From NCBI RefSeq assembly GCF_033097365.1, contig NZ_AP028461.1, positions 11,187,501 through 11,251,500 on the forward strand: a stretch of 64,000 nucleotides of DNA. The letters run 5' to 3'. The translations under genes and the position numbers were made by a program. Below, piece by piece: positions 1 to 64,000 of this stretch. This stretch comes from Actinoplanes sichuanensis. GTDB taxonomy: Bacteria; Actinomycetota; Actinomycetes; Mycobacteriales; Micromonosporaceae. The first letter of the stretch is position 1. Every line of letters starts with the position of its first letter. Below the pieces are notes generated by a model that saw nothing but the letters and a program-made list of their open reading frames with translations, ran no database searches and had not been told where the DNA came from.

Positions 1-277
1 ACTGGCCCAGGCCCCAGGCGAACACGCCGGCGGCGAGCAGCGCCCAGCCCCAGCGGGCCCGTCCGGTGAAGCCACGGGACCGCCACAGGCAGCCGGCCGC
101 GGCGGCCGAGGACATCCCGAGCAGGCCCCAGGCGGCCACCCCACGGGTCGCGTCCGGTCCGCCCACGCCCGCGGTGACCAGCGCGATCAGGACAGCGAGG
201 ACAGCGCCGGCGGCGACGCTGAGACGTGCCCAGCGGCGCGTCGCGCGCGAGCCGGGGACTGTCGTATCGACTGCCAT
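1..277 (-). CDS. Membrane protein, N-terminal fragment (cut by left edge)
   Basis: An open frame starts at the ATG at 275-277 and runs off the left edge, giving 92 codons. An AAAGGGG-type ribosome binding site lies just upstream. The start is MAVDTTVPGSRATRRWARL, followed by a hydrophobic helix (about residues 20-38), then a second hydrophobic stretch and a third near the break (WGWALLAAGVFAWGLGQ). This alternation of short loops and Ala/Leu/Gly-rich helices fits an integral membrane protein. The WALL-AGVFAWGLGQ wording recalls the multi-helix N-termini of actinobacterial GGDEF/EAL proteins, but no catalytic domain is inside the window, so that is only a weak guess. The gene lies beyond the end of the regulator gene on the same strand, 92 bases away. 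Confidence 0.6.
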   Translation of the reverse strand, partial: MAVDTTVPGSRATRRWARLSVAAGAVLAVLIALVTAGVGGPDATRGVAAWGLLGMSSAAAAGCLWRSRGFTGRARWGWALLAAGVFAWGLGQ

Positions 278-300
278 CCGCTCGCCCCTTTCCGGTACGT

Positions 301-316
301 CACCTCGGCCGAGGTG
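301..316. promoter_or_regulatory. Perfect 16-bp palindrome CACCTCGGCCGAGGTG
   Basis: The dyad has no spacer and sits between the stop of the regulator gene (370) and the start of the left-edge gene (277), both minus strand. It could be an operator for the left-edge gene or, as RNA, a short terminator stem for the regulator. There is no T-run, and a stem without a loop favours the operator reading. Confidence 0.4.
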
Positions 317-369
317 TGAGTATCCGGGTCATCGGGCCGGCACGGGCGGTCCTGAGAAGATCCTGACGA

Positions 370-1026
370 TCAGTTACCGACCAGCCCGTCCTCGTAGGCG
401 ACGATCACCAGCTGCACCCGGTCCCGGACGCCCAACTTGGTGATCGCCCGCGTGACGTGGGTCTTCGCGGTCAGCGGGCTGATCACCAGAGTGGCGGCGA
501 TCTCATCGTTGGACAGGCCGGTGGCGACCAGCCGGACCACCTCCCGTTCACGATCGGTGAGCACCGACAGGCGTTCCCCGGACGGACGGCCGGCCGCCGG
601 GACCGGGCGGTGCGCGAACTGGCCGACGACACGGCGGGTGACGCTGGGGGAGAGCAGGGCGTCACCGCCGGCCACCACCCGGACCGCGGCCCGTAGCCCG
701 TCCGGGTCGATCTCCTTGGTCAGGAAGCCGCTGGCACCGGCGGCCAGGGCGGCGAAGACGTACTCGTCGGTCTCGAAGGTGGTCAGGATGATGATCCGGG
801 CCGGCTGGGCGGCCAGAATCTTCCGGGTCGCGGTGATGCCGTCCATGCCGGGCATCCGGATGTCCATCAGGATCACGTCCGGGCGCAGCTCCCGGGCCGC
901 GCGCACCGCCTCGTCGCCGGTGGCCGCCTCACCCACCACCGAGAGGTCCCGGCCGCGCCGTAGCAGGCTCCGGAAACCGGCCCGGACCAGGTGCTGGTCG
1001 TCGGCGAGGAGAACGGTGATGGTCAT
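370..1026 (-). CDS. NarL/LuxR-family response regulator
   Basis: A 218-aa protein with an N-terminal receiver domain (residues 3-118) and a C-terminal LuxR-type helix-turn-helix (about 150-215). The acidic pocket D9-D10 and phosphoacceptor D55 (LMDIRMPGMDG) are visible, as is the switch/lysine region ending FLTKEIDP. The DNA-binding part carries LTDREREVVRLVATGLSNDE, the NarL/FixJ signature. The frame is open further upstream, but the start at 1026 (MTITVLLADDQ) gives a complete receiver and lies 4 bases after the stop of the kinase gene. It is therefore the coupled partner of that kinase. By family, phosphorylation by the kinase promotes dimerisation and promoter binding. The targets cannot be read from the sequence. 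Confidence 0.93.
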   Translation of the reverse strand: MTITVLLADDQHLVRAGFRSLLRRGRDLSVVGEAATGDEAVRAARELRPDVILMDIRMPGMDGITATRKILAAQPARIIILTTFETDEYVFAALAAGASGFLTKEIDPDGLRAAVRVVAGGDALLSPSVTRRVVGQFAHRPVPAAGRPSGERLSVLTDREREVVRLVATGLSNDEIAATLVISPLTAKTHVTRAITKLGVRDRVQLVIVAYEDGLVGN

Positions 1027-1030
1027 CTGG

Positions 1031-2164
1031 TCACTCCGTGATCGGGAGACTGGCCCGTACCGTGAAACCGGTCTTGTCCGGGCCCGCGGTGAGAGCGCCG
1101 CCGAGCGCCGCCACCCGTTCCCGCATTCCGGCGATGCCGTGGCCGTCGGTGGTCCCGGCACCGCCCGTCCCGTCGTCGCGGACGTCGACCAGGACACTGT
1201 CCGGCGCATACCTGATCGTCACGGTGACCCGGCCGGCTCCGGCGTGCCGGACCGTGTTGGTCAGCGACTCCTGCACCACTCGATAGACCGCGGCGGCGAC
1301 CGGGGCGGGCACCGGCACCGGATCGCCGAACTCGTTGAACGACACCTCCAGGCCGGCCGCCCGGACCTGGGCGAACAGCCGGTCGAGACCGTCGAGGGCC
1401 GGAAGCTCACCCTCACGCAGCACACCGACCAGCGCTTTCAGATCGGTCATGGCGCGGCCGCGGACCTCCTGGGCCAGTCGCAGCGATGCCCTGGCCTCCT
1501 CCGGCTCGGAGTCGAAGGCGTCCAACGCCACGTTCAGATGCACGCCGACGACGGCGAGCGTGTGCGAGACCACGTCGTGCAGGTCGCGGGCGATCGCCAC
1601 CCGCTCCTCGGCCCGGCGGGTCCGCGACTCGACGTCGAACCGGTGGGCGATCTCGGCCCGCCAGCGCAGCGTGTTCCGGTACGCGGTGGCGCCGGCCAGG
1701 ACGGCGGCCACCCACAGGGCCTCCCCGCCGAGATGGGACAGCACCCAGCCCTCGGGGTGCGGATCGACGACGGTGTCCCAGTTCGCGCCGTAGGCGAGCA
1801 TCAGTGTCGAGGCGGCCACCGCGATCCGGAGCCGGCCGGCCAGCACGAGCGCCACCAGGGCGCCGGTGGCGGGCCACACCCAGCCGGCCTCGACCAGATG
1901 GGCGGCCCGCCAGCCGCTCACCGTGCCGAGGATCAGGATCAGCATGGTGAGCGGCCACCGCGGAACCGCCAGGGTCATCGCGGCCAGGGCGATCGCGAGT
2001 GCGGAGATCAGGACGACCGGGCCCAGCCCGCCGGTGAGGGCGAACCCGGCCGGCACACCCAGAAGGGTCAGGAGGGCGGCGGAACGGGCGAGATTCCTAT
2101 CCATGCCGGGGACGCTATGTCCGGCGGCCGGACCGGCGCGTCGTACCGGAGTCGTCACCCGCAT
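1031..2164 (-). CDS. DesK/NarL-type sensor histidine kinase
   Basis: The 377-aa protein has about five hydrophobic helices in the first 160 residues, then a HisKA_3 dimerisation helix with the phosphoacceptor His near residue 196 (ARDLHDVVSHTL), and a HATPase_c domain with an N box (NTVRHAGAG) and G boxes (DDGTG, GIAGMRERV). The ATG at 2164 was chosen because GGGAGG lies 6 bases upstream; a GTG two codons earlier would leave no spacing, and an ATG at 2104 lacks a binding site. The regulator gene follows after 4 bases, so the two form a transcriptional and translational unit. There is no extracellular sensor domain, which suggests it senses membrane state or a small ligand through its helices, as in DesK/LiaS-like kinases. 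Confidence 0.93.
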   Translation of the reverse strand: MRVTTPVRRAGPAAGHSVPGMDRNLARSAALLTLLGVPAGFALTGGLGPVVLISALAIALAAMTLAVPRWPLTMLILILGTVSGWRAAHLVEAGWVWPATGALVALVLAGRLRIAVAASTLMLAYGANWDTVVDPHPEGWVLSHLGGEALWVAAVLAGATAYRNTLRWRAEIAHRFDVESRTRRAEERVAIARDLHDVVSHTLAVVGVHLNVALDAFDSEPEEARASLRLAQEVRGRAMTDLKALVGVLREGELPALDGLDRLFAQVRAAGLEVSFNEFGDPVPVPAPVAAAVYRVVQESLTNTVRHAGAGRVTVTIRYAPDSVLVDVRDDGTGGAGTTDGHGIAGMRERVAALGGALTAGPDKTGFTVRASLPITE

Positions 2165-2206
2165 CGACACCTCCCGAGTACGCCGTACATCGTCCGGTGT
2201 AGTTTT

Positions 2207-3163
2207 TCAGGCCTCCCCGGCCGCCTCGCGGCGTGCCTTGGCCCGTCGTTTGCCCTCGTGCATGGCCTGGACCCGGGCGACCGGGATGGCGTGGCCCTCG
2301 GCGATCAGTCCGGCGTCCAGCTCCTGCGGCGCGGGCATCGCCTCGGCCCACGGGTCGCCGTCACCGAGCAGCGCCGGCGCGGTCCGGATGGTGAAATCGG
2401 CCGGCGTGACCTGATCCAGATCGGACCACGCGACCGGGAACGACACGGGTGCGCCGGGCCGGATCCGTGGACTGTAGGCCGCGGCCACGGTCGCCCCGCC
2501 GGCCCGGGTGGCGTCCAGGAACACCTTGCCGTGCCGGTCCTCGCGGATGAACGCGGTGGTGGCCAGTGCGGGGTCGATCCGTTCGGTGCGGGCGGCCACC
2601 GCGCGCTGAGCCGCGGCCACGTCCTCGATCGCCGGCTCACCGGCCAGCGGCACGAAGACGTGCACCCCCTTGGACCCGCTGGTCTTGATCGCCCCGGACA
2701 TCCCGGCGTCGGCCAGCGCCTCCCGGACCAGCCGGGCCGCGGCCACCGCGGCGCCGAAACCGCCCTCCTCCGGAGGGTCCAGATCCATGATCAGATGCGT
2801 GGGGTACGGCACCCCGGCCCGCATCAGGGCCGGGTGATACTCCACCGCCCGCTGATTGCCCAGCCAGAACAGCGTGCGCCGATCGTTGGCCAGCGCGTAG
2901 GTCACCTCACGATGCGACGCCTCGGCCCACACCGTGGTGCGCGGCACCCAGTCCGGTGTGTATTTCGGCAGGTTCTTCTGCATGAACCGCTCCTGGCCAC
3001 GGAGCACCCGGACGACCGAGAGCGGCCGGTCGCGCAGGACGGGGAGGAACCGGTCGGCCATCGCGTCCAGGTAGTCCACCAGGTCCCGCTTGGTGACACC
3101 GGCGCCCGGGAACAGCTCCTGATCCAGATTGGTCAGCGGTACGCCGTCGCGTTCCTCACCCAT
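2207..3163 (-). CDS. Stand-alone LigD-type polymerase/primase domain protein
   Basis: A 318-aa archaeo-eukaryotic primase-fold polymerase of the kind fused to DNA ligase D in bacterial non-homologous end joining. Family motifs are clear: LTNLDQELFPGAGVTKRDLVDYL at the start, the metal-binding LIMDLDPPEE motif, TSGSKGVHVFVPL, and the AAYSPRIRPGAPVSFPVAW region. No ligase or nuclease domain is attached and no ku gene lies nearby; actinobacteria often encode the three functions separately. The C-terminus is Lys/Arg-rich (EGKRRAKARREAAGEA), which may help DNA contact. The frame remains open for 120 codons upstream of 3163, but that extension is Pro/Arg-rich low-complexity sequence and overlaps the sugar-binding protein gene, so it is excluded. 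Confidence 0.9.
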   Translation of the reverse strand: MGEERDGVPLTNLDQELFPGAGVTKRDLVDYLDAMADRFLPVLRDRPLSVVRVLRGQERFMQKNLPKYTPDWVPRTTVWAEASHREVTYALANDRRTLFWLGNQRAVEYHPALMRAGVPYPTHLIMDLDPPEEGGFGAAVAAARLVREALADAGMSGAIKTSGSKGVHVFVPLAGEPAIEDVAAAQRAVAARTERIDPALATTAFIREDRHGKVFLDATRAGGATVAAAYSPRIRPGAPVSFPVAWSDLDQVTPADFTIRTAPALLGDGDPWAEAMPAPQELDAGLIAEGHAIPVARVQAMHEGKRRAKARREAAGEA

Positions 3164-3206
3164 CCGCCCATCGTGCCCGATCCGGGGCCGCCGCGCCCGC
3201 CCGTAC

Positions 3207-4484
3207 TCAGGCCTGCCTGATGAACTGCTTGGCCGCCGCGGCCAGCGCGCTCTGCAGGGACGCCTTGTCGATCGCGGCGCCGCCGGCCGCGGAGAAGGCG
3301 CCGAGGGCCGCGTTCGCCGCGTTCTGCCACGGCTGCGAGCAGGCCGAGCCGTGTGCGCAGGACGGGACCGCCACCCCGGACTTCCAGTCGTCGGCTGCTT
3401 TCCGTTGGTAGTCGGAGAAACCGGTGGTCGGCGCGTCGGTCCGGGCCGGGATCGAGCCCTTCTCCACGCTGAACGCCTGCTGCCCCTCCGGCGAGGCGAC
3501 GGTCTGCAGCCAGCAGGCGCCACCCTCCGGGTTGGGCGCCCCGGTGGTGAGCGCGAACGAGTCGGCGAGCCACTGGAAGGCCTTGCCGTTGCCGGGGAAG
3601 GTGAACGAGTCGTACCCGCTGAAGTTGTTGGCCGCCAGGTCCGCCGCGAGCCAGTCGCCCATCAGCTGATATCCGGCCTTGCCGTCGATCAGCAGCCGCT
3701 CGGCCTCCGGCCAGTCCAGCGAGTCGCGGTCGGCGTTGCTGAAGTCGAGGATCGTGGCGTAGTCGTCGATCGCCGCGCGGACCGCTTTGCCCTCCCACTT
3801 GGTGGCGCCGGTGAACAGGCCGGTGAACCTCTTCGGTCCCAGGTCGCTGATCAGCACCGACTCGAGGAGCATGAGCTGGGTCCAGTCGCGGCCCAGCGCG
3901 AGCGGCGACTCGACACCGTCACGCCGCAGTCGGCCGAGATTGGCGATGAAGTCGTCGAGCGTCTTCGGCGCGGTCAGGATGCCCGACTCGGCGAGCACCT
4001 GGTCGTTGGTCCACACCACGTTGGCCCGGTGCACGCCGACCGGAACCGACCACAGCCTGCCGTTCACCGTGATCGTCTCGACCAGACCCTCGGGCAGCGC
4101 GCCGGTCAGGCCCCACGACGAGAAGTCGGTGGTCAGGTCCTTGATCTGGCCCGCGTCGATGTGGTCGAGCAGTTCGGCGCCGGCGTGCACCTGGAAGACG
4201 TCGGGCGGGTCGTTCTGCTGCAGCCGCGCGTTGAGGACCTGCTTGGCGTTGACACCCGCGCCGCCGGGCACCGCGCCGCTGGTGAACTCCCGACCCGGGC
4301 AGGCGGTGGTGAAGCGGCTGACCAGGGCGTCCAGGCCGGCCTTCTCGCCGCCCTCGGCCCACCATGTGAAGACCTCGACCTGCGAGGCCGTGGAGTCGTC
4401 GTCCTCCCCGGTCCCGCAGGCGGACGCCACCAGGAGTGCGGCGGCGCCGACGACGGCCGCCAGGGCGCGTCGTGTGGAGCGCAT
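3207..4484 (-). CDS. ABC-type sugar-binding lipoprotein
   Basis: A 425-aa family-1 extracellular solute-binding protein. Residues 1-23 form a lipoprotein signal peptide with the lipobox VASAC, so Cys23 should be lipidated and the protein tethered outside the membrane. The mature protein shows the sugar-binder pattern FTWWAEGGEKAGLDALVSRF and the DPPDVFQVHAG motif, then a second lobe with GKAGYQLMGDWLAADL and a YDSFTFPGNGKAF segment. No permease or ATPase gene flanks it, so it is an orphan that must use a distant or shared permease (often MsiK-powered in actinobacteria, an inference). The LigD-type gene follows 43 bases downstream on the same strand. GGGGAAC upstream of the ATG is the probable ribosome binding site. 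Confidence 0.9.
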   Translation of the reverse strand: MRSTRRALAAVVGAAALLVASACGTGEDDDSTASQVEVFTWWAEGGEKAGLDALVSRFTTACPGREFTSGAVPGGAGVNAKQVLNARLQQNDPPDVFQVHAGAELLDHIDAGQIKDLTTDFSSWGLTGALPEGLVETITVNGRLWSVPVGVHRANVVWTNDQVLAESGILTAPKTLDDFIANLGRLRRDGVESPLALGRDWTQLMLLESVLISDLGPKRFTGLFTGATKWEGKAVRAAIDDYATILDFSNADRDSLDWPEAERLLIDGKAGYQLMGDWLAADLAANNFSGYDSFTFPGNGKAFQWLADSFALTTGAPNPEGGACWLQTVASPEGQQAFSVEKGSIPARTDAPTTGFSDYQRKAADDWKSGVAVPSCAHGSACSQPWQNAANAALGAFSAAGGAAIDKASLQSALAAAAKQFIRQA

Positions 4485-4828
4485 GGTGTTCCCCCATCAT
4501 CCAACTCGTCGTTGTCGCGCGGACAATCGGAAGTACCGTGCCGCTTCACGCTCAAAGGTGTCAACTCGTGACCTATCGGCGCTTGACCATGCGATACGGC
4601 GATCTGGATCTTGAGCTGGGCGGATGTCTTCGGCCGGCACCACAGCTGTGCTGAATGTAACTCACGGTTAGTGGGTCGATGTCGCGTGGCCCCAGTTCAG
4701 GTGCGTGACGACGATATCAACGGCCACCGAACTGTTACTGAACGTGAGTTGAGCCTTCGACCTAATTCCTCCGGGGTACGTCAAACGGGCCATAGCTCGC
4801 GGTCTATCCGATTCGTCACAATCGGAGC
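4485..4828. other. Divergent intergenic region, with 8-bp inverted repeat
   Basis: This 344-bp gap separates two divergently read genes, so it should hold both promoters. On the minus strand a TTGACA hexamer is present about 50 bases upstream of the lipoprotein start, without a convincing -10 box at standard spacing. An inverted pair AACTCACG (4659-4666) and CGTGAGTT (4743-4750) is separated by 76 bases and could bind a looping regulator or be chance. The stretch is less GC-rich than its flanks. No RNA gene or further coding frame was recognised. Confidence 0.45.
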
Positions 4829-5227
4829 ATGACCACACCGGGCGACATCGCACTGCTGATCGTTCTGGCCGCCGCCCTCATGGCCTGCGCCGGTTACGCC
4901 GCCGGACGCTTCCATCAGCGCCGGCAGAGCGGACCCGACCTCCGGGACGCCTACAAGACCGGGTACGACGCCGCGACCCGCAGCGTGTTCAGCATGGCGG
5001 CCCGGGCCGCCGGCAAGAAACCGGACGAGCCGGACGGGGCGGACGGGGCGGAGGCGCCCGACGGTGCGGGCCGGCGCGAGGGCCGGCACGCCGTACCCGA
5101 GGAACTGGTCCGGGCCAAGACCTACCGGCTGCCGTTCGACCGGGTGGCGCGGGCCAAGGTGCCGAAGCAGAAGGAGATCGTTGACGATCCTGCTCAACCT
5201 GACCTTGATCAGCGCACAGTCTCGTGA
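4829..5227 (+). CDS. Small single-pass membrane protein of unknown function
   Basis: A 132-aa protein whose residues 5-27 (IALLIVLAAALMACAGYAAG) form one transmembrane helix or uncleaved signal anchor, followed by a basic stop-transfer RFHQRRQ. The remainder is hydrophilic, with an acidic low-complexity stretch (KKPDEPDGADGAEAPDG) and a basic tail (RAKVPKQKEI). No known domain was recognised. It starts at an ATG preceded by TCGGAGC and ends 39 bases before the convergent RNase H gene. The topology suggests a short outside or buried N-terminus and a cytoplasmic tail. Function unknown. Confidence 0.7.
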   Translation: MTTPGDIALLIVLAAALMACAGYAAGRFHQRRQSGPDLRDAYKTGYDAATRSVFSMAARAAGKKPDEPDGADGAEAPDGAGRREGRHAVPEELVRAKTYRLPFDRVARAKVPKQKEIVDDPAQPDLDQRTVS

Positions 5228-5266
5228 CGGGGACGGCGGCCCCTCCCGTACCCCTGGATCCCGGCT

Positions 5267-5728
5267 TCAGCCTTCGGGCTTCGCCGCCTCGACCGCCTCA
5301 CGCAGCCCACGGGCGGCCAGCCGGTCGGCCCGCTCGTTCTCCGGGTGCCCGGCGTGCCCCTTCACCCAGTGCCAGCTGACGTCGTGCCGCCGGACCGCCT
5401 CGTCCAGCCGTTTCCACAGGTCCACGTTCTTCACCGGTTGCCGGGCCGAGGTCATCCAGCCGTTCCGCTTCCAGTTGTGCATGTACTGCGTGATGCCGTT
5501 GCGCACGTAGACGCTGTCGGTGTAGATCTCCACCGTGAGCGGTGCCCGGTTCAGCGCCTCCAGCGCCCGGATCGGGGCCATCAGCTCCATCCGGTTGTTC
5601 GTGGTCGACGTCGCCTCGCCACCGCAGAGATCCTTCTCCGCCGTACCCCAGCGCAGCACCGCGCCCCAGCCGCCCGGACCGGGATTCGGGGCGCACGCCC
5701 CGTCGGTGTAGATCTGCACCACGCTCAT
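5267..5728 (-). CDS. rnhA: Ribonuclease HI
   Basis: A 153-aa protein, close to the usual 155 aa of bacterial RNase HI, which cleaves the RNA strand of RNA/DNA hybrids. All four catalytic acids are visible: D9 in [17 protein letters not shown], the Glu in [10 protein letters not shown], the Asp in IYTDSVYV and the final Asp in NERADRLA. The [14 protein letters not shown] segment is the family handle and active-site histidine region. The frame is open for 23 further codons upstream, but the start at 5728 ([10 protein letters not shown]) matches the normal N-terminus of the family. The C-terminal tail ([11 protein letters not shown]) is slightly longer than in E. coli. Confidence 0.95.
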
Positions 5729-5844
5729 ACCTGGAGACGATAAGGCCCGGCCTCCGGTATGAGGTTTCCCCGGGCGCGGTACGGGAGTGTGGGACAAGCC
5801 ATCGGCGGACGACCGCCGGGCGGGAGCGGTCAGCGGGTCACCGT

Positions 5845-6816
5845 ATGGTGGCGGTGGCGGACGAATCCGGATGGGCGGGACTCATGGTTGGTGGCGACGC
5901 GGCCGCGGTCGAGGTACGGGACGTCGTGGTGCGTTACGGCGACACGACAGCCGTCGACGGGGTGTCCCTGACCCTGCCCCGCGGGCGGGTGCTCGCCCTG
6001 CTCGGGCACAACGGCGCCGGCAAGACCAGCCTGCTCCAGGTCTGTGAGGGCTTCCGCCGGCCGGATGACGGCGTCGCGCGGGTGCTCGGGCTCGACCCGG
6101 TCGGCGACCACGACGAGCTGATGCCCCGGCTCGGGATCATGCTGCAGTCGGGTGGTGTCTACCCGTGGGCGACGGCGGGCGAGATCCTGCGGCTGTTCGC
6201 GTCGTTCGCGGCGCACCCGCTCGACACCGACATGCTGCTGGACCGGCTCGGGCTGCGGAGATTCGAGCGCACCCGGTTCCGTCGGCTGTCCGGTGGCGAG
6301 CAGCAGCGGCTCAGCCTCGCGGTCGCCCTGGTCGGCCGACCCGAGCTGGTCTTCCTCGACGAGCCGACGGCCGGGATGGACACCGAGGCCCGGCACACCA
6401 CCTGGCAACTGATCGAGGAGTTGCGCGCCGACGGTGTGTCGGTGCTGCTGACCACCCATCTGCTGGACGAGGCGGAGCGGCTCGCCGACGACGTGGTGAT
6501 CATGCGGTCGGGGACCGTCGCGGCGACCGGCACACCCGCCGAGCTGACCTCGGCCGCCGCCGTCGACGTGCTGGAGGTGCGGGCCGATCCGGGTCTCGAT
6601 CTGACCGGGCTGCGTGCCGGGCGGACCGTCGCCGAGCCCGCCCCCGGGCAGTACACGATCTCCGGCGACCTGCACACCGCCGGTCTCGCCGAGGTGCTGG
6701 CCTGGTTCGCCGCGGCCGGCGCCGACGTGACCGCGATCAACACCCGCCGCCGCACCCTCGAGGACGTCTACCTCTCCCTGACCACCACCCAGACCCCGGT
6801 CGGAGCCGCCAAGTGA
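5845..6816 (+). CDS. ABC-2-type transporter ATP-binding protein (first pair)
   Basis: A 323-aa ATPase in the DrrA/CcmA group. Motifs in order: Walker [10 protein letters not shown] (the usual GPNG is GHNG), Q-loop LQSGGVYPW, signature [15 protein letters not shown], Walker [13 protein letters not shown], and H-loop [13 protein letters not shown]-terminal DrrA-like extension ([16 protein letters not shown]) follows. The permease gene begins inside its stop codon (GTGA overlap), so the two products should be made together. The start is uncertain: ATG at 5845 is used here, but the ATG at 5884, with GGGCGGGA upstream, is equally reasonable and would remove 13 residues. The pair should export a drug, lipid or antibiotic-like molecule; the substrate cannot be read. 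Confidence 0.9.
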
Positions 6817-7568
6817 GCACCTTCGCCCCCGCACCCGGCCGGGCCCCGATGCGCGTCATCCTCGGCAAGCAGATCCGGATGGAGCTGCTGCTGACCGCCC
6901 GGCGGGGCGAGGCCGTCGTGCTGGCCATGGGTGTGCCGCTGCTGGTGCTGCTCGGTGCGGGCCTCTTCGAGGTCACCAACCTGCCGACCGACGACCGGCT
7001 CGGCTGGGTGGTCCCCGGCGTGCTCGCGCTCACGGTCATGTCGACGGCGTTCACCGGGCAGGCCATCACCACCGGCTACGAGCGCAGTTACGGCGTATTG
7101 AAAAGGCTCGGCGCCTCCCCGCTGACCCGGCCCGGCCTGCTGCTCGCCAAGACCGCCGCGGTGCTGGTCCAGATCGCCGTGCAGGTGCTGGTCCTGGCAC
7201 TGGTCGGGCTCGCGGTGGGCTGGCGGCCGGAGGCCGGTGCCCTGCTCCCGGCGATCGGGGTGACGGTGCTCGCCGCGGCCGGCTACAGCGGGCTCGCCCT
7301 GTTGCTGGCCAGTGTGCTGAAACCGGAGACCACGACCGGCGCGGCCACCCTGATCTACGTGGTGATGCTGTCCGTCGGCGGCATCATGTTCAGCGCACCC
7401 GACCTGGGCACGGCCGGCTGGTTCCTGTTGCCGCTCGCGGCGCACGCCGAGGCGCTGCGGGAGACGCTGATGCACGGCGGCTCGGTGCCGCTCGGCATCT
7501 GGCTGGCGCTGGGCAGCTGGGCGGTGGTCTGGCTGACCGCGGCCGCCCGCAACTTCAAGTGGGAGTGA
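6813..7568 (+). CDS. ABC-2-type transporter permease (first pair)
   Basis: A 251-aa membrane protein with six predicted helices, starting at a GTG that overlaps the ATPase stop codon (GTGA at 6813-6816). An ABC-2 membrane pattern is visible: an amphipathic start (MRVILGKQIRMELLLTARRGEA), a first helix (VVLAMGVPLLVLLGAGLF), and the typical loop GYERSYGVLKRLGASPLTRPGLLLAKTAAVL between helices 2 and 3, which contacts the ATPase. The frame continues upstream antisense-like inside the ATPase gene, but that part is Arg-rich nonsense. It forms a dimeric exporter with the upstream ATPase. About 85 bases separate it from the next ABC gene; a TTGACA hexamer at 7589-7594 could be the -35 of an internal promoter, but no clear -10 box goes with it. 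Confidence 0.9.
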   Translation: MSTFAPAPGRAPMRVILGKQIRMELLLTARRGEAVVLAMGVPLLVLLGAGLFEVTNLPTDDRLGWVVPGVLALTVMSTAFTGQAITTGYERSYGVLKRLGASPLTRPGLLLAKTAAVLVQIAVQVLVLALVGLAVGWRPEAGALLPAIGVTVLAAAGYSGLALLLASVLKPETTTGAATLIYVVMLSVGGIMFSAPDLGTAGWFLLPLAAHAEALRETLMHGGSVPLGIWLALGSWAVVWLTAAARNFKWE

Positions 7569-7653
7569 CGGGTCTGTCCATCGATCGGTTGACAGCCGGT
7601 CTCCGTCGCGTGGTCGTCCCGTCGGGGCCGCGCGACAGAGCACGATCAGATCC

Positions 7654-8490
7654 ATGGAAGCCATCGAGGTAACCGGACTTCGTAAGACATACGGCGGGCA
7701 GGACGCGGTCGCGGGGATCGACCTCGTCGTCGCCCGTGGCGAGATCTTCTCCCTGCTCGGGCCGAACGGCGCGGGCAAGACCACCACCGTCGAGATTCTC
7801 GAGGGACACCGCCGCCGGACCGCCGGTGACGTGCGGGTCCTCGGCGAGGACCCGGGTACCGCGGGTTCCGCGTGGCGGACCCGGATCGGCATCGTGCTGC
7901 AGGACGCCGACGACGCCGCCGACCTGACCGTGCGCGAGATGGTCCGGCACATCGGCGGGTTCTACCCGGACCCGCGCCCGGCGGACGAGGCGATCGAGCT
8001 GGTCGGGTTGAGCGCGAAACGCAACAGCAAGATCCGGACCCTCTCCGGTGGACAGCGGCGCCGCGTCGACGTGGCCCTCGGCATCGTCGGCCGTCCCGAG
8101 CTGCTCTTCCTCGACGAGCCGACCACCGGGTTCGACCCGGAGGCGCGACGTCAGTTCTGGGACCTGATCCGCAGGCTCGCCGGTGACGGCACCACCATCG
8201 TGCTGACCACCCACTACCTGGACGAGGCGGAGGCGCTGGCCGACCGGCTGGCCGTCGTGTCGGCCGGCCGGATCGTCGCCGAGGGCACCCCGGCCACTCT
8301 GGGCGGGCGGGGCGCCGCCGAGGCCCGGGTCAGCTGGACCGAGAACGGCGTCACCCGGGTCGAGCAGGTCAGCGACCCCGGCGACCTGGTCCGTCACCTG
8401 GTGGCGTCGGGCGCCGATCTGAGCAGCCTGACGATCACCCGCCCGACCCTCGAGGACACCTACCTGAGCCTGATCGGAGCCACCCGATGA
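7654..8490 (+). CDS. ABC-2-type transporter ATP-binding protein (second pair)
   Basis: A 278-aa ATPase with Walker A GPNGAGKTT, Q-loop LQDADDAADL, signature LSGGQRRRVDVALGI, Walker B LLFLDEPTTGFD and H-loop TTHYLDEAEAL. The C-terminal tail ends TLEDTYLSLIGATR, the same LEDxYLSL ending as the first pair, so the two ATPases are related but not recent copies. The stop overlaps the start of the downstream permease as ATGA (8487-8490). It powers that permease. Repeated ATPase/permease pairs next to a kinase/regulator pair are typical of actinobacterial detoxification or antibiotic-sensing loci. Confidence 0.92.
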   Translation: MEAIEVTGLRKTYGGQDAVAGIDLVVARGEIFSLLGPNGAGKTTTVEILEGHRRRTAGDVRVLGEDPGTAGSAWRTRIGIVLQDADDAADLTVREMVRHIGGFYPDPRPADEAIELVGLSAKRNSKIRTLSGGQRRRVDVALGIVGRPELLFLDEPTTGFDPEARRQFWDLIRRLAGDGTTIVLTTHYLDEAEALADRLAVVSAGRIVAEGTPATLGGRGAAEARVSWTENGVTRVEQVSDPGDLVRHLVASGADLSSLTITRPTLEDTYLSLIGATR

Positions 8491-9272
8491 TCGCGATGAG
8501 TCTGAGCCGCGGCCACGTGGAACTGCTCCAGTTCCTGCGGGACCGGACCGCGGTGATCTTCACCTTCTTCTTCCCGGCGCTGCTCCTGCTGCTGTTCGGC
8601 ACCATCTTCGGCAGCGAGTCGACCGAGTCCGGGGTGGCGGTCAGCCGGATCTTCACGGCCAGCATGATCGCCTACGGCATCCTCAACACGGCGTTCGTGA
8701 CGATGGGCTCCGGGCTCGCGATGGATCGTGAGGACGGGACGCTCAAGCGGCTCCGCGGCACACCGATGCCGGCTACGGCGTACCTCATCGGCAAGGGTCT
8801 TCTGGTTTTCGCCCTGAGCGTGGCCGAGGTCGCCTTCCTGATCCTGATGGGCGTCGTGGTCTTCGACATGCCGCTGCCGCCGGCCGACCACTGGGTGACC
8901 TTCCTGTGGATCTTCGTGCTGTCGACGGTGGCCTGTTCGCTGCTCGGCATCGCGGTCAGCGGCCTGGTCAAGAACGCCCGCAACGCCGGCGCCATCCTGA
9001 ACGTGCCGGTGGTGGCGCTGCAGTTCATCTCCGGGGTGTTCATCCACCCGATGACCCAGCTGCCGGAGTGGCTGCAGAACGTCGCGTCGATCTTCCCGGT
9101 CCGCTGGATGGCGCAGGGCTTCCGCTACGTCTTCCTGCCCGACGGGGCGAAGGCGCAGGAGATCGGTGGCGAATGGCACCTCGGCACGGTGGCCGTGGTG
9201 CTCGGTGTGTGGTGTGTGGTCGGATTGATCCTGTGCCTGGTGACGTTCCGGTGGAGCGGTCGCGACAAGTGA
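8487..9272 (+). CDS. ABC-2-type transporter permease (second pair)
   Basis: A 261-aa ABC-2 permease with six hydrophobic helices, beginning with the cytoplasmic helix LSRGHVELLQFLRDRTAVIF and a first membrane helix FFFPALLLLLFGTIFG. The coupling loop MDREDGTLKRLRGTPMPATAYLIGK and the extracellular ISGVFIHPMTQLPEWLQNVA segment, with the conserved P-W pattern before the last helices, are standard for the DrrB group. It starts in an ATGA overlap with its ATPase and ends in a GTGA overlap with the kinase gene, so transporter and sensor are translationally coupled. This suggests that the kinase monitors or responds to the same compound the transporter handles. Confidence 0.92.
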   Translation: MIAMSLSRGHVELLQFLRDRTAVIFTFFFPALLLLLFGTIFGSESTESGVAVSRIFTASMIAYGILNTAFVTMGSGLAMDREDGTLKRLRGTPMPATAYLIGKGLLVFALSVAEVAFLILMGVVVFDMPLPPADHWVTFLWIFVLSTVACSLLGIAVSGLVKNARNAGAILNVPVVALQFISGVFIHPMTQLPEWLQNVASIFPVRWMAQGFRYVFLPDGAKAQEIGGEWHLGTVAVVLGVWCVVGLILCLVTFRWSGRDK

Positions 9273-10402
9273 GCGAGTCGCAGTCCTCCTATTGGCTGTG
9301 GGAGCTGTTCTTCGGGGTCACCGTGGTGGCGGTCGGCGCCGCGATGATCATCGTGGACGGATTCGAGCCCTGGCGGCGGGCGGTCGCGCTCGCCGCCATC
9401 GGCGCGATGCTGCTGCTGCACCTGGTGGTCGGCCGCCCGCTGATCGCCCGGGACGCGGAGAACACGGCGGCGCTGCTGACCCTGCTCACCCAGCTGGTCC
9501 TCTTCGGTGTCGCGGTCTGGGCCGTGCCGCTCGCCACCTGGCTGATGTTCGCGGTCATCCCGGTGATCTTCCAGATGGTGGCGGTGCGACTCGCGATCGT
9601 CCTGGTGGTGGTGGCCAACCTGATCCCGGTCGGGGTGGAGGCCTGGTATGAGCCCGGTGGCATCGGCATGGACATCGTGATCGCCGCGATCTCCACCGGC
9701 GCCGGCATCTGCATCGGCCTCTGGATCCTCAAGACGCTGCACGAGAGCGAGCAGCGGGCGACGCTGATCACCGAGTTGGAGGCGAGCCGCGCCGAGGTGG
9801 CCCGACTCTCCCACGAGGCAGGCGTCGCGGCCGAGCGGACCCGCTTGGCGGGCGAGATCCACGACACCCTCGCCCAGGGCTTCACCAGCATCATCACGCT
9901 GGTCCAGGCGGCCGATCCGGGGCTGCGCGACGAGCGGCTGGCGCTCGCCGTGCGTACCGCACGGGAGAATCTCGCGGAATCCCGGGCCCTGGTCGCGGCC
10001 CTCTCACCGACCGCGTTGGCCTCCGCTTCCCTACCCGAGGCGGTACGCCGTAGCGCCGCCCGTTTCACCGAGGAGGCCGGCGTGCCGTGCTCGGTCCGGG
10101 TCACCGGCTCCGTCGTCGAATTGCCCACCCGTGTGGAAGTGGTGCTGCTCCGCGCCGCGCAGGAGGCTTTGACCAATGTGCGGCGACACGCGGGCGCGCG
10201 GGAGGTGGCGCTGTTGCTCGCCTACTCACCCACTACGGTGCGATTGGTCGTTCGCGACGACGGCTGCGGTCTCAAGTCCGATGTCTCCGAAGGTTTCGGA
10301 CTCTCCGGCATGCGAACGAGGGCTGCACAGGTCGCCGGCACCCTGACCATTCGCAGTGACGCCGACACCGGCACCACCGTCGAACTGGAGATTCCCGCGT
10401 GA
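9269..10402 (+). CDS. DesK/NarL-type sensor histidine kinase coupled to ABC transporter
   Basis: A 377-aa kinase starting at a GTG that overlaps the permease stop. About five helices occupy residues 10-155, then a coiled-coil linker (HESEQRATLITELEASRAEV), the HisKA_3 helix with His near 198 (LAGEIHDTLAQGFTSII), and a HATPase_c domain (N box ALTNVRRHAG, then DDGCGL and GFGLSGMRTRAAQV). No extracytoplasmic domain is present, so sensing is probably within the membrane. The gene ends with a GTGA sequence that would normally start its regulator, but here a short duplicated false start intervenes before the real regulator start at 10446. Confidence 0.92.
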   Translation: MSESQSSYWLWELFFGVTVVAVGAAMIIVDGFEPWRRAVALAAIGAMLLLHLVVGRPLIARDAENTAALLTLLTQLVLFGVAVWAVPLATWLMFAVIPVIFQMVAVRLAIVLVVVANLIPVGVEAWYEPGGIGMDIVIAAISTGAGICIGLWILKTLHESEQRATLITELEASRAEVARLSHEAGVAAERTRLAGEIHDTLAQGFTSIITLVQAADPGLRDERLALAVRTARENLAESRALVAALSPTALASASLPEAVRRSAARFTEEAGVPCSVRVTGSVVELPTRVEVVLLRAAQEALTNVRRHAGAREVALLLAYSPTTVRLVVRDDGCGLKSDVSEGFGLSGMRTRAAQVAGTLTIRSDADTGTTVELEIPA

Positions 10403-10449
10403 TCCGGATCCTGCTCGTTCTCCGCGCCGCCCCGGTGGGGCCGGCGTGA
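10399..10449 (+). other. 16-codon mini-frame duplicating the regulator N-terminus
   Basis: A GTG overlapping the kinase stop (GTGA) opens a frame reading VIRILLVLRAAPVGPA and closing with a TGA that overlaps the true regulator start (GTGA again). Its first seven residues equal the regulator's own start VIRILLV, and the DNA of the two starts is nearly the same at a spacing of 47 bp. It looks like a 47-bp tandem duplication of the regulator 5' end that was then bridged by stop-start coupling. Whether it is translated is unknown. Confidence 0.55.
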
Positions 10450-11063
10450 TCCGCATCCTTCTGGTCGATGATCACCCCGTGGTGCGGATGGGGCTGCGGG
10501 GGATGCTCGACGCCGAACCCGACCTGTCCGTCGTCGGCGAGGCGTCCTCCGGTGCCGAGGGGTTCGAGCAGGCCGTGGCGCTCACCCCGGACATCGTGCT
10601 GATGGATCTGCGCATGCCCGGCGGCGACGGGGTCGAGGCCACCGGGCGGATCCTGTCGGCCGCCCCGGGCGTCCGGGTGATGGTGCTGACCACCTACGAG
10701 TCGGACCGGGACATCCTGCGCGCGATCGAGGCCGGCGCGGCCGGATACCTGCTCAAGGACGCCTCACCGAAAGAGCTGGCCGACGCTGTCCGGGCCGCCG
10801 CCCGCGGCGAGACGGTGCTGGCCCCGAGTGTGGCGTCGACCCTGGTCCGGCAGGTGCGCAGCCCGGCCCCGCCGGCCCTGTCGGCGCGCGAGACCGAGGT
10901 CCTCAAACTGGTCGCGAGCGGCCTGACCAACGCCGACATCGGCAAGCGCCTGTTCATCAGCGAGGCAACCGTGAAGACGCATCTGCTACGCGTCTTCAAC
11001 AAACTGGACGTGGCCGACCGTACCGCCGCGGTCACCACCGCGATGCGGCACGGCCTTCTGTAA
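10446..11063 (+). CDS. NarL/LuxR-family response regulator
   Basis: A 205-aa regulator with receiver domain (D8-D9 pocket, phosphoacceptor D54 in LMDLRMPGGDG, Lys in YLLKDASPKELADAV) and LuxR helix-turn-helix (LSARETEVLKLVASGLTNAD, then ISEATVKTHLLRVFNKL). The GTG at 10446 gives the canonical start VIRILLVDDHPVV. It is the last gene of the two-transporter/kinase operon. Its stop lies only 7 bases before the TCATAA element of the promoter of the first giant Calx-beta gene, so read-through or direct control of that gene by this regulator is possible but not shown. Confidence 0.94.
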   Translation: MIRILLVDDHPVVRMGLRGMLDAEPDLSVVGEASSGAEGFEQAVALTPDIVLMDLRMPGGDGVEATGRILSAAPGVRVMVLTTYESDRDILRAIEAGAAGYLLKDASPKELADAVRAAARGETVLAPSVASTLVRQVRSPAPPALSARETEVLKLVASGLTNADIGKRLFISEATVKTHLLRVFNKLDVADRTAAVTTAMRHGLL

Positions 11064-11069
11064 AACCTC

Positions 11070-11098
11070 TCATAACCAGCGATTCGGGTGACTAGATT
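11070..11098 (+). promoter_or_regulatory. Putative promoter of first Calx-beta gene (TCATAA-N17-TAGATT)
   Basis: TCATAA at 11070-11075 and TAGATT at 11093-11098 are separated by exactly 17 bases. The same two hexamers at the same spacing, with a shared CGGG in the spacer, occur upstream of the second Calx-beta gene. TAGATT matches the TAxxxT -10 pattern; TCATAA is not a housekeeping -35 box. The implied leader is about 40 nt and contains GGAGGAG before the ATG. Confidence 0.5.
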
Positions 11099-11146
11099 CG
11101 TGTCGGTACCCCTCCCACCTCGGCAAACGCCGGAGGAGACGACACC

Positions 11147-14100
11147 ATGCGTGAACGCCCAGCCCACCGGGCAGTAGAAGAGGTCCCGTTCCGGCTATGG
11201 GGTCCGGGTCGACTCCATGCGTTCATATCGATCGCGGCCGCCACCGCGGTCGGACTGGTACCGGGGATGGCGCACGCGGCACCGGAGACGAAGATCCTGT
11301 CCGGGCCGGTGGTGAACATCGGTGCGCCGGACCGTGAGACGGTCGCCGAGGGCGATCAGATCGTCTTCCCGGTGACACTCGTGGGCGGAAGCGACCCGGT
11401 CGACGTGCAGTTCGAGATCATCGACGGCTCGACCACCGCCGACGACTACGAACCCGTGACCGGCTCGGTGGTTCTCGATCCGGTGACCACCCCGACCTCG
11501 CAGATCGAGGTGCGGACGACCGCAGACGTCACCTCCGAGGCGGCCGCGGAGACCTTCTCGATCCGCGTCGTCGACACCGAGGAGGTCACCCCGGGCGACG
11601 CCGGAGCCGGCCGGATCCTCGACCCGGTCCTCTCGGTGACGCCGTCCGCGACGATCCCGGAGGGCGACGACGATCATGAGCAGACCTTCGACGTCTCGCT
11701 CAACGTGGGTTTCCGGGACGGCCTCGATCTCGGCTACGCGGCCACCGCGGACAGCGCGATCGACGACCTTCATTTCGAGGCTGCGAGCGGACCGCTGAGT
11801 TTCGCCGCCGACAGCACCAGCGCAGAGTTCGACGTGACCATCCACGGCGATCAGCGACACGGCGGCGCGAACCGGGCCTTCAGCCTCGACCTGTCCGGTT
11901 TCAGTAAACCGAACGTGGTGTGGCCGGGGCCGCAGACGATCACCATCGAGGACGATGAGAGCCTGCCGGCGGTCACCTCGGTGACCGGCGAGCCGTCGAC
12001 GACCGAGGGCGACTCCGGTCCCACCACGGTGACCTACACGGTGGAACTGACCGAGGCCAGTACCGAGCAGATCACGCTCGACGTCACCGGCACCGACGGA
12101 AGCGCGGAGCAGGCCGGCGACGGTCCGGGGTCCTACGATTACGCGGTCCCCGGCGAGGTGGTCTTCGAACCCGGCGAGACGAGCAAGACCTTCTCCGTGA
12201 CCGTCAACGGCGACGAGGTCCTCGAGGAACGGGAGACGGCCACCATCACCGTCACGCCCAGAGACGGGGACCCGGCCATCGGCCCGGCGGCGAAATCCGC
12301 CGCTCTCGTCATCGAGAACGACGACCACCCGATGGTCCTGACCTTCGGTGGGTTCGACCAGTCCGAGGGCAGCTCCGATGTCCCGGTGACGCTCGACGTG
12401 GCGGGCGCCTTCGAAGGGCCCCTGCACTGGACGGCGTCTGTTCGCGGCGTCTCGACGGACGCCTTCGACAGCGCCGAGAGCGATGACTACGACGCGGGCG
12501 ACCTGGACCTGGAGGGCGACCTCACCTCCGGTGACAGCCAGATCAGCCTGGGCACGATGGATGTCCTGCTCGGTAGCGCCGACGAGTTCGACGAGGCGAT
12601 CGAGTTCACCGTCGACGTCGACGGTGTGGGTTCGGTCAGCGGCATCGGCATCATCCGCGACTCGCCCGACCACACCGAACCCCGGCTCGAAATGGTGGAC
12701 CAGGCCGTCTTCAAGGAGGACCGGGAAGCGGGTCTGCCGGTCCGGGTCGAGTTCGATCCGTCCGCCGGCAACCTGGCCACTACCAGTGAGAAGCCGATCA
12801 AGGTCGGATATTCGACCGCGGACGGCTCGGCGCTCGCCGCCGACGACTACACGGCCGTGACCGGCGCCACGGTGACGTTGTCGGACGAACCGCCGTTCAC
12901 AGAGCTACCCCTGACCCTGAAGCGGGACGAGGAACCCGAGGACGATGAGAGTTTCACCGTCAGCCTCGCCGACCCGGAGAATGCGACCCTGGGCTCGGTG
13001 TCGTCCACGGCGGTGACGATCACCGAGAAATCGCCGACGATCGCCGTCGCCGACGCCCCCGCGGTCGCCGAGGGCAACGTGTTGAAGTTCCCGGTGACGC
13101 TGAGCGAGCCGGTTGCTGAGCCGCTCAAGGTGCGGGTGGTCACGCAGGGCGGAACCGCCGAATCGGGGAGCGACTACCCGGCGGTCGACACCGAGATCGA
13201 GATACCGGCCTTGGCCCAGACCGCGGTCGTCGAGGTGCCGACGATCCCCGACGGCGAGGCCGAGTCGGATCCGGAGACGGTCAGCGTCAAGATCATCGCA
13301 CCGGAGGGCGTCACGCTCGGCACCGACACCGCCACCGGCGACATCATCGATGCCGCTCTCACGGTCTCCGCCGACGATGACACCTGGGAGGGGAACTCCT
13401 GGGATCACCCGTACACCTTCACCGTCAAGTCCAATGTCGCCTTCGACACCGATGTGAAGGTCGGCTACGAGATCGTCGGTAGGACCGCCACCGCGGACGA
13501 GGACTTCAGTGCGGTGTCGCCGGGCGAGTTGCTGTTCTCGGCGGGTGACACCGAGAAACGGATCACCGTGATGGTCGCCGGAGACGAGGTGCCCGAGGGC
13601 GACGAGACCTTCACCATCCGGCTGACCGGGGTCACCGGGACGACAGCCGCCGTCGCCGGGGTGACCGGCTACGAATTCACCATCATCAACGACGAGCAGA
13701 TGCCGGCGATCATGTCGGTGACCGGCCCGGACTCGCTGGTCGAGGGGGATGGCCCCACCGAGCTCACCTACACGGTCGAACTGGACCAGCCCACGCCTGT
13801 CCCGGTCGTCCTGGCGGTGGAGGGCAGCCCCTACGGTTCCGCCGTGCCGACCGACGACGGGGTGGGCGGGAAGGACTACAGCTTCCCGGAGACGATGACC
13901 ATCGATGCGGGACAGAGTTCGGGGACGGTCACCGTGACGATCAACGGTGACACGGTCTTCGAAGAGGACGAGTTCACGTCGGTCGTCGTGAAACCCCGGG
14001 ACGGCGACACGAGTGTGCGTGGAACCGATCTGGCGAATCTCACCATCACCAACGACGACCCCCTGCCGGCGCTGGCCTTCGTCGGATTCGACGAGACCGA

Positions 14101-17100
14101 GGGGGCACAGAACGTTCCGATCGGATTCACCGTCACCGGATCGTCCCAGGCTCGGTACCACTGGACGGCGACCGTCGAGAGCTCTGACGAGGGCACCGGC
14201 GAGTACGGCGTGGAGCGCGACTTCACCAGGGAGGAGCTCACGCTCGAGGGCGACCTCGAGCCCGGGGCGACGAGGGTCTCGCTGGGCGTCATCGACCTGG
14301 TGACCGGCAGCGCCGACGAATACGACGACACGGTCACCGTCCAGGCGCAGGTCGAGACTCTGGGGCCGGTCAGCGGTACGGGCACGATCCGGGACCTGCC
14401 GTCGCATAAGCCGCCACTCCTCGTGCCGGACGGGGACGTCACGGTCGGTGAGGGAGAGGTGGCCTATGTCGGTGTCCACGCCGACTGGTCGGGCATCGAC
14501 GGCAACACCGCCACCAAGACGGAGAAGCGTCTCCAGGCCACCTTCCGGACCGTCGCCGGAACGGCGTCCGAAGGCTCCGACTACCAGAGCGAATCCGGCC
14601 AGTTGTTCTTTGAGGATGGCGACCAGGGCGGATACGCCGCCATCACCACAAACGCCGACGGGGTGCCCGAGCCGGACGAGACGTTGACTATCGAAGTGAC
14701 CGATACGGGCGAGAACCGATACACGGGACCGTCGCCGACGGTGACGATCAAGGACGTCGAACGGAAGGTCGGCGTCGGTGACGCCGGTACGGTCGCCGAG
14801 GGTGGGGTGCTCAAGTTCCCGGTCTCCCTGACCGCGGCGAGCGGGGCGCCGATCACGGTGAAGGTGTCCACGTCGGCGGGCACGGCCGTGGCGGGCGCCG
14901 ACTACACGTCCGTCACGGATCGGGAGGTCGTGTTCGCCCCCGGTGAGAAGACGAAGGACGTCGAGGTCGCGACGCTCACCGACGACGACCCCGAGGACGT
15001 CCCGGAGACCGTGTTCCTGCGCGTCACCGACACCGGTGGAGTCGGTGCCGGGACGATGACGGCCGGCGGGGAGATCGCCGACCCGATCCTCTCGGTCATC
15101 CCGGAGGGGATGATCAAGGAGGGTGACGACGGTGTCGTCGACGCCCGGATCGGCGTGCGGCTCAATGTGGCCGCCCAGGCCGAGGTCCGGCTCGACTACG
15201 AGGTCGTGGGCGACACGGCGGTCGACGGCGAGGACTTCGACGCGGTCTCCCGCCGGTCTCTGGTGTTCGAGCCGGGACAGATGTACCAGGAGATCACCGT
15301 GCCGGTCCATGGTGATCTCGACGACGAGGGCGCGGGCGAGACCTTCAAGGTCAGGTTCTTCGCGGTGACGGGTGCACGATTCGCGGGTCCCGACGAGCAG
15401 ACCTTCACCATCGTCGACGACGACGGCGCACCGGCCATCGCCTACCTGGGGATGCAGGACGGCGAACAGGGCGAGCAGGACACCACGAGCTACGAGGAGC
15501 TCTATGTACAGCTGACCGGACCCGTCGCCGAGTCGACCGTGCTGGACGTGCGGGCGATCGACGGGACCGCGGTTCAGGCGGCGAGCGGGCTGGGCAGCGC
15601 CGATTTCAGCCTTCCGGAGACGGTGACCGTCAACCGGGGCGAGGCCTTCGCGCGGATCCCGGTCACCCTCAACGGCGACGACGTCTACGAGGGCACCGAG
15701 ACGGCCACCGTGGTGGTCTCGGCCCGGCCGGGCGACACCGCGGTGGTCGGTCGGCAATCGGCCACGCTCTACGTCTACGACGACGACACGCCGCCGACAT
15801 TCACCGTCGACGAGTCGATCCGAGCCGAAGGCAGCACCGATGTCGCCGTCCAGGCGACCGTCACGGGTGCGGCCCAGGCGCCGATCCGCTGGCGGGCCAC
15901 GGTCGACGGCGCCGGGCACGACGGTTCCGATCCGGCCGAGCCCGACGACTACGACGCCGCTGGTCTGGTGGCGACCGGCACACTCGCACCGGGCGCCACC
16001 CGGCTCGACCTGGGCACCCTGAGCCTTCCGCTCGGCTCCGCCGACGAACTCGACGAGACGGTACGGGTGACTCTCGCGCCCGAAGGACTGCCGGCAGCGG
16101 ACGGGTACCTGACGATCCGGGACGCCGAGAATCACCTCCCACCCGCCGTGACCGTGCCGGCGGCCGTCTCGGTCACCGAGTCCGGCGCCGCGACCGTACC
16201 GGTCACCCTCGATTTCGCGGGCGTCGCGGGTAACGCCGCCACCTCCACCGAGAAGACGGTCACGGTCGACTACGCCCTCACTCCGGGTTCGGCGACAGCC
16301 GGTTCCGACTACACCGACTCGCCCGCCCCACTGTCCTTCCCCACCGGCACGACGATCCGGAACATCACCGTCCCCACCCGCCGCGACGACATCGTCGAGT
16401 CCAGCGGCGAGGACTTCACGGTCGGGCTGACCGGCGCCGCGAACGCCACGGTCGGGCAGGCCTCGGTCACCACCGTGACGATCAACGATCCGGCCGTCGA
16501 CGTCGCACGCGGCTTCACCGTGACACCCACGGTGGCCGTGACCGAGGGCCGGGAGGGCACCGCCGAGATCACCGTCAGCCTCGCCGCCCCGGCGGCCGAG
16601 GACCTCGACTTCGCCGTCAGCGCGACGGACGGGACCGCCCGGCGCGCGGTCGCCGTACCGGGCGGTGACGACTTCTCCACGCCGTCGTCTGTGCTGCGGA
16701 TCCTCAAGGACCAACGGTCCGCTGAGATCACCGTGCCGATCCTCGAGGACGACGTCTTCGAGGAGGACGAGACCGCGACGATCACCGTGGAGGTGGCGCC
16801 GGGGGAGACCGGGATCAGTGGCACCGCCCAGGTGAGCAACATGCTCATCCACGACGACGATCCGGTGCCGACGATCAGCCTGAACATCGCGAGTGCCACC
16901 GAGGGCGGCGACATCGACGTCATCGCCACCCCGAGTGGGGTGGCCGAGGACCCGATCGGTTACCTGTTGAAGCTGAGCGGTGACGCGGGCGCCGGGCTGG
17001 ACCCGGCGGAGCCGTCCGACTTCTCGGACAGCGGCGACCCGGTGGTCCTGCCCGGTGGTGGCTCCGGTCCGGTCACACTCCGCACCATCAAGCTCACCAG

Positions 17101-19144
17101 CGACGCGATCGACGAGGCCAGCGAGAAGATCAAGGCCGTTCTGGAGAACCTGACAGCCCCCGCCGAAGCGCCTGTCACCAGTACGTACACCATCACCGAC
17201 GACCCGGCTGACATGCCACCCGTGGTCTCCCTCTCCCCGGTCACCGTGGCCGAGTCGGCCGGCGGTGTGGGCGTGCCGGTGACCCTGACATACGCGGCCG
17301 GCAATGGCGCCACCGCCACCGAACGCCCGATCTCGGTCACCTTCCGGGCGGATCCCATGACGGCGGACGCGACCGACTTCGGAGCACCCGGCCCGAACCC
17401 GGTGATGATTCCGGCCGGGGCGGCCAGTGCCACGGTCTGGGTGCCGGTCGTCAACGACACCCGGCACGAGCAGCAGGAGTCGTTCCTGCTCCAGACCACA
17501 GGCGTCATCCCGGAGGAGGCCGCGCCTCAGGCGCAGTCGGCCCTGATCGGCATCGAGGACGACGATCCCGCACCGGCGTTCACCGTCACGGGTGACCTGT
17601 CGGTCCGTGAGGATGCGGGTTTCGCCCGGCTGACGGTCGAACTCGACTCCCCGGCTCCGGACGCCGTCGATTTCACCGTCGGGGCGCGCGACGACAGCGC
17701 GACCGACAGCGGTGCCGGCATCGGCGGCGACGACTACGACCTAACGACCGGCGTCGTCAGGATCCCCCAGGGCGGTACCGCCGCGACGGTGACGGTGCCG
17801 ATCAAGGCGGACGACGTCTACGAGGGCGACGAGAAGGCGCAGATCACGGTGGCCCTGGCCGAGGGCGAGAAGGACGCGTCGGGTGGGCCGCGGGACATCA
17901 CGCTGTCGATCGGCGACGACGACGCCCAGCCGGTCGTCACGCTGAAGCCGGTGACCGCGGTGGAGGGCGCCGCGGTGGACGTCACCGTTGCCGTCGCGGG
18001 CAGCACCCAGCGTGCGTTCGATCTCGGTGCCCTGTCGGTGTCCGGCGACGGTGGCAGCGGTGATCCCGCCGAGGCGGGCGACTACACGACCGACCTGAAC
18101 ACCACGCTGCCCGCCGGAACCGTGAGCGGTGATGTCCGGCTCGGCTCGGTCCGGATCGCGGCCGACACCGTGGACGAGGCCGACGAGGGATTCACCCTCG
18201 GCATCGGTGGCGCGACACTGGACTTCCGATTCTCCGACGACCCGGCCGACGCGATGCCGGCCGTCTCGATCGGCGACGTCCGGGTCGGTGAGAGCGACGG
18301 GACCGCCGACCTCACCGTGTCGCTGGTCTTCAGCGGCGAGACCACGGCCACCGAGCAGACGGTGTCCGTCCCGTGGACGACGGTGGACGGTAGCGCGAAG
18401 TCCGGCCAGGACTATCAGCGCGCCGACGGCACGATCACGTTCGGACCGTCCGAGACCTCGGCCACCGTGTCGGTGCCGCTTCTCGGCGACGTCCGGGACG
18501 AGGACGACCAGCTCTTCCTGGTTCGGCTCGGTGCGGCGGCACCGGGCGGGATCACCACGGCGAAGGCCGACGGCAAGGTGACCCTGGAGGACGACGACGA
18601 GCCGAACGCGCCGACGCTGCCCGATCCGGCCGACCTCACCGGCGGTGGCAAGGTCTTCATCAGCGGGACCGCGGCCGCCGGAGAGAAGGTCGAACTTCTC
18701 GGCGCACCCGGCTCCAGCGGCGGGACGTTCCGCGTCCTGCTCTCCACGGAGACCAACAGCGACGGCGCCTATTCCTTCAGTCCGACCTTCAAACAGGGCT
18801 ACCGGGTCCAGGTGCGGTCGGGGAAGCTGACCTCGCCGATCCGGATCATCCAGGTGAAGCAGGACCCGGACATCAAGGTCTCCTCACCGTCCCGCCGCAC
18901 CGCGCGGATCACGGTCACCGGTGACCCGGCCCGTGAGGGGCAGGCCGTCACCGTGCAGCAGCAGGACGGCGGCGGCTGGGAGACGGTCGCCACCGGTCGG
19001 CTGGACGAGGACGGCACGTTCGTGACCACCGAGGGATCACTGCGCTCCGGGCGTAACTACGTCTACCGCGCGACGGTCGCAGCGGTCCCGGCCGCCGGCA
19101 TCCTCGCGGGCCGGACGGCGTCGAAGACGATCAAGGTGAAGTAG
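11147..19144 (+). CDS. Giant secreted Calx-beta repeat protein (2665 aa), paralog 1
   Basis: By my reading about 21 consecutive Calx-beta-type domains of 95-130 residues, each with an EGD/EGG entry motif, a G-x-A-x-x-x-x-DY centre, an E-x-DE-x-F strand and a DDD linker. Calx-beta folds bind Ca2+ through such acidic loops. Residues 1-43 form a signal peptide with a conserved motif, VPFRLWGPGR, before the hydrophobic core, and a likely cleavage after AHA. Domains follow a five-member order (three cycles), then a three-member order (two cycles). The last roughly 175 residues form two non-Calx lobes (SGTAAAGEKVELL..., then ITVTGDPAREGQAVTVQQQ...) ending KTIKVK, shared by the three paralogs downstream. 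There is no LPxTG motif, membrane anchor or enzymatic domain. Probably a secreted matrix protein or adhesin; role inferred. Start supported by GGAGGAG. Confidence 0.93.
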   Translation: MRERPAHRAVEEVPFRLWGPGRLHAFISIAAATAVGLVPGMAHAAPETKILSGPVVNIGAPDRETVAEGDQIVFPVTLVGGSDPVDVQFEIIDGSTTADDYEPVTGSVVLDPVTTPTSQIEVRTTADVTSEAAAETFSIRVVDTEEVTPGDAGAGRILDPVLSVTPSATIPEGDDDHEQTFDVSLNVGFRDGLDLGYAATADSAIDDLHFEAASGPLSFAADSTSAEFDVTIHGDQRHGGANRAFSLDLSGFSKPNVVWPGPQTITIEDDESLPAVTSVTGEPSTTEGDSGPTTVTYTVELTEASTEQITLDVTGTDGSAEQAGDGPGSYDYAVPGEVVFEPGETSKTFSVTVNGDEVLEERETATITVTPRDGDPAIGPAAKSAALVIENDDHPMVLTFGGFDQSEGSSDVPVTLDVAGAFEGPLHWTASVRGVSTDAFDSAESDDYDAGDLDLEGDLTSGDSQISLGTMDVLLGSADEFDEAIEFTVDVDGVGSVSGIGIIRDSPDHTEPRLEMVDQAVFKEDREAGLPVRVEFDPSAGNLATTSEKPIKVGYSTADGSALAADDYTAVTGATVTLSDEPPFTELPLTLKRDEEPEDDESFTVSLADPENATLGSVSSTAVTITEKSPTIAVADAPAVAEGNVLKFPVTLSEPVAEPLKVRVVTQGGTAESGSDYPAVDTEIEIPALAQTAVVEVPTIPDGEAESDPETVSVKIIAPEGVTLGTDTATGDIIDAALTVSADDDTWEGNSWDHPYTFTVKSNVAFDTDVKVGYEIVGRTATADEDFSAVSPGELLFSAGDTEKRITVMVAGDEVPEGDETFTIRLTGVTGTTAAVAGVTGYEFTIINDEQMPAIMSVTGPDSLVEGDGPTELTYTVELDQPTPVPVVLAVEGSPYGSAVPTDDGVGGKDYSFPETMTIDAGQSSGTVTVTINGDTVFEEDEFTSVVVKPRDGDTSVRGTDLANLTITNDDPLPALAFVGFDETEGAQNVPIGFTVTGSSQARYHWTATVESSDEGTGEYGVERDFTREELTLEGDLEPGATRVSLGVIDLVTGSADEYDDTVTVQAQVETLGPVSGTGTIRDLPSHKPPLLVPDGDVTVGEGEVAYVGVHADWSGIDGNTATKTEKRLQATFRTVAGTASEGSDYQSESGQLFFEDGDQGGYAAITTNADGVPEPDETLTIEVTDTGENRYTGPSPTVTIKDVERKVGVGDAGTVAEGGVLKFPVSLTAASGAPITVKVSTSAGTAVAGADYTSVTDREVVFAPGEKTKDVEVATLTDDDPEDVPETVFLRVTDTGGVGAGTMTAGGEIADPILSVIPEGMIKEGDDGVVDARIGVRLNVAAQAEVRLDYEVVGDTAVDGEDFDAVSRRSLVFEPGQMYQEITVPVHGDLDDEGAGETFKVRFFAVTGARFAGPDEQTFTIVDDDGAPAIAYLGMQDGEQGEQDTTSYEELYVQLTGPVAESTVLDVRAIDGTAVQAASGLGSADFSLPETVTVNRGEAFARIPVTLNGDDVYEGTETATVVVSARPGDTAVVGRQSATLYVYDDDTPPTFTVDESIRAEGSTDVAVQATVTGAAQAPIRWRATVDGAGHDGSDPAEPDDYDAAGLVATGTLAPGATRLDLGTLSLPLGSADELDETVRVTLAPEGLPAADGYLTIRDAENHLPPAVTVPAAVSVTESGAATVPVTLDFAGVAGNAATSTEKTVTVDYALTPGSATAGSDYTDSPAPLSFPTGTTIRNITVPTRRDDIVESSGEDFTVGLTGAANATVGQASVTTVTINDPAVDVARGFTVTPTVAVTEGREGTAEITVSLAAPAAEDLDFAVSATDGTARRAVAVPGGDDFSTPSSVLRILKDQRSAEITVPILEDDVFEEDETATITVEVAPGETGISGTAQVSNMLIHDDDPVPTISLNIASATEGGDIDVIATPSGVAEDPIGYLLKLSGDAGAGLDPAEPSDFSDSGDPVVLPGGGSGPVTLRTIKLTSDAIDEASEKIKAVLENLTAPAEAPVTSTYTITDDPADMPPVVSLSPVTVAESAGGVGVPVTLTYAAGNGATATERPISVTFRADPMTADATDFGAPGPNPVMIPAGAASATVWVPVVNDTRHEQQESFLLQTTGVIPEEAAPQAQSALIGIEDDDPAPAFTVTGDLSVREDAGFARLTVELDSPAPDAVDFTVGARDDSATDSGAGIGGDDYDLTTGVVRIPQGGTAATVTVPIKADDVYEGDEKAQITVALAEGEKDASGGPRDITLSIGDDDAQPVVTLKPVTAVEGAAVDVTVAVAGSTQRAFDLGALSVSGDGGSGDPAEAGDYTTDLNTTLPAGTVSGDVRLGSVRIAADTVDEADEGFTLGIGGATLDFRFSDDPADAMPAVSIGDVRVGESDGTADLTVSLVFSGETTATEQTVSVPWTTVDGSAKSGQDYQRADGTITFGPSETSATVSVPLLGDVRDEDDQLFLVRLGAAAPGGITTAKADGKVTLEDDDEPNAPTLPDPADLTGGGKVFISGTAAAGEKVELLGAPGSSGGTFRVLLSTETNSDGAYSFSPTFKQGYRVQVRSGKLTSPIRIIQVKQDPDIKVSSPSRRTARITVTGDPAREGQAVTVQQQDGGGWETVATGRLDEDGTFVTTEGSLRSGRNYVYRATVAAVPAAGILAGRTASKTIKVK

Positions 19145-19182
19145 GACCGATCCGGTTGCCGCGTTTGAAACACGAATTCCTG

Positions 19183-19211
19183 TCATAAGCCACTATCCGG
19201 GCGGATAGATT
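19183..19211 (+). promoter_or_regulatory. Putative promoter of second Calx-beta gene (TCATAA-N17-TAGATT)
   Basis: TCATAA at 19183-19188 and TAGATT at 19206-19211, spaced 17 bases, reproduce the element before the first Calx-beta gene, while most other bases of the two intergenic regions differ. The implied leader is about 70 nt and ends in GAAGGAGACAGGA (19273-19285), the same 13 bases found at the ribosome binding site of the fourth, riboswitch-controlled paralog. Confidence 0.5.
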
Positions 19212-19289
19212 ACCGACGGCGTTGCCTGTTTCCACAGCTCAGCGCGCCTCTCGAGTCATCCGGTCAGTCGCTGAAGGAGACAGGACGTC

Positions 19290-22200
19290 ATGCGCGAACG
19301 TAAGCACCGGCAGCCCCCGTTCCGGTTGTGGGCGCCCGCCCGATTTCGTGCCCTGGTCTCGATCGTCGCCGCGGCGGCCGCCGGGCTGACCCCGGCCGCC
19401 GCGGTCCTGCTCCCGGCCTCGCCCGCCTACGGAGCGTCGCCGGGCGACATCATCATCGAGGCCGACATCGACGACGCCGAGGCCGGCGCGTTCATCTTCG
19501 AGATCCGCCGGGTCGGGCCGACCAGCACCCGGCTGGATCTCACCTACGAGACGGTCACGGTTCCGGAGACGCCGTTCACCGGTCCGCTGCACCAGGCGAC
19601 CCCGGGTGTCGACTTCACCGCGATCGTCGGCGGCGTACAGACCTTCGAACCCAGCAGCCGGGACTCGGTCAAACGGATCACCGTCTACGGCAAGGCCGAC
19701 ACCAACGACGAGAACAACGAGGTTTTCGGACTCGCCCTGACGAACGTCCAGGACACCGCCAACAACCTGGCGATCGGCCGGCTCATCGACGACGACGACC
19801 CGCCGACCTACTCCTTCGGCAGCGCCGGAACGGTCGGTGAGAGCGCCGGCTCGGTCACCACCACGGCGACGCTGTCGGCATGGTCGGACTTCCCGGTCAC
19901 CATCCCCTACAAGACCACCGACGGGACCGCCAAGGACGGCGAGGACTACACCGCCACCTCGGGCACACTCTCGTTCGCAGCCGGAGACGCGACCGAGGAC
20001 ATCGTGGTGCCGATCCTCGGCGACACCAAACACGAGAACACCACCGAGAGCTTCACCGTCGAGAGCACAGGGGTGCCGACCGGCGTCACCGTCGGTCCCG
20101 CGTCGAGGACCATCGACATCACCGACGACGACGCCGCGCCGACGGTGAGCATCGGCACCGCCGGATCGGCCCGCGAAGGTGACACGCTGAACTTCCCGGT
20201 CACCATCAGCGCCGAGTCGCGGCTGCCGGTCACGGTCACGGCCGACACGACGGGCGGCGGTTCGGCGACCGCGACCGACGACTTCACCGCGGTGACCGGC
20301 GCCACCGTCACCGTGCCCGCCGGGCAGACCACCGCGAACCTGCCGGTGGTCACGAAAACCGACGGCGTCGACGAGGTCGTGGCGGAGACGGTGGAGGTCA
20401 CCCTCACCAATCCGGCCGGCGCCACCCTCGGGACCGCCACGAACACCGGTTCCATCGTCGACAACATCGTCACGGTCACCCCGGACACCGCGATCGCCGA
20501 GGGCAGCGCCACCCACGACCAGGTCTTCAGCGTCACGCTCCCGACCGCGTCGGCCGTGCCGATCGCGCTCGGCTACACCGTCGCCGCGGGCAGCGCCACG
20601 GACGGCACCGACTTCGACGCCTCGACCGGCACCCTGAACTTCGCCCCGGGCGACCTGACCAAGAAGATCACGGTGCCGGTCCGGGGCGACACCACGTACG
20701 AAGCCGGCGAGACGTTCACCATCACCCTCACCAGCGGTGGCGAGGTGACCGGTGGTCTCGGCCCGTACACGTTCACCATCCCCAACGACGACCTCAAACC
20801 CACCGTCACCGGGGTCAGCAGCGTCTCCCGGGCGGAAGGGGACACGACCGACACGGCCACCTTCACCGCGACCATCTCCAACCCGAGCAACGAACCCGTC
20901 ACCCTCGACATCACCTCCGGTGATGTGACCGCGGCCGAGGCGCTCACCGGCCTGGGCAGCGACGACTTCGACATCATCGACAGCAGCGTGGACGTCCCGG
21001 CCGGCGCCACCACCGTGGGCTTCGGGGTACGGGTCAACGGCGACGCGATCTACGAGGGCACCGAGACCGCCAACCTCACGGCCACGGTGAATGGCAGCGA
21101 GTCGGGAGCGGTGCAGGGCAGCACCGCCTCCGGGGTCCTCACCCTCACCAACGACGACGCGGTCCCGGTCGTGACCTTCGGCAACGTCACCGCGCCGGAG
21201 AACACCCCGGCACAGGCGCTGTCGGCGACGGTCAGCGGCACCGCACAGGCCGCGATCCCGTTCACGGTGACCGTGGCCGACGGGACCGCCGAACCGGGCG
21301 ACTACAACGCCGGCAGCGTCGTGCCGTCCGGCAACATCGCACCCGGCGCGACCAGTGTGAACCTCGGCACGATCGCCCTGGGCGACGACACCGTCGACGA
21401 CCAGGTCGACGCGGTCGACGTCACGATCAGCCCGACCGGCCTGGTACCGAAGACCGCCACCGTGACGATCACCGACGATGCGGCCGACACCGAGCCGAAG
21501 GTGGTGGGGACGGCCGCGGTCGGCCCGATCGGGGAGAACGCCGGCCCGGCGCTCGTACCGGTCAACCTGGTCTTCGCCGGTGTCTCGTCGGCACAGAGCA
21601 CCGAGCACACCATCACGGTCGACTACGCGACCAGCCCGAACACGGCGAAGGCGACCACCGACTACACGACCGCCACCGGCACGTTGACGTTCACCCCCGG
21701 CCAGACCGCGAAGAACGTCAGCGTGACCCTCGCCGACGACAACTTCTTCGAGGTCAACGAGGACTTCACGGTCGGTCTGTCCAATGCCGTCGGCGCCGCC
21801 GCGTTGGAACAGGCCACCGCCACGGTCACGGTGTCCGACAACGACGGGTCGCCTCCGACGTTCACGGTGACGCAGAACGGGCCGGTCACCGAGGGCGGGG
21901 TGGCCACCTTCACCATCACGCTCACCGGTCCGGCGGCCATCGACACGCCGTTCACCATCACCCACACTCCCGGCACCGCGGTCGAGACCTCGACCGGGCA
22001 GCTCGGTGACGACGACTACGACGCGCCGACCGGCACGGTGACGGTGCTGAAGGACGCGACCACGGCCACGTTCACGGTGCAGACCAACCCCGACACCCTT
22101 TACGAGGGCACGCAGACGGCCACCGTCTCGGCCGAGCGCGACGGCGTGACGAGTGTGGCTGCCGGAGCGCAGAACGGGACGCTGACGATCACCGACGAGG

Positions 22201-25200
22201 ATCCGATCCCGACGCTCGTGCTGACCACCAGTGATCATCTCGAGGGCACGCCGTTCAACATCACCGCCACCAGCACCGGCGTGACCGAGAGCAACATGAC
22301 CTACACGGTCGCGGTGGCGGGCGACAGCGCGAACAGCGCCGATCCGGCGGAGAGCGGCGACTTCACCGGCACCACCGCGACGGTCGTCCGGAACGGCGGA
22401 ACGGCGACCAGCACGCCGACGACTCTGATCGCGGTCACCCCGCTCGGCGACACCATCGACGAGAACACCGAGAACATCCGGGCGAGCGTCAACAACGACA
22501 CCCTGAGCCGGGCCGACTCGCAGCAGGTCTACGGAATCCTCGACGCCGTCTCGAACATGTCGCCGGAATTGACGTTCGGGCCGCCCGTCACGGTCGCCGA
22601 GACCGGTCCCGCGGTCGTGCCGGTGACGAAGACCTGGGCCGACCTCGACCCGAACGACAACGACGCCTCGTCGACGGAGAAGACGATCACCGTGCATTAC
22701 CAGGCGGTGGACGGTACGGCGAAGGTGACCGACGACTACACCTCGGCGACCGCATCAGGTGACCTGAGTTTCGCCATGGGCGATTCGAGTAAGAACATCT
22801 CGGTCGGTCTCAACGACGACGGCGTCTACGAACTGAATGAGAGTTTCCTGGTCCGGCTGTCGGCCGCGGACGGCGCGACGATTCCGGTGGCGGATCAGAC
22901 GGTCAACATCACCGACAACGACTCCGCGGCCCGGCCCACCTTCACGGTGGACCCGGTGGGCGGCGCGACGGTGGCCGAGGGCGGCACCGCCCAATACAAG
23001 ATCAAGCTGAGTGCGGCGTCGTTGACCGCCACCACGTTCAACCTGACGATGTCCGGTGGGGAGGCCCAGTCCGGAGCGATGACCCCCGGTGGTGACGACT
23101 ACACCGCGCCGACGACACCGGTCACCATCAACGCCGGTGATCTCGAGGCGACGATCTCGATCCCGGTGGCCGCCGACGGCGTCTACGAGGGCACCGAGAC
23201 CCGGAACCTGGCCGTGGCGCTCGACGGCAGCGAGAACGACGTCACCGGCACCACCCAGAACCGCACGATCACCATCACCGACGGCGATCCGATGCCGACT
23301 CTGGCGCTCAACTCCGGTAACGCCACCGAGGGCACCCCGTTCGCGATCACCGCGACCCAGACCGGGATCGCCGAGGACGACATCGTCTACAGCGTGGCGG
23401 CGGCCGGGGACTCCTCGGGCGGTGACGACCCCGCGGAGGGTGGCGACTTCTCCGTCCCGGCCGGGACGATCACCGTCACCGGCGGCACCGACACCGTCAC
23501 CAGTCCACTCAAGACGGTCACCGTCAACGGCGACCTGATCGACGAGAACACCGAGAAGTTCACCGTCGTCGTCACCAACGACACCGCGGGCGCGGAGGCC
23601 GGCCGGCAGACCTACGGCATCCTCGACGCGGCCGCGAACATGTCCCCCGAGCTGGTTTTCGGACCGCCCGTCACGGTCACCGAGAGCGACGGCAACGCCG
23701 TCATCCCGGTCTCCAGGAGCTGGGCCGCACTGGCCGGCGGCGGCAACACCGCCACCTCCACCGAGAAGACGATCACGGTGCAGGCACAGACCTCCGACGG
23801 TACGGCCGTCCAGCCCGCCGACTACACGACGACCTCGTCAGCGCTGAGCTTCGCGCCCGGCGACACCACGAAGAACGTCACCGTGCCGATCGCCCCCGAC
23901 GGCGTCTACGAGCTGACCGAGACGTTCAACGTCGGCCTCTCCCAGGTGGTCGGGGCCACCGTCCCGACCGCGAGCGACACGGTCACGATCACCGACGACG
24001 ACCCGACCGCCCGGCCGACGTTCTCCCTCGATCCAGCGGCCGGTACCACCGTGGCCGAGGGCGGCACAGTGGTCTACAAGGTGAAACTGAGTGCCGCAGC
24101 GATCACCAACACCATCTTCGACGTGACCCTGACCGGCGGGAACGCCCAGTCCGGTGGTTCTGATCCGGGAGAGGCCGACTACACCGCCCCGTCCGCGACG
24201 CTCACCATCAACGCCGGGCTGACCGAGGGCACCATCTCGATCCCGGTGTCGGCCGACAACGTCTACGAGGGCGACGAGACGCGGACTCTCAACGTGGCGC
24301 TCGCCTCCGGTCAGACCGATGTGACCGGAAGCGTCCAGAGCCAGACCATCACCATCACCGACGGAGACTCGGTTCCGGCGATCACGCTGGCCTCCGCCAC
24401 GGGTGCCGAGAACACCGCGGCGCCCGTGGCCGCCACTCCGACCGGTGTGGCCCAGCGCAACATGATCTACACGCTGACCGTCGCGGGCGACAGCGCCAAC
24501 GGTGCGAACCCGGCCGAGAGCGGCGACTACACGCACGCCCTCACCACGTTCACCCTGCCCGGCGGCTCGACGTCGGGAGTGCCCGTGCCGGTCGGGTCGA
24601 TCAACCTCGCCGCCGACACCATCGACGAGGAGACCGAGACCGTCAAGGTCAACGCCCACAACGACACCGCCGCCATCACCGACGCGGCCGGGTTGTACAC
24701 GATCACCGACGACGTCAACGACACGGCGCCGACGGTGAATCTCGCGTCGTTGACCACCGTGGCGGAGGCGGCGGGTACGGCTTCGGTGACGGCCACCCTC
24801 GACTTCGCCACGAGTTCCGCCGCAACCACGGAGAAGTCCGTCACCGTCGGCTACACCACCGCCCCCGGTACGGCCACCGCCGGCGACGACTACACCACCA
24901 CCACGAACACGCTGTCCTTCACCCCGGGCACCAACAGCGCGAACCTCAGCGTGCCGATCGCACCCGACTCGCTGTACGAGACGAACGAACGTTTCGACGT
25001 GACGCTGTCGAGCCCGGTGAACGCCACCCTGGGCACCGCCACGAACAGTGTGGAGATCACCGACGACGACGCCTCGGCCATCCCCGGCTTCACGGTGTCG
25101 GCGAACCAGACGGTGACCGAGGGTGCCGGAGTGACCGCCGACTTCACGGTCACGCTGGACAGTCCGGCGGCCGGAACGATCGACTTCGACGCGGCGATCG

Positions 25201-28200
25201 TCGATGTCACCACGACCGACGGCGGCACGCTCAACCTCGGCACCGACGACTACACCGCACCGATCGGGGACTTCACGATCGGAAAGGACCAGCGGACCGC
25301 GACGGTCAGCATCCCGATCGGCAACGACGCCGCCTACGAGGGCACCGAAAGCCTGACGCTGCAGATCAAACTGGACTCCGGCGAGACTCTGGCGACCGGC
25401 CCGCAGGTCGACCGTACCCTCACCATCGCCGACGACGAGACCGTGCCCACCCTGACCATGGTCGCCGCGCAAGCGGCGGAGAACGCCCCCGTGGCGGTCA
25501 CCGCCACCACCAGCGGTCTCGCCGAACGAGCCATGTCCTACACGCTGACGCTGGCCGGCGAGGCGGCCCCGGGCGGGAACGCGGCCGAGGGCGCCGACTT
25601 CACCGACAGCGCCGTCGCCGGGACGGTACCCGGCGGCACCACCGCCGGAACGCCGGTCACGCTACGGTCGGTGCCGGCCGCCGCGGACACCATCGACGAG
25701 CCGGACGAGACGTTCCGGGTCACCGCGCACAACGACACCTACTCCACCCCGGACGTGTCCGAGGTCTACACCATCACCGACGACCCCAACGACACCGCTC
25801 CGACGGTGAACCTCGCGTCGCCGACCACGGTCGGTGAGGCCGCCGGTCCGGCGTCGGTGCCGGTCACCCTGGACTTCACCGGCAGTTCCGCCGCGACCAC
25901 CGAAAAGGCGGTCACAGCCGGTTACACCACCAGCGCCGGTACGGCCACCGCCGGCGACGACTACACCAGCTCCGCGGGCACCGTGTCGTTCACCCCGGGG
26001 AACAACAGCGCGAACATCAGCGTGCCGATCGTTTCGGACGGTCTCTTCGAGACGAACGAGCGCTTCGACGTGACCCTCGCGAACCCGGCGAACGCCACCC
26101 TCGGCACGGCCACGAACAGTGTCGAGATCACCGACGACGACGGCAGCGCCATCCCCGGGTTCACGGTGTCGGCGAACCCGACGGTCGCCGAGGGTGCGGG
26201 CGCCGTGGCCGAACTGACCGTGACGCTGGACAGCCCGGCCGCCGACACGATCGACTTCGACGCGACGGTCTCGGACATCACCGCCACCCGCGGCGGCACG
26301 CTGAACGCGGGCAAGGACGACTACACCGCGCCGACGGTGGACTTCACGATCGCGAAGGACCAGCGAACCGCGAAGGTCAGCATCCCGATCGGCAACGACA
26401 CGGTCTACGAGGGCGACGAGACGTTCACCGTGCAGATCGCCCGGGACTCCGGGGAGACTCTCGCGACGGGGGCGCCGGTCAGCCGTACCGTCACCATCAC
26501 CGACGACGAGACCGTGCCCACCCTGACGATGGTCGCCGCGCAAGCGGCGGAGAACGCCTCCCTGGCGGTCACCGCGACCACGACCGGCGTCGCCGAACGG
26601 GACATGACGTACGCGTTGGCGCTGGGCGGGGACGCGACCGGCAGCAACAACGCGGCCGAGAGCGCCGACTACACCGACAACGCCGGAACCACCACGGTCA
26701 ACGGCGGGACCCCGTCAGGCTCGACGGTGAACCTGGGATCCGTACCGCTGTCGGCTGACAAGGTGGATGAGCCGGACGAGACCATCAAGGCGACCGTCAC
26801 CAACAGCACCTACACGACAGGCGCGGTGAACGGCCTCTACACGATCACCGACGATGCCGCCGACCTGCCGCCGTCGGTGTCGCTCGGCCCGATCACGGTC
26901 TCCGAGGCCCTCCCCGCCGCGGCCGTCCCGGTCACCCTGACCTTCCTGGCGGGCAACGACGCCACCTCGTCCGAGCAGGCCGTGACCATCACACCGACGA
27001 TCCTCGCGGTGACCGCCGGCCCCGGTGACTACGGCAACCCGGCCAGCCCGCAGACGATCGCGGCCGGCGCCACCACCGGTTCGATCACCGTGCCCCTCAT
27101 CGACGACAAGCTTCGCGAGCCCGACGAGCAGTTCATCGTGCGGGCCACCGCGGTCGGACCGACCGGAGCCACCATCGGTACCGATTCGGGCACCGTCACC
27201 ATCACCGACGACGACCAGAGCATCGCCCAGCCCACCTTCTCGGTGGGTGCGGCATCGGTGAGCGAGGGCGGTGGCGCGGCCACCTTCACCGTCGCGCTCA
27301 GCGAAGCCGTGACGGGGGACGTCGACCTCACCGTCACCATCCAGGACGGCACCGCGACGGACGCGGCGAAGGGGATCGGCGGTGACGACTACGACCCGCC
27401 GGCCGGCACGCTGCGGATCAAAGCCGGCGCCCGGAGCGGCACGTTCACCGTCCCGATCAAGCCCGACACGGTCTTCGAGAACGACGAGACGGCCAAGGTC
27501 ACGGTCGCCCTGGCGGCCGGCGAGACCGATGCCACCGGCGCCGCCAAGGAGGCGGCCCTGACCATCGGCAACGACGACTCCCGGCCGATGCTGAGCCTCA
27601 CCCCCGCCCTGTCCGGTGTCGAGGGCGACTTCCTGTCGATCACCGGCACCATCGACGGCATCACCCAGCCCGACCTCAGCTACGGCTCGCTCGAAGTACG
27701 CCCCGACACCACCGGCGACCCGGCCGAGGCAGACGACTACAAGTTGCTCGGCAACAACGTCGTCGTACCGGGCGGATCCGCCTCCGGCAGCCGCGTCGAC
27801 GTCGCCTCGATCGAACTGCGTGACGACACCGTCGACGAGGCCACCGAGGCCCTCGACCTCACCCTCGGCCTCCGCAAGTCGAGCGTCCGGATCACCGACG
27901 ACCCGCGGGACGGCGCCCCGACCCTGTCGATCAGCGACGAATCGATCCGGGAGAACGAGCAGAGCGTCGATCTGAAGATCACCCGCAAACTCGCGGACGG
28001 CACCACCGGCACCGAACGCAGCATCTCCGTCCCCTGGCGCACGGTCGCCGGATCCGCGCAGGACGGCACGGACTTCACCGCGAGCAGCGGTACGGCCGTC
28101 ATCGAGCCCGGCCGCGACTCCGCCACCATCAGCGTGCCGATCATCGGAGACTCGGCGAAGGAGGAGGACCAGGACTTCGTCGTGCGGCTCGGCAACGCGA

Positions 28201-28811
28201 CACCCAGCGACGTCGAGGTCACCAAACCGTCCGGCACCGTCACCATCGAAGACGACGACACCGCCGTCAAGCCGACCCTCAACGCGGCGACCGGCACCAC
28301 CACCGGCAGCCAGCGGGTCCGGCTCTCCGGCACCGCCGCCCCCGGCACCACCGTCGAGCTGCTCAGCGCTCCCGGTGTCACCGGCACCGGCGGTTACCGG
28401 ACCGTCCTCACCGCCGAGGCCGACGACGACGGCAAATTCAGCTTCAACCCCAACTTCACCCAGGGATATCGGGTGTACGTGCGCGCCGACGGCCTGGTCT
28501 CGCCGGTGCGCACCATCCAGGTGCGGCAGGACCCGTCGATCGCCACCGCCTCGCCCGCTGCCGGGACCGCCCGGATCACCGTCACCGGAGACCCCGACCG
28601 GGCCGGGCAGGCGGTCACCGTGCAGCGGTTGAACAGCGGCGACTGGGACACCGTGACGACCGGCAAGCTCGGCGCCGACGGCACGTTCACGGCGACACAG
28701 CGTGGGCTGCGCTCCGGTCGTACGTACACATATCGGGCGGTCATCGCGGCGTCGACGTCACTCGGCATTCTCGCCGGCACGTCACCGACCCGACCGGTGA
28801 AGGTCCGCTGA
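19290..28811 (+). CDS. Giant secreted Calx-beta repeat protein (3173 aa), paralog 2
   Basis: About 25 Calx-beta-type domains: two divergent N-terminal domains, one five-domain cassette, then six copies of a three-domain cassette (c: FTVxxxxxVxEG...; d: PTLxxxxxxxEN...DPAExxDF; e: VxxxxxVxEx...ATSTEK...DYTT). The N-terminus carries the family signal motif PPFRLWAPARFRALVS before an Ala-rich core, with a probable cleavage near AYGA-SPG. The final 180 residues are the shared C-terminal two-lobe module (SGTAAPGTTVELLSAPG..., GYRVYVRADGLVSPVRTIQV..., ITVTGDPDRAGQAVTVQRL), ending in RPVKVR. Two cassettes are nearly identical copies 1071 bp apart. The third paralog starts 30 bp after the stop, so these two are probably one transcript. 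Tandem DNA repeats make assembly error possible. Confidence 0.93.
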   Translation: MRERKHRQPPFRLWAPARFRALVSIVAAAAAGLTPAAAVLLPASPAYGASPGDIIIEADIDDAEAGAFIFEIRRVGPTSTRLDLTYETVTVPETPFTGPLHQATPGVDFTAIVGGVQTFEPSSRDSVKRITVYGKADTNDENNEVFGLALTNVQDTANNLAIGRLIDDDDPPTYSFGSAGTVGESAGSVTTTATLSAWSDFPVTIPYKTTDGTAKDGEDYTATSGTLSFAAGDATEDIVVPILGDTKHENTTESFTVESTGVPTGVTVGPASRTIDITDDDAAPTVSIGTAGSAREGDTLNFPVTISAESRLPVTVTADTTGGGSATATDDFTAVTGATVTVPAGQTTANLPVVTKTDGVDEVVAETVEVTLTNPAGATLGTATNTGSIVDNIVTVTPDTAIAEGSATHDQVFSVTLPTASAVPIALGYTVAAGSATDGTDFDASTGTLNFAPGDLTKKITVPVRGDTTYEAGETFTITLTSGGEVTGGLGPYTFTIPNDDLKPTVTGVSSVSRAEGDTTDTATFTATISNPSNEPVTLDITSGDVTAAEALTGLGSDDFDIIDSSVDVPAGATTVGFGVRVNGDAIYEGTETANLTATVNGSESGAVQGSTASGVLTLTNDDAVPVVTFGNVTAPENTPAQALSATVSGTAQAAIPFTVTVADGTAEPGDYNAGSVVPSGNIAPGATSVNLGTIALGDDTVDDQVDAVDVTISPTGLVPKTATVTITDDAADTEPKVVGTAAVGPIGENAGPALVPVNLVFAGVSSAQSTEHTITVDYATSPNTAKATTDYTTATGTLTFTPGQTAKNVSVTLADDNFFEVNEDFTVGLSNAVGAAALEQATATVTVSDNDGSPPTFTVTQNGPVTEGGVATFTITLTGPAAIDTPFTITHTPGTAVETSTGQLGDDDYDAPTGTVTVLKDATTATFTVQTNPDTLYEGTQTATVSAERDGVTSVAAGAQNGTLTITDEDPIPTLVLTTSDHLEGTPFNITATSTGVTESNMTYTVAVAGDSANSADPAESGDFTGTTATVVRNGGTATSTPTTLIAVTPLGDTIDENTENIRASVNNDTLSRADSQQVYGILDAVSNMSPELTFGPPVTVAETGPAVVPVTKTWADLDPNDNDASSTEKTITVHYQAVDGTAKVTDDYTSATASGDLSFAMGDSSKNISVGLNDDGVYELNESFLVRLSAADGATIPVADQTVNITDNDSAARPTFTVDPVGGATVAEGGTAQYKIKLSAASLTATTFNLTMSGGEAQSGAMTPGGDDYTAPTTPVTINAGDLEATISIPVAADGVYEGTETRNLAVALDGSENDVTGTTQNRTITITDGDPMPTLALNSGNATEGTPFAITATQTGIAEDDIVYSVAAAGDSSGGDDPAEGGDFSVPAGTITVTGGTDTVTSPLKTVTVNGDLIDENTEKFTVVVTNDTAGAEAGRQTYGILDAAANMSPELVFGPPVTVTESDGNAVIPVSRSWAALAGGGNTATSTEKTITVQAQTSDGTAVQPADYTTTSSALSFAPGDTTKNVTVPIAPDGVYELTETFNVGLSQVVGATVPTASDTVTITDDDPTARPTFSLDPAAGTTVAEGGTVVYKVKLSAAAITNTIFDVTLTGGNAQSGGSDPGEADYTAPSATLTINAGLTEGTISIPVSADNVYEGDETRTLNVALASGQTDVTGSVQSQTITITDGDSVPAITLASATGAENTAAPVAATPTGVAQRNMIYTLTVAGDSANGANPAESGDYTHALTTFTLPGGSTSGVPVPVGSINLAADTIDEETETVKVNAHNDTAAITDAAGLYTITDDVNDTAPTVNLASLTTVAEAAGTASVTATLDFATSSAATTEKSVTVGYTTAPGTATAGDDYTTTTNTLSFTPGTNSANLSVPIAPDSLYETNERFDVTLSSPVNATLGTATNSVEITDDDASAIPGFTVSANQTVTEGAGVTADFTVTLDSPAAGTIDFDAAIVDVTTTDGGTLNLGTDDYTAPIGDFTIGKDQRTATVSIPIGNDAAYEGTESLTLQIKLDSGETLATGPQVDRTLTIADDETVPTLTMVAAQAAENAPVAVTATTSGLAERAMSYTLTLAGEAAPGGNAAEGADFTDSAVAGTVPGGTTAGTPVTLRSVPAAADTIDEPDETFRVTAHNDTYSTPDVSEVYTITDDPNDTAPTVNLASPTTVGEAAGPASVPVTLDFTGSSAATTEKAVTAGYTTSAGTATAGDDYTSSAGTVSFTPGNNSANISVPIVSDGLFETNERFDVTLANPANATLGTATNSVEITDDDGSAIPGFTVSANPTVAEGAGAVAELTVTLDSPAADTIDFDATVSDITATRGGTLNAGKDDYTAPTVDFTIAKDQRTAKVSIPIGNDTVYEGDETFTVQIARDSGETLATGAPVSRTVTITDDETVPTLTMVAAQAAENASLAVTATTTGVAERDMTYALALGGDATGSNNAAESADYTDNAGTTTVNGGTPSGSTVNLGSVPLSADKVDEPDETIKATVTNSTYTTGAVNGLYTITDDAADLPPSVSLGPITVSEALPAAAVPVTLTFLAGNDATSSEQAVTITPTILAVTAGPGDYGNPASPQTIAAGATTGSITVPLIDDKLREPDEQFIVRATAVGPTGATIGTDSGTVTITDDDQSIAQPTFSVGAASVSEGGGAATFTVALSEAVTGDVDLTVTIQDGTATDAAKGIGGDDYDPPAGTLRIKAGARSGTFTVPIKPDTVFENDETAKVTVALAAGETDATGAAKEAALTIGNDDSRPMLSLTPALSGVEGDFLSITGTIDGITQPDLSYGSLEVRPDTTGDPAEADDYKLLGNNVVVPGGSASGSRVDVASIELRDDTVDEATEALDLTLGLRKSSVRITDDPRDGAPTLSISDESIRENEQSVDLKITRKLADGTTGTERSISVPWRTVAGSAQDGTDFTASSGTAVIEPGRDSATISVPIIGDSAKEEDQDFVVRLGNATPSDVEVTKPSGTVTIEDDDTAVKPTLNAATGTTTGSQRVRLSGTAAPGTTVELLSAPGVTGTGGYRTVLTAEADDDGKFSFNPNFTQGYRVYVRADGLVSPVRTIQVRQDPSIATASPAAGTARITVTGDPDRAGQAVTVQRLNSGDWDTVTTGKLGADGTFTATQRGLRSGRTYTYRAVIAASTSLGILAGTSPTRPVKVR
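24731..26872 (+). repeat. Tandem duplication of a 1071-bp (357-codon) domain cassette
   Basis: Copy 1 (about 24731-25801) and copy 2 (about 25802-26872) encode the same three Calx-beta domains in the order e-c-d. Fixed points lie exactly 1071 bp apart: GACGGTGAA (24731/25802), TTCACGGTGTCGGCGAAC (25089/26160) and CCGTGCCCACCCTGAC (25441/26512), the last followed by an almost unchanged CGCGCAAGCGGCGGAGAACGCC. Similarity fades at the far end of copy 2, so the boundaries are approximate. The copy number is in frame. Confidence 0.8.
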
Positions 28812-28841
28812 CGAACCGAACTCCTAGGGACGAGAGAACCC

Positions 28842-31800
28842 ATGCGCAATCGACGGAACATCCGTACGTCCGACGACGTCCCGTTCCGGCTGTGGGCGCC
28901 GGCGAGATTCCGTACCGCTGTCTCGGTCATCGCGGCCACCGCCGCCGGGTTCGTTCCCGCGACGGCGATCCTCCCGCGCCCGGCGCTGGCACTCACCGTC
29001 CCGACGGTGACCGTGGCGGACGCGGCCGAGGTCGCCGAGGGCGAGACCCTGCACTTCCCGCTGACCTTGAGTGAACCCGCCGCCTACCCGGTCAGCGTGC
29101 GGGTCTCCACCGAGGGCGGCACGGCGATCGGCGGCAACGACGACTACACCACCCTGACCGGAGTGGAGGTCGTCTTCGATCCGGGCCAGACGGTCAAGAC
29201 GGTCGACGTGCCGACGAGAGCCGACAACAGTCCCGAGGACGAGCCGGAGACGGTCAACCTCCGGATCATCGATCCCGGAGCCGTGAACCCGGGAGTACGG
29301 ATGACCGGAATGGGCCGGATCGTCGACGCCCGGCTGATGGTGAATGCGGTCCAGCCGATCATCGAGGGCGACGACCCCGGCCGTACCCAGGAGTTCGACG
29401 TCTCGCTCAACGTCGCCTTCCAGACCACCGTCACCGTCGAATACTCGCTGCTCGACGGTTCGGCGCTCGCCGGACAGGACTACACCGCGGCCACCGACGT
29501 GCCCCTCACCTTCGCGCCGGGGGAGCGGACGAAGCGCATCCAGGTGACGATCAACGGTGACGACGCCGACGGCGACGGCGTGGACAAGTACTTCCAGATA
29601 GCCTTCAGCGACCTGACCGGTGGCTCCGTGGTCGGGCTGGAGACGCGTACCTTCAACATTCTCGACGACGACGGCGTGCCGCAGATCGCGGCGGTGACCA
29701 GCCGGACCCTGCCGGAAGGCGACAGTGGGCCCACGGTCGCGACCTTCACCGTGATCCTGACCAACCCCGCGACCGAAGAGGTCGTCCTCGGAGTGTCCGC
29801 TCAGGACCAGACCGCGGTGCAGGCCCCCGGTGCGATCGGCGCGGACGACTACGACGTGCCGCCCACCGTGACTTTCGAGACCGGCGAGTCGACCGCGACG
29901 TTCGACGTGCGGATCAACGGTGACGAGGTCTACGAGAAGGACGAGAGCGCCCGGATCACGGTCGCGCCGGGAACCGGATTGATCGGTTCGACGTCCGAGG
30001 CGACCCTGATCATCACCAACGACGACGACCGTCCCCAGATCACCCTCGACCCCCTCGACCAGCCCGAGGGAATGCAGGCGAACCTCTCGTTCACGGTGAC
30101 CGGCGAAGCGCAGGAGGCGTTTCCGTGGAATGCCAGGATCGAGAACGTCTCGGACGGTGTCGCCGATCCGGCCGAACCGTACGACTACCAGAGCTCGGGC
30201 CTCAGCCAGTTCTGGGGTCCCAACAACTCCGGCACACTTCAGCCCGGCGACGAGCGGATCGATCTGGGTCCCATCCAGTTCAATAACGACAACCGTGACG
30301 AATACGACGAGATGTTGAAGGTCATCCTGGACGCTCCAGGACTCGGCCAGTTCCACGGTTTCGGCACGATTCGCGACTCGGAGTCGGACAAGGAGCCCCA
30401 GCTCGTTCTGCCGGAGCGGTTCGCGGTCAAGGAGTCGGATCCGGCGAAGCTCCCGTTCAAGCTCGAATTCCCCACGGGGTGGCCCTCGCAGAACACCGCC
30501 ACGTCGACGGAGAAGACCGTCAAGGTGGATTACACGGTGCAGGGTGCCTCCGCTCAGGAGGGCGTGGACTTCACCGCCGCCTCCGGCACGCTGACCTTCA
30601 GCCTTCAGCCCTCCGCCGGCGGCCCTCTGGCTTACGCCGCCGACATCACCATCCCGATCAGCGAGGACTGGATGCCGGAGGGCGACGAGTTCTTCACCGT
30701 CGTGCTGAGCAATCCCCGGAACGTCGTGCTGAACAGGCCGTTGAACAATGAGGTCTCGGACGCTTCGGTGGACGTGTACGTCATGAGTGACATACGCCAG
30801 GTGAACGTCGGAAACGCGGCAGCCACACGCGAGGGCCGGTCGCTGCTGTTTCCGGTGACGCTCAACGTTCCGAGTGATGTCCCCATCACGGTGAAGCTCG
30901 CCGTGACGGGTGGGACGGCCACGGCGGGCGCCGACTATTCCGAGTGGATCCAGCCCGTGCGGTTTCAGGGCATGTGGGACACCCGTAGAGACTTCATGGT
31001 CAACACGATCCCGGACGATGAGGTGGAGGCCGAACCCGAGACGGTGTCCGTGTCGATCATCGACCCCGACCTCGCCATGCTCGGCCCCGGTGTGACCGCC
31101 ACCGGAACGATCACCGACGAGGAACCCGCGTTGCCGGCCATCGAGTCGGTCACCGCGGTTCCCCAGCCGGAGGGCAACGGATATTCGCAGGTGCCGTTCG
31201 AGGTCGAGCTGACCGCCCCGAGCCCGCAGGACGTCACCCTCAACCTGACCGGTGACGACGGCACCGCGGTTCAACCGATGAACGGTATGGGCACCAACGA
31301 CTACTCCCTGCCGCCCACCGTGACGATCCCGGCCAACCAGACCACCGCCACGTTCTGGGTGACCGTTTACGGCGACATGGTCTACGAGAAGGACGAGACC
31401 GCGAGCATCATCGTCACGCCACGCGAGAACGATCCGCTGGTGGGCGGCGGGCCGCAGTCCGCGACACTGAGCATCGTCAACGACGACGCGAAGCCGACCT
31501 TCGTCCTTGAGCGTCTGGAGCGGGACGAGGGCAACCTGGGCGCCTTCGTGCGGTTCTCCGTCACCGGTGACGCGCAGGACCCGATTCCCCTGACGGCGAC
31601 CCTGGAGGGCGCCGCCGACGACTTCGGCAGCGACCCGGCCGAGGACGGTGACCTCGACAAGAGCGGATTCCAGTCCACCGTCACCCTGCCGCCGGGCGCG
31701 CGGCAACTCGAGCTGGGCGTCCTGGATTTCCGGATCGACCACGTCGACGAGTTCGACGAGACGTTCCGGGTCACCGTCGAGGATCCGGACGGGGTTCGGA

Positions 31801-34800
31801 CCTCCGGGTTCGGCACGATCCGGGACAACTGGAACGATCAACAGCCTCGGATCGTGCTGGCGAACCCGATGTCGGTCCTCGAGGGGGAGACCGCCACGGT
31901 ACCGGTCCGGCTCGACTACACCGGAAACGGTGGCAACACGACCGGCAGCGAGAAACCCATCTCGGTCGACTACGCCGTGCATCCGAACGGCGCGAGTCAG
32001 GACGACTTCCGGCCCACCGGCGGCACCTTGGACTTCCCCCCGAACGCCACCGAGATGGGGTTCACCATCGCGACGGTCGCGGATCAGATCCCGGAGCAGG
32101 ACGAGATGATCAACATCGTCCTGGTCAACGCCAAGAACGCCAGCGCCGACGGTGCCTGGGGCAACATGACGATCAAGGAGACGCCATCGGCGGTGAGCAT
32201 CGGCCCACCGCCGGCCACCGTCGTCGAGGGCGCGCCGCTCCGGTTCCCGGTCACGCTGGACCGCCCGAGCGCCTACCCGATCAACGTCTCCATCTCGGTC
32301 GCGTCCGGCACCGCAAACGTGAACGAGGACTATCAGTCGTTCTACAACACGACGGTGTACTTCAATCCCGGGGAGACGAGCCGGTTCGTCGATGTGTGGA
32401 CGAACTCCGACAACGTGGCCGAACCCGATCCGGAAACGATCACCCTGGAGATCACCAACACCGGCGGTGCCACGGCGGGAAACCTGACCGCCACCGGCGA
32501 GATCGTCGACGGCGTGATCACGGTGACTCCGGTCGGCGAGATCACCGAGGGTACGAGCGGCGTTCGTGACCAGCTTTTCGACGTGCGGCTCAGCGCTCCG
32601 GTGGACATGCCGCTGTGGCTCAGTTACGACCTGGTCGCCGGGACCGCGAGTTCCTATCAGGACTTCGACCCGAACTCCGGGCAGCTCAACTTCCAGCCGG
32701 GGGAGACCCACAAACAGATCTCCGTGCCGATTCGCGGCGACCTGCTGCCGGAAGGGGCCGGCGAAACCTTCAAGATCCGGCTGTATAACAACTCCGGCGG
32801 CATGGTCTACCGGGAGACGAAGGAATACACGTTCACGATCGTCGAGGACGACACTCCGGCCACCGTCCTGGCGATGGATCCGGTGACCGTGAACGAGGGC
32901 GGGTTCAACACCATGACGGCCTGGTTCACGGTCCGGTTGAGCCAACCGACCGCGGCGCCACTTCGACTGCAGGTCACCGGGGTCGACGGCAGCGCCGTCC
33001 GGGCGATGAACGGCATCGGCGGCATGGACTACGCCGCCTATGACAACTTCGTGTACTTCCAGCCCGGCCAGGACACCGCGACCTTCGGCGTGCAGGTCTT
33101 CGGCGACATGATCTACGAGCAGGACGAGACCGCGACGATCGTCGTCCGCCCGGAGGACGGTGAACCGAACGTGGTCGGGCCCCCGCAGGAGGCGACGCTC
33201 ACGATCGTCAACGACGACGCCGCTCCGAAGCTGACCCTCGACGGCCCCGACCAGTGGGAGGGCAACCAGTGGGCCGGCGTCTCGTTCACCGTCACCGGTC
33301 AGGCCCAGGACGCGATCGCCTGGACTGCCTCCGTCGCGGGGGCCGCCGACGACAACGGCAGCGACCCGGCTGAGGACGACGACTTCGACGCGAGCAACCT
33401 ACGGCTGTCGGGCACGCTGGAACCCGGCGCCAACCGGATCGACCTGGGTGCGATCGCTTTGCGAACCGACAATGTCGACGAGTTCGACGAGACGATCCGG
33501 ATCAGTGTCAGCTCACCCGGTGCGGGGTCGTCCGCCGGCTTCTGGACGGTCCGGGACTCGGGGAACGACCAGCCGCCGCGGATCATGCTGGGCACGCCGT
33601 TGACGGTCATCGAGGGCGGGCCCGCCACGGTGCCGGTGAAGCTGGACTACTCCTGGAACGGCGGCATGACCACCGGCTCCGAGAAACCGATCTCGGTCCA
33701 GTACAACGTCCAACCCGGCAGCGCGACCGAGACCGACGACTACAGCCCGACCAGCGGAACGCTGACCTTCGCCCCGGGCGCCACCGAGGCGACGCTCACG
33801 ATCCCGACCACTGCGGACTCGGTCGTCGAACCGGAGGAGACCGTCAACATCTCCCTGTTCAACCCCAGGAACGCCGACATGGGGAACGGCTGGGGCACGC
33901 TGACGATCAAGGAGACGCCGCCGGTGGTGAGCGTCGGCACGCCCGCCGCCGGTGTGGTCGAGGGGCAGACGATCCGGTTCCCGGTCACGCTGGACCGGCC
34001 GAGCGGCTCGCCGATCACGATCCGGGTCTCCACCACCGACGGCACCGCCATCGGAGACGTCGACTACGAGCGGATCTACGACCAGTGGGTGACGTTCCAG
34101 CCGGGCGAGATCACCAAGACCATCGATGTACGGACCAGGTACGACGGAGACACCGAACCGGGTTCGGAGACGGTCGGCTTGACGATCACCGACACCGGTG
34201 GGGCGATCGCCGGAACGTTGACCGCGACCGGCAAGATGCTCGACGGCGTGATCTCGGTGACCCCGGTCGGTGAGATCTTCGAGGGCCACGCGGGCGTCCG
34301 TGACCAGGTCTTCGAGGTCCGGCTGAGTATGGCTGTGGACGCCCGGATCCAGATGGACTACGAGATTCTCGCCGGCACCGCGACCCCGTCGGTGGACTTC
34401 GATCTCGTCCAACCCGGGCAGATCGTCTTCGAGCCGGGGGAGATGACCAAGCAGATCGTCGTGCCGATCCGTGGCGATACGACCGCGGAGCCGGCCGACG
34501 AGACCTTCCTGATCAGGCTGCAGCACATCTACACCACCGTCCCCTTCTCCGGTGGTGGGGACCATCTCTTCAGCATCATCGACGACGACGGCCCGTCCGG
34601 GATCGCGGCCGTCGGCTCCGTGGCGCAGGAGGAGGGTGGGGCGGCCACCCAGGCCACCTTCACGGTCAAGCTGAGCCACCCCACCGCGGTCCCGCTGGAC
34701 CTGCCGATCACCGCCGATGACGGCACCGCGGTCCGGACCGGGAGCGGCGCGGGCGGCCAGGACTTCACGGTCCCGAGTTCGGTGCACTTCGACGCGGGTC

Positions 34801-37800
34801 AGTACAGCGCCACCTTCGACGTCCAGATCAACGGTGACGCCGTCTACGAGAAGGACGAGACCGCGGCGATCATCGTCAGCCCGCCCGCCGGCGACCAGGA
34901 CGTGAGCGGTGAACCGCGCACCGGCACCCTCACGATCGTCAACGACGACGCCGCCCCGAAACTGACCTTCGACGGCTTCGACCAGTCCGAGGGCACCGGC
35001 GGCATCGGCGTCTGGTTCACCGCCACCGGCACCGCACAGGACCCGCTGCCGTGGACCGCCACGGTCGGCGGCGACGTCTTCAACGGCAGTGACCCGGCTG
35101 AGGAGACCGACTTCACCCGGACCGGCCTCACCCTGTCCGGCACGCTCGCCCCCGGCGGCACCCGGGTCGACGTCGGAACCCTGGACTTCACCATGGACTC
35201 CGCCGACGAGTACGACGAGACCATCAAGGTCGCCGCCGACCTCGAGGGCGGCACCTCCACCGGGTTCGGGACCATCCGGGACTGGCACACCCAACTGCCG
35301 CCCAAGGTCATCCCGGCGGGGCAGGTCTCGGTCAACGAGGCGGGTACCGCGTTCGTGCCGGTCAACCTCGACTTCACCGCGGTGCCCGGCAACACCGCGA
35401 CGTCCACCGAGAAGGTCGTCACCGTCGACTACAGCACCGCCCCGAACACCGCGACCGCCGACGTCGACTACCAGACGACCACCGGCACGCTGGTCTTCGA
35501 CCCGTCGACCACGTCGGCTGACATCGCCGTACCCACCCTGCCCGACGCGGACGACGCCGAAGGCGACGAATCGTTCCTCGTCCTGCTCGGCAACACCAGG
35601 AACGCCGACCTCGGCGCCACCTCGTCCACCGTCACCATCAAGGGCCCCGCGGCCCCGGTACCGACCTTCCAGGTCACCCCGGACGTGTACGTCACCGAGG
35701 GACAGTCCGCCGCGCAGATCACGGTCTCGTTGAGCGAGCCGACGTTCACCCCGGTGCAGTTCGCCGTCTCCACCACCGACGGGACCGCGCGGCACGGTGG
35801 ATCCGGTCCGGGCGGCGACGACTACATGACGCCGATGCTCCTCCTCACCATCCCGGCCGGCGCGACGACCGGCACGATCACCATCCCGATCATCGGCGAC
35901 GCGGTCTTCGAGCCGAAGGAATCCGCGCAGGTCACGGTGGCTCTCGCCACCGGCGAGACGGATGCGGTCGGTACGCCGCAGCAGAGCACCCTGACCATCG
36001 CCGACGATGACCCGGTCCCCTCCGTCACCCTGAACCCGGTCACCGGGCAGGAGGGCGGCGCCGTCGACGTCATGGCCGTACCGGAGGGCGTGGCGCAGGA
36101 ACCGATCGACTTCCTGATGAACCTCAGCGGAGACGCCACCGACGGCGCCGATCCCGCCGAGGCGGTCGACTTCTCCGCCGTACCGCGGGCCGTCCTGCCC
36201 GGAGGGAGCACCGGTCCGGTTTCGGTGGGTTCGGTCAAACTGGCGGCCGACAAGATCGACGAGGACGTCGAGTCGGTCAAGGTGACGCTGGAGAACCTGG
36301 CGGATCCCGGACAACCGGCCGTCTCCACCCGGGTCCGGGTCCTCGACGACCCGATCGACCAGCCACCGGCGGTCGGCGTCGAGACCGTCAGTGTGTCGGA
36401 GGGCGCCGGCGTCGCCGAGATTCCGGTGAGCCTGCGCTACGAGACCGGCAACGACGCCACCTCGACCGAACGTCCGATCTCGATCCAGTACCTGACGACT
36501 CCGGCATCCGCGGGCGCCGACGACTTCGGGTCCCCGATCTCGTCGAACCCGCTGGTCATCCAGCCCGGCGCGACGAGCGGCACGATCCGGGTGCCGATCA
36601 CCAACGACAACCGCTTCGAGCCGTCCGAGGTGTTCATGGTGCAGGCCACCGGGCTCGCACCGGCGGACGTCAGAGCAGCGGTCGATCTGGCCGTCATCAC
36701 CATCGACGATGACGACTCCGCCTCCCGCCCGTCGTTCTCGGCGACCGACACGCTGACCGTCCGGGAGAGCGCCGGCAGCGCCGGCGTCACGGTCGAACTG
36801 AGCACGGCGGCGCCCAGCGACATCGACCTCACCGTCGGCGTTCGTGACGGTACGGCCACCGACACCGGCCCGGGAGCCGGCGGCGACGACTACGACCTTC
36901 CCCCCACGGCCGTACGCATCCCGCAGGGCGCCCGGTCGGCGACGGTGAATCTGCCGATCCGCCCCGACGACGTGTACGAGGGTGACGAGAAGGCACAGGT
37001 CACCGTCGCACTGGCGGCCGGCGAGGACGATGCCGTCGGCAGTCCGCGGGAGGTCACCCTGGCGATCACCGACGACGATGCCGCACCCACGTTCAGCCTC
37101 GAACCGACCGCCGCCACCGTGGCCGAGGGCGACACGATCGAGCTGTTCGGCACGGTGAAGGGCGTGGCGCAGCGGGAGTATCGGATCGACACGTCAGCCG
37201 CAGCCGGCGCGGCGGCGGCTGACGATGCGGCCGAGCCGGACGACTACGAACTCGAGCAGGCGCCGGTCACGGTGCCCGGCGGTACCCCGAGCGGTACTCG
37301 GCTCCGCCTCGGCGCGATCAGCTTCCCCGGCGACAGCATCGATGAGGACACCGAGTCGGCCACCGTGTCCATCGCCGGAACCACCCGCACCTTCCGCATC
37401 AACGACGACCCGGCCGACACCCCGCCGACCGTCTCCATCGACGGCGCGTCGGTCGGTGAGAGCGACGGCCGGGTCTCGCTCACCGTCGACCTCCGATTCA
37501 GTGGTGCCACCAGCACCGAACGCATCATCAGCGTGCCGTGGCAGACCGTGGACGGTACCGCCGACGCGGGCAAGGACTACACCAAGTCGGGCGGCACCCT
37601 CACCTTCGCTCCGGGCACCACCACCGCCACGGTCACGGTGCCGATCCTCGGCGACACCAAGGACGAGTCGGACCAGACCTTCACGGTGCGGCTCGGCTCC
37701 GCGTCGCCCGCCGACGTGAAGGTCACCGAGCCGGACGGTCTGGTCACCATCGAGGACGACGACAAGGCGAAGGCGCCTACCGTCAGCGCGCCCGCCAGCA

Positions 37801-38306
37801 ACACCGGCACCGGCCGGGTCACCATCAGCGGTACGGCCGCCGCCGGGACCAAGGTCGAGCTGCTCAGCGCGCCGGGCGTCTCCGGCGGCACGTTCAAGGT
37901 GGCCGCCACCACCCAGGCCGACGACGACGGCGCCTACTCGTTCCGGCCCAACTTCACCCACGGCTACCGGGTTCAGGTCCGTGCCGGTGGGCTGATCTCG
38001 CCGGTCCAGACCATCCAGGTGCGGCAGGATCCGGAGCTGACCGCGGTCTCCAACGCCAAGGGCACCGCGACACTCACGGTCTCCGGCGACCCTGACGAAC
38101 CCGGACAGAAGGTAACGATTCAGCGGCAGGTCAAGGGCGGCTGGGACGACCTGGAGGACGGCAAGCTCAACGCGAGCGGCAAGTACTCCACCACCGTGCG
38201 TTCCCTGAAAGCCGGGAACAATGTGTTCCGCGCGGTGATCGCCGCGACCCCGTCGCTCGGCATCCTCGCCGGCACCTCACCGGCCCGGACGGTCAAGGTC
38301 AAATAG
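28842..38306 (+). CDS. Giant secreted Calx-beta repeat protein (3154 aa), paralog 3
   Basis: About 25 Calx-beta-type domains. The N-terminal two thirds follow the same five-domain cassette as paralog 1 through four cycles, the second of which lacks its b domain. Two three-domain cassettes and the shared C-terminal module follow (SGTAAAGTKVELLSAPG, GYRVQVRAGGLISPVQTIQV, LTVSGDPDEPGQKVTIQRQ), ending RTVKVK. The signal region has VPFRLWAPARFRTAVS before the core. Domain type d repeatedly carries WTAxVxG...GSDPAExxDF and GTIRDxxxxxPP, and type c carries DGTAVxxxxGxGxxDY. The third and fourth cassettes differ by substitutions in almost every strand, so they are older copies than those in paralog 2. 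Co-transcribed with paralog 2 (30-bp gap) and followed by a strong terminator. No anchor motif or enzymatic domain was seen. Confidence 0.93.
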   Translation: MRNRRNIRTSDDVPFRLWAPARFRTAVSVIAATAAGFVPATAILPRPALALTVPTVTVADAAEVAEGETLHFPLTLSEPAAYPVSVRVSTEGGTAIGGNDDYTTLTGVEVVFDPGQTVKTVDVPTRADNSPEDEPETVNLRIIDPGAVNPGVRMTGMGRIVDARLMVNAVQPIIEGDDPGRTQEFDVSLNVAFQTTVTVEYSLLDGSALAGQDYTAATDVPLTFAPGERTKRIQVTINGDDADGDGVDKYFQIAFSDLTGGSVVGLETRTFNILDDDGVPQIAAVTSRTLPEGDSGPTVATFTVILTNPATEEVVLGVSAQDQTAVQAPGAIGADDYDVPPTVTFETGESTATFDVRINGDEVYEKDESARITVAPGTGLIGSTSEATLIITNDDDRPQITLDPLDQPEGMQANLSFTVTGEAQEAFPWNARIENVSDGVADPAEPYDYQSSGLSQFWGPNNSGTLQPGDERIDLGPIQFNNDNRDEYDEMLKVILDAPGLGQFHGFGTIRDSESDKEPQLVLPERFAVKESDPAKLPFKLEFPTGWPSQNTATSTEKTVKVDYTVQGASAQEGVDFTAASGTLTFSLQPSAGGPLAYAADITIPISEDWMPEGDEFFTVVLSNPRNVVLNRPLNNEVSDASVDVYVMSDIRQVNVGNAAATREGRSLLFPVTLNVPSDVPITVKLAVTGGTATAGADYSEWIQPVRFQGMWDTRRDFMVNTIPDDEVEAEPETVSVSIIDPDLAMLGPGVTATGTITDEEPALPAIESVTAVPQPEGNGYSQVPFEVELTAPSPQDVTLNLTGDDGTAVQPMNGMGTNDYSLPPTVTIPANQTTATFWVTVYGDMVYEKDETASIIVTPRENDPLVGGGPQSATLSIVNDDAKPTFVLERLERDEGNLGAFVRFSVTGDAQDPIPLTATLEGAADDFGSDPAEDGDLDKSGFQSTVTLPPGARQLELGVLDFRIDHVDEFDETFRVTVEDPDGVRTSGFGTIRDNWNDQQPRIVLANPMSVLEGETATVPVRLDYTGNGGNTTGSEKPISVDYAVHPNGASQDDFRPTGGTLDFPPNATEMGFTIATVADQIPEQDEMINIVLVNAKNASADGAWGNMTIKETPSAVSIGPPPATVVEGAPLRFPVTLDRPSAYPINVSISVASGTANVNEDYQSFYNTTVYFNPGETSRFVDVWTNSDNVAEPDPETITLEITNTGGATAGNLTATGEIVDGVITVTPVGEITEGTSGVRDQLFDVRLSAPVDMPLWLSYDLVAGTASSYQDFDPNSGQLNFQPGETHKQISVPIRGDLLPEGAGETFKIRLYNNSGGMVYRETKEYTFTIVEDDTPATVLAMDPVTVNEGGFNTMTAWFTVRLSQPTAAPLRLQVTGVDGSAVRAMNGIGGMDYAAYDNFVYFQPGQDTATFGVQVFGDMIYEQDETATIVVRPEDGEPNVVGPPQEATLTIVNDDAAPKLTLDGPDQWEGNQWAGVSFTVTGQAQDAIAWTASVAGAADDNGSDPAEDDDFDASNLRLSGTLEPGANRIDLGAIALRTDNVDEFDETIRISVSSPGAGSSAGFWTVRDSGNDQPPRIMLGTPLTVIEGGPATVPVKLDYSWNGGMTTGSEKPISVQYNVQPGSATETDDYSPTSGTLTFAPGATEATLTIPTTADSVVEPEETVNISLFNPRNADMGNGWGTLTIKETPPVVSVGTPAAGVVEGQTIRFPVTLDRPSGSPITIRVSTTDGTAIGDVDYERIYDQWVTFQPGEITKTIDVRTRYDGDTEPGSETVGLTITDTGGAIAGTLTATGKMLDGVISVTPVGEIFEGHAGVRDQVFEVRLSMAVDARIQMDYEILAGTATPSVDFDLVQPGQIVFEPGEMTKQIVVPIRGDTTAEPADETFLIRLQHIYTTVPFSGGGDHLFSIIDDDGPSGIAAVGSVAQEEGGAATQATFTVKLSHPTAVPLDLPITADDGTAVRTGSGAGGQDFTVPSSVHFDAGQYSATFDVQINGDAVYEKDETAAIIVSPPAGDQDVSGEPRTGTLTIVNDDAAPKLTFDGFDQSEGTGGIGVWFTATGTAQDPLPWTATVGGDVFNGSDPAEETDFTRTGLTLSGTLAPGGTRVDVGTLDFTMDSADEYDETIKVAADLEGGTSTGFGTIRDWHTQLPPKVIPAGQVSVNEAGTAFVPVNLDFTAVPGNTATSTEKVVTVDYSTAPNTATADVDYQTTTGTLVFDPSTTSADIAVPTLPDADDAEGDESFLVLLGNTRNADLGATSSTVTIKGPAAPVPTFQVTPDVYVTEGQSAAQITVSLSEPTFTPVQFAVSTTDGTARHGGSGPGGDDYMTPMLLLTIPAGATTGTITIPIIGDAVFEPKESAQVTVALATGETDAVGTPQQSTLTIADDDPVPSVTLNPVTGQEGGAVDVMAVPEGVAQEPIDFLMNLSGDATDGADPAEAVDFSAVPRAVLPGGSTGPVSVGSVKLAADKIDEDVESVKVTLENLADPGQPAVSTRVRVLDDPIDQPPAVGVETVSVSEGAGVAEIPVSLRYETGNDATSTERPISIQYLTTPASAGADDFGSPISSNPLVIQPGATSGTIRVPITNDNRFEPSEVFMVQATGLAPADVRAAVDLAVITIDDDDSASRPSFSATDTLTVRESAGSAGVTVELSTAAPSDIDLTVGVRDGTATDTGPGAGGDDYDLPPTAVRIPQGARSATVNLPIRPDDVYEGDEKAQVTVALAAGEDDAVGSPREVTLAITDDDAAPTFSLEPTAATVAEGDTIELFGTVKGVAQREYRIDTSAAAGAAAADDAAEPDDYELEQAPVTVPGGTPSGTRLRLGAISFPGDSIDEDTESATVSIAGTTRTFRINDDPADTPPTVSIDGASVGESDGRVSLTVDLRFSGATSTERIISVPWQTVDGTADAGKDYTKSGGTLTFAPGTTTATVTVPILGDTKDESDQTFTVRLGSASPADVKVTEPDGLVTIEDDDKAKAPTVSAPASNTGTGRVTISGTAAAGTKVELLSAPGVSGGTFKVAATTQADDDGAYSFRPNFTHGYRVQVRAGGLISPVQTIQVRQDPELTAVSNAKGTATLTVSGDPDEPGQKVTIQRQVKGGWDDLEDGKLNASGKYSTTVRSLKAGNNVFRAVIAATPSLGILAGTSPARTVKVK

Positions 38307-38317
38307 GTCCGAACGTG

Positions 38318-38349
38318 GTGAAGGGCGGTCCGTACGGACCGCCCTTCAC
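38318..38349 (+). terminator. Perfect 32-bp palindromic terminator after paralog 3
   Basis: GTGAAGGGCGGTCCG and its exact complement CGGACCGCCCTTCAC flank a central TA, 12 bases after the stop codon. The RNA would form a very stable 14-15 bp stem, followed by CCGTTTCCC. It should end the paralog 2-3 transcript and isolate the riboswitch-controlled fourth gene. Confidence 0.8.
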
Positions 38350-38606
38350 CCGTTTCCCGGGACGTCCACCCCGGGCGGCGAGTACAGTTCGCCGCTGGTC
38401 AGGGTGCCGTCGCGGGCCGGTCAGAGCCACGCGACCAGGCCGTTTCCCGGCTATGTGAAGGACTTTCTACCGAAAAACCCGTTCCGCCGCGAACGGTCCG
38501 ATACGCCGGTTAGATTGCAGTTGGCGCCGCCTCACGCGGATCATCAAATCCGGTGTTTGCGCTGCTGAGAGCCGGTTTCGAATCGGCACCCCGAACCGCC
38601 CTAGGT
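38350..38606 (+). promoter_or_regulatory. Promoter and upstream leader of the fourth Calx-beta gene
   Basis: This non-coding stretch holds a TAGATT -10-like hexamer at 38511-38516, the same as in the promoters of the first two paralogs, but no TCATAA lies 17 bases upstream. Further upstream are a second small inverted repeat (GCGGCGA 38375-38381 with TCGCCGC 38389-38395) and a direct repeat CCGTTTCCCGG at 38350 and 38440. If transcription starts near 38523, about 85 nt precede the riboswitch aptamer; no structure in that part was recognised. Confidence 0.45.
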
Positions 38607-38688
38607 GCGGTACCCGAACAGGCAAACCCGTCGCGAGACGGGGACGCAAAGCCAGGGGCCTCCCCGCTGGAGGTAGCCCAGCCGCCGA
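38607..38688 (+). promoter_or_regulatory. GEMM-I cyclic-dinucleotide riboswitch
   Basis: The aptamer matches the GEMM-I fold element by element. P2 is GGC (38621-38623) with GCC (38651-38653). AAA is followed by a 6-bp stem CCCGTC/GACGGG (38627-38632/38637-38642) capped by a GNRA loop GCGA (38633-38636). The invariant internal strand GACGCAAA is at 38643-38650. P3 is a short hairpin CCTCC/GGAGG (38659-38663/38669-38673), then GTAGC (38673-38677). P1 closes with GCGGT (38607-38611) and GCCGC (38681-38685), then CGA. The ribosome binding site GAAGGAG (38687-38693) directly abuts P1, so control of translation initiation is likely. The base before the P2 GGC is A38620, where c-di-GMP-selective members such as Vc2 have G20; A there is linked to cGAMP recognition. 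Confidence 0.9.
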
Positions 38689-38704
38689 AGGAGACAGGAA
38701 GAGA

Positions 38705-41700
38705 ATGCGTCATCGACCCATCCAAACGGCGCCGCGAGAGCGGGTGCCGTTCACGCTCTGGGGACGGAAGCGGATCCGGACAGTGCTGGCGACGATTGCC
38801 GCCTCGGCTGCTGGTCTGATCCCGGTGGCCCTGGTCAGCTCCCCAGCCCACGCGAGCGTCGACAACCTCATCATCAGCGACGCCGGCGCCTGGGAAGGCT
38901 CCAAGGTCACCTTCACCCTGACCTACACCGGCGCCGCAGCCGCCACCTTCAAGACCATCGCCACCGCGGTGACCGGTGTTGGAACCGGGCATGCTGTCGC
39001 AGGCGGAACCGACTACACGACCGCGCCCAGCCGGACGAGTTACACCTTCCCCGGCACGGCTTCCGGCGGAACCAACACCGTGACCGTGACCGTGGACACG
39101 GTCGCGGATGGTGACAACGCTGATGAGACATTCAGCCTCGTTGTGACGGACGCGCTGGACAACACCAAGACCGCCACCGGCACCATCTGGGCGGTCGCGG
39201 ACGCGGCCTACCCCGTGTTCACCCTTTCGCCGAGCGCTGCGTCGGTCGCCGAGACCGCGTCCAAGAACGCTTCGGGCGCGACAGTCCAAAAGACTGTCAC
39301 CGTGACGGCGACGTTGGACAAGACCCTTGCCCACCCGGTGACCCTGCCGGTGGCGACGGTCAGCGCCGGCGCCACGATCGCGGATGCGGTCTCCACCGGC
39401 GGTGAGCTCCGTGACTACACGGCACTGCCGTCGACGGCGACGATCACCATTCCCGAGTACTCCTACACGGGCAGCGTGACCGTCGAGCTCTACGACGACG
39501 CCGTCGACGAGACGAACTCCGGTGGTCAGAGTTTCAAGGTGCAGTCCGCGGGCACACCGGTGATCGTCAAGTCCGGGGTCACCGACTCCGATAAAAGCAC
39601 GATCACTATCACGGACGACGATCCGGCGCCGGTGGCGTCCATCGGTAACGCTCCGGCGGCGGATGAAGGGGGCTACCTCAACTACCCCTTGACGCTGGAT
39701 CGGCAGTCCGACTCGACGTCGCTGAACGTCAAGTACTTGACGGGCGACGGAACGACGCTTCCCGACTCGAACCCGGCAGTCGCCGCCGACCTCGACCCGG
39801 CCGTTACCGTGGCCGCGGACGTGCCGATCGCCGCGTACTCGAAGGGCCGCCTGATCGCGGTCAAGGCGAAGGACGACACCGCCTTCGAGGGGCCCGAGAA
39901 CACCAAGGTGACGATCTCGACGCCGACCGGCGTGACGATCGGTACCGCCACCGGCACCGGCGTCATCAACGACGGCGACTCCGGTCCCACGCTGGACCTG
40001 ACCACCGCGGGTGACCCGGCCGACGGCCTTCCGAGCGGCACCACCTTCAAGGAGCTCGCGACCGGCGAGAACGTCCGTAACATCGCGGTCACCCTGAACG
40101 CCTCCACGGCCGGCCCCTTCCAGGTGCCGATCAAGGTCGACTACTCCTTCAAGGACGGCACCGCGCTGAACGGTGTCGACTACAAGGGCACCGCGGGCAG
40201 CTTCACCATCCCGGTCGGTGCGACCCGGGCGACATGGAGCGGCAAGATCCCGGTCACGATCATCGGTGACACCATCGACGAGACCGGCAACGAGACGTTC
40301 GACGTGGTGCTGAGCAGCAGCACCAAGACGGTCGCCGAGGCCACCAAGACGATCACGATCACCGAGGACCCGACGGACGACGTCGCGCCGACCTGGACTA
40401 CTGCGGACGTCTCGATCGTCGAGGGCAACACCGGCACCACGACCGCCAAGGTGCCGATCACCCTGAGCGGTCCGGCGGCGGCGGATGTGCTGTTCACCGC
40501 AACGTTCAACACGCCGGGCAGCGCAACCGAGACCGGTGTCAACTCGGGCCTCACTGTCGGCGACAACGACTATGACCTGCCGGCCGTGCGCAGCACGACG
40601 ATCAAGGCCGGTCAGCAGTCGGCTTTCCTCGAATTCCCGATCAACGGAGACACGGTCTTCGAACGGGACGAGGCATTCATCGTCGACATCGACACCACCA
40701 GCACCGTGGTCAATGACAACCTCACAGCAGATGTCCTGCACTCGGCGCGAGTGGCGATCACTAACGACGACGCGAAGCCGACGGTGAACCTCACCCAGAT
40801 CAGCGGGACCGAGAGCGGTTCGATCCGGGTAGCCGGCACGCTCACCGGTGTCTCGCAGTACCCCTACGACCTGAGCCTCGTCGTGGCGGGTAGTGGAGAC
40901 AACCCGGCGACTCCGGGCACGGACTTCGAGCTGCCGGCCGGATTCACCACCACGCCCATCAAGATCACCAAGGGGCAGACCGCACTGACCGGAACGCTGG
41001 GTGACATCTACCTGGCGCCGGACGACGCCGACGAGCCTCTCGAGACGTTCAGCATCGAGGTCAAGGAGACCACGGCATCGCCGCAGGGCTTCACCGATTC
41101 CACGGCCACCTTCCGGATCAATGACGACCCGGCGGACCTTCCGCCGGCGGCCTCGATCCGCGACGAGTCGATCGGTGAATGGGAGAAGTCGGTCGACGTC
41201 CACGTGGACTTCGCCTTCGACGAGAACACCAAGTCCACCACGCAGACCGTGAACATCCCCTGGTGGACGGTTCCGGGCAGCGCTCGCGAGGACGAGGACT
41301 ACAAGGGCTCGAAGGGCATGATCACCCTCAAGCCCGGTGACCTCAGCGCCGTGATCAACGTTCCCGTCATCGACGACAAGTTGAAGGAGAACGACGAGGA
41401 GTTCCACGTCAAGCTGGGCGTCGCCACCCCGACGGGTGCGGCGGTGACCCGGGGCGACGGCACGGTCACGATCAAGTCGGAGGACAAGGCCGACCCGGTC
41501 ACCCCGACGCTGAGCGCGACCGGTCCGTCGAAGGGTGTCGGCCTGGCGAAGTTCGTCGGCACGGCCGCTCCGAACACGACGGTCGAGCTGTGGGGCGCCG
41601 CTCTCCCGGAGACCGACCCGAAGGCCTTCAAGTACATCAGCGAGACGACCGCCGACGATGACGGTTACTTCGAGCTGGCGCCGAAGTCCCTCGCCTCCGG

Positions 41701-42040
41701 CTGGGCGTTCGTCGCCCGGTCGCAGGAGATCAACTCGGCGGTCAAGACCGTCAAGGTGACGCAGCTGCCGTCCTTCTCGGCGAGCTCCTCGAAGAAGGGC
41801 AAGCTGAGCGTCTCGGTGGCGGGCAACCCGCGGATGGCCGGCCAGGCCGTCTCGGTGCAGCGTTACACCGGCGGCAAGTGGGTGACCATCGGCAAGGGCA
41901 CCACCACTGACAGCGGCTGGAAGGGCACCATCAGCGTCAAGACGAAGTCCAAGGTCACGCTGCGGGCCTGGGTCGCCGGTGACGCGAGCATGGGTATCAA
42001 CGCCGGGTACTCGGCTCAGAAGAAGGTCACCATCAAGTAA
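38705..42040 (+). CDS. Secreted Calx-beta repeat protein (1111 aa), paralog 4, riboswitch-controlled
   Basis: The smallest member of the tandem family. About seven Calx-beta-type domains, several divergent (the first, DNLIISDAGAWEGSKVTF, and the third lack parts of the acidic consensus), then the last three in the c-d-e order seen in its paralogs (IVEGNTGTTTAKVPITL; PTVNLTQISGTESG; SIRDESIGEWEKSVDV). The signal motif is VPFTLWGRKRIRTVLAT, with cleavage probably after PAHA. The C-terminal module is present but Lys-rich and more distant (GTAAPNTTVELWGA..., SVAGNPRMAGQAVSVQRY), ending KKVTIK. It starts 12 bases after the GAAGGAG that borders the riboswitch and ends at a strong terminator. It is therefore the family member directly tied to cyclic-dinucleotide levels. 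A surface or matrix role is inferred. Confidence 0.92.
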   Translation: MRHRPIQTAPRERVPFTLWGRKRIRTVLATIAASAAGLIPVALVSSPAHASVDNLIISDAGAWEGSKVTFTLTYTGAAAATFKTIATAVTGVGTGHAVAGGTDYTTAPSRTSYTFPGTASGGTNTVTVTVDTVADGDNADETFSLVVTDALDNTKTATGTIWAVADAAYPVFTLSPSAASVAETASKNASGATVQKTVTVTATLDKTLAHPVTLPVATVSAGATIADAVSTGGELRDYTALPSTATITIPEYSYTGSVTVELYDDAVDETNSGGQSFKVQSAGTPVIVKSGVTDSDKSTITITDDDPAPVASIGNAPAADEGGYLNYPLTLDRQSDSTSLNVKYLTGDGTTLPDSNPAVAADLDPAVTVAADVPIAAYSKGRLIAVKAKDDTAFEGPENTKVTISTPTGVTIGTATGTGVINDGDSGPTLDLTTAGDPADGLPSGTTFKELATGENVRNIAVTLNASTAGPFQVPIKVDYSFKDGTALNGVDYKGTAGSFTIPVGATRATWSGKIPVTIIGDTIDETGNETFDVVLSSSTKTVAEATKTITITEDPTDDVAPTWTTADVSIVEGNTGTTTAKVPITLSGPAAADVLFTATFNTPGSATETGVNSGLTVGDNDYDLPAVRSTTIKAGQQSAFLEFPINGDTVFERDEAFIVDIDTTSTVVNDNLTADVLHSARVAITNDDAKPTVNLTQISGTESGSIRVAGTLTGVSQYPYDLSLVVAGSGDNPATPGTDFELPAGFTTTPIKITKGQTALTGTLGDIYLAPDDADEPLETFSIEVKETTASPQGFTDSTATFRINDDPADLPPAASIRDESIGEWEKSVDVHVDFAFDENTKSTTQTVNIPWWTVPGSAREDEDYKGSKGMITLKPGDLSAVINVPVIDDKLKENDEEFHVKLGVATPTGAAVTRGDGTVTIKSEDKADPVTPTLSATGPSKGVGLAKFVGTAAPNTTVELWGAALPETDPKAFKYISETTADDDGYFELAPKSLASGWAFVARSQEINSAVKTVKVTQLPSFSASSSKKGKLSVSVAGNPRMAGQAVSVQRYTGGKWVTIGKGTTTDSGWKGTISVKTKSKVTLRAWVAGDASMGINAGYSAQKKVTIK

Positions 42041-42056
42041 GTCCTGGTGATACGAG

Positions 42057-42084
42057 ACGGGGGCGGCCGAGAGGCCGCCCCCGT
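42057..42084. terminator. Bidirectional terminator hairpin
   Basis: ACGGGGGCGGCC and GGCCGCCCCCGT form a perfect 12-bp stem around a GAGA loop, followed by TCCGTTGTGTG. It lies between convergent genes (Calx-beta paralog 4, stop 42040, and the ABC exporter gene, stop 42103) and should serve both. Confidence 0.85.
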
Positions 42085-42102
42085 TCCGTTGTGTGTGCCG
42101 GG

Positions 42103-44064
42103 TCAGTCGACTTCGGCGACGGCCTGGGCGAACTGCGCGGAGTAGAGCCGGGCGTACGCCCCACCACTGGCGATCAGCGATTCGTGGGTGCCCTGCTCGA
42201 CGATCGACCCGTTCTCCATCACCAGGATCACGTCGGCGTCGCGGATGGTGGAGAGCCGGTGCGCGATGACGAAGCTGGTCCGGCCGCTGCGCAGGGTGGC
42301 CATGGCCCGCTGGATCAGCACCTCGGTACGCGTGTCGACCGAGCTGGTGGCCTCGTCGAGGATCAGGATGCTCGGTTCGGCGAGGAACGCCCGGGCGATG
42401 GTGACCAGCTGTTTCTGCCCGGCGCTGACGTTCGAACCCTCCTCGTCGATCTTCGTGTCGTAGCCCTCGGGGAGCATCCGCACGAACCCGTCGACGTGGG
42501 CGGCCTCGGCGGCCTGATGGATGGCTGCCTCGTCGAAGACCGAAGCCCCGTACCCGATGTTCTCGGCGATGCTGCCGCCGAACAGCCAGGTGTCCTGCAG
42601 CACCATGCCGATCTGCTCGCGCAGTTGCTCGCGCGGCATGGTCGCGATGTCCACACCGTCCAGAGTGATCCGGCCGCCGGTCACGTCGTAGAACCGCATC
42701 AGCAGGTTGACCAGGGTGGTCTTGCCGGCGCCGGTGGGTCCGACGATCGCGACGGTCTGTCCGGGCTCGACGCTGAGGTTCAGGTTCTCGATCAGCGGTT
42801 TGTCCGGCAAGTAACGGAACGACACGTCCTCGAACGCGATCCGCCCGCGCACCCCGTCGAGCTCGACCGGAGCCGGATCGGGGGACTGCTCGGGCGCGTC
42901 GAGCAGGGCGAACACCCGCTCCGCCGACGCCACCCCGGACTGCACCAGGTTCGCCATGCTGGCCACCTGGGTGAGCGGCTGGCTGAACTGGCGGGAGTAC
43001 TGGATGAACGCCTGCACCTCGCCGAGGCTCAGCGAGCCGGACGCCACCCGTAGACCGCCGACCACCGCGACCAGCACGTAGTTGACGTTGCCGATGAACA
43101 TCATGGCCGGCTGGATCAGTCCGGAGACGAACTGGGCGCGGAAGCTCGACGCGTACAGCTTCTCGTTGTGTTCCTGGAAGGTCGCCGCCGCCTCGCCCTG
43201 CCGGCCGAAGACCTTGACCAGGGTGTGCCCGGTGAACATCTCCTCGATGTGGCCGTTGAGCTGCCCGGTGACCTTCCACTGGGCGACGAACTGCGGCTGG
43301 GACCGCTTGCCGATCACGGTGGTCAGCCAGATCGACAGCGGCACCGTGACCAGCGCGATCAGCGCCAGCAGCGGGGAGATCCAGAACATCATCCCGAGTA
43401 CGCCGACGATCATCAGCAGGGCCGTCACCAGTTGGGCGAACGTCTGCTGCAGGGTCTGCGCGATGTTGTCGGTGTCGTTGGTGGCGCGGCTCAGCACCTC
43501 ACCGCGCGGCTGCTTGTCGAAATAGGACAGCGGCAGCCGGCCGAGCTTCTCCTCCACCTGCTGCCGCAGGTCGTAGACGGCGGCCTGCACGGCGCGGGTG
43601 GTGAGCCGGCCCTGCAGCACGCCGAAGACCCAGGCGAACACGTAGACGAGCGCCACCCAGGCGAGGACCTGACCCAGCCGGTCGAAGTCGATGCCCTGCC
43701 CCGGGATGAAGTCGACGCCGGACAGCAGATCGGCCTGGGTGTTCTGGCCGTTGGCCCGCAGGTACTCGATGACCTGGTCCTTGGTGGCACCGGGCGGGAA
43801 GCCGGGCATCCGACCGATCACCCCGCCGAAGATCACGTCGGTGGCGTGGCCGAGAAGGTACGGCCCGAGAACCGACAGGAAGACCCCGAGGGCGCCGAAG
43901 AACAGTGCGCCGCCGACGAACAGGCGCTGTGGCTTGAGCAGCGCGAGCAGGCGTTTGGTGGAGCCCTTGAAGTCCTGCAGCTTCTCCGGCGGCCCACCGC
44001 CCATCATCATGCGAGCGGCGGGCGGCCCGCCCGGAACGGGCCCACGGCGTTGAGGTTGACTCAT
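42103..44064 (-). CDS. Heterodimeric ABC exporter subunit, catalytically complete half
   Basis: A 653-aa half-transporter: a cytoplasmic Gly/Pro/Met-rich start, six membrane helices (about residues 45-345) and a C-terminal ATPase. Walker A is GPTGAGKTT, Walker B LILDEATSSVD with the catalytic Glu, and the H-loop is AHRLSTIRDAD, but the signature is NVSAGQKQ rather than LSGGQ. An extra loop of about 60 residues between helices 1 and 2 (GRMPGFPPGATKDQVIEYL...) is typical of the LmrD/TM288-like subunit. The ATG overlaps the stop of the partner gene (ATGA). Combined with that partner, one ATP site is canonical and one degenerate, as in TM287/288 and BmrCD multidrug exporters. Confidence 0.93.
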   Translation of the reverse strand: MSQPQRRGPVPGGPPAARMMMGGGPPEKLQDFKGSTKRLLALLKPQRLFVGGALFFGALGVFLSVLGPYLLGHATDVIFGGVIGRMPGFPPGATKDQVIEYLRANGQNTQADLLSGVDFIPGQGIDFDRLGQVLAWVALVYVFAWVFGVLQGRLTTRAVQAAVYDLRQQVEEKLGRLPLSYFDKQPRGEVLSRATNDTDNIAQTLQQTFAQLVTALLMIVGVLGMMFWISPLLALIALVTVPLSIWLTTVIGKRSQPQFVAQWKVTGQLNGHIEEMFTGHTLVKVFGRQGEAAATFQEHNEKLYASSFRAQFVSGLIQPAMMFIGNVNYVLVAVVGGLRVASGSLSLGEVQAFIQYSRQFSQPLTQVASMANLVQSGVASAERVFALLDAPEQSPDPAPVELDGVRGRIAFEDVSFRYLPDKPLIENLNLSVEPGQTVAIVGPTGAGKTTLVNLLMRFYDVTGGRITLDGVDIATMPREQLREQIGMVLQDTWLFGGSIAENIGYGASVFDEAAIHQAAEAAHVDGFVRMLPEGYDTKIDEEGSNVSAGQKQLVTIARAFLAEPSILILDEATSSVDTRTEVLIQRAMATLRSGRTSFVIAHRLSTIRDADVILVMENGSIVEQGTHESLIASGGAYARLYSAQFAQAVAEVD

Positions 44065-45800
44065 CGGGTGCTCGCCTCCTCGACCGTGAGCTGGGACAGG
44101 ACGATCTCGCGGTACGTCGGGCTGGTCTCCATCAATTCCTCATGAGTGCCGGTGCCGACCACCTTGCCGTCGTCGAGCACGATGATCCGGTCGGCGTCGC
44201 GGATCGTGCTGACCCGCTGTGCCACGATCACCACGGTGGCGTCCGCGATGTGGTCGGTCAGGGCCGCTCGCAGCGCCGCGTCGGTGGCGTAGTCGAGAGC
44301 CGAGAACGAGTCGTCGAACAGGTAGATCTCCGGCCGGTGTACGAGCGTGCGGGCGATCGCCAGCCGTTGACGCTGACCACCCGACACGTTGGTGCCGCCC
44401 TGCGCGATCGGTGCGTCGAGCTGCCCTTCCATCGATTCGACGAACGGTCGGGCCTGCGCGATCTCCAGTGCCTCCCAGAGCTGTTCGTCGGTGGCGTCCG
44501 GGTTGCCGTAGCGCAGGTTGGACGCGATCGTGCCGGTGAACAGGTAGGGCCGCTGCGGGACCAGGCCGATCAGCCCGGACAGCAGTGCCGGGTCGATCTC
44601 CCGGACGTCCACGCCGTCGACCAGGACCTGGCCCTCGGTGGCGTCGAACAGCCGGGGGATCAGGTTGAGCAGGGTGGTCTTGCCGCTGCCGGTGCTGCCG
44701 ATGATCGCCGTCACCTCGTTCGGGCGTGCGGTGAGACGTACCCCCGAAAGCACGCCTGCCTCAGCCCCCGGATAGCGGAAACCGACGTCGCGGAGCTCGA
44801 GCTCGCCGTGTCGCGACAGCGTCGTGACCGGCGCCGTCGGCGCCGCGACGCTGGACTCGGTGCCCAGCACCTCCTCGATCCGCTCGGCGCACACCTCGGC
44901 CCGCGGCACCATCATGAACATGAAGGTGGCCATCATGATCGACATGAGGATCTGCATGAGGTAGCTGATGAATGCGGTCAGTTCGCCGACCTGCATGGCG
45001 TTGGTGTCGATCCGGTGGCCGCCGAACCAGAGCACCGCGACGCTGGAGATGTTCACGATCAGCATGACCGTCGGGAACATCAGCGCCATGATCTTGCCGA
45101 CCCGCAGCGACACGTCGGTCAGCTCGTGGTTGGCGACGCCGTACCGCGCCCGCTCGTGGTCGTCGCGGACGAACGCCCGGATCACCCGGATGCCGGTGAT
45201 CTGCTCGCGCATCACCTGGTTGACCCGGTCCAGCCGCTCCTGCATGGACCGGAACAGCGGCCGCATCTTCGCGATGATCAGGCCGATCACGGTCACCAGG
45301 ATCGGCACGATGACCAGCAGCAGCGAGGAGAGCGGCACATCCTCCCGCATGGCCAGCACGATGCCGCCGACGCACATGATCGGCGCCGACACCATCAGCG
45401 TGAAGGTGAGCAGGACCAGCATCTGGATCTGCTGGACGTCGTTGGTGGTCCGGGTGATCAGCGAGGGTGCGCCGAACTGGCCCACCTCACGGGCCGAGAA
45501 GCCCTGCACCCGGGTGAAGATCGAGGCTCGCAGGTCGCGGCCGACGGCCATGGCGGTCCGGGCCCCGAAATACACCGCCACGCCCTGCGCGATGATCTGG
45601 AGCAGGGTGATGCCGAGCATGCCGGCGCCGACCCGCAGCACGTAGTCGGTGTCGCCCTTGACCACGCCGTTGTCGATGATGTCCGCGTTGAGCGCGGGCA
45701 GGTAGAGCGTCGCGATCGTCTGCAGGAACTGGAAGAGCACCACCAGGGTGATCTCCGTCCGGTACGGCCGCAGATGCACTTTCAATAGTTTGATCAGCAC
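44061..45800 (-). CDS. Heterodimeric ABC exporter subunit, degenerate-site half
   Basis: A 579-aa half-transporter with six helices (about residues 15-310) and an ATPase domain: Walker A GSTGSGKTT, signature NVSGGQRQRLAIARTL, and Walker B IYLFDDSFSALD, in which the catalytic Glu after the Walker B Asp is replaced by Asp. The H-loop is AQRVSTIRDAD, so the switch His is also replaced by Gln. These are the marks of the noncatalytic half of a heterodimeric exporter; its canonical signature serves the ATP site of the partner. The gene overlaps the TetR gene by 7 bases and its partner by 4, giving a three-gene operon. Likely exports a toxic lipophilic compound; substrate unknown. Confidence 0.93.
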   Translation of the reverse strand: MLIKLLKVHLRPYRTEITLVVLFQFLQTIATLYLPALNADIIDNGVVKGDTDYVLRVGAGMLGITLLQIIAQGVAVYFGARTAMAVGRDLRASIFTRVQGFSAREVGQFGAPSLITRTTNDVQQIQMLVLLTFTLMVSAPIMCVGGIVLAMREDVPLSSLLLVIVPILVTVIGLIIAKMRPLFRSMQERLDRVNQVMREQITGIRVIRAFVRDDHERARYGVANHELTDVSLRVGKIMALMFPTVMLIVNISSVAVLWFGGHRIDTNAMQVGELTAFISYLMQILMSIMMATFMFMMVPRAEVCAERIEEVLGTESSVAAPTAPVTTLSRHGELELRDVGFRYPGAEAGVLSGVRLTARPNEVTAIIGSTGSGKTTLLNLIPRLFDATEGQVLVDGVDVREIDPALLSGLIGLVPQRPYLFTGTIASNLRYGNPDATDEQLWEALEIAQARPFVESMEGQLDAPIAQGGTNVSGGQRQRLAIARTLVHRPEIYLFDDSFSALDYATDAALRAALTDHIADATVVIVAQRVSTIRDADRIIVLDDGKVVGTGTHEELMETSPTYREIVLSQLTVEEASTR

Positions 45801-46405
45801 GCCTGTTCCGTCTCTCTGATGTGAATGCCGTCCAGCAGCAGCGAAGCCAGGTCCGCTCCGCTGAACGAGTCGGGCTCCCCGTATGGCCCGAAGGTGTTGG
45901 CGCCGCAGAACATCAGCAGCAGGTGGGCGGCCCGGTCGGGCGTCACTCGGAGGCGGGCCGCGTCGGGCGCGAAGACGTCGGCGACCGCGGTGCCGATCTT
46001 CGCCCGGTTGGCGGCCATCCGGGCGACCGTCTCCGGGTCCTGCTCGCCGACCATGATCAGCTTGCGGGCCGCGTGCATCAGGTGGGCCCGCTCCAGGAAC
46101 CGCTTGTGCACCAGCTCGGCCGCGGCGATCACCCGCTCGCGCAGGGGAGCGGCCCGGTCGATCGCGGCCAGTGCGTCCAGGTCGGGTTGCGGGTCGAGTG
46201 CCTTGATCACCGAGCAGACCACCAGCTGGCTCTTGCTCTCGAAGACGCCGAAGATGGTGCCCTCGGCCACTCCGGCCGCGCTGGCGATCTGCCGGGTGCT
46301 CACCTCCAGCCCGTGCTCGTGCAACAGCGGGATGGTCGCCTCGATGAGGGCGGCCCGCCGCTCCTCCGGTGCCATCGCCGGGACGCGTCTGCGTCGGTTC
46401 TCCAT
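45794..46405 (-). CDS. TetR-family regulator of the exporter operon
   Basis: A 203-aa regulator with an N-terminal helix-turn-helix (STRQIASAAGVAEGTIFGVFESKSQLV, about residues 36-62) and an all-helical ligand domain. The ATG at 46405 (MENRRRRVPAM) is preferred; a GTG three codons upstream has no binding site. It is the first gene of the operon with the two ABC subunits, and a near-perfect dyad lies 15 bases upstream of its start. By family it should repress its own operon until the exporter's substrate binds. The divergent sulfatase-fold gene starts 89 bases away and may share control. Confidence 0.92.
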   Translation of the reverse strand: MENRRRRVPAMAPEERRAALIEATIPLLHEHGLEVSTRQIASAAGVAEGTIFGVFESKSQLVVCSVIKALDPQPDLDALAAIDRAAPLRERVIAAAELVHKRFLERAHLMHAARKLIMVGEQDPETVARMAANRAKIGTAVADVFAPDAARLRVTPDRAAHLLLMFCGANTFGPYGEPDSFSGADLASLLLDGIHIRETEQAC

Positions 46406-46419
46406 GGCCGCCACAGTAA

Positions 46420-46437
46420 TGAGCGAGTACTCACTCA
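46420..46437. promoter_or_regulatory. Putative TetR operator TGAGCGAGTACTCACTCA
   Basis: An 18-bp dyad with 8 of 9 symmetric pairs, centred between 46428 and 46429, in the gap between the TetR gene and the divergent membrane enzyme gene. GAGT-ACTC-centred dyads of this length are typical TetR-family operators. Its position next to the regulator start would block transcription of the exporter operon. Confidence 0.7.
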
Positions 46438-46493
46438 GCCAACTTCTTTATGCCGGTCGAACCAGAATTCAGCCCTTGGCGTATGAAGGGAAC

Positions 46494-48164
46494 GTGAGCC
46501 AAAAGAAGTCGTACCGCCGCGTCATCCGGCACCTGACCACGGGATTCGCCGCTGTTCTGGTGTTCCTGGCCCTGATCGTCCCGGACCAGATCTTCCGGCT
46601 GCCGCCCGGCAATTCGGTCTTCACCGCGCTCCTGCGAGTCCCGGTCGAGGCGCTGATCGCCGGAGCGCTCCTGCTTCTGCTGCCGCAACGGGGGCGCCTC
46701 GGCCGGTCCCGCCGCCCGATCGCCGGTGTCCTGGGACTGCTGCTCGGGCTCCTCACCGTGGTCAAGATGATCGACATCGGTTTCTTCGCGGTGCTGGCCC
46801 GCCGGTTCGACCCGGTGCTCGACTGGATCCTGGTCGACGACGCGTACAACTTCATGGTCGACTCGATCGGCGAAGCCGCCACCATCGGTCTCGCCGCCGG
46901 GCTGGTGCTCCTCTCGATCGGCCTGGTCGCCGCGATGACCTGGGCGGTCCTGCGGCTCAGCGGCATCGCGCTGAACCATCGGGTGGCCGCCTGGCGCGGG
47001 ATCGGCACCGTCGCGGCCGCCTGGGTCGCGCTCACCCTGATGGGCACCCAGCTGATCGGCGGCATTCCGGTCGCCTCGCACACCGCCGCCGAGCTGGCCG
47101 CGCACACCGCCCTCGCGCTGCCCAACGACCTCGCCGACCGCAAGCGTTTCGCCGCCGAGGTGCAGGTCGACGCGTACCGGGACCGGCCCGACGACCAGAT
47201 CCTGACCGCACTGCGCGACAAGGACGTGATCATCTCGTTCATCGAGAGCTACGGCCGCGACGCCATCGAGAACCCGGCCTTCAACAGCGCCGTTCAGGCC
47301 AGCCTCGCCGCCAACCAGCAGGCGCTCACCGCCAAGGGTTTCGCGGCCCGCAGCGGCTGGCTCACCTCGTCGACGGCCGGCGGCGGCAGCTGGCTCGCCC
47401 ACTCGACGTTCCTGTCCGGGCTCTGGATCGACAACGAGCAGCGTTACCGCAGCCTCGTCTCCTCCGATCGGCTGACCCTCACCAGGGCATTCAAGAGCAG
47501 CGGCCATCGTACGGTCGGAGTCGAACCGGGCATCATCTTCGCCTGGCCGGAGGGCGCCTTCTACGGGTACGACCACATCTACGACTCGCACACGCTCGGC
47601 TACAACGGACCCGGTTTCAGCTGGTCCCCGATGCCCGACCAGTACGTGATGTCGGCCTTCCAGAAGCTCGAATACGGGCCGACGGATCGTGGCCGGCTGC
47701 TCGCCGAGATCACCCTGACCTCCAGCCACACCCCGTGGGCACCGGTGCCCAGCATGATCGACTGGGACTCGATCGGTGACGGCAGCGTCTACGGACCGAT
47801 GGCCGCGAGCGCCGAGGGACCGACGAGCGTGTGGAAGGACGAGAACCGGATGCGTACCGAGTACGCCCGCTCGATCGCCTACTCGATGGACAGCCTGCTC
47901 GGCCACATGGCGAAATACGGCCGCGACGACCTGGTGATGGTCTTCCTCGGCGACCACCAGCCGGCCTCCGCGGTGGTCGGCACCCAGGCCACCCACGACG
48001 TGCCGATCACGATCGTCGCCAAGGACCCGGCCGTCCTGAACCGGATCGCCGGGTGGGGCTGGACCGACGGCCTCAAGCCCGACCCGGCCGCCCCGGTCTG
48101 GCGGATGGACACCTTCCGGGACCGTTTCCTCGCCGCCTACGGCCCGGAAGGCGACCCGCACTGA
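46494..48164 (+). CDS. Membrane-anchored alkaline-phosphatase/sulfatase-fold protein
   Basis: A 556-aa protein with four N-terminal membrane helices (about residues 14-190, with a YNFMVDSIGEAATIG loop) and an extracytoplasmic catalytic domain of the sulfatase/phosphoglycerol-transferase type. Visible motifs are DVIISFIESYGRDAI (first metal site), GGGSWLAHSTFLSGL (where LTA-synthase-like enzymes carry the nucleophile), ITLTSSHTPWAPVP (substrate His) and DLVMVFLGDHQPA (second metal site Asp-His). The GTG at 46494 is preceded by AAGGGA and sits before the helices; the frame continues upstream across the TetR gene, but there it is a shadow. It may modify a cell-envelope polymer or lipid, for example by transferring a phospho-alcohol group. 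The substrate cannot be told. Confidence 0.85.
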   Translation: MSQKKSYRRVIRHLTTGFAAVLVFLALIVPDQIFRLPPGNSVFTALLRVPVEALIAGALLLLLPQRGRLGRSRRPIAGVLGLLLGLLTVVKMIDIGFFAVLARRFDPVLDWILVDDAYNFMVDSIGEAATIGLAAGLVLLSIGLVAAMTWAVLRLSGIALNHRVAAWRGIGTVAAAWVALTLMGTQLIGGIPVASHTAAELAAHTALALPNDLADRKRFAAEVQVDAYRDRPDDQILTALRDKDVIISFIESYGRDAIENPAFNSAVQASLAANQQALTAKGFAARSGWLTSSTAGGGSWLAHSTFLSGLWIDNEQRYRSLVSSDRLTLTRAFKSSGHRTVGVEPGIIFAWPEGAFYGYDHIYDSHTLGYNGPGFSWSPMPDQYVMSAFQKLEYGPTDRGRLLAEITLTSSHTPWAPVPSMIDWDSIGDGSVYGPMAASAEGPTSVWKDENRMRTEYARSIAYSMDSLLGHMAKYGRDDLVMVFLGDHQPASAVVGTQATHDVPITIVAKDPAVLNRIAGWGWTDGLKPDPAAPVWRMDTFRDRFLAAYGPEGDPH

Positions 48165-48180
48165 GCGCGGTCCACGGAGC

Positions 48181-49152
48181 TCAGCCCGGGATGATGTCGA
48201 TGACCTGCCCGGCCGGGAGCCGGGGGGTCTTCGGCGGGGCCGAGTGCGCCGGATCCAGCGTGCCGAGACGCACCGCGAGGTACGGGAACCCGACGTCCCC
48301 GAGCATCCGGCGCAGGGTCTGCCTGGTGAACGGGATCTCCACCGGGCTGCTCAGCGGAAGCAGGCTGACCGCCTGCTCGGTCGCGGCCAGCCACAGCCGG
48401 CTCAACGCCTCGCCACCGCGCAGCCAGTCCTCGGCCCCGTCACCGTCGCCGTAGAGCACCGCGTACACCGCCGCCTTGTCATGCCCGTCCCCGGCGGCCA
48501 GGGTGCCCTTCGACTGGAAGTCCCGCTCGGCGACCGTGGTCAGCGGCACCTCCTCGGGCAGCGCCGACGCCGGGATGCCGGTGCCCTCCGGCCGGTCACC
48601 GCCGACCCAGGTGGCCGTCTCCGCCGACAGCCGGTCGTCGTGCGACTCGGCGTGCTGGGCCCGGTCGACCGCCACCGCCAGCGCGAGCACCTGGTCCCGG
48701 CCGAGTACGTGCAGCCGGGCGCCGCTCTCCTCGGTCACCTTCACCAGGTGCCGCAGTGTGTCCTCGGGCACCCGCTCATCGGTCACGGTTCGCCGGTCGG
48801 TACGCCGTACCTGAAGCATCTGATAGTGCCGAGTGGCCTCCGGGCGGGCCGGGATCTGCTCGACCGGACGGATCACCGCGAGTGGTTCGCCGGCCGGCCG
48901 GTCCACCTCGTGCCGCCAGCCCTCCGCCTCCAGCGCCACCTGCGCGTGGTGCAGCGCCGTCCCGCAGCTCAGCAGAAGCATCCGGCCCTCCGGGTCCTGC
49001 TCGCGGAGCTGCCGCTCGGAGACGCCGAACAGTTCCAGCCGGCCCTCCCGGACCACCCAGCGCCACGGCTGCGTGTTGTGGATCGACGGGGCGAACCGTG
49101 CCGCATCCGCCGCCTGGACCAGTGCGCGCTTGACCTCGTCGGTGTCGCTCAT
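48181..49152 (-). CDS. Acg-family nitroreductase-like FMN protein
   Basis: A 323-aa protein of the Acg/Rv2032 type, a tandem nitroreductase fold. The family opening RALVQAADAARFAPSIHNTQPWRWVV is present, as are LLLSCGTALHHAQVALEAEGW and the later QAVSLLPLSSPVEIPFTRQTLRRML region. In mycobacteria such proteins are dormancy-regulated and may sequester flavin rather than reduce nitro groups. The start is unsure: ATG at 49152 (MSDTDEVKRAL) is used because it aligns with the family, but an ATG at 49170 and a GTG at 49182 are also in frame. It converges on the sulfatase-fold gene, with 16 bases between stops. Confidence 0.88.
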   Translation of the reverse strand: MSDTDEVKRALVQAADAARFAPSIHNTQPWRWVVREGRLELFGVSERQLREQDPEGRMLLLSCGTALHHAQVALEAEGWRHEVDRPAGEPLAVIRPVEQIPARPEATRHYQMLQVRRTDRRTVTDERVPEDTLRHLVKVTEESGARLHVLGRDQVLALAVAVDRAQHAESHDDRLSAETATWVGGDRPEGTGIPASALPEEVPLTTVAERDFQSKGTLAAGDGHDKAAVYAVLYGDGDGAEDWLRGGEALSRLWLAATEQAVSLLPLSSPVEIPFTRQTLRRMLGDVGFPYLAVRLGTLDPAHSAPPKTPRLPAGQVIDIIPG

Positions 49153-49222
49153 GTACCTATCGTGCGCCATCCACCTGGCCACGGGTACGGTCTTCCGACC
49201 CTAGCGCCGTTACGCTTCTGCG

Positions 49223-49762
49223 ATGTTCAGTGTCGACCTGACCGAAAATGCCCAGCTGCGCCCGCTCGAACCGTGGCAGGCCGAGGAGTTCCTGGCCCAC
49301 ATGGACCGGGCCCGTGCCACTGTCGACCCGTGGATCCCGTGGGCGAGCATCAGCACCGACCTGGCCAGTGCCACCGCGACCCTCCAGCGTTACGCCGACA
49401 ACGCGGCTCGGGACAAGCAGCGGCTCTTCGGCATCTGGCTGGACGAGGTGCTGGTCGGCGGCGCCATGTTCGTCGCCTTCGACGCCAAGGCGGGCAACTG
49501 TGAGCTGGGCGTCTGGCTGGAGCCCGCGGGGGTCGGCCGGGGCCTGGTCACCAAGGCGGCCCGGGTGCTGATCGACTGGGCGTTCCGGACCCGTGGCCTG
49601 CACCGCGCCGAATGGCACTGCAACCCCGACAACATCGCCAGCTCAGCCGTGGCCCGCCGGCTCGGGATGACCCGGGAGGCGCTGCTGCGCGAGGCGTACC
49701 CGTGGAACGGTGTCCGCAACGACACCGAGATCTGGGCCGTCCTGGCCTCTGAATGGAAGTAG
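49223..49762 (+). CDS. RimJ/RimL-type GNAT N-acetyltransferase
   Basis: A 179-aa acetyltransferase. It begins with the typical ENAQLRPLEPWQAEEFLAHM and contains the AMFVAFDAKAGNCELGVWLEPAGVGRGLVTKAARVLI core, in which GVGRGLV is the acetyl-CoA pyrophosphate-binding motif, followed by GLHRAEWHCNPDNIASSAVARRLGM, the hallmark of ribosomal-protein-serine-type acetyltransferases. Members acetylate protein N-termini or amino groups of small molecules such as antibiotics; the substrate here is unknown. Its stop is separated by one base from the TTG start of the next gene, so the two are probably co-translated. Confidence 0.92.
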   Translation: MFSVDLTENAQLRPLEPWQAEEFLAHMDRARATVDPWIPWASISTDLASATATLQRYADNAARDKQRLFGIWLDEVLVGGAMFVAFDAKAGNCELGVWLEPAGVGRGLVTKAARVLIDWAFRTRGLHRAEWHCNPDNIASSAVARRLGMTREALLREAYPWNGVRNDTEIWAVLASEWK

Positions 49763-49763
49763 C

Positions 49764-50426
49764 TTGTTCGCCGAACCGTCGTTGACCCACCGCCGCGAGG
49801 ACGGCGCCGACGTCCCGCTGCTGCTCTGGCGGTTCCCGGTGCCGCTGCTCGCCGCGTCCAGCGCGGTCCTCGGCGGCGGGGCCGGTCCCCGTGAGTGGCT
49901 GATCAACGCGTCGGTCCCGATGTCCTACGCCCGGCCCGATCCGGATGCGCACCTGGCCGCTCTCGCCGCCGGGCTGGGCCTGACCGGGCCGGGGATCGGG
50001 CTGCTCACCGGCGTCGACGTGGCCGACGCGGTGCACACCCGAGACGACGAGGTGCAGGTGTACGCGACGGTCGGGCTCGGCGCCCCGATCCAGGCCGCCT
50101 CACCGGAGTCCGGCTTCGATCACCGACCGGGCACGGTCAACATCGTCGTGTGGGTGCCCCAGCGCCTCGCCGACGGCGCGTTGATCAACACGATCGCCAC
50201 CGCCACCGAGGCCAAGGCGCAGGCCCTCACCGAGCTCGGCCTCGCCGCGACCGGCACGGCCACCGACGCGGTCTGTGTGCTCTGCCCGCTCGACGGCCCG
50301 CCCGCGGCCTACGGCGGACCCCGGTCGCGGTGGGGCGCGCCGCTGGCCCGGGCCGTCCACCGGGCGGTCCTCGACGGCGGCGCGGCCAACCTGGCCACCG
50401 GCCGCTCCTGGTCCTCCTCGCTCTAG
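49764..50426 (+). CDS. cbiZ: Adenosylcobinamide amidohydrolase
   Basis: A 220-aa CbiZ-family enzyme, which removes the aminopropanol-containing side chain from adenosylcobinamide so that cobyrate can be reused for cobamide remodelling. Family blocks are present throughout: PLLLWRFPVPLLAASSAVLGGG, WLINASVPMSYARPDPDAHL, GLLTGVDVADAV, VYATVGLGAPIQA, GTVNIVVWVPQRL, NTIATATEAKAQAL and TGTATDAVCVLCPL, ending in YGGPRSRWGAPLARAVH. The start is a TTG at 49764, one base after the previous stop, with GGAAGT upstream; a longer frame into the acetyltransferase gene is a shadow. No other cobalamin gene lies in the window. Confidence 0.9.
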   Translation: MFAEPSLTHRREDGADVPLLLWRFPVPLLAASSAVLGGGAGPREWLINASVPMSYARPDPDAHLAALAAGLGLTGPGIGLLTGVDVADAVHTRDDEVQVYATVGLGAPIQAASPESGFDHRPGTVNIVVWVPQRLADGALINTIATATEAKAQALTELGLAATGTATDAVCVLCPLDGPPAAYGGPRSRWGAPLARAVHRAVLDGGAANLATGRSWSSSL

Positions 50427-50488
50427 GCCTTTCGGGTCGCGGGCCTTTCGGGTCGCGGGCCTTTCGCGTCAAGGGCTTTCGGTCAGGG
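50426..50488. repeat. 16-bp tandem repeat array (about four units)
   Basis: GGCCTTTCGGGTCGCG is repeated exactly at 50426-50441 and 50442-50457, then as GGCCTTTCGCGTCAAG (50458-50473) and a degenerate fourth unit starting GGCTTTCGG. It occupies the whole gap between convergent cbiZ and the ModA-like gene. Each unit starts in GGCC, so successive units can pair as hairpins, and the array may act as a terminator. It is a candidate variable-number locus. Confidence 0.8.
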
Positions 50489-51004
50489 GCGCAGCAGACC
50501 GGAGTCGATCAGGATCCGCCGTCCGTCGCCGTCGCGGACGAAATTCACGAACTTGTCGCCCGCACCCGGCTTCACCAGCACCAGACTCACCCGGCCGACC
50601 GCCACCGGCTCGGCGTTCAGGGTCACGTCGCGCGCGGCGAACGGATCGTCGGTGACGAAGACGTCCGCCGGTTCGCCGCCGGCGATGCGATCGGCCAGAG
50701 TCGACCCTTCACCGTACGAGAGGACGACCTCGATGTTCGGATGATTCATCTCGAACCCGTGCTCCACCTGTGCGAAGGCCTCCGCCAGCGACTCGTCCAC
50801 GGCCACCTTGAGCTCGACCAGCTCCGCCTGCGGCCCGACGTCACCCGTCCCGCTGCCGTCGCCCGTACCCCGGCCGCTCCCGTCTCCTGCTCCCGAACTC
50901 GGCGCCGTCGGGCCGATCAGGTTCTCCTCTCCCTTGTCAGGCACACCGGCGCAACCCCCGACGGCCAGGACCCCGGCCAGCAGAACGGCGATGAATCCGC
51001 GCAT
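50483..51004 (-). CDS. Shortened ModA-like substrate-binding lipoprotein
   Basis: A 173-aa lipoprotein, clearly shorter than the usual 230-260 aa of molybdate/tungstate binders. Signal peptide MRGFIAVLLAGVLAVGGC has its lipobox Cys at residue 18. A Gly/Ser/Thr/Asp linker follows (SGAGDGSGRGTGDGSGTGD), then a ModA N-lobe: VDESLAEAFAQVEHGFEMNHPNIEVVLSYGEGSTLADRIAGGEPADVFVTDD. The chain then jumps quickly to VGRVSLVLVKPGAGDKFVNFVRDGDGRRILIDSGLLRP, which looks like the far end of ModA, so most of the second lobe is missing. GGAGGGG before the ATG at 51004 is an excellent binding site, so it is probably expressed. No modBC genes are nearby. Function may be altered or lost. Confidence 0.8.
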   Translation of the reverse strand: MRGFIAVLLAGVLAVGGCAGVPDKGEENLIGPTAPSSGAGDGSGRGTGDGSGTGDVGPQAELVELKVAVDESLAEAFAQVEHGFEMNHPNIEVVLSYGEGSTLADRIAGGEPADVFVTDDPFAARDVTLNAEPVAVGRVSLVLVKPGAGDKFVNFVRDGDGRRILIDSGLLRP

Positions 51005-51220
51005 CGTTCCCCTCCGATCACGACTTCGAACGTCGTCGTTTCGACTCCGGGCACGGCCGTGCCGGTTCCGGCCGGGCGCCGGCTGTCGGCGTTCCGACCG
51101 CTTCCGTGCGGCACTTCGGGAATGCGCAGATCGGTGCCGGGCGTCGAGCGGCAAATCGGCACAAAAAGTGCCACCGTTCCGGCGTTGCGTACGTCACATC
51201 TCCGACGTCATGCTGGTGGC

Positions 51221-52198
51221 GTGCCGGAACGCATCACCGAAGTAACCGCACTGCTCGCCGAGGTCCTGGCGCCACGTGCCCCGCTCACCGTGATCGTCGA
51301 CGGCGGTGACCCGGGTGCCGCGGCGCAGTTCGCGTCCCGTCTCGCCGCCGCGTTCCCGGCCACCGCCCGCGCCTGGAACGTGGACGCCGTCCTCGGACTG
51401 ATCGGCCCCGGCGGCGGACTGTTCGACTCGGCGCTCAACGTCCTCGAGCCGGCCACCGACCGCATCCTGGTGTACCTGCGCGGCGGCCCCCGTCACCGGT
51501 TCACCGAGGGTGACGGCGAGCGCCGCGCCCAGGTCGTCATCGATCACCGTGACCCGGACTGGCCGGTCATCCGCCACCTGCATCCCGACCTGGCCCACGT
51601 CGACCGGTGGTATCTGTCGGAGAGCCGGGCCTTCTTCGCCGCCCGGGCCGCCGACTGGGACACCAAGTTCGGCGACGACATGCCCCGTTACACCGAGGCG
51701 GTCCGGCTGGCCGGGGTGCGGCCGGGGCACGTCGTCCTCGACGTGGGCTGCGGAACCGGCCGTGCCCTGCCCGCCCTGGCCGCCGCGGCCGGTCCCGCGG
51801 GCCGGGTGATCGGTCTCGACTTCACCCCCGGGATGCTCGCCGCCGCCCGCCGGGCCGGCCGTGACGAGTGCGCCACCCTGCTGCTGGCCGACGCCCGCCG
51901 GCTTCCGGTGGCCGACGCCACCGCCGACGTGATCTTCGCGGCCGGCCTGGTCCACCACCTGCCCGACCCGGCGGCCGGCCTGGCCGAACTGGCCCGGGTC
52001 ACCCGTCCCGGCGGCGTCCTGGCGATCTTCCACCCGACCGGCCGGGCTCAGCTGGCCGCCCGCCACGGCCGGACCCTGCGCCCCGGCGAGCCTCTCTCCG
52101 AGGAGCGCCTCGGCCCGCTCCTGGCGGCGAGCGGCTGGACCCTCGACCACTACGAGGACGTTCCCGACCGCTTCCTGGCCCGAGCCGCTCGCGTGTGA
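51221..52198 (+). CDS. Kinase-like domain fused to SAM-dependent methyltransferase
   Basis: A 325-aa protein in two parts. Residues 1-125 resemble actinobacterial uridine-kinase-like proteins (LTVIVDGGDPGAAAQFASRLAAAF and ending AQVVIDHRDPDWPVIRHL), but the phosphate-binding GxxxxGKS loop is missing, so it is probably not an active kinase. Residues 130-325 are a class I methyltransferase with motif I VVLDVGCGTGRALPALA, the acidic residue in VIGLDFTPGML, VADATADVIFAAGLVHHLPDP and RVTRPGGVLAIFHPTG. The GTG at 51221 sits close behind a possible promoter region without a clear binding site, so it may be leaderless. The methyl acceptor is unknown. The NAD kinase gene follows 45 bases later. Confidence 0.82.
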   Translation: MPERITEVTALLAEVLAPRAPLTVIVDGGDPGAAAQFASRLAAAFPATARAWNVDAVLGLIGPGGGLFDSALNVLEPATDRILVYLRGGPRHRFTEGDGERRAQVVIDHRDPDWPVIRHLHPDLAHVDRWYLSESRAFFAARAADWDTKFGDDMPRYTEAVRLAGVRPGHVVLDVGCGTGRALPALAAAAGPAGRVIGLDFTPGMLAAARRAGRDECATLLLADARRLPVADATADVIFAAGLVHHLPDPAAGLAELARVTRPGGVLAIFHPTGRAQLAARHGRTLRPGEPLSEERLGPLLAASGWTLDHYEDVPDRFLARAARV

Positions 52199-52243
52199 CT
52201 CGGCTGATGGGAATCCCGCCTGCGACATGGAAGGCTTGCCCGC

Positions 52244-53383
52244 ATGGGCATGGTCAAGGTAGTCGGGCTGGTGCTGCATCCGCGTCGTGACTGCGGCTCC
52301 GCGATCGAGGCGATCACCGGCTGGGCCGTCGAGCGCGGGGTCACCGTGCTCGGTCTGCCCGACGAGGTGAGCCGGATCAGTGGTTGCTCCGCCGAGGCGG
52401 TCGAGGCGGCGGAGATGGTCGAGCGGGCCGGGCTGCTGGTCAGTCTCGGCGGCGACGGCACGATGTTGCGCACGATGCGCCTGGTGGAGGGGCACGAAAC
52501 CCCGGTGCTCGGGGTCAACGTGGGCCGGCTCGGGTTCCTCGCCGAGGTGGATCTCTCCGGTCTCGGCGAGGCGCTGTCGGCGATCGACGAGCATCGGTTC
52601 ACCATCGAGTCGCGGACCGCGGTGCACACGACGCTGCCGGACGGGCGTGCGGTGTCGGCGTTCAACGACATCGCCCTGGTCCGGGTGCCGGGGCACGGTC
52701 TGGCCGCGGTGGGGATCCGGGTGGAGGGTGGCGGGTTCGTCAACTATGCGGCCGACGCCGTGATCGTGTCGACGCCGACCGGCTCCACGGCGTACAGCTT
52801 CTCGGCTGGTGGCCCGATCGTCTCGCCGAACGTGCAGGCGCTGATCGTGTCCGCGGCGGCGGCGCACTCGTCGTTCAACAGGTCCCTGGTGTTGGACACC
52901 TCCGAGCAGTTGGCGCTGGACGTGCTGCCGACCAGCGGGCGGCTGGCGATCGAGGTCGACGGGATCATCGAGGGCTACGCCGAGCCCGGTTCCACGCTCG
53001 AGATCCGGCCGGTGCCCCTGGCGGCCCAGGTGATCCGGTTCGGCCGCACGTCGTTCTATGAGCGGGCCCGGCGCAAGCTGCGGGTGGAGGGCAGTGCGTC
53101 GGCGGTCGCGCTCGATCCGTCCGACGCGGTGGTCGTCGACAGTTTCGAGCGGCATCGTTACGAGGTGCAGATCGGCGGGGAGGTAGTCGGAACCCTCGAG
53201 TATGCCATGAAATCCGGACAAATTGAGTTACTGAACACCGAGATCGACCAGGCGTTCTCCGGTCGGGGACTGGCCGGCCGCCTGGCCGCCGCCGCGCTCG
53301 CCGCCGCCCGGGCTCGCGATCTCACGGTCATCGCCACCTGCCCGTACGTGGCGGGCTATCTCGAACGACATTCCGAGAGCTGA
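52244..53383 (+). CDS. nadK: NAD kinase fused to a C-terminal GNAT-like domain
   Basis: Residues 5-284 are a complete NAD kinase, which makes NADP+: LVSLGGDGTMLRTMRL (GGDGT, residues 69-73), GVNVGRLGFLAEV, AFNDIALVR (NE/D motif as ND), VIVSTPTGSTAYSFSAGGPIVSP, and the RFGRTSFYERARRKL ending. Instead of stopping near residue 295 the frame continues into FERHRYEVQIGGEVVGTLEYAMKSGQIELLNTEIDQAFSGRGLAGRLAAAALAAARARDL..., residues 300-379. This is a compact YidJ/Yjdj-like GNAT domain of the COG2388 type. The linker is only about 15 residues. The next gene, a NAD(P)H-dependent flavoprotein, starts 10 bases downstream, so the enzyme may supply that redox module. The stop lies well past the kinase, with no sign of a frameshift. 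Confidence 0.9.
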   Translation: MGMVKVVGLVLHPRRDCGSAIEAITGWAVERGVTVLGLPDEVSRISGCSAEAVEAAEMVERAGLLVSLGGDGTMLRTMRLVEGHETPVLGVNVGRLGFLAEVDLSGLGEALSAIDEHRFTIESRTAVHTTLPDGRAVSAFNDIALVRVPGHGLAAVGIRVEGGGFVNYAADAVIVSTPTGSTAYSFSAGGPIVSPNVQALIVSAAAAHSSFNRSLVLDTSEQLALDVLPTSGRLAIEVDGIIEGYAEPGSTLEIRPVPLAAQVIRFGRTSFYERARRKLRVEGSASAVALDPSDAVVVDSFERHRYEVQIGGEVVGTLEYAMKSGQIELLNTEIDQAFSGRGLAGRLAAAALAAARARDLTVIATCPYVAGYLERHSES

Positions 53384-53393
53384 GGACAGATCA

Positions 53394-55049
53394 ATGGGCC
53401 AAGCCGCGATCCTCACGGTCGACGACGACCCGTCCGTCTCCCGCGCCATCGCACGTGACCTGCGCCGCCGCTACGCCGACAGGTACCGGGTGGTCCGGGC
53501 CTCCTCCGGCGACGAAGCCCTGGAGGTGCTGCGCGAGCTGAAACTGCGCGGCGGGCGGGTCGCGGTGATCCTCGCCGACTACCGGATGCCGCAGATGAAC
53601 GGCATCGAGTTCCTGGAGCAGGCGATGGACCTGTTCCCGCACGCCCGGCGGGCGCTGCTCACCGCCTACGCCGACACCGACGCCGCGATCCAGGCGATCA
53701 ACCTGGTCGACGTCGACCACTACCTGCTCAAGCCGTGGGACCCGCCGGAGGAGAAGCTCTACCCGGTGCTCGACTCGCTGCTGGACGCCTGGGAGGCGAC
53801 CGGTGAGCAGGAACTGCCGGACATCCGCCTGGTCGGCCACCGGTGGAGCGAGCCGTCCTTCCAGATCCGCGACTTCCTGGCCCGCAACCTGGTGCCGTAC
53901 AAGTACTTCGGCGCCGACGAGCCGGAGGGCCGCCGCCTGCTGGAGGCGGCCGAGGCCGGGCCGGAGTCGGTGCCGCTGGTGGTGACGGCCGACGGGCGGG
54001 CGCTGTCCCGGCCGAGCGTGCAGGAGGTCGCCGAGGTGGCCGGCCTGTCCACCAACCCGGGCCGGGACTTCTACGACCTGATCATCGTGGGCGGTGGCCC
54101 GGCCGGTCTGGGCGCGGCCGTCTACGGCGGGTCGGAGGGCCTCAAGACGCTGCTGATCGAGCGGCAGGCGGTCGGCGGGCAGGCCGGGCAGAGCTCCCGG
54201 ATCGAGAACTACCTGGGCTTCCCGGACGGCATCTCGGGCGCCCAGCTCACCGACCGGGCCCGTCGGCAGGCCGACAAGTTCGCCGCCGAGACGATCAGCA
54301 CCCGGGAGGTCGTCGGGCTGCGTACCGACGGGTCGGCCCGCACGCTCACCTTCGCCGACGGCGGCGAGGTGTCGGCGCACGCGATTCTGCTGGCCACCGG
54401 TGTGTCGTACCGTCCGCTGATCGCTGACGGCGTCGCCGATCTGACCGGATCCGGGGTGTTCTACGGCTCGGCCGCCACCGAGGGGCCGGCCTGTGCCGGC
54501 ACCGATGTGTACATCGTCGGCGGCGCCAATTCCGCCGGTCAGGCGGCGCTGTTCTTCGCCCGGTACGCCCGTCGCGTCACCCTGCTGGTGCGCGGCGACT
54601 CCCTGGAGTCGTCGATGTCGTACTACCTGATCCAGCAGCTCGCCCAGGTGGCGAACATCGAGGTCCGGACCCGCTGCGAGGTGATCGGCGCACAGGGTGA
54701 GGGCCACCTCCAGGCGATCACCATCTGTGACAGCAAGAACGGGACGAAGGCGACCGTCGAGTGCGGTTACCTGTTCGTGTTCATCGGGGCGGAGCCGCGC
54801 ACCGACTGGCTCGGCGACACCGTGCTGCGTGACGGGAAGGGCTTCATCCGGACCGGAACCGACCTTCTGGCGAACGGGGAGCGTCCACGGGGATGGGATC
54901 GGGACCGGGATCCGTTCTACTTGGAGAGCAGTGTCCCCGGCATCTTCGCGGCCGGCGACGTCCGGGCCAGTTCGGTGAAACGGGTGGCCTCGGCGGTCGG
55001 CGAGGGTGCGATGGCCGTCGCGCTGGTCCACCGCTACCTGGAGGCATAG
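53394..55049 (+). CDS. Receiver / glutaredoxin-like / thioredoxin-reductase-like flavoprotein
   Basis: A 551-aa three-part protein. Residues 5-130 are a response-regulator receiver with VDDD (10-12), phosphoacceptor D62 (LADYRMPQMNG) and the Lys in YLLKPWD. Residues 145-220 look like a glutaredoxin/thioredoxin fold (LVGHRWSEPSFQIRDFLARNLVPYKYFGAD..., VPLVVTADG) with no CxxC. Residues 225-551 are a thioredoxin-reductase-type flavoprotein with FAD motif IIVGGGPAGLGAA, NADPH motif VYIVGGANSAGQAALFFA and GIFAAGDVRASSVKRVASAVGEG. The CxxC of true thioredoxin reductases is absent (GSAATEGPACAG where CATC is expected). It is therefore unlikely to reduce thioredoxin and may sense or transmit NADPH state. 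The kinase downstream is the obvious partner. Confidence 0.9.
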   Translation: MGQAAILTVDDDPSVSRAIARDLRRRYADRYRVVRASSGDEALEVLRELKLRGGRVAVILADYRMPQMNGIEFLEQAMDLFPHARRALLTAYADTDAAIQAINLVDVDHYLLKPWDPPEEKLYPVLDSLLDAWEATGEQELPDIRLVGHRWSEPSFQIRDFLARNLVPYKYFGADEPEGRRLLEAAEAGPESVPLVVTADGRALSRPSVQEVAEVAGLSTNPGRDFYDLIIVGGGPAGLGAAVYGGSEGLKTLLIERQAVGGQAGQSSRIENYLGFPDGISGAQLTDRARRQADKFAAETISTREVVGLRTDGSARTLTFADGGEVSAHAILLATGVSYRPLIADGVADLTGSGVFYGSAATEGPACAGTDVYIVGGANSAGQAALFFARYARRVTLLVRGDSLESSMSYYLIQQLAQVANIEVRTRCEVIGAQGEGHLQAITICDSKNGTKATVECGYLFVFIGAEPRTDWLGDTVLRDGKGFIRTGTDLLANGERPRGWDRDRDPFYLESSVPGIFAAGDVRASSVKRVASAVGEGAMAVALVHRYLEA

Positions 55050-55051
55050 TC

Positions 55052-55111
55052 ATGACCGAGTGCACCGCAGCGAAGCAAGGGCCGCGAGGGCATGACCGGG
55101 AGGCACAGTAA
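55052..55111 (+). other. 19-codon mini-frame between flavoprotein and kinase genes
   Basis: ATG at 55052 begins MTECTAAKQGPRGHDREAQ and closes with a TAA that overlaps the kinase start (TAATG). The sequence around both starts is similar (GGAGGCATAGTCATGACCGA and GGAGGCACAGTAATGTCCGA), so this looks like a short duplication of the kinase ribosome binding site and start. It could couple translation of the two genes. Expression is unproven. Confidence 0.4.
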
Positions 55112-56580
55112 TGTCCGACCTGAGTGACGAGATCCGTCTCGAACCCTGCGAGCCCGGCCGGCTCACCACCGAGGACCTGCGCTCGCTCTTCCTGTTCGCC
55201 AAGCTCACCGACGAGCAGTTGGCCTGGCTGGCCGAGCACGGCTGCACCATGCGGGTCCCCGGCGGCGGCCTGGTGCTGCGCGAGGGCGACCCCGCCGTCT
55301 CGTTCTTCGTGCTGCTCAGCGGCACGATCACCCTGACCCGCCGGGTCGGGCAGGACGAGGTCACCACCACCCGGACCGAGCAGCGTGGCGTCTACATGGG
55401 TGCCACCCAGGCGTACCTGCGTGAGGACGGGGTGCCCCGGACCTACCAGGCGTCGATGCGGGCGATCACCGACGCCGAGTTCTTCGTGCTGTCCGCCGAC
55501 GACTTCGGCTCGCTCATGCGCGACTGGTTCCCGATGGCGATCCACCTGCTCGAGGGTCTCGCGCTGGGGATGCGCAGTTCGCAGGCGGCGATCGGCGAGC
55601 GGCAGCGGCTGGCCGCCCTCGGCGCCCTGTCGGCCGGGCTCATGCACGAGCTGAACAATCCGGCCGCCGCCGCCTCCCGGGCCACCGGGGCGCTGCGTCA
55701 GCGGGTCGCCGCGATGCGCCTGAAACTCGGCAAGCTGGCCGCCGGCAAGGTCGCGCCGGACCGGCTCGTCGCCCTTCTGGAGTTGCAGGAGGAGGTGATC
55801 GAGCGGGCCGCGAAGGCGCCCGCGATGACCGCCATGCAGACCGCCGACCTGGAGGACGAGCTCGGCGACTGGATGGAGGGCCGGGAGATCACCGCCGCCT
55901 GGGACCTGGCGCCGGTCTTCGCCCAGGGCGGCATCGACACCGACTGCCTCACCGATCTGGAGTCCCGGCTGGCCTCCCCGGAGCTGCTCGACCAGGCGAT
56001 CCACTGGATCGGGTACGCCCTGGAGACCGAGCAGCTGATGAGCGACATCGAGGACGCCACCGGCCGCGTCTCCAAGCTGGTGCACGCGGCCAAGCAGTAT
56101 TCGCACGTGGACCGGTCCGCCCACCAGTGGATCGATGTGCACGTCGGCCTGGACAGCACGCTCGTCATGCTCGGTCACAAGATCGGGGACGGGATCCGGG
56201 TGGTCAAGGACTACGACCGGGACCTGCCGCAGATCCCGGTCCACCCGGCCGAGCTCAACCAGGTGTGGACGAACGTCATCGACAACGCGGTCCAGGCGAT
56301 GACCGGCGCCGGGACGCTGACCATCCGCACCTACCGCGATGACGACCGGCTGGTCGTCTCGGTCGGCGACACCGGCCCGGGCATCACCCCGGAGGTCCGC
56401 AAGCGGATCTTCGAGCCGTTCTTCACCACGAAACCGGTGGGCGAGGGCACCGGGCTGGGCCTCGACATCTCCTACCGCATCGTGGTCAACGGCCACGGCG
56501 GCGACATCGAGGTCCAGTCGCAGCCCGGCGACACCCGCTTCCTGATCCGGCTGCCGTTCACCGAACCGGCGTCAGCCTAG
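55111..56580 (+). CDS. Histidine kinase with N-terminal cyclic-nucleotide-binding fold
   Basis: A soluble 489-aa kinase without membrane helices. Residues 20-145 form a Crp/cNMP-binding-type barrel (LRSLFLFAKLTDEQLAWLAEHG, VLREGDPAVSFFVLLSGTITLTRR). The phosphate-binding RxxS/T cassette is not obvious, so the ligand is uncertain. A dimerisation region has His179 in LGALSAGLMHELNNPAAAASRA, and a HATPase_c domain follows (N box VIDNAVQAM, DTGPGITPE, FEPFFTTKPVGEGTGLGL). An unusually long helical insert (about 190-290) separates the His helix from the ATPase. It is coupled by TAATG to the mini-frame after the receiver-flavoprotein gene, whose receiver is the natural phosphoryl acceptor. It overlaps the convergent DinB-like gene by 9 bases at its stop. 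Confidence 0.9.
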   Translation: MSDLSDEIRLEPCEPGRLTTEDLRSLFLFAKLTDEQLAWLAEHGCTMRVPGGGLVLREGDPAVSFFVLLSGTITLTRRVGQDEVTTTRTEQRGVYMGATQAYLREDGVPRTYQASMRAITDAEFFVLSADDFGSLMRDWFPMAIHLLEGLALGMRSSQAAIGERQRLAALGALSAGLMHELNNPAAAASRATGALRQRVAAMRLKLGKLAAGKVAPDRLVALLELQEEVIERAAKAPAMTAMQTADLEDELGDWMEGREITAAWDLAPVFAQGGIDTDCLTDLESRLASPELLDQAIHWIGYALETEQLMSDIEDATGRVSKLVHAAKQYSHVDRSAHQWIDVHVGLDSTLVMLGHKIGDGIRVVKDYDRDLPQIPVHPAELNQVWTNVIDNAVQAMTGAGTLTIRTYRDDDRLVVSVGDTGPGITPEVRKRIFEPFFTTKPVGEGTGLGLDISYRIVVNGHGGDIEVQSQPGDTRFLIRLPFTEPASA

Positions 56581-57075
56581 GATGCCGCGGAGATAGGCCG
56601 CCTGTCCGGCGTGCTGGGCGTCATCGTCCAGCACGCTGACCAGGCGGACCCCGAGGGTCACCGGCGGATCCCAGTTGCGGTCGACGATCCGGTCCAGGTC
56701 GGCGGGGGTCAAGGTGCCGACCCACGCGACGGTACGGGTGAGCACGGCCCCGAAGTAACCGGTCAGGGTCTCCCAGCTCTCCGGCGCGACGGTCTCGACC
56801 TGGCCGGCCGTGTGCCCGTAGCCGGTGTCGTCCGGGTCGGTCTTCAACCCGAACCGCGGCCCCCAGTCACCGGTCACGTAGATCTGCTCGCCGCCGATGA
56901 CCCCGGTGAGGTGGTGATCCTGCACCCGGGTCAGATGCCAGACCAGCCAGCCGATCGAGTTGGCACCGGGCTTCGGTGCCCAGCGCAGCTGCTCCGGGGT
57001 GAGACCACGGACCGCCGCCTCGATGGTGTCCGGCAGCCGGCCGTACCCGTCCTTGAGGATCTCCTGGACGTCCAT
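56572..57075 (-). CDS. DinB/DUF664-family protein
   Basis: A 167-aa four-helix DinB_2-type protein. The pattern MDVQEILKDGYGRLPDTIEAAVRGLTPEQL..., IGWLVWHLTRVQDHHL with a metal-ligand His, and DDDAQHAGQAAYLRGIL with the second His fits the mycothiol-dependent DinB superfamily of actinobacteria (maleylpyruvate-isomerase-like), though no mycothiol site can be proven. The ATG at 57075 has GGGAG 8 bases upstream. A GTG at 57081, overlapping the previous stop as GTGA, is an alternative but leaves no spacing to the binding site. Likely a small thiol- or metal-dependent detoxifying enzyme. Confidence 0.88.
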   Translation of the reverse strand: MDVQEILKDGYGRLPDTIEAAVRGLTPEQLRWAPKPGANSIGWLVWHLTRVQDHHLTGVIGGEQIYVTGDWGPRFGLKTDPDDTGYGHTAGQVETVAPESWETLTGYFGAVLTRTVAWVGTLTPADLDRIVDRNWDPPVTLGVRLVSVLDDDAQHAGQAAYLRGILG

Positions 57076-57077
57076 GC

Positions 57078-57848
57078 TCACTCTCCCGTTCCCTCGGCGG
57101 GTTGTTCCTGCCCCGAATCGGTGCCCTTGTCGCCGCCCGTCTCATTCTGCTCCGGCGCGCCGGTCTCGGCGGGCGTGGTCACCGTCGGGCCCTCGGTCGT
57201 GGGGGTGGGCTCGGCCGGGGTCGTGGTGGGATCGGCCGGCCCGGTGGGCGCCGGGGCCTCGGTCGTCGTGGTGGCGGGCCCGTCTGAGGGGACCACGCCC
57301 GGCTTCTGCTGCTGCTGCTGGTCGTCGTCGCTCTCCTCCCCGGCGGTGTCGAACAGGATCGTCGGGCTGCCGGTGTCGCGCCCGCTCGTCACATCGGCGG
57401 CGGACCGACCGGCGAACAGCTCCGCGGTGGTCAGCACACCCATGCCCAGCAGGAAGAACGCGCCGGTGACGAGGGCGACCCGCTTCCAGTGGATGCGGTG
57501 CCCCGGCTCCGGTCCGTCCGTCGTGCCCGCGGCGCCGTCCGTTGTCGTGCCCTTGTCCGCCGTCTCCGACGGTGCGCTTTCGGAGGCGGCCTCCACCGCC
57601 GGGGTGCCCACCGCCGCCGGGGCGATCACGAACGCCGACTGAAGCTGCTTGGTGCCGTGGTTGATCGATCGGTGGTAGATCTCCGTCCCGATCGAGCTGA
57701 TTAGACTCGCCAGGGCGGCCCCGATCACCGTGCCGGCCACCCCCAGGAAGGAGCCGAGCACCGCCGCCGAGACGGCCGCAAGGGTGCCGGCGATGGTCTT
57801 CGGAACGTCGATACCGGACCAGAAACGGCCCACTGCCTGCTCAGACAT
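57078..57848 (-). CDS. Membrane protein with long Pro/Thr/Glu-rich tail, unknown function
   Basis: A 256-aa protein. Residues 18-55 are a strongly hydrophobic Ala/Gly/Val pair of helices (IAGTLAAVSAAVLGSFLGVAG...), a middle linker is rich in Ala/Ser/Thr/Asp, then a second membrane helix spans about 125-145 (VALVTGAFFLLGMGVLTTAEL). The final 110 residues are low complexity: DDDQQQQQKPG, then many Thr-Thr-x-Pro and Glu-rich stretches. Such tails are common on exported stalks that cross the cell wall. No domain was recognised. Its stop overlaps the upstream border of the DinB-like gene, so the two are probably one transcript. Confidence 0.78.
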   Translation of the reverse strand: MSEQAVGRFWSGIDVPKTIAGTLAAVSAAVLGSFLGVAGTVIGAALASLISSIGTEIYHRSINHGTKQLQSAFVIAPAAVGTPAVEAASESAPSETADKGTTTDGAAGTTDGPEPGHRIHWKRVALVTGAFFLLGMGVLTTAELFAGRSAADVTSGRDTGSPTILFDTAGEESDDDQQQQQKPGVVPSDGPATTTTEAPAPTGPADPTTTPAEPTPTTEGPTVTTPAETGAPEQNETGGDKGTDSGQEQPAEGTGE

Positions 57849-57871
57849 ATCCTCCTGATCCCTGCTCTCCG

Positions 57872-57902
57872 ACCGCGCGCGATGCCGCGCCCCGCGCGCG
57901 GT
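57872..57902 (-). terminator. Hairpin after the MFS transporter gene
   Basis: ACCGCGCGCG (57872-57881) and CGCGCGCGGT (57893-57902) form a 10-bp stem with an 11-base loop, located 25 bases beyond the MFS stop on the minus strand. There is no T-run, as is usual for actinobacterial terminators. Confidence 0.6.
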
Positions 57903-57926
57903 TCGTCGTGCGTCGTTTCGCGCGGA

Positions 57927-59204
57927 TCAGGAAGCCTTTACCTCCACGGAGGTCGCTAAACCCGCCGACTCGGCCGCCACGTGCCGCCGGGTCAACAGCC
58001 GGGTCCGCAGGATGCCCGCCACACCGGCCGCGGCCACCAGGAACTGCACCGACATCGCGACCTTGAAATCATCGATGTGATAGTCGTTACCGCCGCCTGT
58101 GCGGTAGTCGAGGATCAGCCCGATCAACTCGATCGTCACCAGCGAGGCCACGAACCCACCGACGTTGACGACTCCGGTCGCGGTGCCCAACCGGCTCGGC
58201 GGGTTGAAGCTGCGCGCGAAGTCGAACCCGATCATCGACCCCGGGCCGCCCAGACCCAGCGCGATCACCAGTGCCACCAGGAGCGGCAGCGGCGCCCGCC
58301 CGGGCCAGGCGATCACCACGGCCCACGCCGTCATGTTGATCGCCACGATGCCCAGCACCAGCCACGACCGGCGCAGTGGATGACGCTGGGTGAGCATGCC
58401 GAGCACCGGTCCGGCCAGCATGCCGGTCACCACGAAGACGGTCAGCAGCACACCGGCGGTGGCCCGACTCAGCCCCTGACCGGCCACCAGGAACGGCACA
58501 CCCCACATCAGCGCGAACACCGTGCCGGTGAACTGGCTGGTGAAGTGCGCCCACAGCCCCAGCCGGGTGCCCGGGTGCCGCCACGAGCTGCCCAGGTCGG
58601 TGCCGAGCTGCTGCCAGCTCACCGGGGCGCCGCTGATCCGCCGCTCCGGCGTGTCCCGCAGAGTGGCCAGCACCACCAGCGCCACGAACACCCCGAGGCC
58701 GGCGGTGCCGAGGAACGCGGTGGTCCAGCCCGCACCGGCCAGCACGGCGGCGAGCGGGATGGCCGAGAGCACCTGCCCCAGCTGCCCGATGAGCCCGGTC
58801 AGCTGGGTGAGAACGGGCACCCGCTTGGCCGGGAACCAGTGCGGCACCAGGCGCAACACACTGATGAACGTCATCGCGTCACCGGCGCCGACCAGCACCC
58901 GGGCCAGGATCGCCCCGCCCATCCCATCGGTGAACGCCATCAGCACCTGCCCGGACGCCATCACCGCGGCCCCGGCCAGCACGAGCCGCAACGACCCGAA
59001 CCGGTCCAGCAGCAGCCCCACCGGGATCTGCAGCCCGGCGTAGACGAGCAGCTGAAGCACCGCGAAGACGGCGAGCGCACCGCCGCCCACCCCGAACCGC
59101 TCCTGGGCGTCGAGCCCCGCCACCCCGATCGAACTGCGGTGCAGCACCGCCACCGTGTACGCGGCCAGGCCGGCGGCCCACACCGCCCAGGGACGCAGGG
59201 CCAT
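57927..59204 (-). CDS. MFS transporter
   Basis: A 425-aa major-facilitator permease with 12 predicted helices. Visible signatures are the RSSIGVAG segment after helix 1, the helix 2-3 loop GLLLDRFGSLRLVLAG (motif A variant), the helix 4-5 ILARVLVGAGDAMTFISVLRLVPHWFPAKRVP region, and the second-half NPPSRLGTATGVVNVGGFVASL segment. The family wording is closest to nitrate/sugar-phosphate-like antiporters of the NarK/GlpT class, but the substrate is unknown. The ATG at 59204 has GGAAGG at proper spacing; an ATG-rich extension to 59237 is less likely. It follows the S9 peptidase gene by 79 bases on the same strand. Confidence 0.9.
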   Translation of the reverse strand: MALRPWAVWAAGLAAYTVAVLHRSSIGVAGLDAQERFGVGGGALAVFAVLQLLVYAGLQIPVGLLLDRFGSLRLVLAGAAVMASGQVLMAFTDGMGGAILARVLVGAGDAMTFISVLRLVPHWFPAKRVPVLTQLTGLIGQLGQVLSAIPLAAVLAGAGWTTAFLGTAGLGVFVALVVLATLRDTPERRISGAPVSWQQLGTDLGSSWRHPGTRLGLWAHFTSQFTGTVFALMWGVPFLVAGQGLSRATAGVLLTVFVVTGMLAGPVLGMLTQRHPLRRSWLVLGIVAINMTAWAVVIAWPGRAPLPLLVALVIALGLGGPGSMIGFDFARSFNPPSRLGTATGVVNVGGFVASLVTIELIGLILDYRTGGGNDYHIDDFKVAMSVQFLVAAAGVAGILRTRLLTRRHVAAESAGLATSVEVKAS

Positions 59205-59283
59205 CAGACGCCTTCCGCAGTGCCGGGTAACGTGCAACTACCACCCTTCTCCGTTACCCATACCCCCGGCAACGTGCGTCTTC

Positions 59284-61089
59284 TCACTCAGTAAGGTGCG
59301 TCTCCAGCCAGGCGAGGGTCTCCCGGAGGAACTCGGCTCGGGCGGCTCGGTGCAGCAGTTCGTGACCCTCGCCGGGGAAGAGCAGGTAGCGGTGTGGGTG
59401 GTTGCGGGCGGCCAGCGCGGCGACCACCTGTTCGGCCTCGATCACCGGCACGTTCGTGTCGTTGGCGCCGTGCACCACCAGCAGCGGGGCGCGCAGCCTG
59501 TCGATCGAGTGGATCGGGGAGAGTTCGCGCAGCAGGGCGGCGTCGTGGACCGGGTGTCCGTATTTGCTCACCGCCGCCGACGCGATCCACGGCTCGGTGT
59601 GCTGGTAGAAGGTCGCGAAGTCGGACATGCCGCAGATGTCCACGCCGACGTCGAACAGTTCCGGGAACCTGGTCAGCGCCGCCAGCGTGAGGTAACCGCC
59701 GTAGGAACGGCCCATCACACCGACCCGGTCGGCGACCCCGGCGCGGCGCAGATAGGTCACGCAGGACCGGACGTCCTCGATCGCGGCGTGCCGCAGCCCC
59801 CCGTTGTCGGCGTCGACGAACGAGCGCCCGAAACCCGACGAACCGCGCACGTTGGCGGCGAAGACGGCGATGCCCCGGTCGGCCAGCGACTGGAAGAGCG
59901 GTCCGTGCCCCGGGCGTTCCTGCGCTTCCGGCCCGCCGTGCAGCCACACCACCACCGGATGCGGCCCGGGCGTCCGCGGCGTGAACAGCCATCCGGTCAG
60001 CGTCAGCCCGTCGTGCGCCGGGAAGGTCCGCAGCTCGGGCCGGATCGCGCCGGGTGACGCCGGTTCCGCGGACACCGCCTCGACCGGCCCGGATCTCCAC
60101 TGCCACACCCAGACGCCGTTCGGCTGTCCCGGCCCTTCCGCGGTGAACCCGAGCGCGGAGCCGTCGAAACTCCACACCAGGTCGGCGGCGACCGGGCCGG
60201 GCAGCGGCGAGAGGAGGACCGGGACGCGATCGCCGTCGTGGTCCAGGTCGATCACCGCGACTTCCGATTCGCCGCCCCGGACGTTCCACAACAACGCGGC
60301 GGTACGCCCATCGGCCGCCACCTCGAAGTCCTCGATCTCCCCGAGAAGCCCGGCGGAGGCGGGCGTGCCGAGGGCGGTGGGCGACTGGGCCAGCACCTCG
60401 ACGGCGTCACCCGCGATCCGGAGCAGGGCCGGGAACTCGCCGTCCTGGCTCAGGGCGTAGACACAACCGCCGCCGGGGCTGAAGACCGCCCGCTCCCCAC
60501 GGGTGACCGGCTTCTCCGTGCCGAGGGTCAGGTCACGCAGCACGATCTGGCGGGCGCCGCGTGGCCCGTACCGCAGAAGCGCGAAGCGCCCGGCCGGGTC
60601 CACGTCGAGAAGGGTGACCAGATCGCCCTCGGTGACCACCGTCCGCGTCCCGGCCGTGACGTCGATCAACACGGCCGTGGTGAGGTTCTCGGTGAGGGCG
60701 AGGATCGGCCGTCCGGGCAGCCACCGCATGTTGTCCGCGGTGTCCGCGCCGAACCCGGCCACCTGGTGCAGGTCGGACCCGTCCGGTCGGACCAGCCACA
60801 CCTCGTGCCGGGGCGCGCCGCCGGGAGCGATCTGGCAGGCCAGCCAGCCGCCCCCGGACGACCAGCGGACCGCCGATACCGGTTCCGGCCCGGTGCCGAC
60901 GCGGAAGGCCAGCTCGCTGCCGACCGGCTGCACCCAGACGGCCGGCACCCCACCACGGTCGGAGACGTACGCCATGTGCCGCCCGTCCGGGGACAGTGCC
61001 GGCGATCGGTTGCCGGCGACCTCCGATTCGATCGGCCGCCACCCGGCGGGCAGTACGGTCACGTCGGTGCGATGGAGCCGGCCGTCCAA
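59284..61089 (-). CDS. S9-family (prolyl oligopeptidase-type) serine peptidase
   Basis: A 601-aa two-domain protein. Residues 20-340 form a beta-propeller of WD-like blades (SPALSPDGRHMAYVSDRGG, VRWSSGGGWLACQIA, WSFDGSALGFTAEG), then an alpha/beta-hydrolase domain. The catalytic triad is Ser462 (GRSYGGY), Asp544 (HGANDTNVP) and His576 (GEGHEL); the oxyanion region is VWLHGGPEAQ. Members are acylaminoacyl- or dipeptidyl-peptidase-like. No signal peptide, so cytoplasmic. It begins with TTG at 61089, supported by AGGAGG 7 bases upstream. It follows the amidotransferase gene by 15 bases, so it probably processes or recycles the peptide made by the upstream ligase/amidotransferase pair (inference). 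Confidence 0.9.
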   Translation of the reverse strand: MDGRLHRTDVTVLPAGWRPIESEVAGNRSPALSPDGRHMAYVSDRGGVPAVWVQPVGSELAFRVGTGPEPVSAVRWSSGGGWLACQIAPGGAPRHEVWLVRPDGSDLHQVAGFGADTADNMRWLPGRPILALTENLTTAVLIDVTAGTRTVVTEGDLVTLLDVDPAGRFALLRYGPRGARQIVLRDLTLGTEKPVTRGERAVFSPGGGCVYALSQDGEFPALLRIAGDAVEVLAQSPTALGTPASAGLLGEIEDFEVAADGRTAALLWNVRGGESEVAVIDLDHDGDRVPVLLSPLPGPVAADLVWSFDGSALGFTAEGPGQPNGVWVWQWRSGPVEAVSAEPASPGAIRPELRTFPAHDGLTLTGWLFTPRTPGPHPVVVWLHGGPEAQERPGHGPLFQSLADRGIAVFAANVRGSSGFGRSFVDADNGGLRHAAIEDVRSCVTYLRRAGVADRVGVMGRSYGGYLTLAALTRFPELFDVGVDICGMSDFATFYQHTEPWIASAAVSKYGHPVHDAALLRELSPIHSIDRLRAPLLVVHGANDTNVPVIEAEQVVAALAARNHPHRYLLFPGEGHELLHRAARAEFLRETLAWLETHLTE

Positions 61090-61104
61090 CGGGGATCCTC
61101 CTGT

Positions 61105-62865
61105 CTACAACTGCTGCAACCACATCTCCAGCAGCGCGAGCTGCCACAACTGGTTCGCACCGAGCGTGGTGCGCGGGGTGTTCGGGTCGGCCAGGAGCGC
61201 GTCCACGTACTCCGGCCGGAACAGTGCCCGGTCGCGGGCGGCCGGCGCGTGCAGTGCGTCGCGGACCAGGTCGAGCACCGGGCCCTCCAGGTGCCGGATG
61301 CCGGGCACCGGGAAGTAGCCCTTCGGTCGGTCGATGACCTCGTCCGGGACGAGCCCGCGGGCCGCGTCCTTGAGCACCCCCTTGCCGTCACGGGCCAGTT
61401 TCAGCTCGGGCGGGCAGGCCGCCGCGATCTCCACCAGCTCGTGATCCAGGAACGGTACGCGCGCCTCCAGCCCGAACGCCATAGTCATGTTGTCGACCCG
61501 TTTGACCGGATCGTCGACGAGCATCACCTGCGAGTCGAGGCGCAGCGCGGCATCGACGGCGGTGGTGGCACCGGGCCGGGCGAAACTCGCCGCCACGAAG
61601 TCCCGGCTGACGTCGCCGTCCGGCAGCCACTCGGGGTTGAGCTGCCGGGCCAGGTCGTGGTGCGGCCTGTCGAAGAACTCCCCGGCATACGCCGCGACGG
61701 CCTGGTCCCGGGGCACGTCGGCGAGCGGTGGATACCAGCTGTAGCCGGCGAAGATCTCGTCCGCTCCCTGCCCAGATTGCACCACCTTCACATGCTTTGC
61801 AACGTCTTCGCTGAGCAGATTGAACGCGATGCAGTCGTGGCTCACCATCGGTTCGCTCATCGCCGCCACGGTTCGCTGCACCGCCGGCAGGAACCGGTCC
61901 TGACCGATCCTGATCTGGTGGTGCTCGGTGCCGAACTGCTTGGCGACGAGGTCCGAATACTCGAACTCGTCACCGCTCTCCCCGCCACCGGAGTCGAACC
62001 CGATGCTGAACGTGGTGAGCCCGGCCTGCCCCCGTTCGGCCAGCAGGGCCACGATGAGACTGGAGTCCAGCCCGCCGGACAGCAGCACACCGACCGGCAC
62101 GTCGGCGACCATCCGACGTTCGACCGCCTGGCGCAGCTTCGCCCGTACCGCCGCGGTCCAATCGGTCTCGTCGAGAGTGCGCTCGAAGCGCGCCTCCCAG
62201 TAGACCCGCTCGCTCGACGTGCCGTCGGCCCGGATCACCCGGACCGTGGCCGGGGGCAGTTTGCGCACCCCGGCCAGGATGGTCCGCGGCGCCGGCACCA
62301 CCGAGTGGAACGTCATGTAGTGGTGCAGCGCGACCTTGTCGATGCCGGTGTCCACCCCGCCCGCCGCGAGCAGCGCCGGCAGCGTCGAGGCGAACCGCAG
62401 CCGACCCGGCGACTCGGCCAGATACATCGGCTTGATCCCGAGCCGGTCCCGGGCCAGCGTGACCGTCCCGGTGTCGTGCTCGGCGACCGCGAACGCGAAC
62501 ATCCCGAGGAAACGGGTGACACAGTCGGCGCCCCAGCGGTGGTACGCCTTGAGGATCACCTCGGTGTCCGACGTCGAGAAGAACGTGTAGCCGTACCCGA
62601 TCAGCTCGTCACGCAGTTGCCGATAGTTGTAGATGCAACCGTTGAACACCACGGTGAGCCGCAGCTGCTCGTCGGTCATCGGCTGGGCACCGGCCTCCGA
62701 AAGGTCGATGATCTTCAGGCGGCGGTGGCCGAAAGTGATCCGGCCGCCGTCCCAGAGCCCGGCACCGTCCGGGCCCCGGGACTCGAGGCAGGGCAGCATC
62801 CGCCGGATCGCCTCGGTGTCCGCCCGCCGGTCGCCGTAACAGATCTCGCCGGCGATCCCACACAT
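61105..62865 (-). CDS. Asparagine-synthase-type amidotransferase, N-acetylglutaminylglutamine amide-like
   Basis: A 586-aa glutamine-dependent amidotransferase. Cys2 (MCGIAGEI) is the glutaminase nucleophile, RGPDGAGLW and VFNGCIYNYRQL are Ntn-domain hallmarks, and the synthetase half has the PP-loop LLSGGLDSSLIVALL plus SGQGADEIFAGY. Wording such as GHRRLKIIDLSEAGAQPMTDE and FFSTSDTEVILKAYHRWGADCV matches the subgroup that amidates N-acetylglutaminylglutamine (NAGGN, an osmoprotectant dipeptide) rather than AsnB. In other bacteria that enzyme lies beside a GNAT/ATP-grasp fusion and a peptidase. Here the partners are a circularly permuted ATP-grasp enzyme (12 bases upstream) and an S9 peptidase, so the product may differ. 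Start MCG is exact. Confidence 0.9.
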   Translation of the reverse strand: MCGIAGEICYGDRRADTEAIRRMLPCLESRGPDGAGLWDGGRITFGHRRLKIIDLSEAGAQPMTDEQLRLTVVFNGCIYNYRQLRDELIGYGYTFFSTSDTEVILKAYHRWGADCVTRFLGMFAFAVAEHDTGTVTLARDRLGIKPMYLAESPGRLRFASTLPALLAAGGVDTGIDKVALHHYMTFHSVVPAPRTILAGVRKLPPATVRVIRADGTSSERVYWEARFERTLDETDWTAAVRAKLRQAVERRMVADVPVGVLLSGGLDSSLIVALLAERGQAGLTTFSIGFDSGGGESGDEFEYSDLVAKQFGTEHHQIRIGQDRFLPAVQRTVAAMSEPMVSHDCIAFNLLSEDVAKHVKVVQSGQGADEIFAGYSWYPPLADVPRDQAVAAYAGEFFDRPHHDLARQLNPEWLPDGDVSRDFVAASFARPGATTAVDAALRLDSQVMLVDDPVKRVDNMTMAFGLEARVPFLDHELVEIAAACPPELKLARDGKGVLKDAARGLVPDEVIDRPKGYFPVPGIRHLEGPVLDLVRDALHAPAARDRALFRPEYVDALLADPNTPRTTLGANQLWQLALLEMWLQQL

Positions 62866-62877
62866 GAAATCCTCCTT

Positions 62878-64000
62878 CTATCCGAGCAGCCAGGTGTCCT
62901 TCGAGCCGCCGCCGCGTGAGGAATTGACGATCATGCTGCCGGCCGGGGCGACCCGGGTCAGGGCGGCCGGCGCGACCACCGACTCCCGGCCGGTGAAGAC
63001 GAACGCCCGCAGGTCGACGTGCCGTGGGGCGAGCCGGTGCCCGTCGAAGACCGGATGGGTGGAGAGGTTCACCACCTCCTGGGCCACCCACCGATGCGGG
63101 GCGGTGCGGATCTGCCGGCGCAGTGCGGCCAGCTCGTCGGCGGTCGCGTGCGGGCCGATCACGATCCGGTCGCCGCCGTAGCCGTCGACCGGCTTGCAGA
63201 CCAGCTCGTCCAGACGGGCCAGCACCTCGGTCCGCTGGTCCGGAATGCCGCACAGGTAGGTCGGCACGTCGGCGAGCAGCGGCTTCTCGTTCAGGTAGTA
63301 CTCGATGAGGCGGGGCACGTAGGCGTACACCGCCTTGTCGTCGGCGATCCCGTTGCCCAGTGCGTTGGCCAGCACGATGGTGTCCGCGTGCAGCGCCGAC
63401 ACCAGGCTCGGGCCCAGCGGCATGCCGTCCGCGCCGGGGGAGTGGACCAGGCTGTCCTCGCCCATCCGCAGGTAGATGACGTCCACCGGGTACCGGTGGC
63501 CGTTCTTCAGCCGCCACACCCGGCCCTCGTCGACGAACAGTTCGGTGCTGCGGACGACCGGCACCTCCATCGCCTCGGCCAGCATCCGGTGCTCGAACCA
63601 GGCCGAGTCGTCCGGGCCCTGGCTGAGCACGACGATCGCCGGATCGTCGGCGGCGGCCGGACCGGCGGCCTCCAACAGGGCCTGTTTGAGCAGCTTCGGG
63701 GTGTCCTCGACGGAGATCAGTGCGGCCGGGCGCGGCAGTTCGGGCAGGACGCTCCAGGTGAGGCGGCGGTTCTGCATGGCGTAGGCGATTCCGGACGGCA
63801 CCCGCAGGTTGTCCTCCAGCACACACCACTTCCCGGTGCCGTCCCGGACCAGATCAACCCCGGCGACCTGGGTACGGACCGCCGGCCGGCTGATCAGAGC
63901 GCCGCTGGCCCGCAGCTCCGGAGAACCGTCGATCACCCACTCCGGCACGATCCCGTCGGCCACCACCTGCCGGTCGGCGTAGACGTCACCGAGGAACGCG
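62878..64000 (-). CDS. Circularly permuted ATP-grasp ligase (cut by right edge)
   Basis: At least 373 residues, open to the right edge; the frame continues as FLGDVYADRQVVADGIVPEWV, so the N-terminus lies outside the window and the GTG at 63966 is not the true start. The family (DUF404/DUF407, circularly permuted ATP-grasp type 2) is recognised from VLEDNLRVPSGIAYAMQNRRL, ADTIVLANALGNGIADDKAVYAYVP, VCKPVDGYGGDRIVIGP, and RHVDLRAFVFTG with the C-terminal NSSRGGGSKDTWLL. Such enzymes form amide bonds with an acyl phosphate. It is the first visible gene of an operon with the NAGGN-type amidotransferase and an S9 peptidase, so a small peptide amide is the likely product. Confidence 0.88.
   Translation of the reverse strand, partial: AFLGDVYADRQVVADGIVPEWVIDGSPELRASGALISRPAVRTQVAGVDLVRDGTGKWCVLEDNLRVPSGIAYAMQNRRLTWSVLPELPRPAALISVEDTPKLLKQALLEAAGPAAADDPAIVVLSQGPDDSAWFEHRMLAEAMEVPVVRSTELFVDEGRVWRLKNGHRYPVDVIYLRMGEDSLVHSPGADGMPLGPSLVSALHADTIVLANALGNGIADDKAVYAYVPRLIEYYLNEKPLLADVPTYLCGIPDQRTEVLARLDELVCKPVDGYGGDRIVIGPHATADELAALRRQIRTAPHRWVAQEVVNLSTHPVFDGHRLAPRHVDLRAFVFTGRESVVAPAALTRVAPAGSMIVNSSRGGGSKDTWLLG

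Follow-up and report, generated by a model that had tools for sequence, protein, structure and literature searches.

The window (the whole 64,000-nucleotide stretch analysed, positions 11,187,501 to 11,251,500 of Actinoplanes sichuanensis contig NZ_AP028461.1) carries four neighbouring genes for Calx-beta paralogs, which begin at 11147, 19290, 28842 and 38705; three of the four were scanned against Pfam, while the remaining one (19290-28811) was assigned by its similar ends alone. The gene at 38705 encodes the smallest of the four proteins, with 1,111 aa against 2,665, 3,173 and 3,154 aa for its neighbours, and the word 'giant' used for it in a preliminary description of this DNA is accordingly withdrawn. 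Read by eye, VPFxLW or PPFRLW stands in the n-region of all four proteins, ahead of a signal-like segment, and the four C-terminal ends resemble one another and lack a sortase signal. The leader of the 1,111-aa gene contains a cyclic dinucleotide aptamer, whose parts are given below together with those of the flanking transcript; positions 38621, 38648 and 38685 are those that we take, by the customary numbering, to be G20, A47 and C92.

38472-38526, + strand: conserved upstream block, probably the promoter, with the -10-like hexamer TAGATT at 38511-38516 (aligned upstream regions of 61 orthologs)
38571-38587, + strand: leader hairpin GCCGGTT/AATCGGC, predicted 3' of the probable promoter and 5' of the aptamer (fold and sequence)
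38612-38690, + strand: c-di-GMP-I (GEMM-I) aptamer (Rfam covariance matches)
38615-38616, + strand: 5' strand of P1, pairing with 38686-38687 as C-G and G-C (structure alignment; register one base off the Rfam alignment)
38621, + strand: G20 equivalent, selectivity nucleotide of the c-di-GMP type (alignment and customary numbering; role of G20 from PMC10333796)
38622-38647, + strand: GC/GC helix and P2 stem-loop (alignment; GNRA loop GCGA at 38633-38636)
38648, + strand: A47 equivalent, where the RF03167 consensus has G (Rfam alignment)
38651-38682, + strand: P3 arm, containing CCTCC at 38659-38663 (alignment and structure tests)
38685, + strand: C92 equivalent (Rfam alignment, customary numbering)
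38688-38693, + strand: Shine-Dalgarno AAGGAG, immediately 3' of P1 (sequence; GGAG invariant in 51/51 distinct leaders)
38705-42040, + strand: gene probably regulated by the aptamer, 1,111-aa protein with Calx-beta domains and a signal-like N-terminus (Pfam; N-terminus by eye; ATG in 61/61 orthologs)
42057-42084, + strand: terminator-like G+C hairpin directly 3' of the stop codon (sequence; similar hairpins in 40/40 relatives, by eye)

The element at 38612-38690 is a real GEMM-I/c-di-GMP-I aptamer, with a match far beyond chance. An Infernal search of the whole 64-kb window returned RF03167 (c-di-GMP-I-GGC) on the + strand at 62.5 bits (E 2.3e-12; curated cut-off 59 bits), the best-scoring Rfam family for this aptamer, and the whole-genome search gave the same aptamer 60 bits with RF01051 (c-di-GMP-I / GEMM-I), 25 above the curated cut-off of 35 bits. 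The GEMM-I assignment made in the preliminary description is therefore borne out, by the RF01051 search that it had proposed as a check and by RF03167 alike, although its span of 38607-38688 is corrected to 38612-38690. It had also placed the aptamer before one paralog alone, which agrees with this being the one Rfam match at gathering level across the 64 kb, and had noted bases common with the leader of paralog 2; these, GAAGGAGACAGGA, do occur twice on the + strand of the window, at 19273 (before paralog 2) and at 38687. Across the 12.1-Mb genome the covariance search found two GEMM-I matches, the window aptamer and a copy at C1:8819602, as against 118 matches to the GGDEF domain. The switch is of a known, ordinary kind, soundly identified in a little-studied host, and no description of it was found in the open-licence literature searched.

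Features that define RF01051 membership are present in the aptamer, namely P2 with its GNRA loop, P3, and the conserved GACGCAAAG core. The P2 stem pairs CCCGTC (38627-38632) with GACGGG (38637-38642) around the loop GCGA, so that the six-pair stem and GNRA loop of the earlier account stand, whereas the short helix beside the ligand is GC/GC (38622-38623 with 38646-38647) and not the GGC/GCC proposed there. P2 is followed by GACGCAAA at 38643-38650 and by the GTAGC element, which the earlier account had also listed, at 38673-38677. The linker 5' of G20 is one base shorter than usual in the window subtype, if P1 is as drawn; the 3' strand of P1 occupies 38686-38687 and AAGGAG begins at 38688, in agreement with the suggestion that P1 adjoins the ribosome binding site.

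Related aptamers are widespread in the genus, where a covariance search, with filters that lose some weak matches, yielded 84 GEMM-I matches in 62/67 genomes, all of which were read. These fall into 61 class A leaders, in 61 of the 67 genomes, situated before an ortholog of the 1,111-aa gene (orthology by N-terminus), and 23 class B leaders, situated before a protein of some 130-150 aa that looks secreted, both classes occurring together in 22 genomes; the automatic split gave 60/24, and leader L041 was then moved by hand from B to A. All 61 class A genes start with ATG, and the ORFs of the 40 that were read to the stop codon encode 704 to 1,245 aa. In Actinoplanes italicus (NZ_PVMZ01000006.1) a relative of the whole protein, with 53% identity over the best segment, has the aptamer core just 5' of its gene. 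A short leader pattern with one mismatch was found in 66/67 genus genomes among the matches listed; the reversed control matched most genomes too, and the pattern is therefore uninformative on the six genomes in which class A was not matched. Matches in a wider family search (60/300 genomes) all fell within this one genus of 44 genera, with 0/233 genomes matched in the other 43 genera against 60/67 in the genus under the stricter filters used there, and a class-level search matched 43/394 genomes in 28/138 genera.

The aptamer ends 14 bases before the ATG at 38705, and the upstream block, with consensus GGTTAGATT, is common to the 61 class A upstream regions, its TAGATT lying about 100 bases 5' of the aptamer. 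This block is probably the promoter, and transcription would start near 38522. Given the promoter block upstream and the hairpin behind the stop codon, a counterpart of which was seen in each of the 40 class A genes read through to the stop, the Calx-beta gene appears to form a transcription unit of its own. A 320-aa ORF at 42091, located 3' of the hairpin and with no Pfam match, was not counted as part of the unit. A promoter motif common to class A and class B leaders was looked for and not found. The idea of a giant Calx-beta gene as constant upstream neighbour of the aptamer gene was also set aside: such a C-terminus was recognised upstream in only 7/61 loci, the window included, by a narrow C-terminal motif applied to 600 upstream bases for most of the 61 loci, and the giant Calx-beta neighbours therefore seem to be no fixed partner.

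Conservation of the predicted structure was assessed within class A and in a pooled alignment. In the 51 distinct class A leaders 96.7% of cells are paired, and three pairs changed on both sides, a count that 13/500 shuffles equalled or exceeded in sequences that vary little. The pooled alignment combined eight hand-picked representatives of the 51 distinct class A leaders, the full set of 21 distinct class B leaders and 7/19 distant leaders, the 12 distant loci outside it having no match to the core expression; here 12/23 pairs changed on both sides, with 81 such cells, values that 0/500 shuffles reached on either count, and slid controls gave at most three such pairs. P1 consists of two pairs and is paired in 83% of cells in class A against 25% in the pooled alignment, the latter, we think, because its columns are likely out of register between classes. 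RNAalifold, run on class A, paired GGC with GCC in place of P1 (3/19 pairs changed on both sides), and P1 is plausible, not proven.

The second copy in the genome (C1:8819602-8819676; L005:3603-4104) belongs with the class B leaders, scoring 55.6 bits with RF03167, under the cut-off, and 52.7 bits with RF01051, above it; it carries C20 and precedes a 136-aa secreted-looking protein with no Pfam match. At site 20 the class B leaders have G in 12/23, A in 6/23 and C in 5/23, with 11 changes on a poorly resolved protein tree and five on a flanking-DNA tree, and we know of no ligand for the C20 form. The class B protein was found in 31/67 genomes, eight of them with no recognised aptamer, and among the seven aptamer-less loci that were read, three (L189, L193 and L196) retain apparent aptamer remnants by eye, their upstream DNA keeping P2-like or 3'-end-like pieces that may reflect riboswitch decay.

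The ligand of the window aptamer is likely c-di-GMP, as predicted from its binding-site letters: site 20 is G in 61/61 class A leaders, and site 47 is A in 57/61, the window included, and G in 4/61, the count for A including four letters, unread at first, that were assigned by eye. In the genome's 118 GGDEF matches, the site of the Hypr-type serine, which we take to be the D of GHxxGD in the GGDEF domain, holds D in 115 and E in one, two being fragments without the letter, and serine in 0/118; the Hypr motif pattern occurs at 36 places in the genome, none of them, by eye, within a GGDEF range. The top rank of RF03167, whose suffix 'GGC' we take to denote binding-site letters, could place the aptamer in a separate variant class, c-di-GMP-I-GGC, with a different ligand, yet this is very unlikely: the score does exceed the RF03167 cut-off, but site 47, where the RF03167 consensus has G, is A in the window, as in most class A leaders, and the RF01051 cut-off is surpassed by 25 bits. 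The letter also interchanges among orthologous leaders, with at least three changes at site 47 on the class A gene tree (a tree built quickly under LG+G4 from the 495 N-terminal residues of each encoded protein, run without a shuffled-label control). The G47 leaders are L052, L086, L087 and L088, of which L052 is sister to the A47 leader L085 (SH-aLRT 100) and L087 to the A47 leader L082 (98); because leaders of one orthologous gene hold either letter, the A47 and G47 forms may be suggested to sense one ligand. Sensing of cGAMP, known for the GEMM-Ib aptamers of Geobacter (PMC6456294), is less likely still, as site 20 is G, not the A of GEMM-Ib, in the window and in every one of the 61 orthologous leaders; the same source reports that A20G converts a cGAMP aptamer into a c-di-GMP aptamer. 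Hypr cGAMP synthases carry a serine at the nucleobase site (PMC8835794), and none is present at that position here; c-di-GMP is reported to be favoured over cAMP-GMP by G20 together with further nucleotides (PMC10333796), and position 20 is described as a selectivity factor and not a hard filter (PMC9262584). The invariant G20 and the missing Hypr serine thus favour c-di-GMP over cGAMP, two ligands that the preliminary description had left side by side, while its broader proposal, that a cyclic dinucleotide controls the Calx-beta gene, is well supported by a leader-gene pair kept in 61/67 genomes. Decay of the window aptamer into a non-functional relic is the least probable of these alternatives; the class B leaders L189, L193 and L196 do look decayed, but in class A the core letters are invariant over the 51 distinct leaders, with stems and loops varying around them. 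We hold it unlikely, though less so, that the genus tunes one aptamer scaffold at two ligand-contact sites, with A47/G47 swaps in class A that leave the gene unchanged and would make the orphan 'GGC' type a c-di-GMP switch, and with A20 and C20 forms in class B whose ligand would be a different cyclic dinucleotide, or c-di-GMP over a shifted range; given the remnants at the three loci, relaxed selection offers an alternative to an altered choice of ligand in class B. The A47/G47 swaps and the G, A and C variants at site 20 provide natural pairs with which the ligand question can be tested for the GGC and C20 types.

With c-di-GMP as the preferred ligand, the transcript, which would span this one gene, probably carries a c-di-GMP-I riboswitch in its 5' leader, controlling a presumably secreted Calx-beta protein. 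In the proposed mechanism, the leader RNA would fold into a three-way junction and bind c-di-GMP (G20-A47-C92 type); binding would close P1, whose 3' strand ends right before the Shine-Dalgarno AAGGAG, and P1 closure would alter ribosome access to the mRNA of a protein that is presumably secreted and may act on the spore or cell surface. Control is probably exerted at the level of translation, since the Shine-Dalgarno adjoins P1 and so few bases separate the aptamer from the ATG. If the element is a riboswitch, there is a slight lean towards repression at high c-di-GMP, because P1 abuts the Shine-Dalgarno, and activation at high c-di-GMP falls a little short of an even chance. Folding was rejected as a guide to the sign, having no consistent effect over leaders: over 51 leaders, GGAG accessibility averaged 0.44 in the free RNA, 0.43 when the aptamer core was imposed and 0.46 when P1 was imposed as well; with P1 it fell below the free state in 22 leaders and rose above it in 29, and imposing core and P1 cost about 10 kcal/mol in a model that ignores tertiary contacts and ligand. 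One particular route to activation is possible but doubtful, in which the CCTCC of P3 (indeed at 38659-38663, as first reported) pairs with the GGAG of the Shine-Dalgarno when ligand is absent, and binding locks P3 and frees GGAG. Every one of the 61 class A leaders retains the CCTCC, and CUCC:GGAG pairing could form in 51/51 distinct leaders, bar a single gap in the alignment that affects two of the four pairs; since P3 also requires the one strand and the Shine-Dalgarno the other, and neither ever varies, this count carries no information. Unconstrained folds of the 61 leaders gave a mean of 0.45 CCTCC:GGAG pairs, reaching 3.9 in some relatives and with strong pairing predicted in a few (L056, L069 and L024), but only 0.01 pairs in the window. 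Precedent for activation comes from a c-di-GMP-I switch before a Bacillus surface adhesin gene, which acts as an ON switch, there by transcription (PMC7423583).

Returning to the favoured reading, of a c-di-GMP riboswitch acting on translation, the closest point of reference is Vc2, which among GEMM-I switches is the best known and which turns translation OFF with P1 as its key element (PMC9262584). The window aptamer resembles RF01051 and Vc2 in matching the whole model, in its G20, A47 and C92, and in a plausible P1 that would set translation; it differs in its actinomycete host with abundant GGDEF domains, in a P3 with CCTCC/GGAGG, in the shorter linker before G20, and in a Shine-Dalgarno directly 3' of P1, whereas the masked ribosome site of Vc2 is distant from the aptamer according to a title cited in the same source. 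The GEMM-Ib cGAMP riboswitches of Geobacter have the same fold, with A20 where the window has G20, and no Hypr-type GGDEF was found in the present genome. The Bc2/cbpA system of Bacillus also pairs a c-di-GMP-I aptamer with a surface protein gene, but it acts as a transcriptional ON switch and the adhesin that it controls carries a sortase signal (PMC7423583), unlike the short aptamer-to-ATG spacing here and a C-terminus in which no LPxTG was seen. Retention of the riboswitch before one surface-type gene across most of the genus provides a defined candidate output of the c-di-GMP network and a ready reporter. Among distant relatives, by eye, a GEMM-I aptamer in one actinomycete of the same taxonomic class (L124:199-308) precedes the gene of a small secreted protein resembling the class B protein, and three distant loci near GEMM-I aptamers (L127, L136 and L137) encode a protein like the inner-membrane component of type IV pilus or type II secretion systems.
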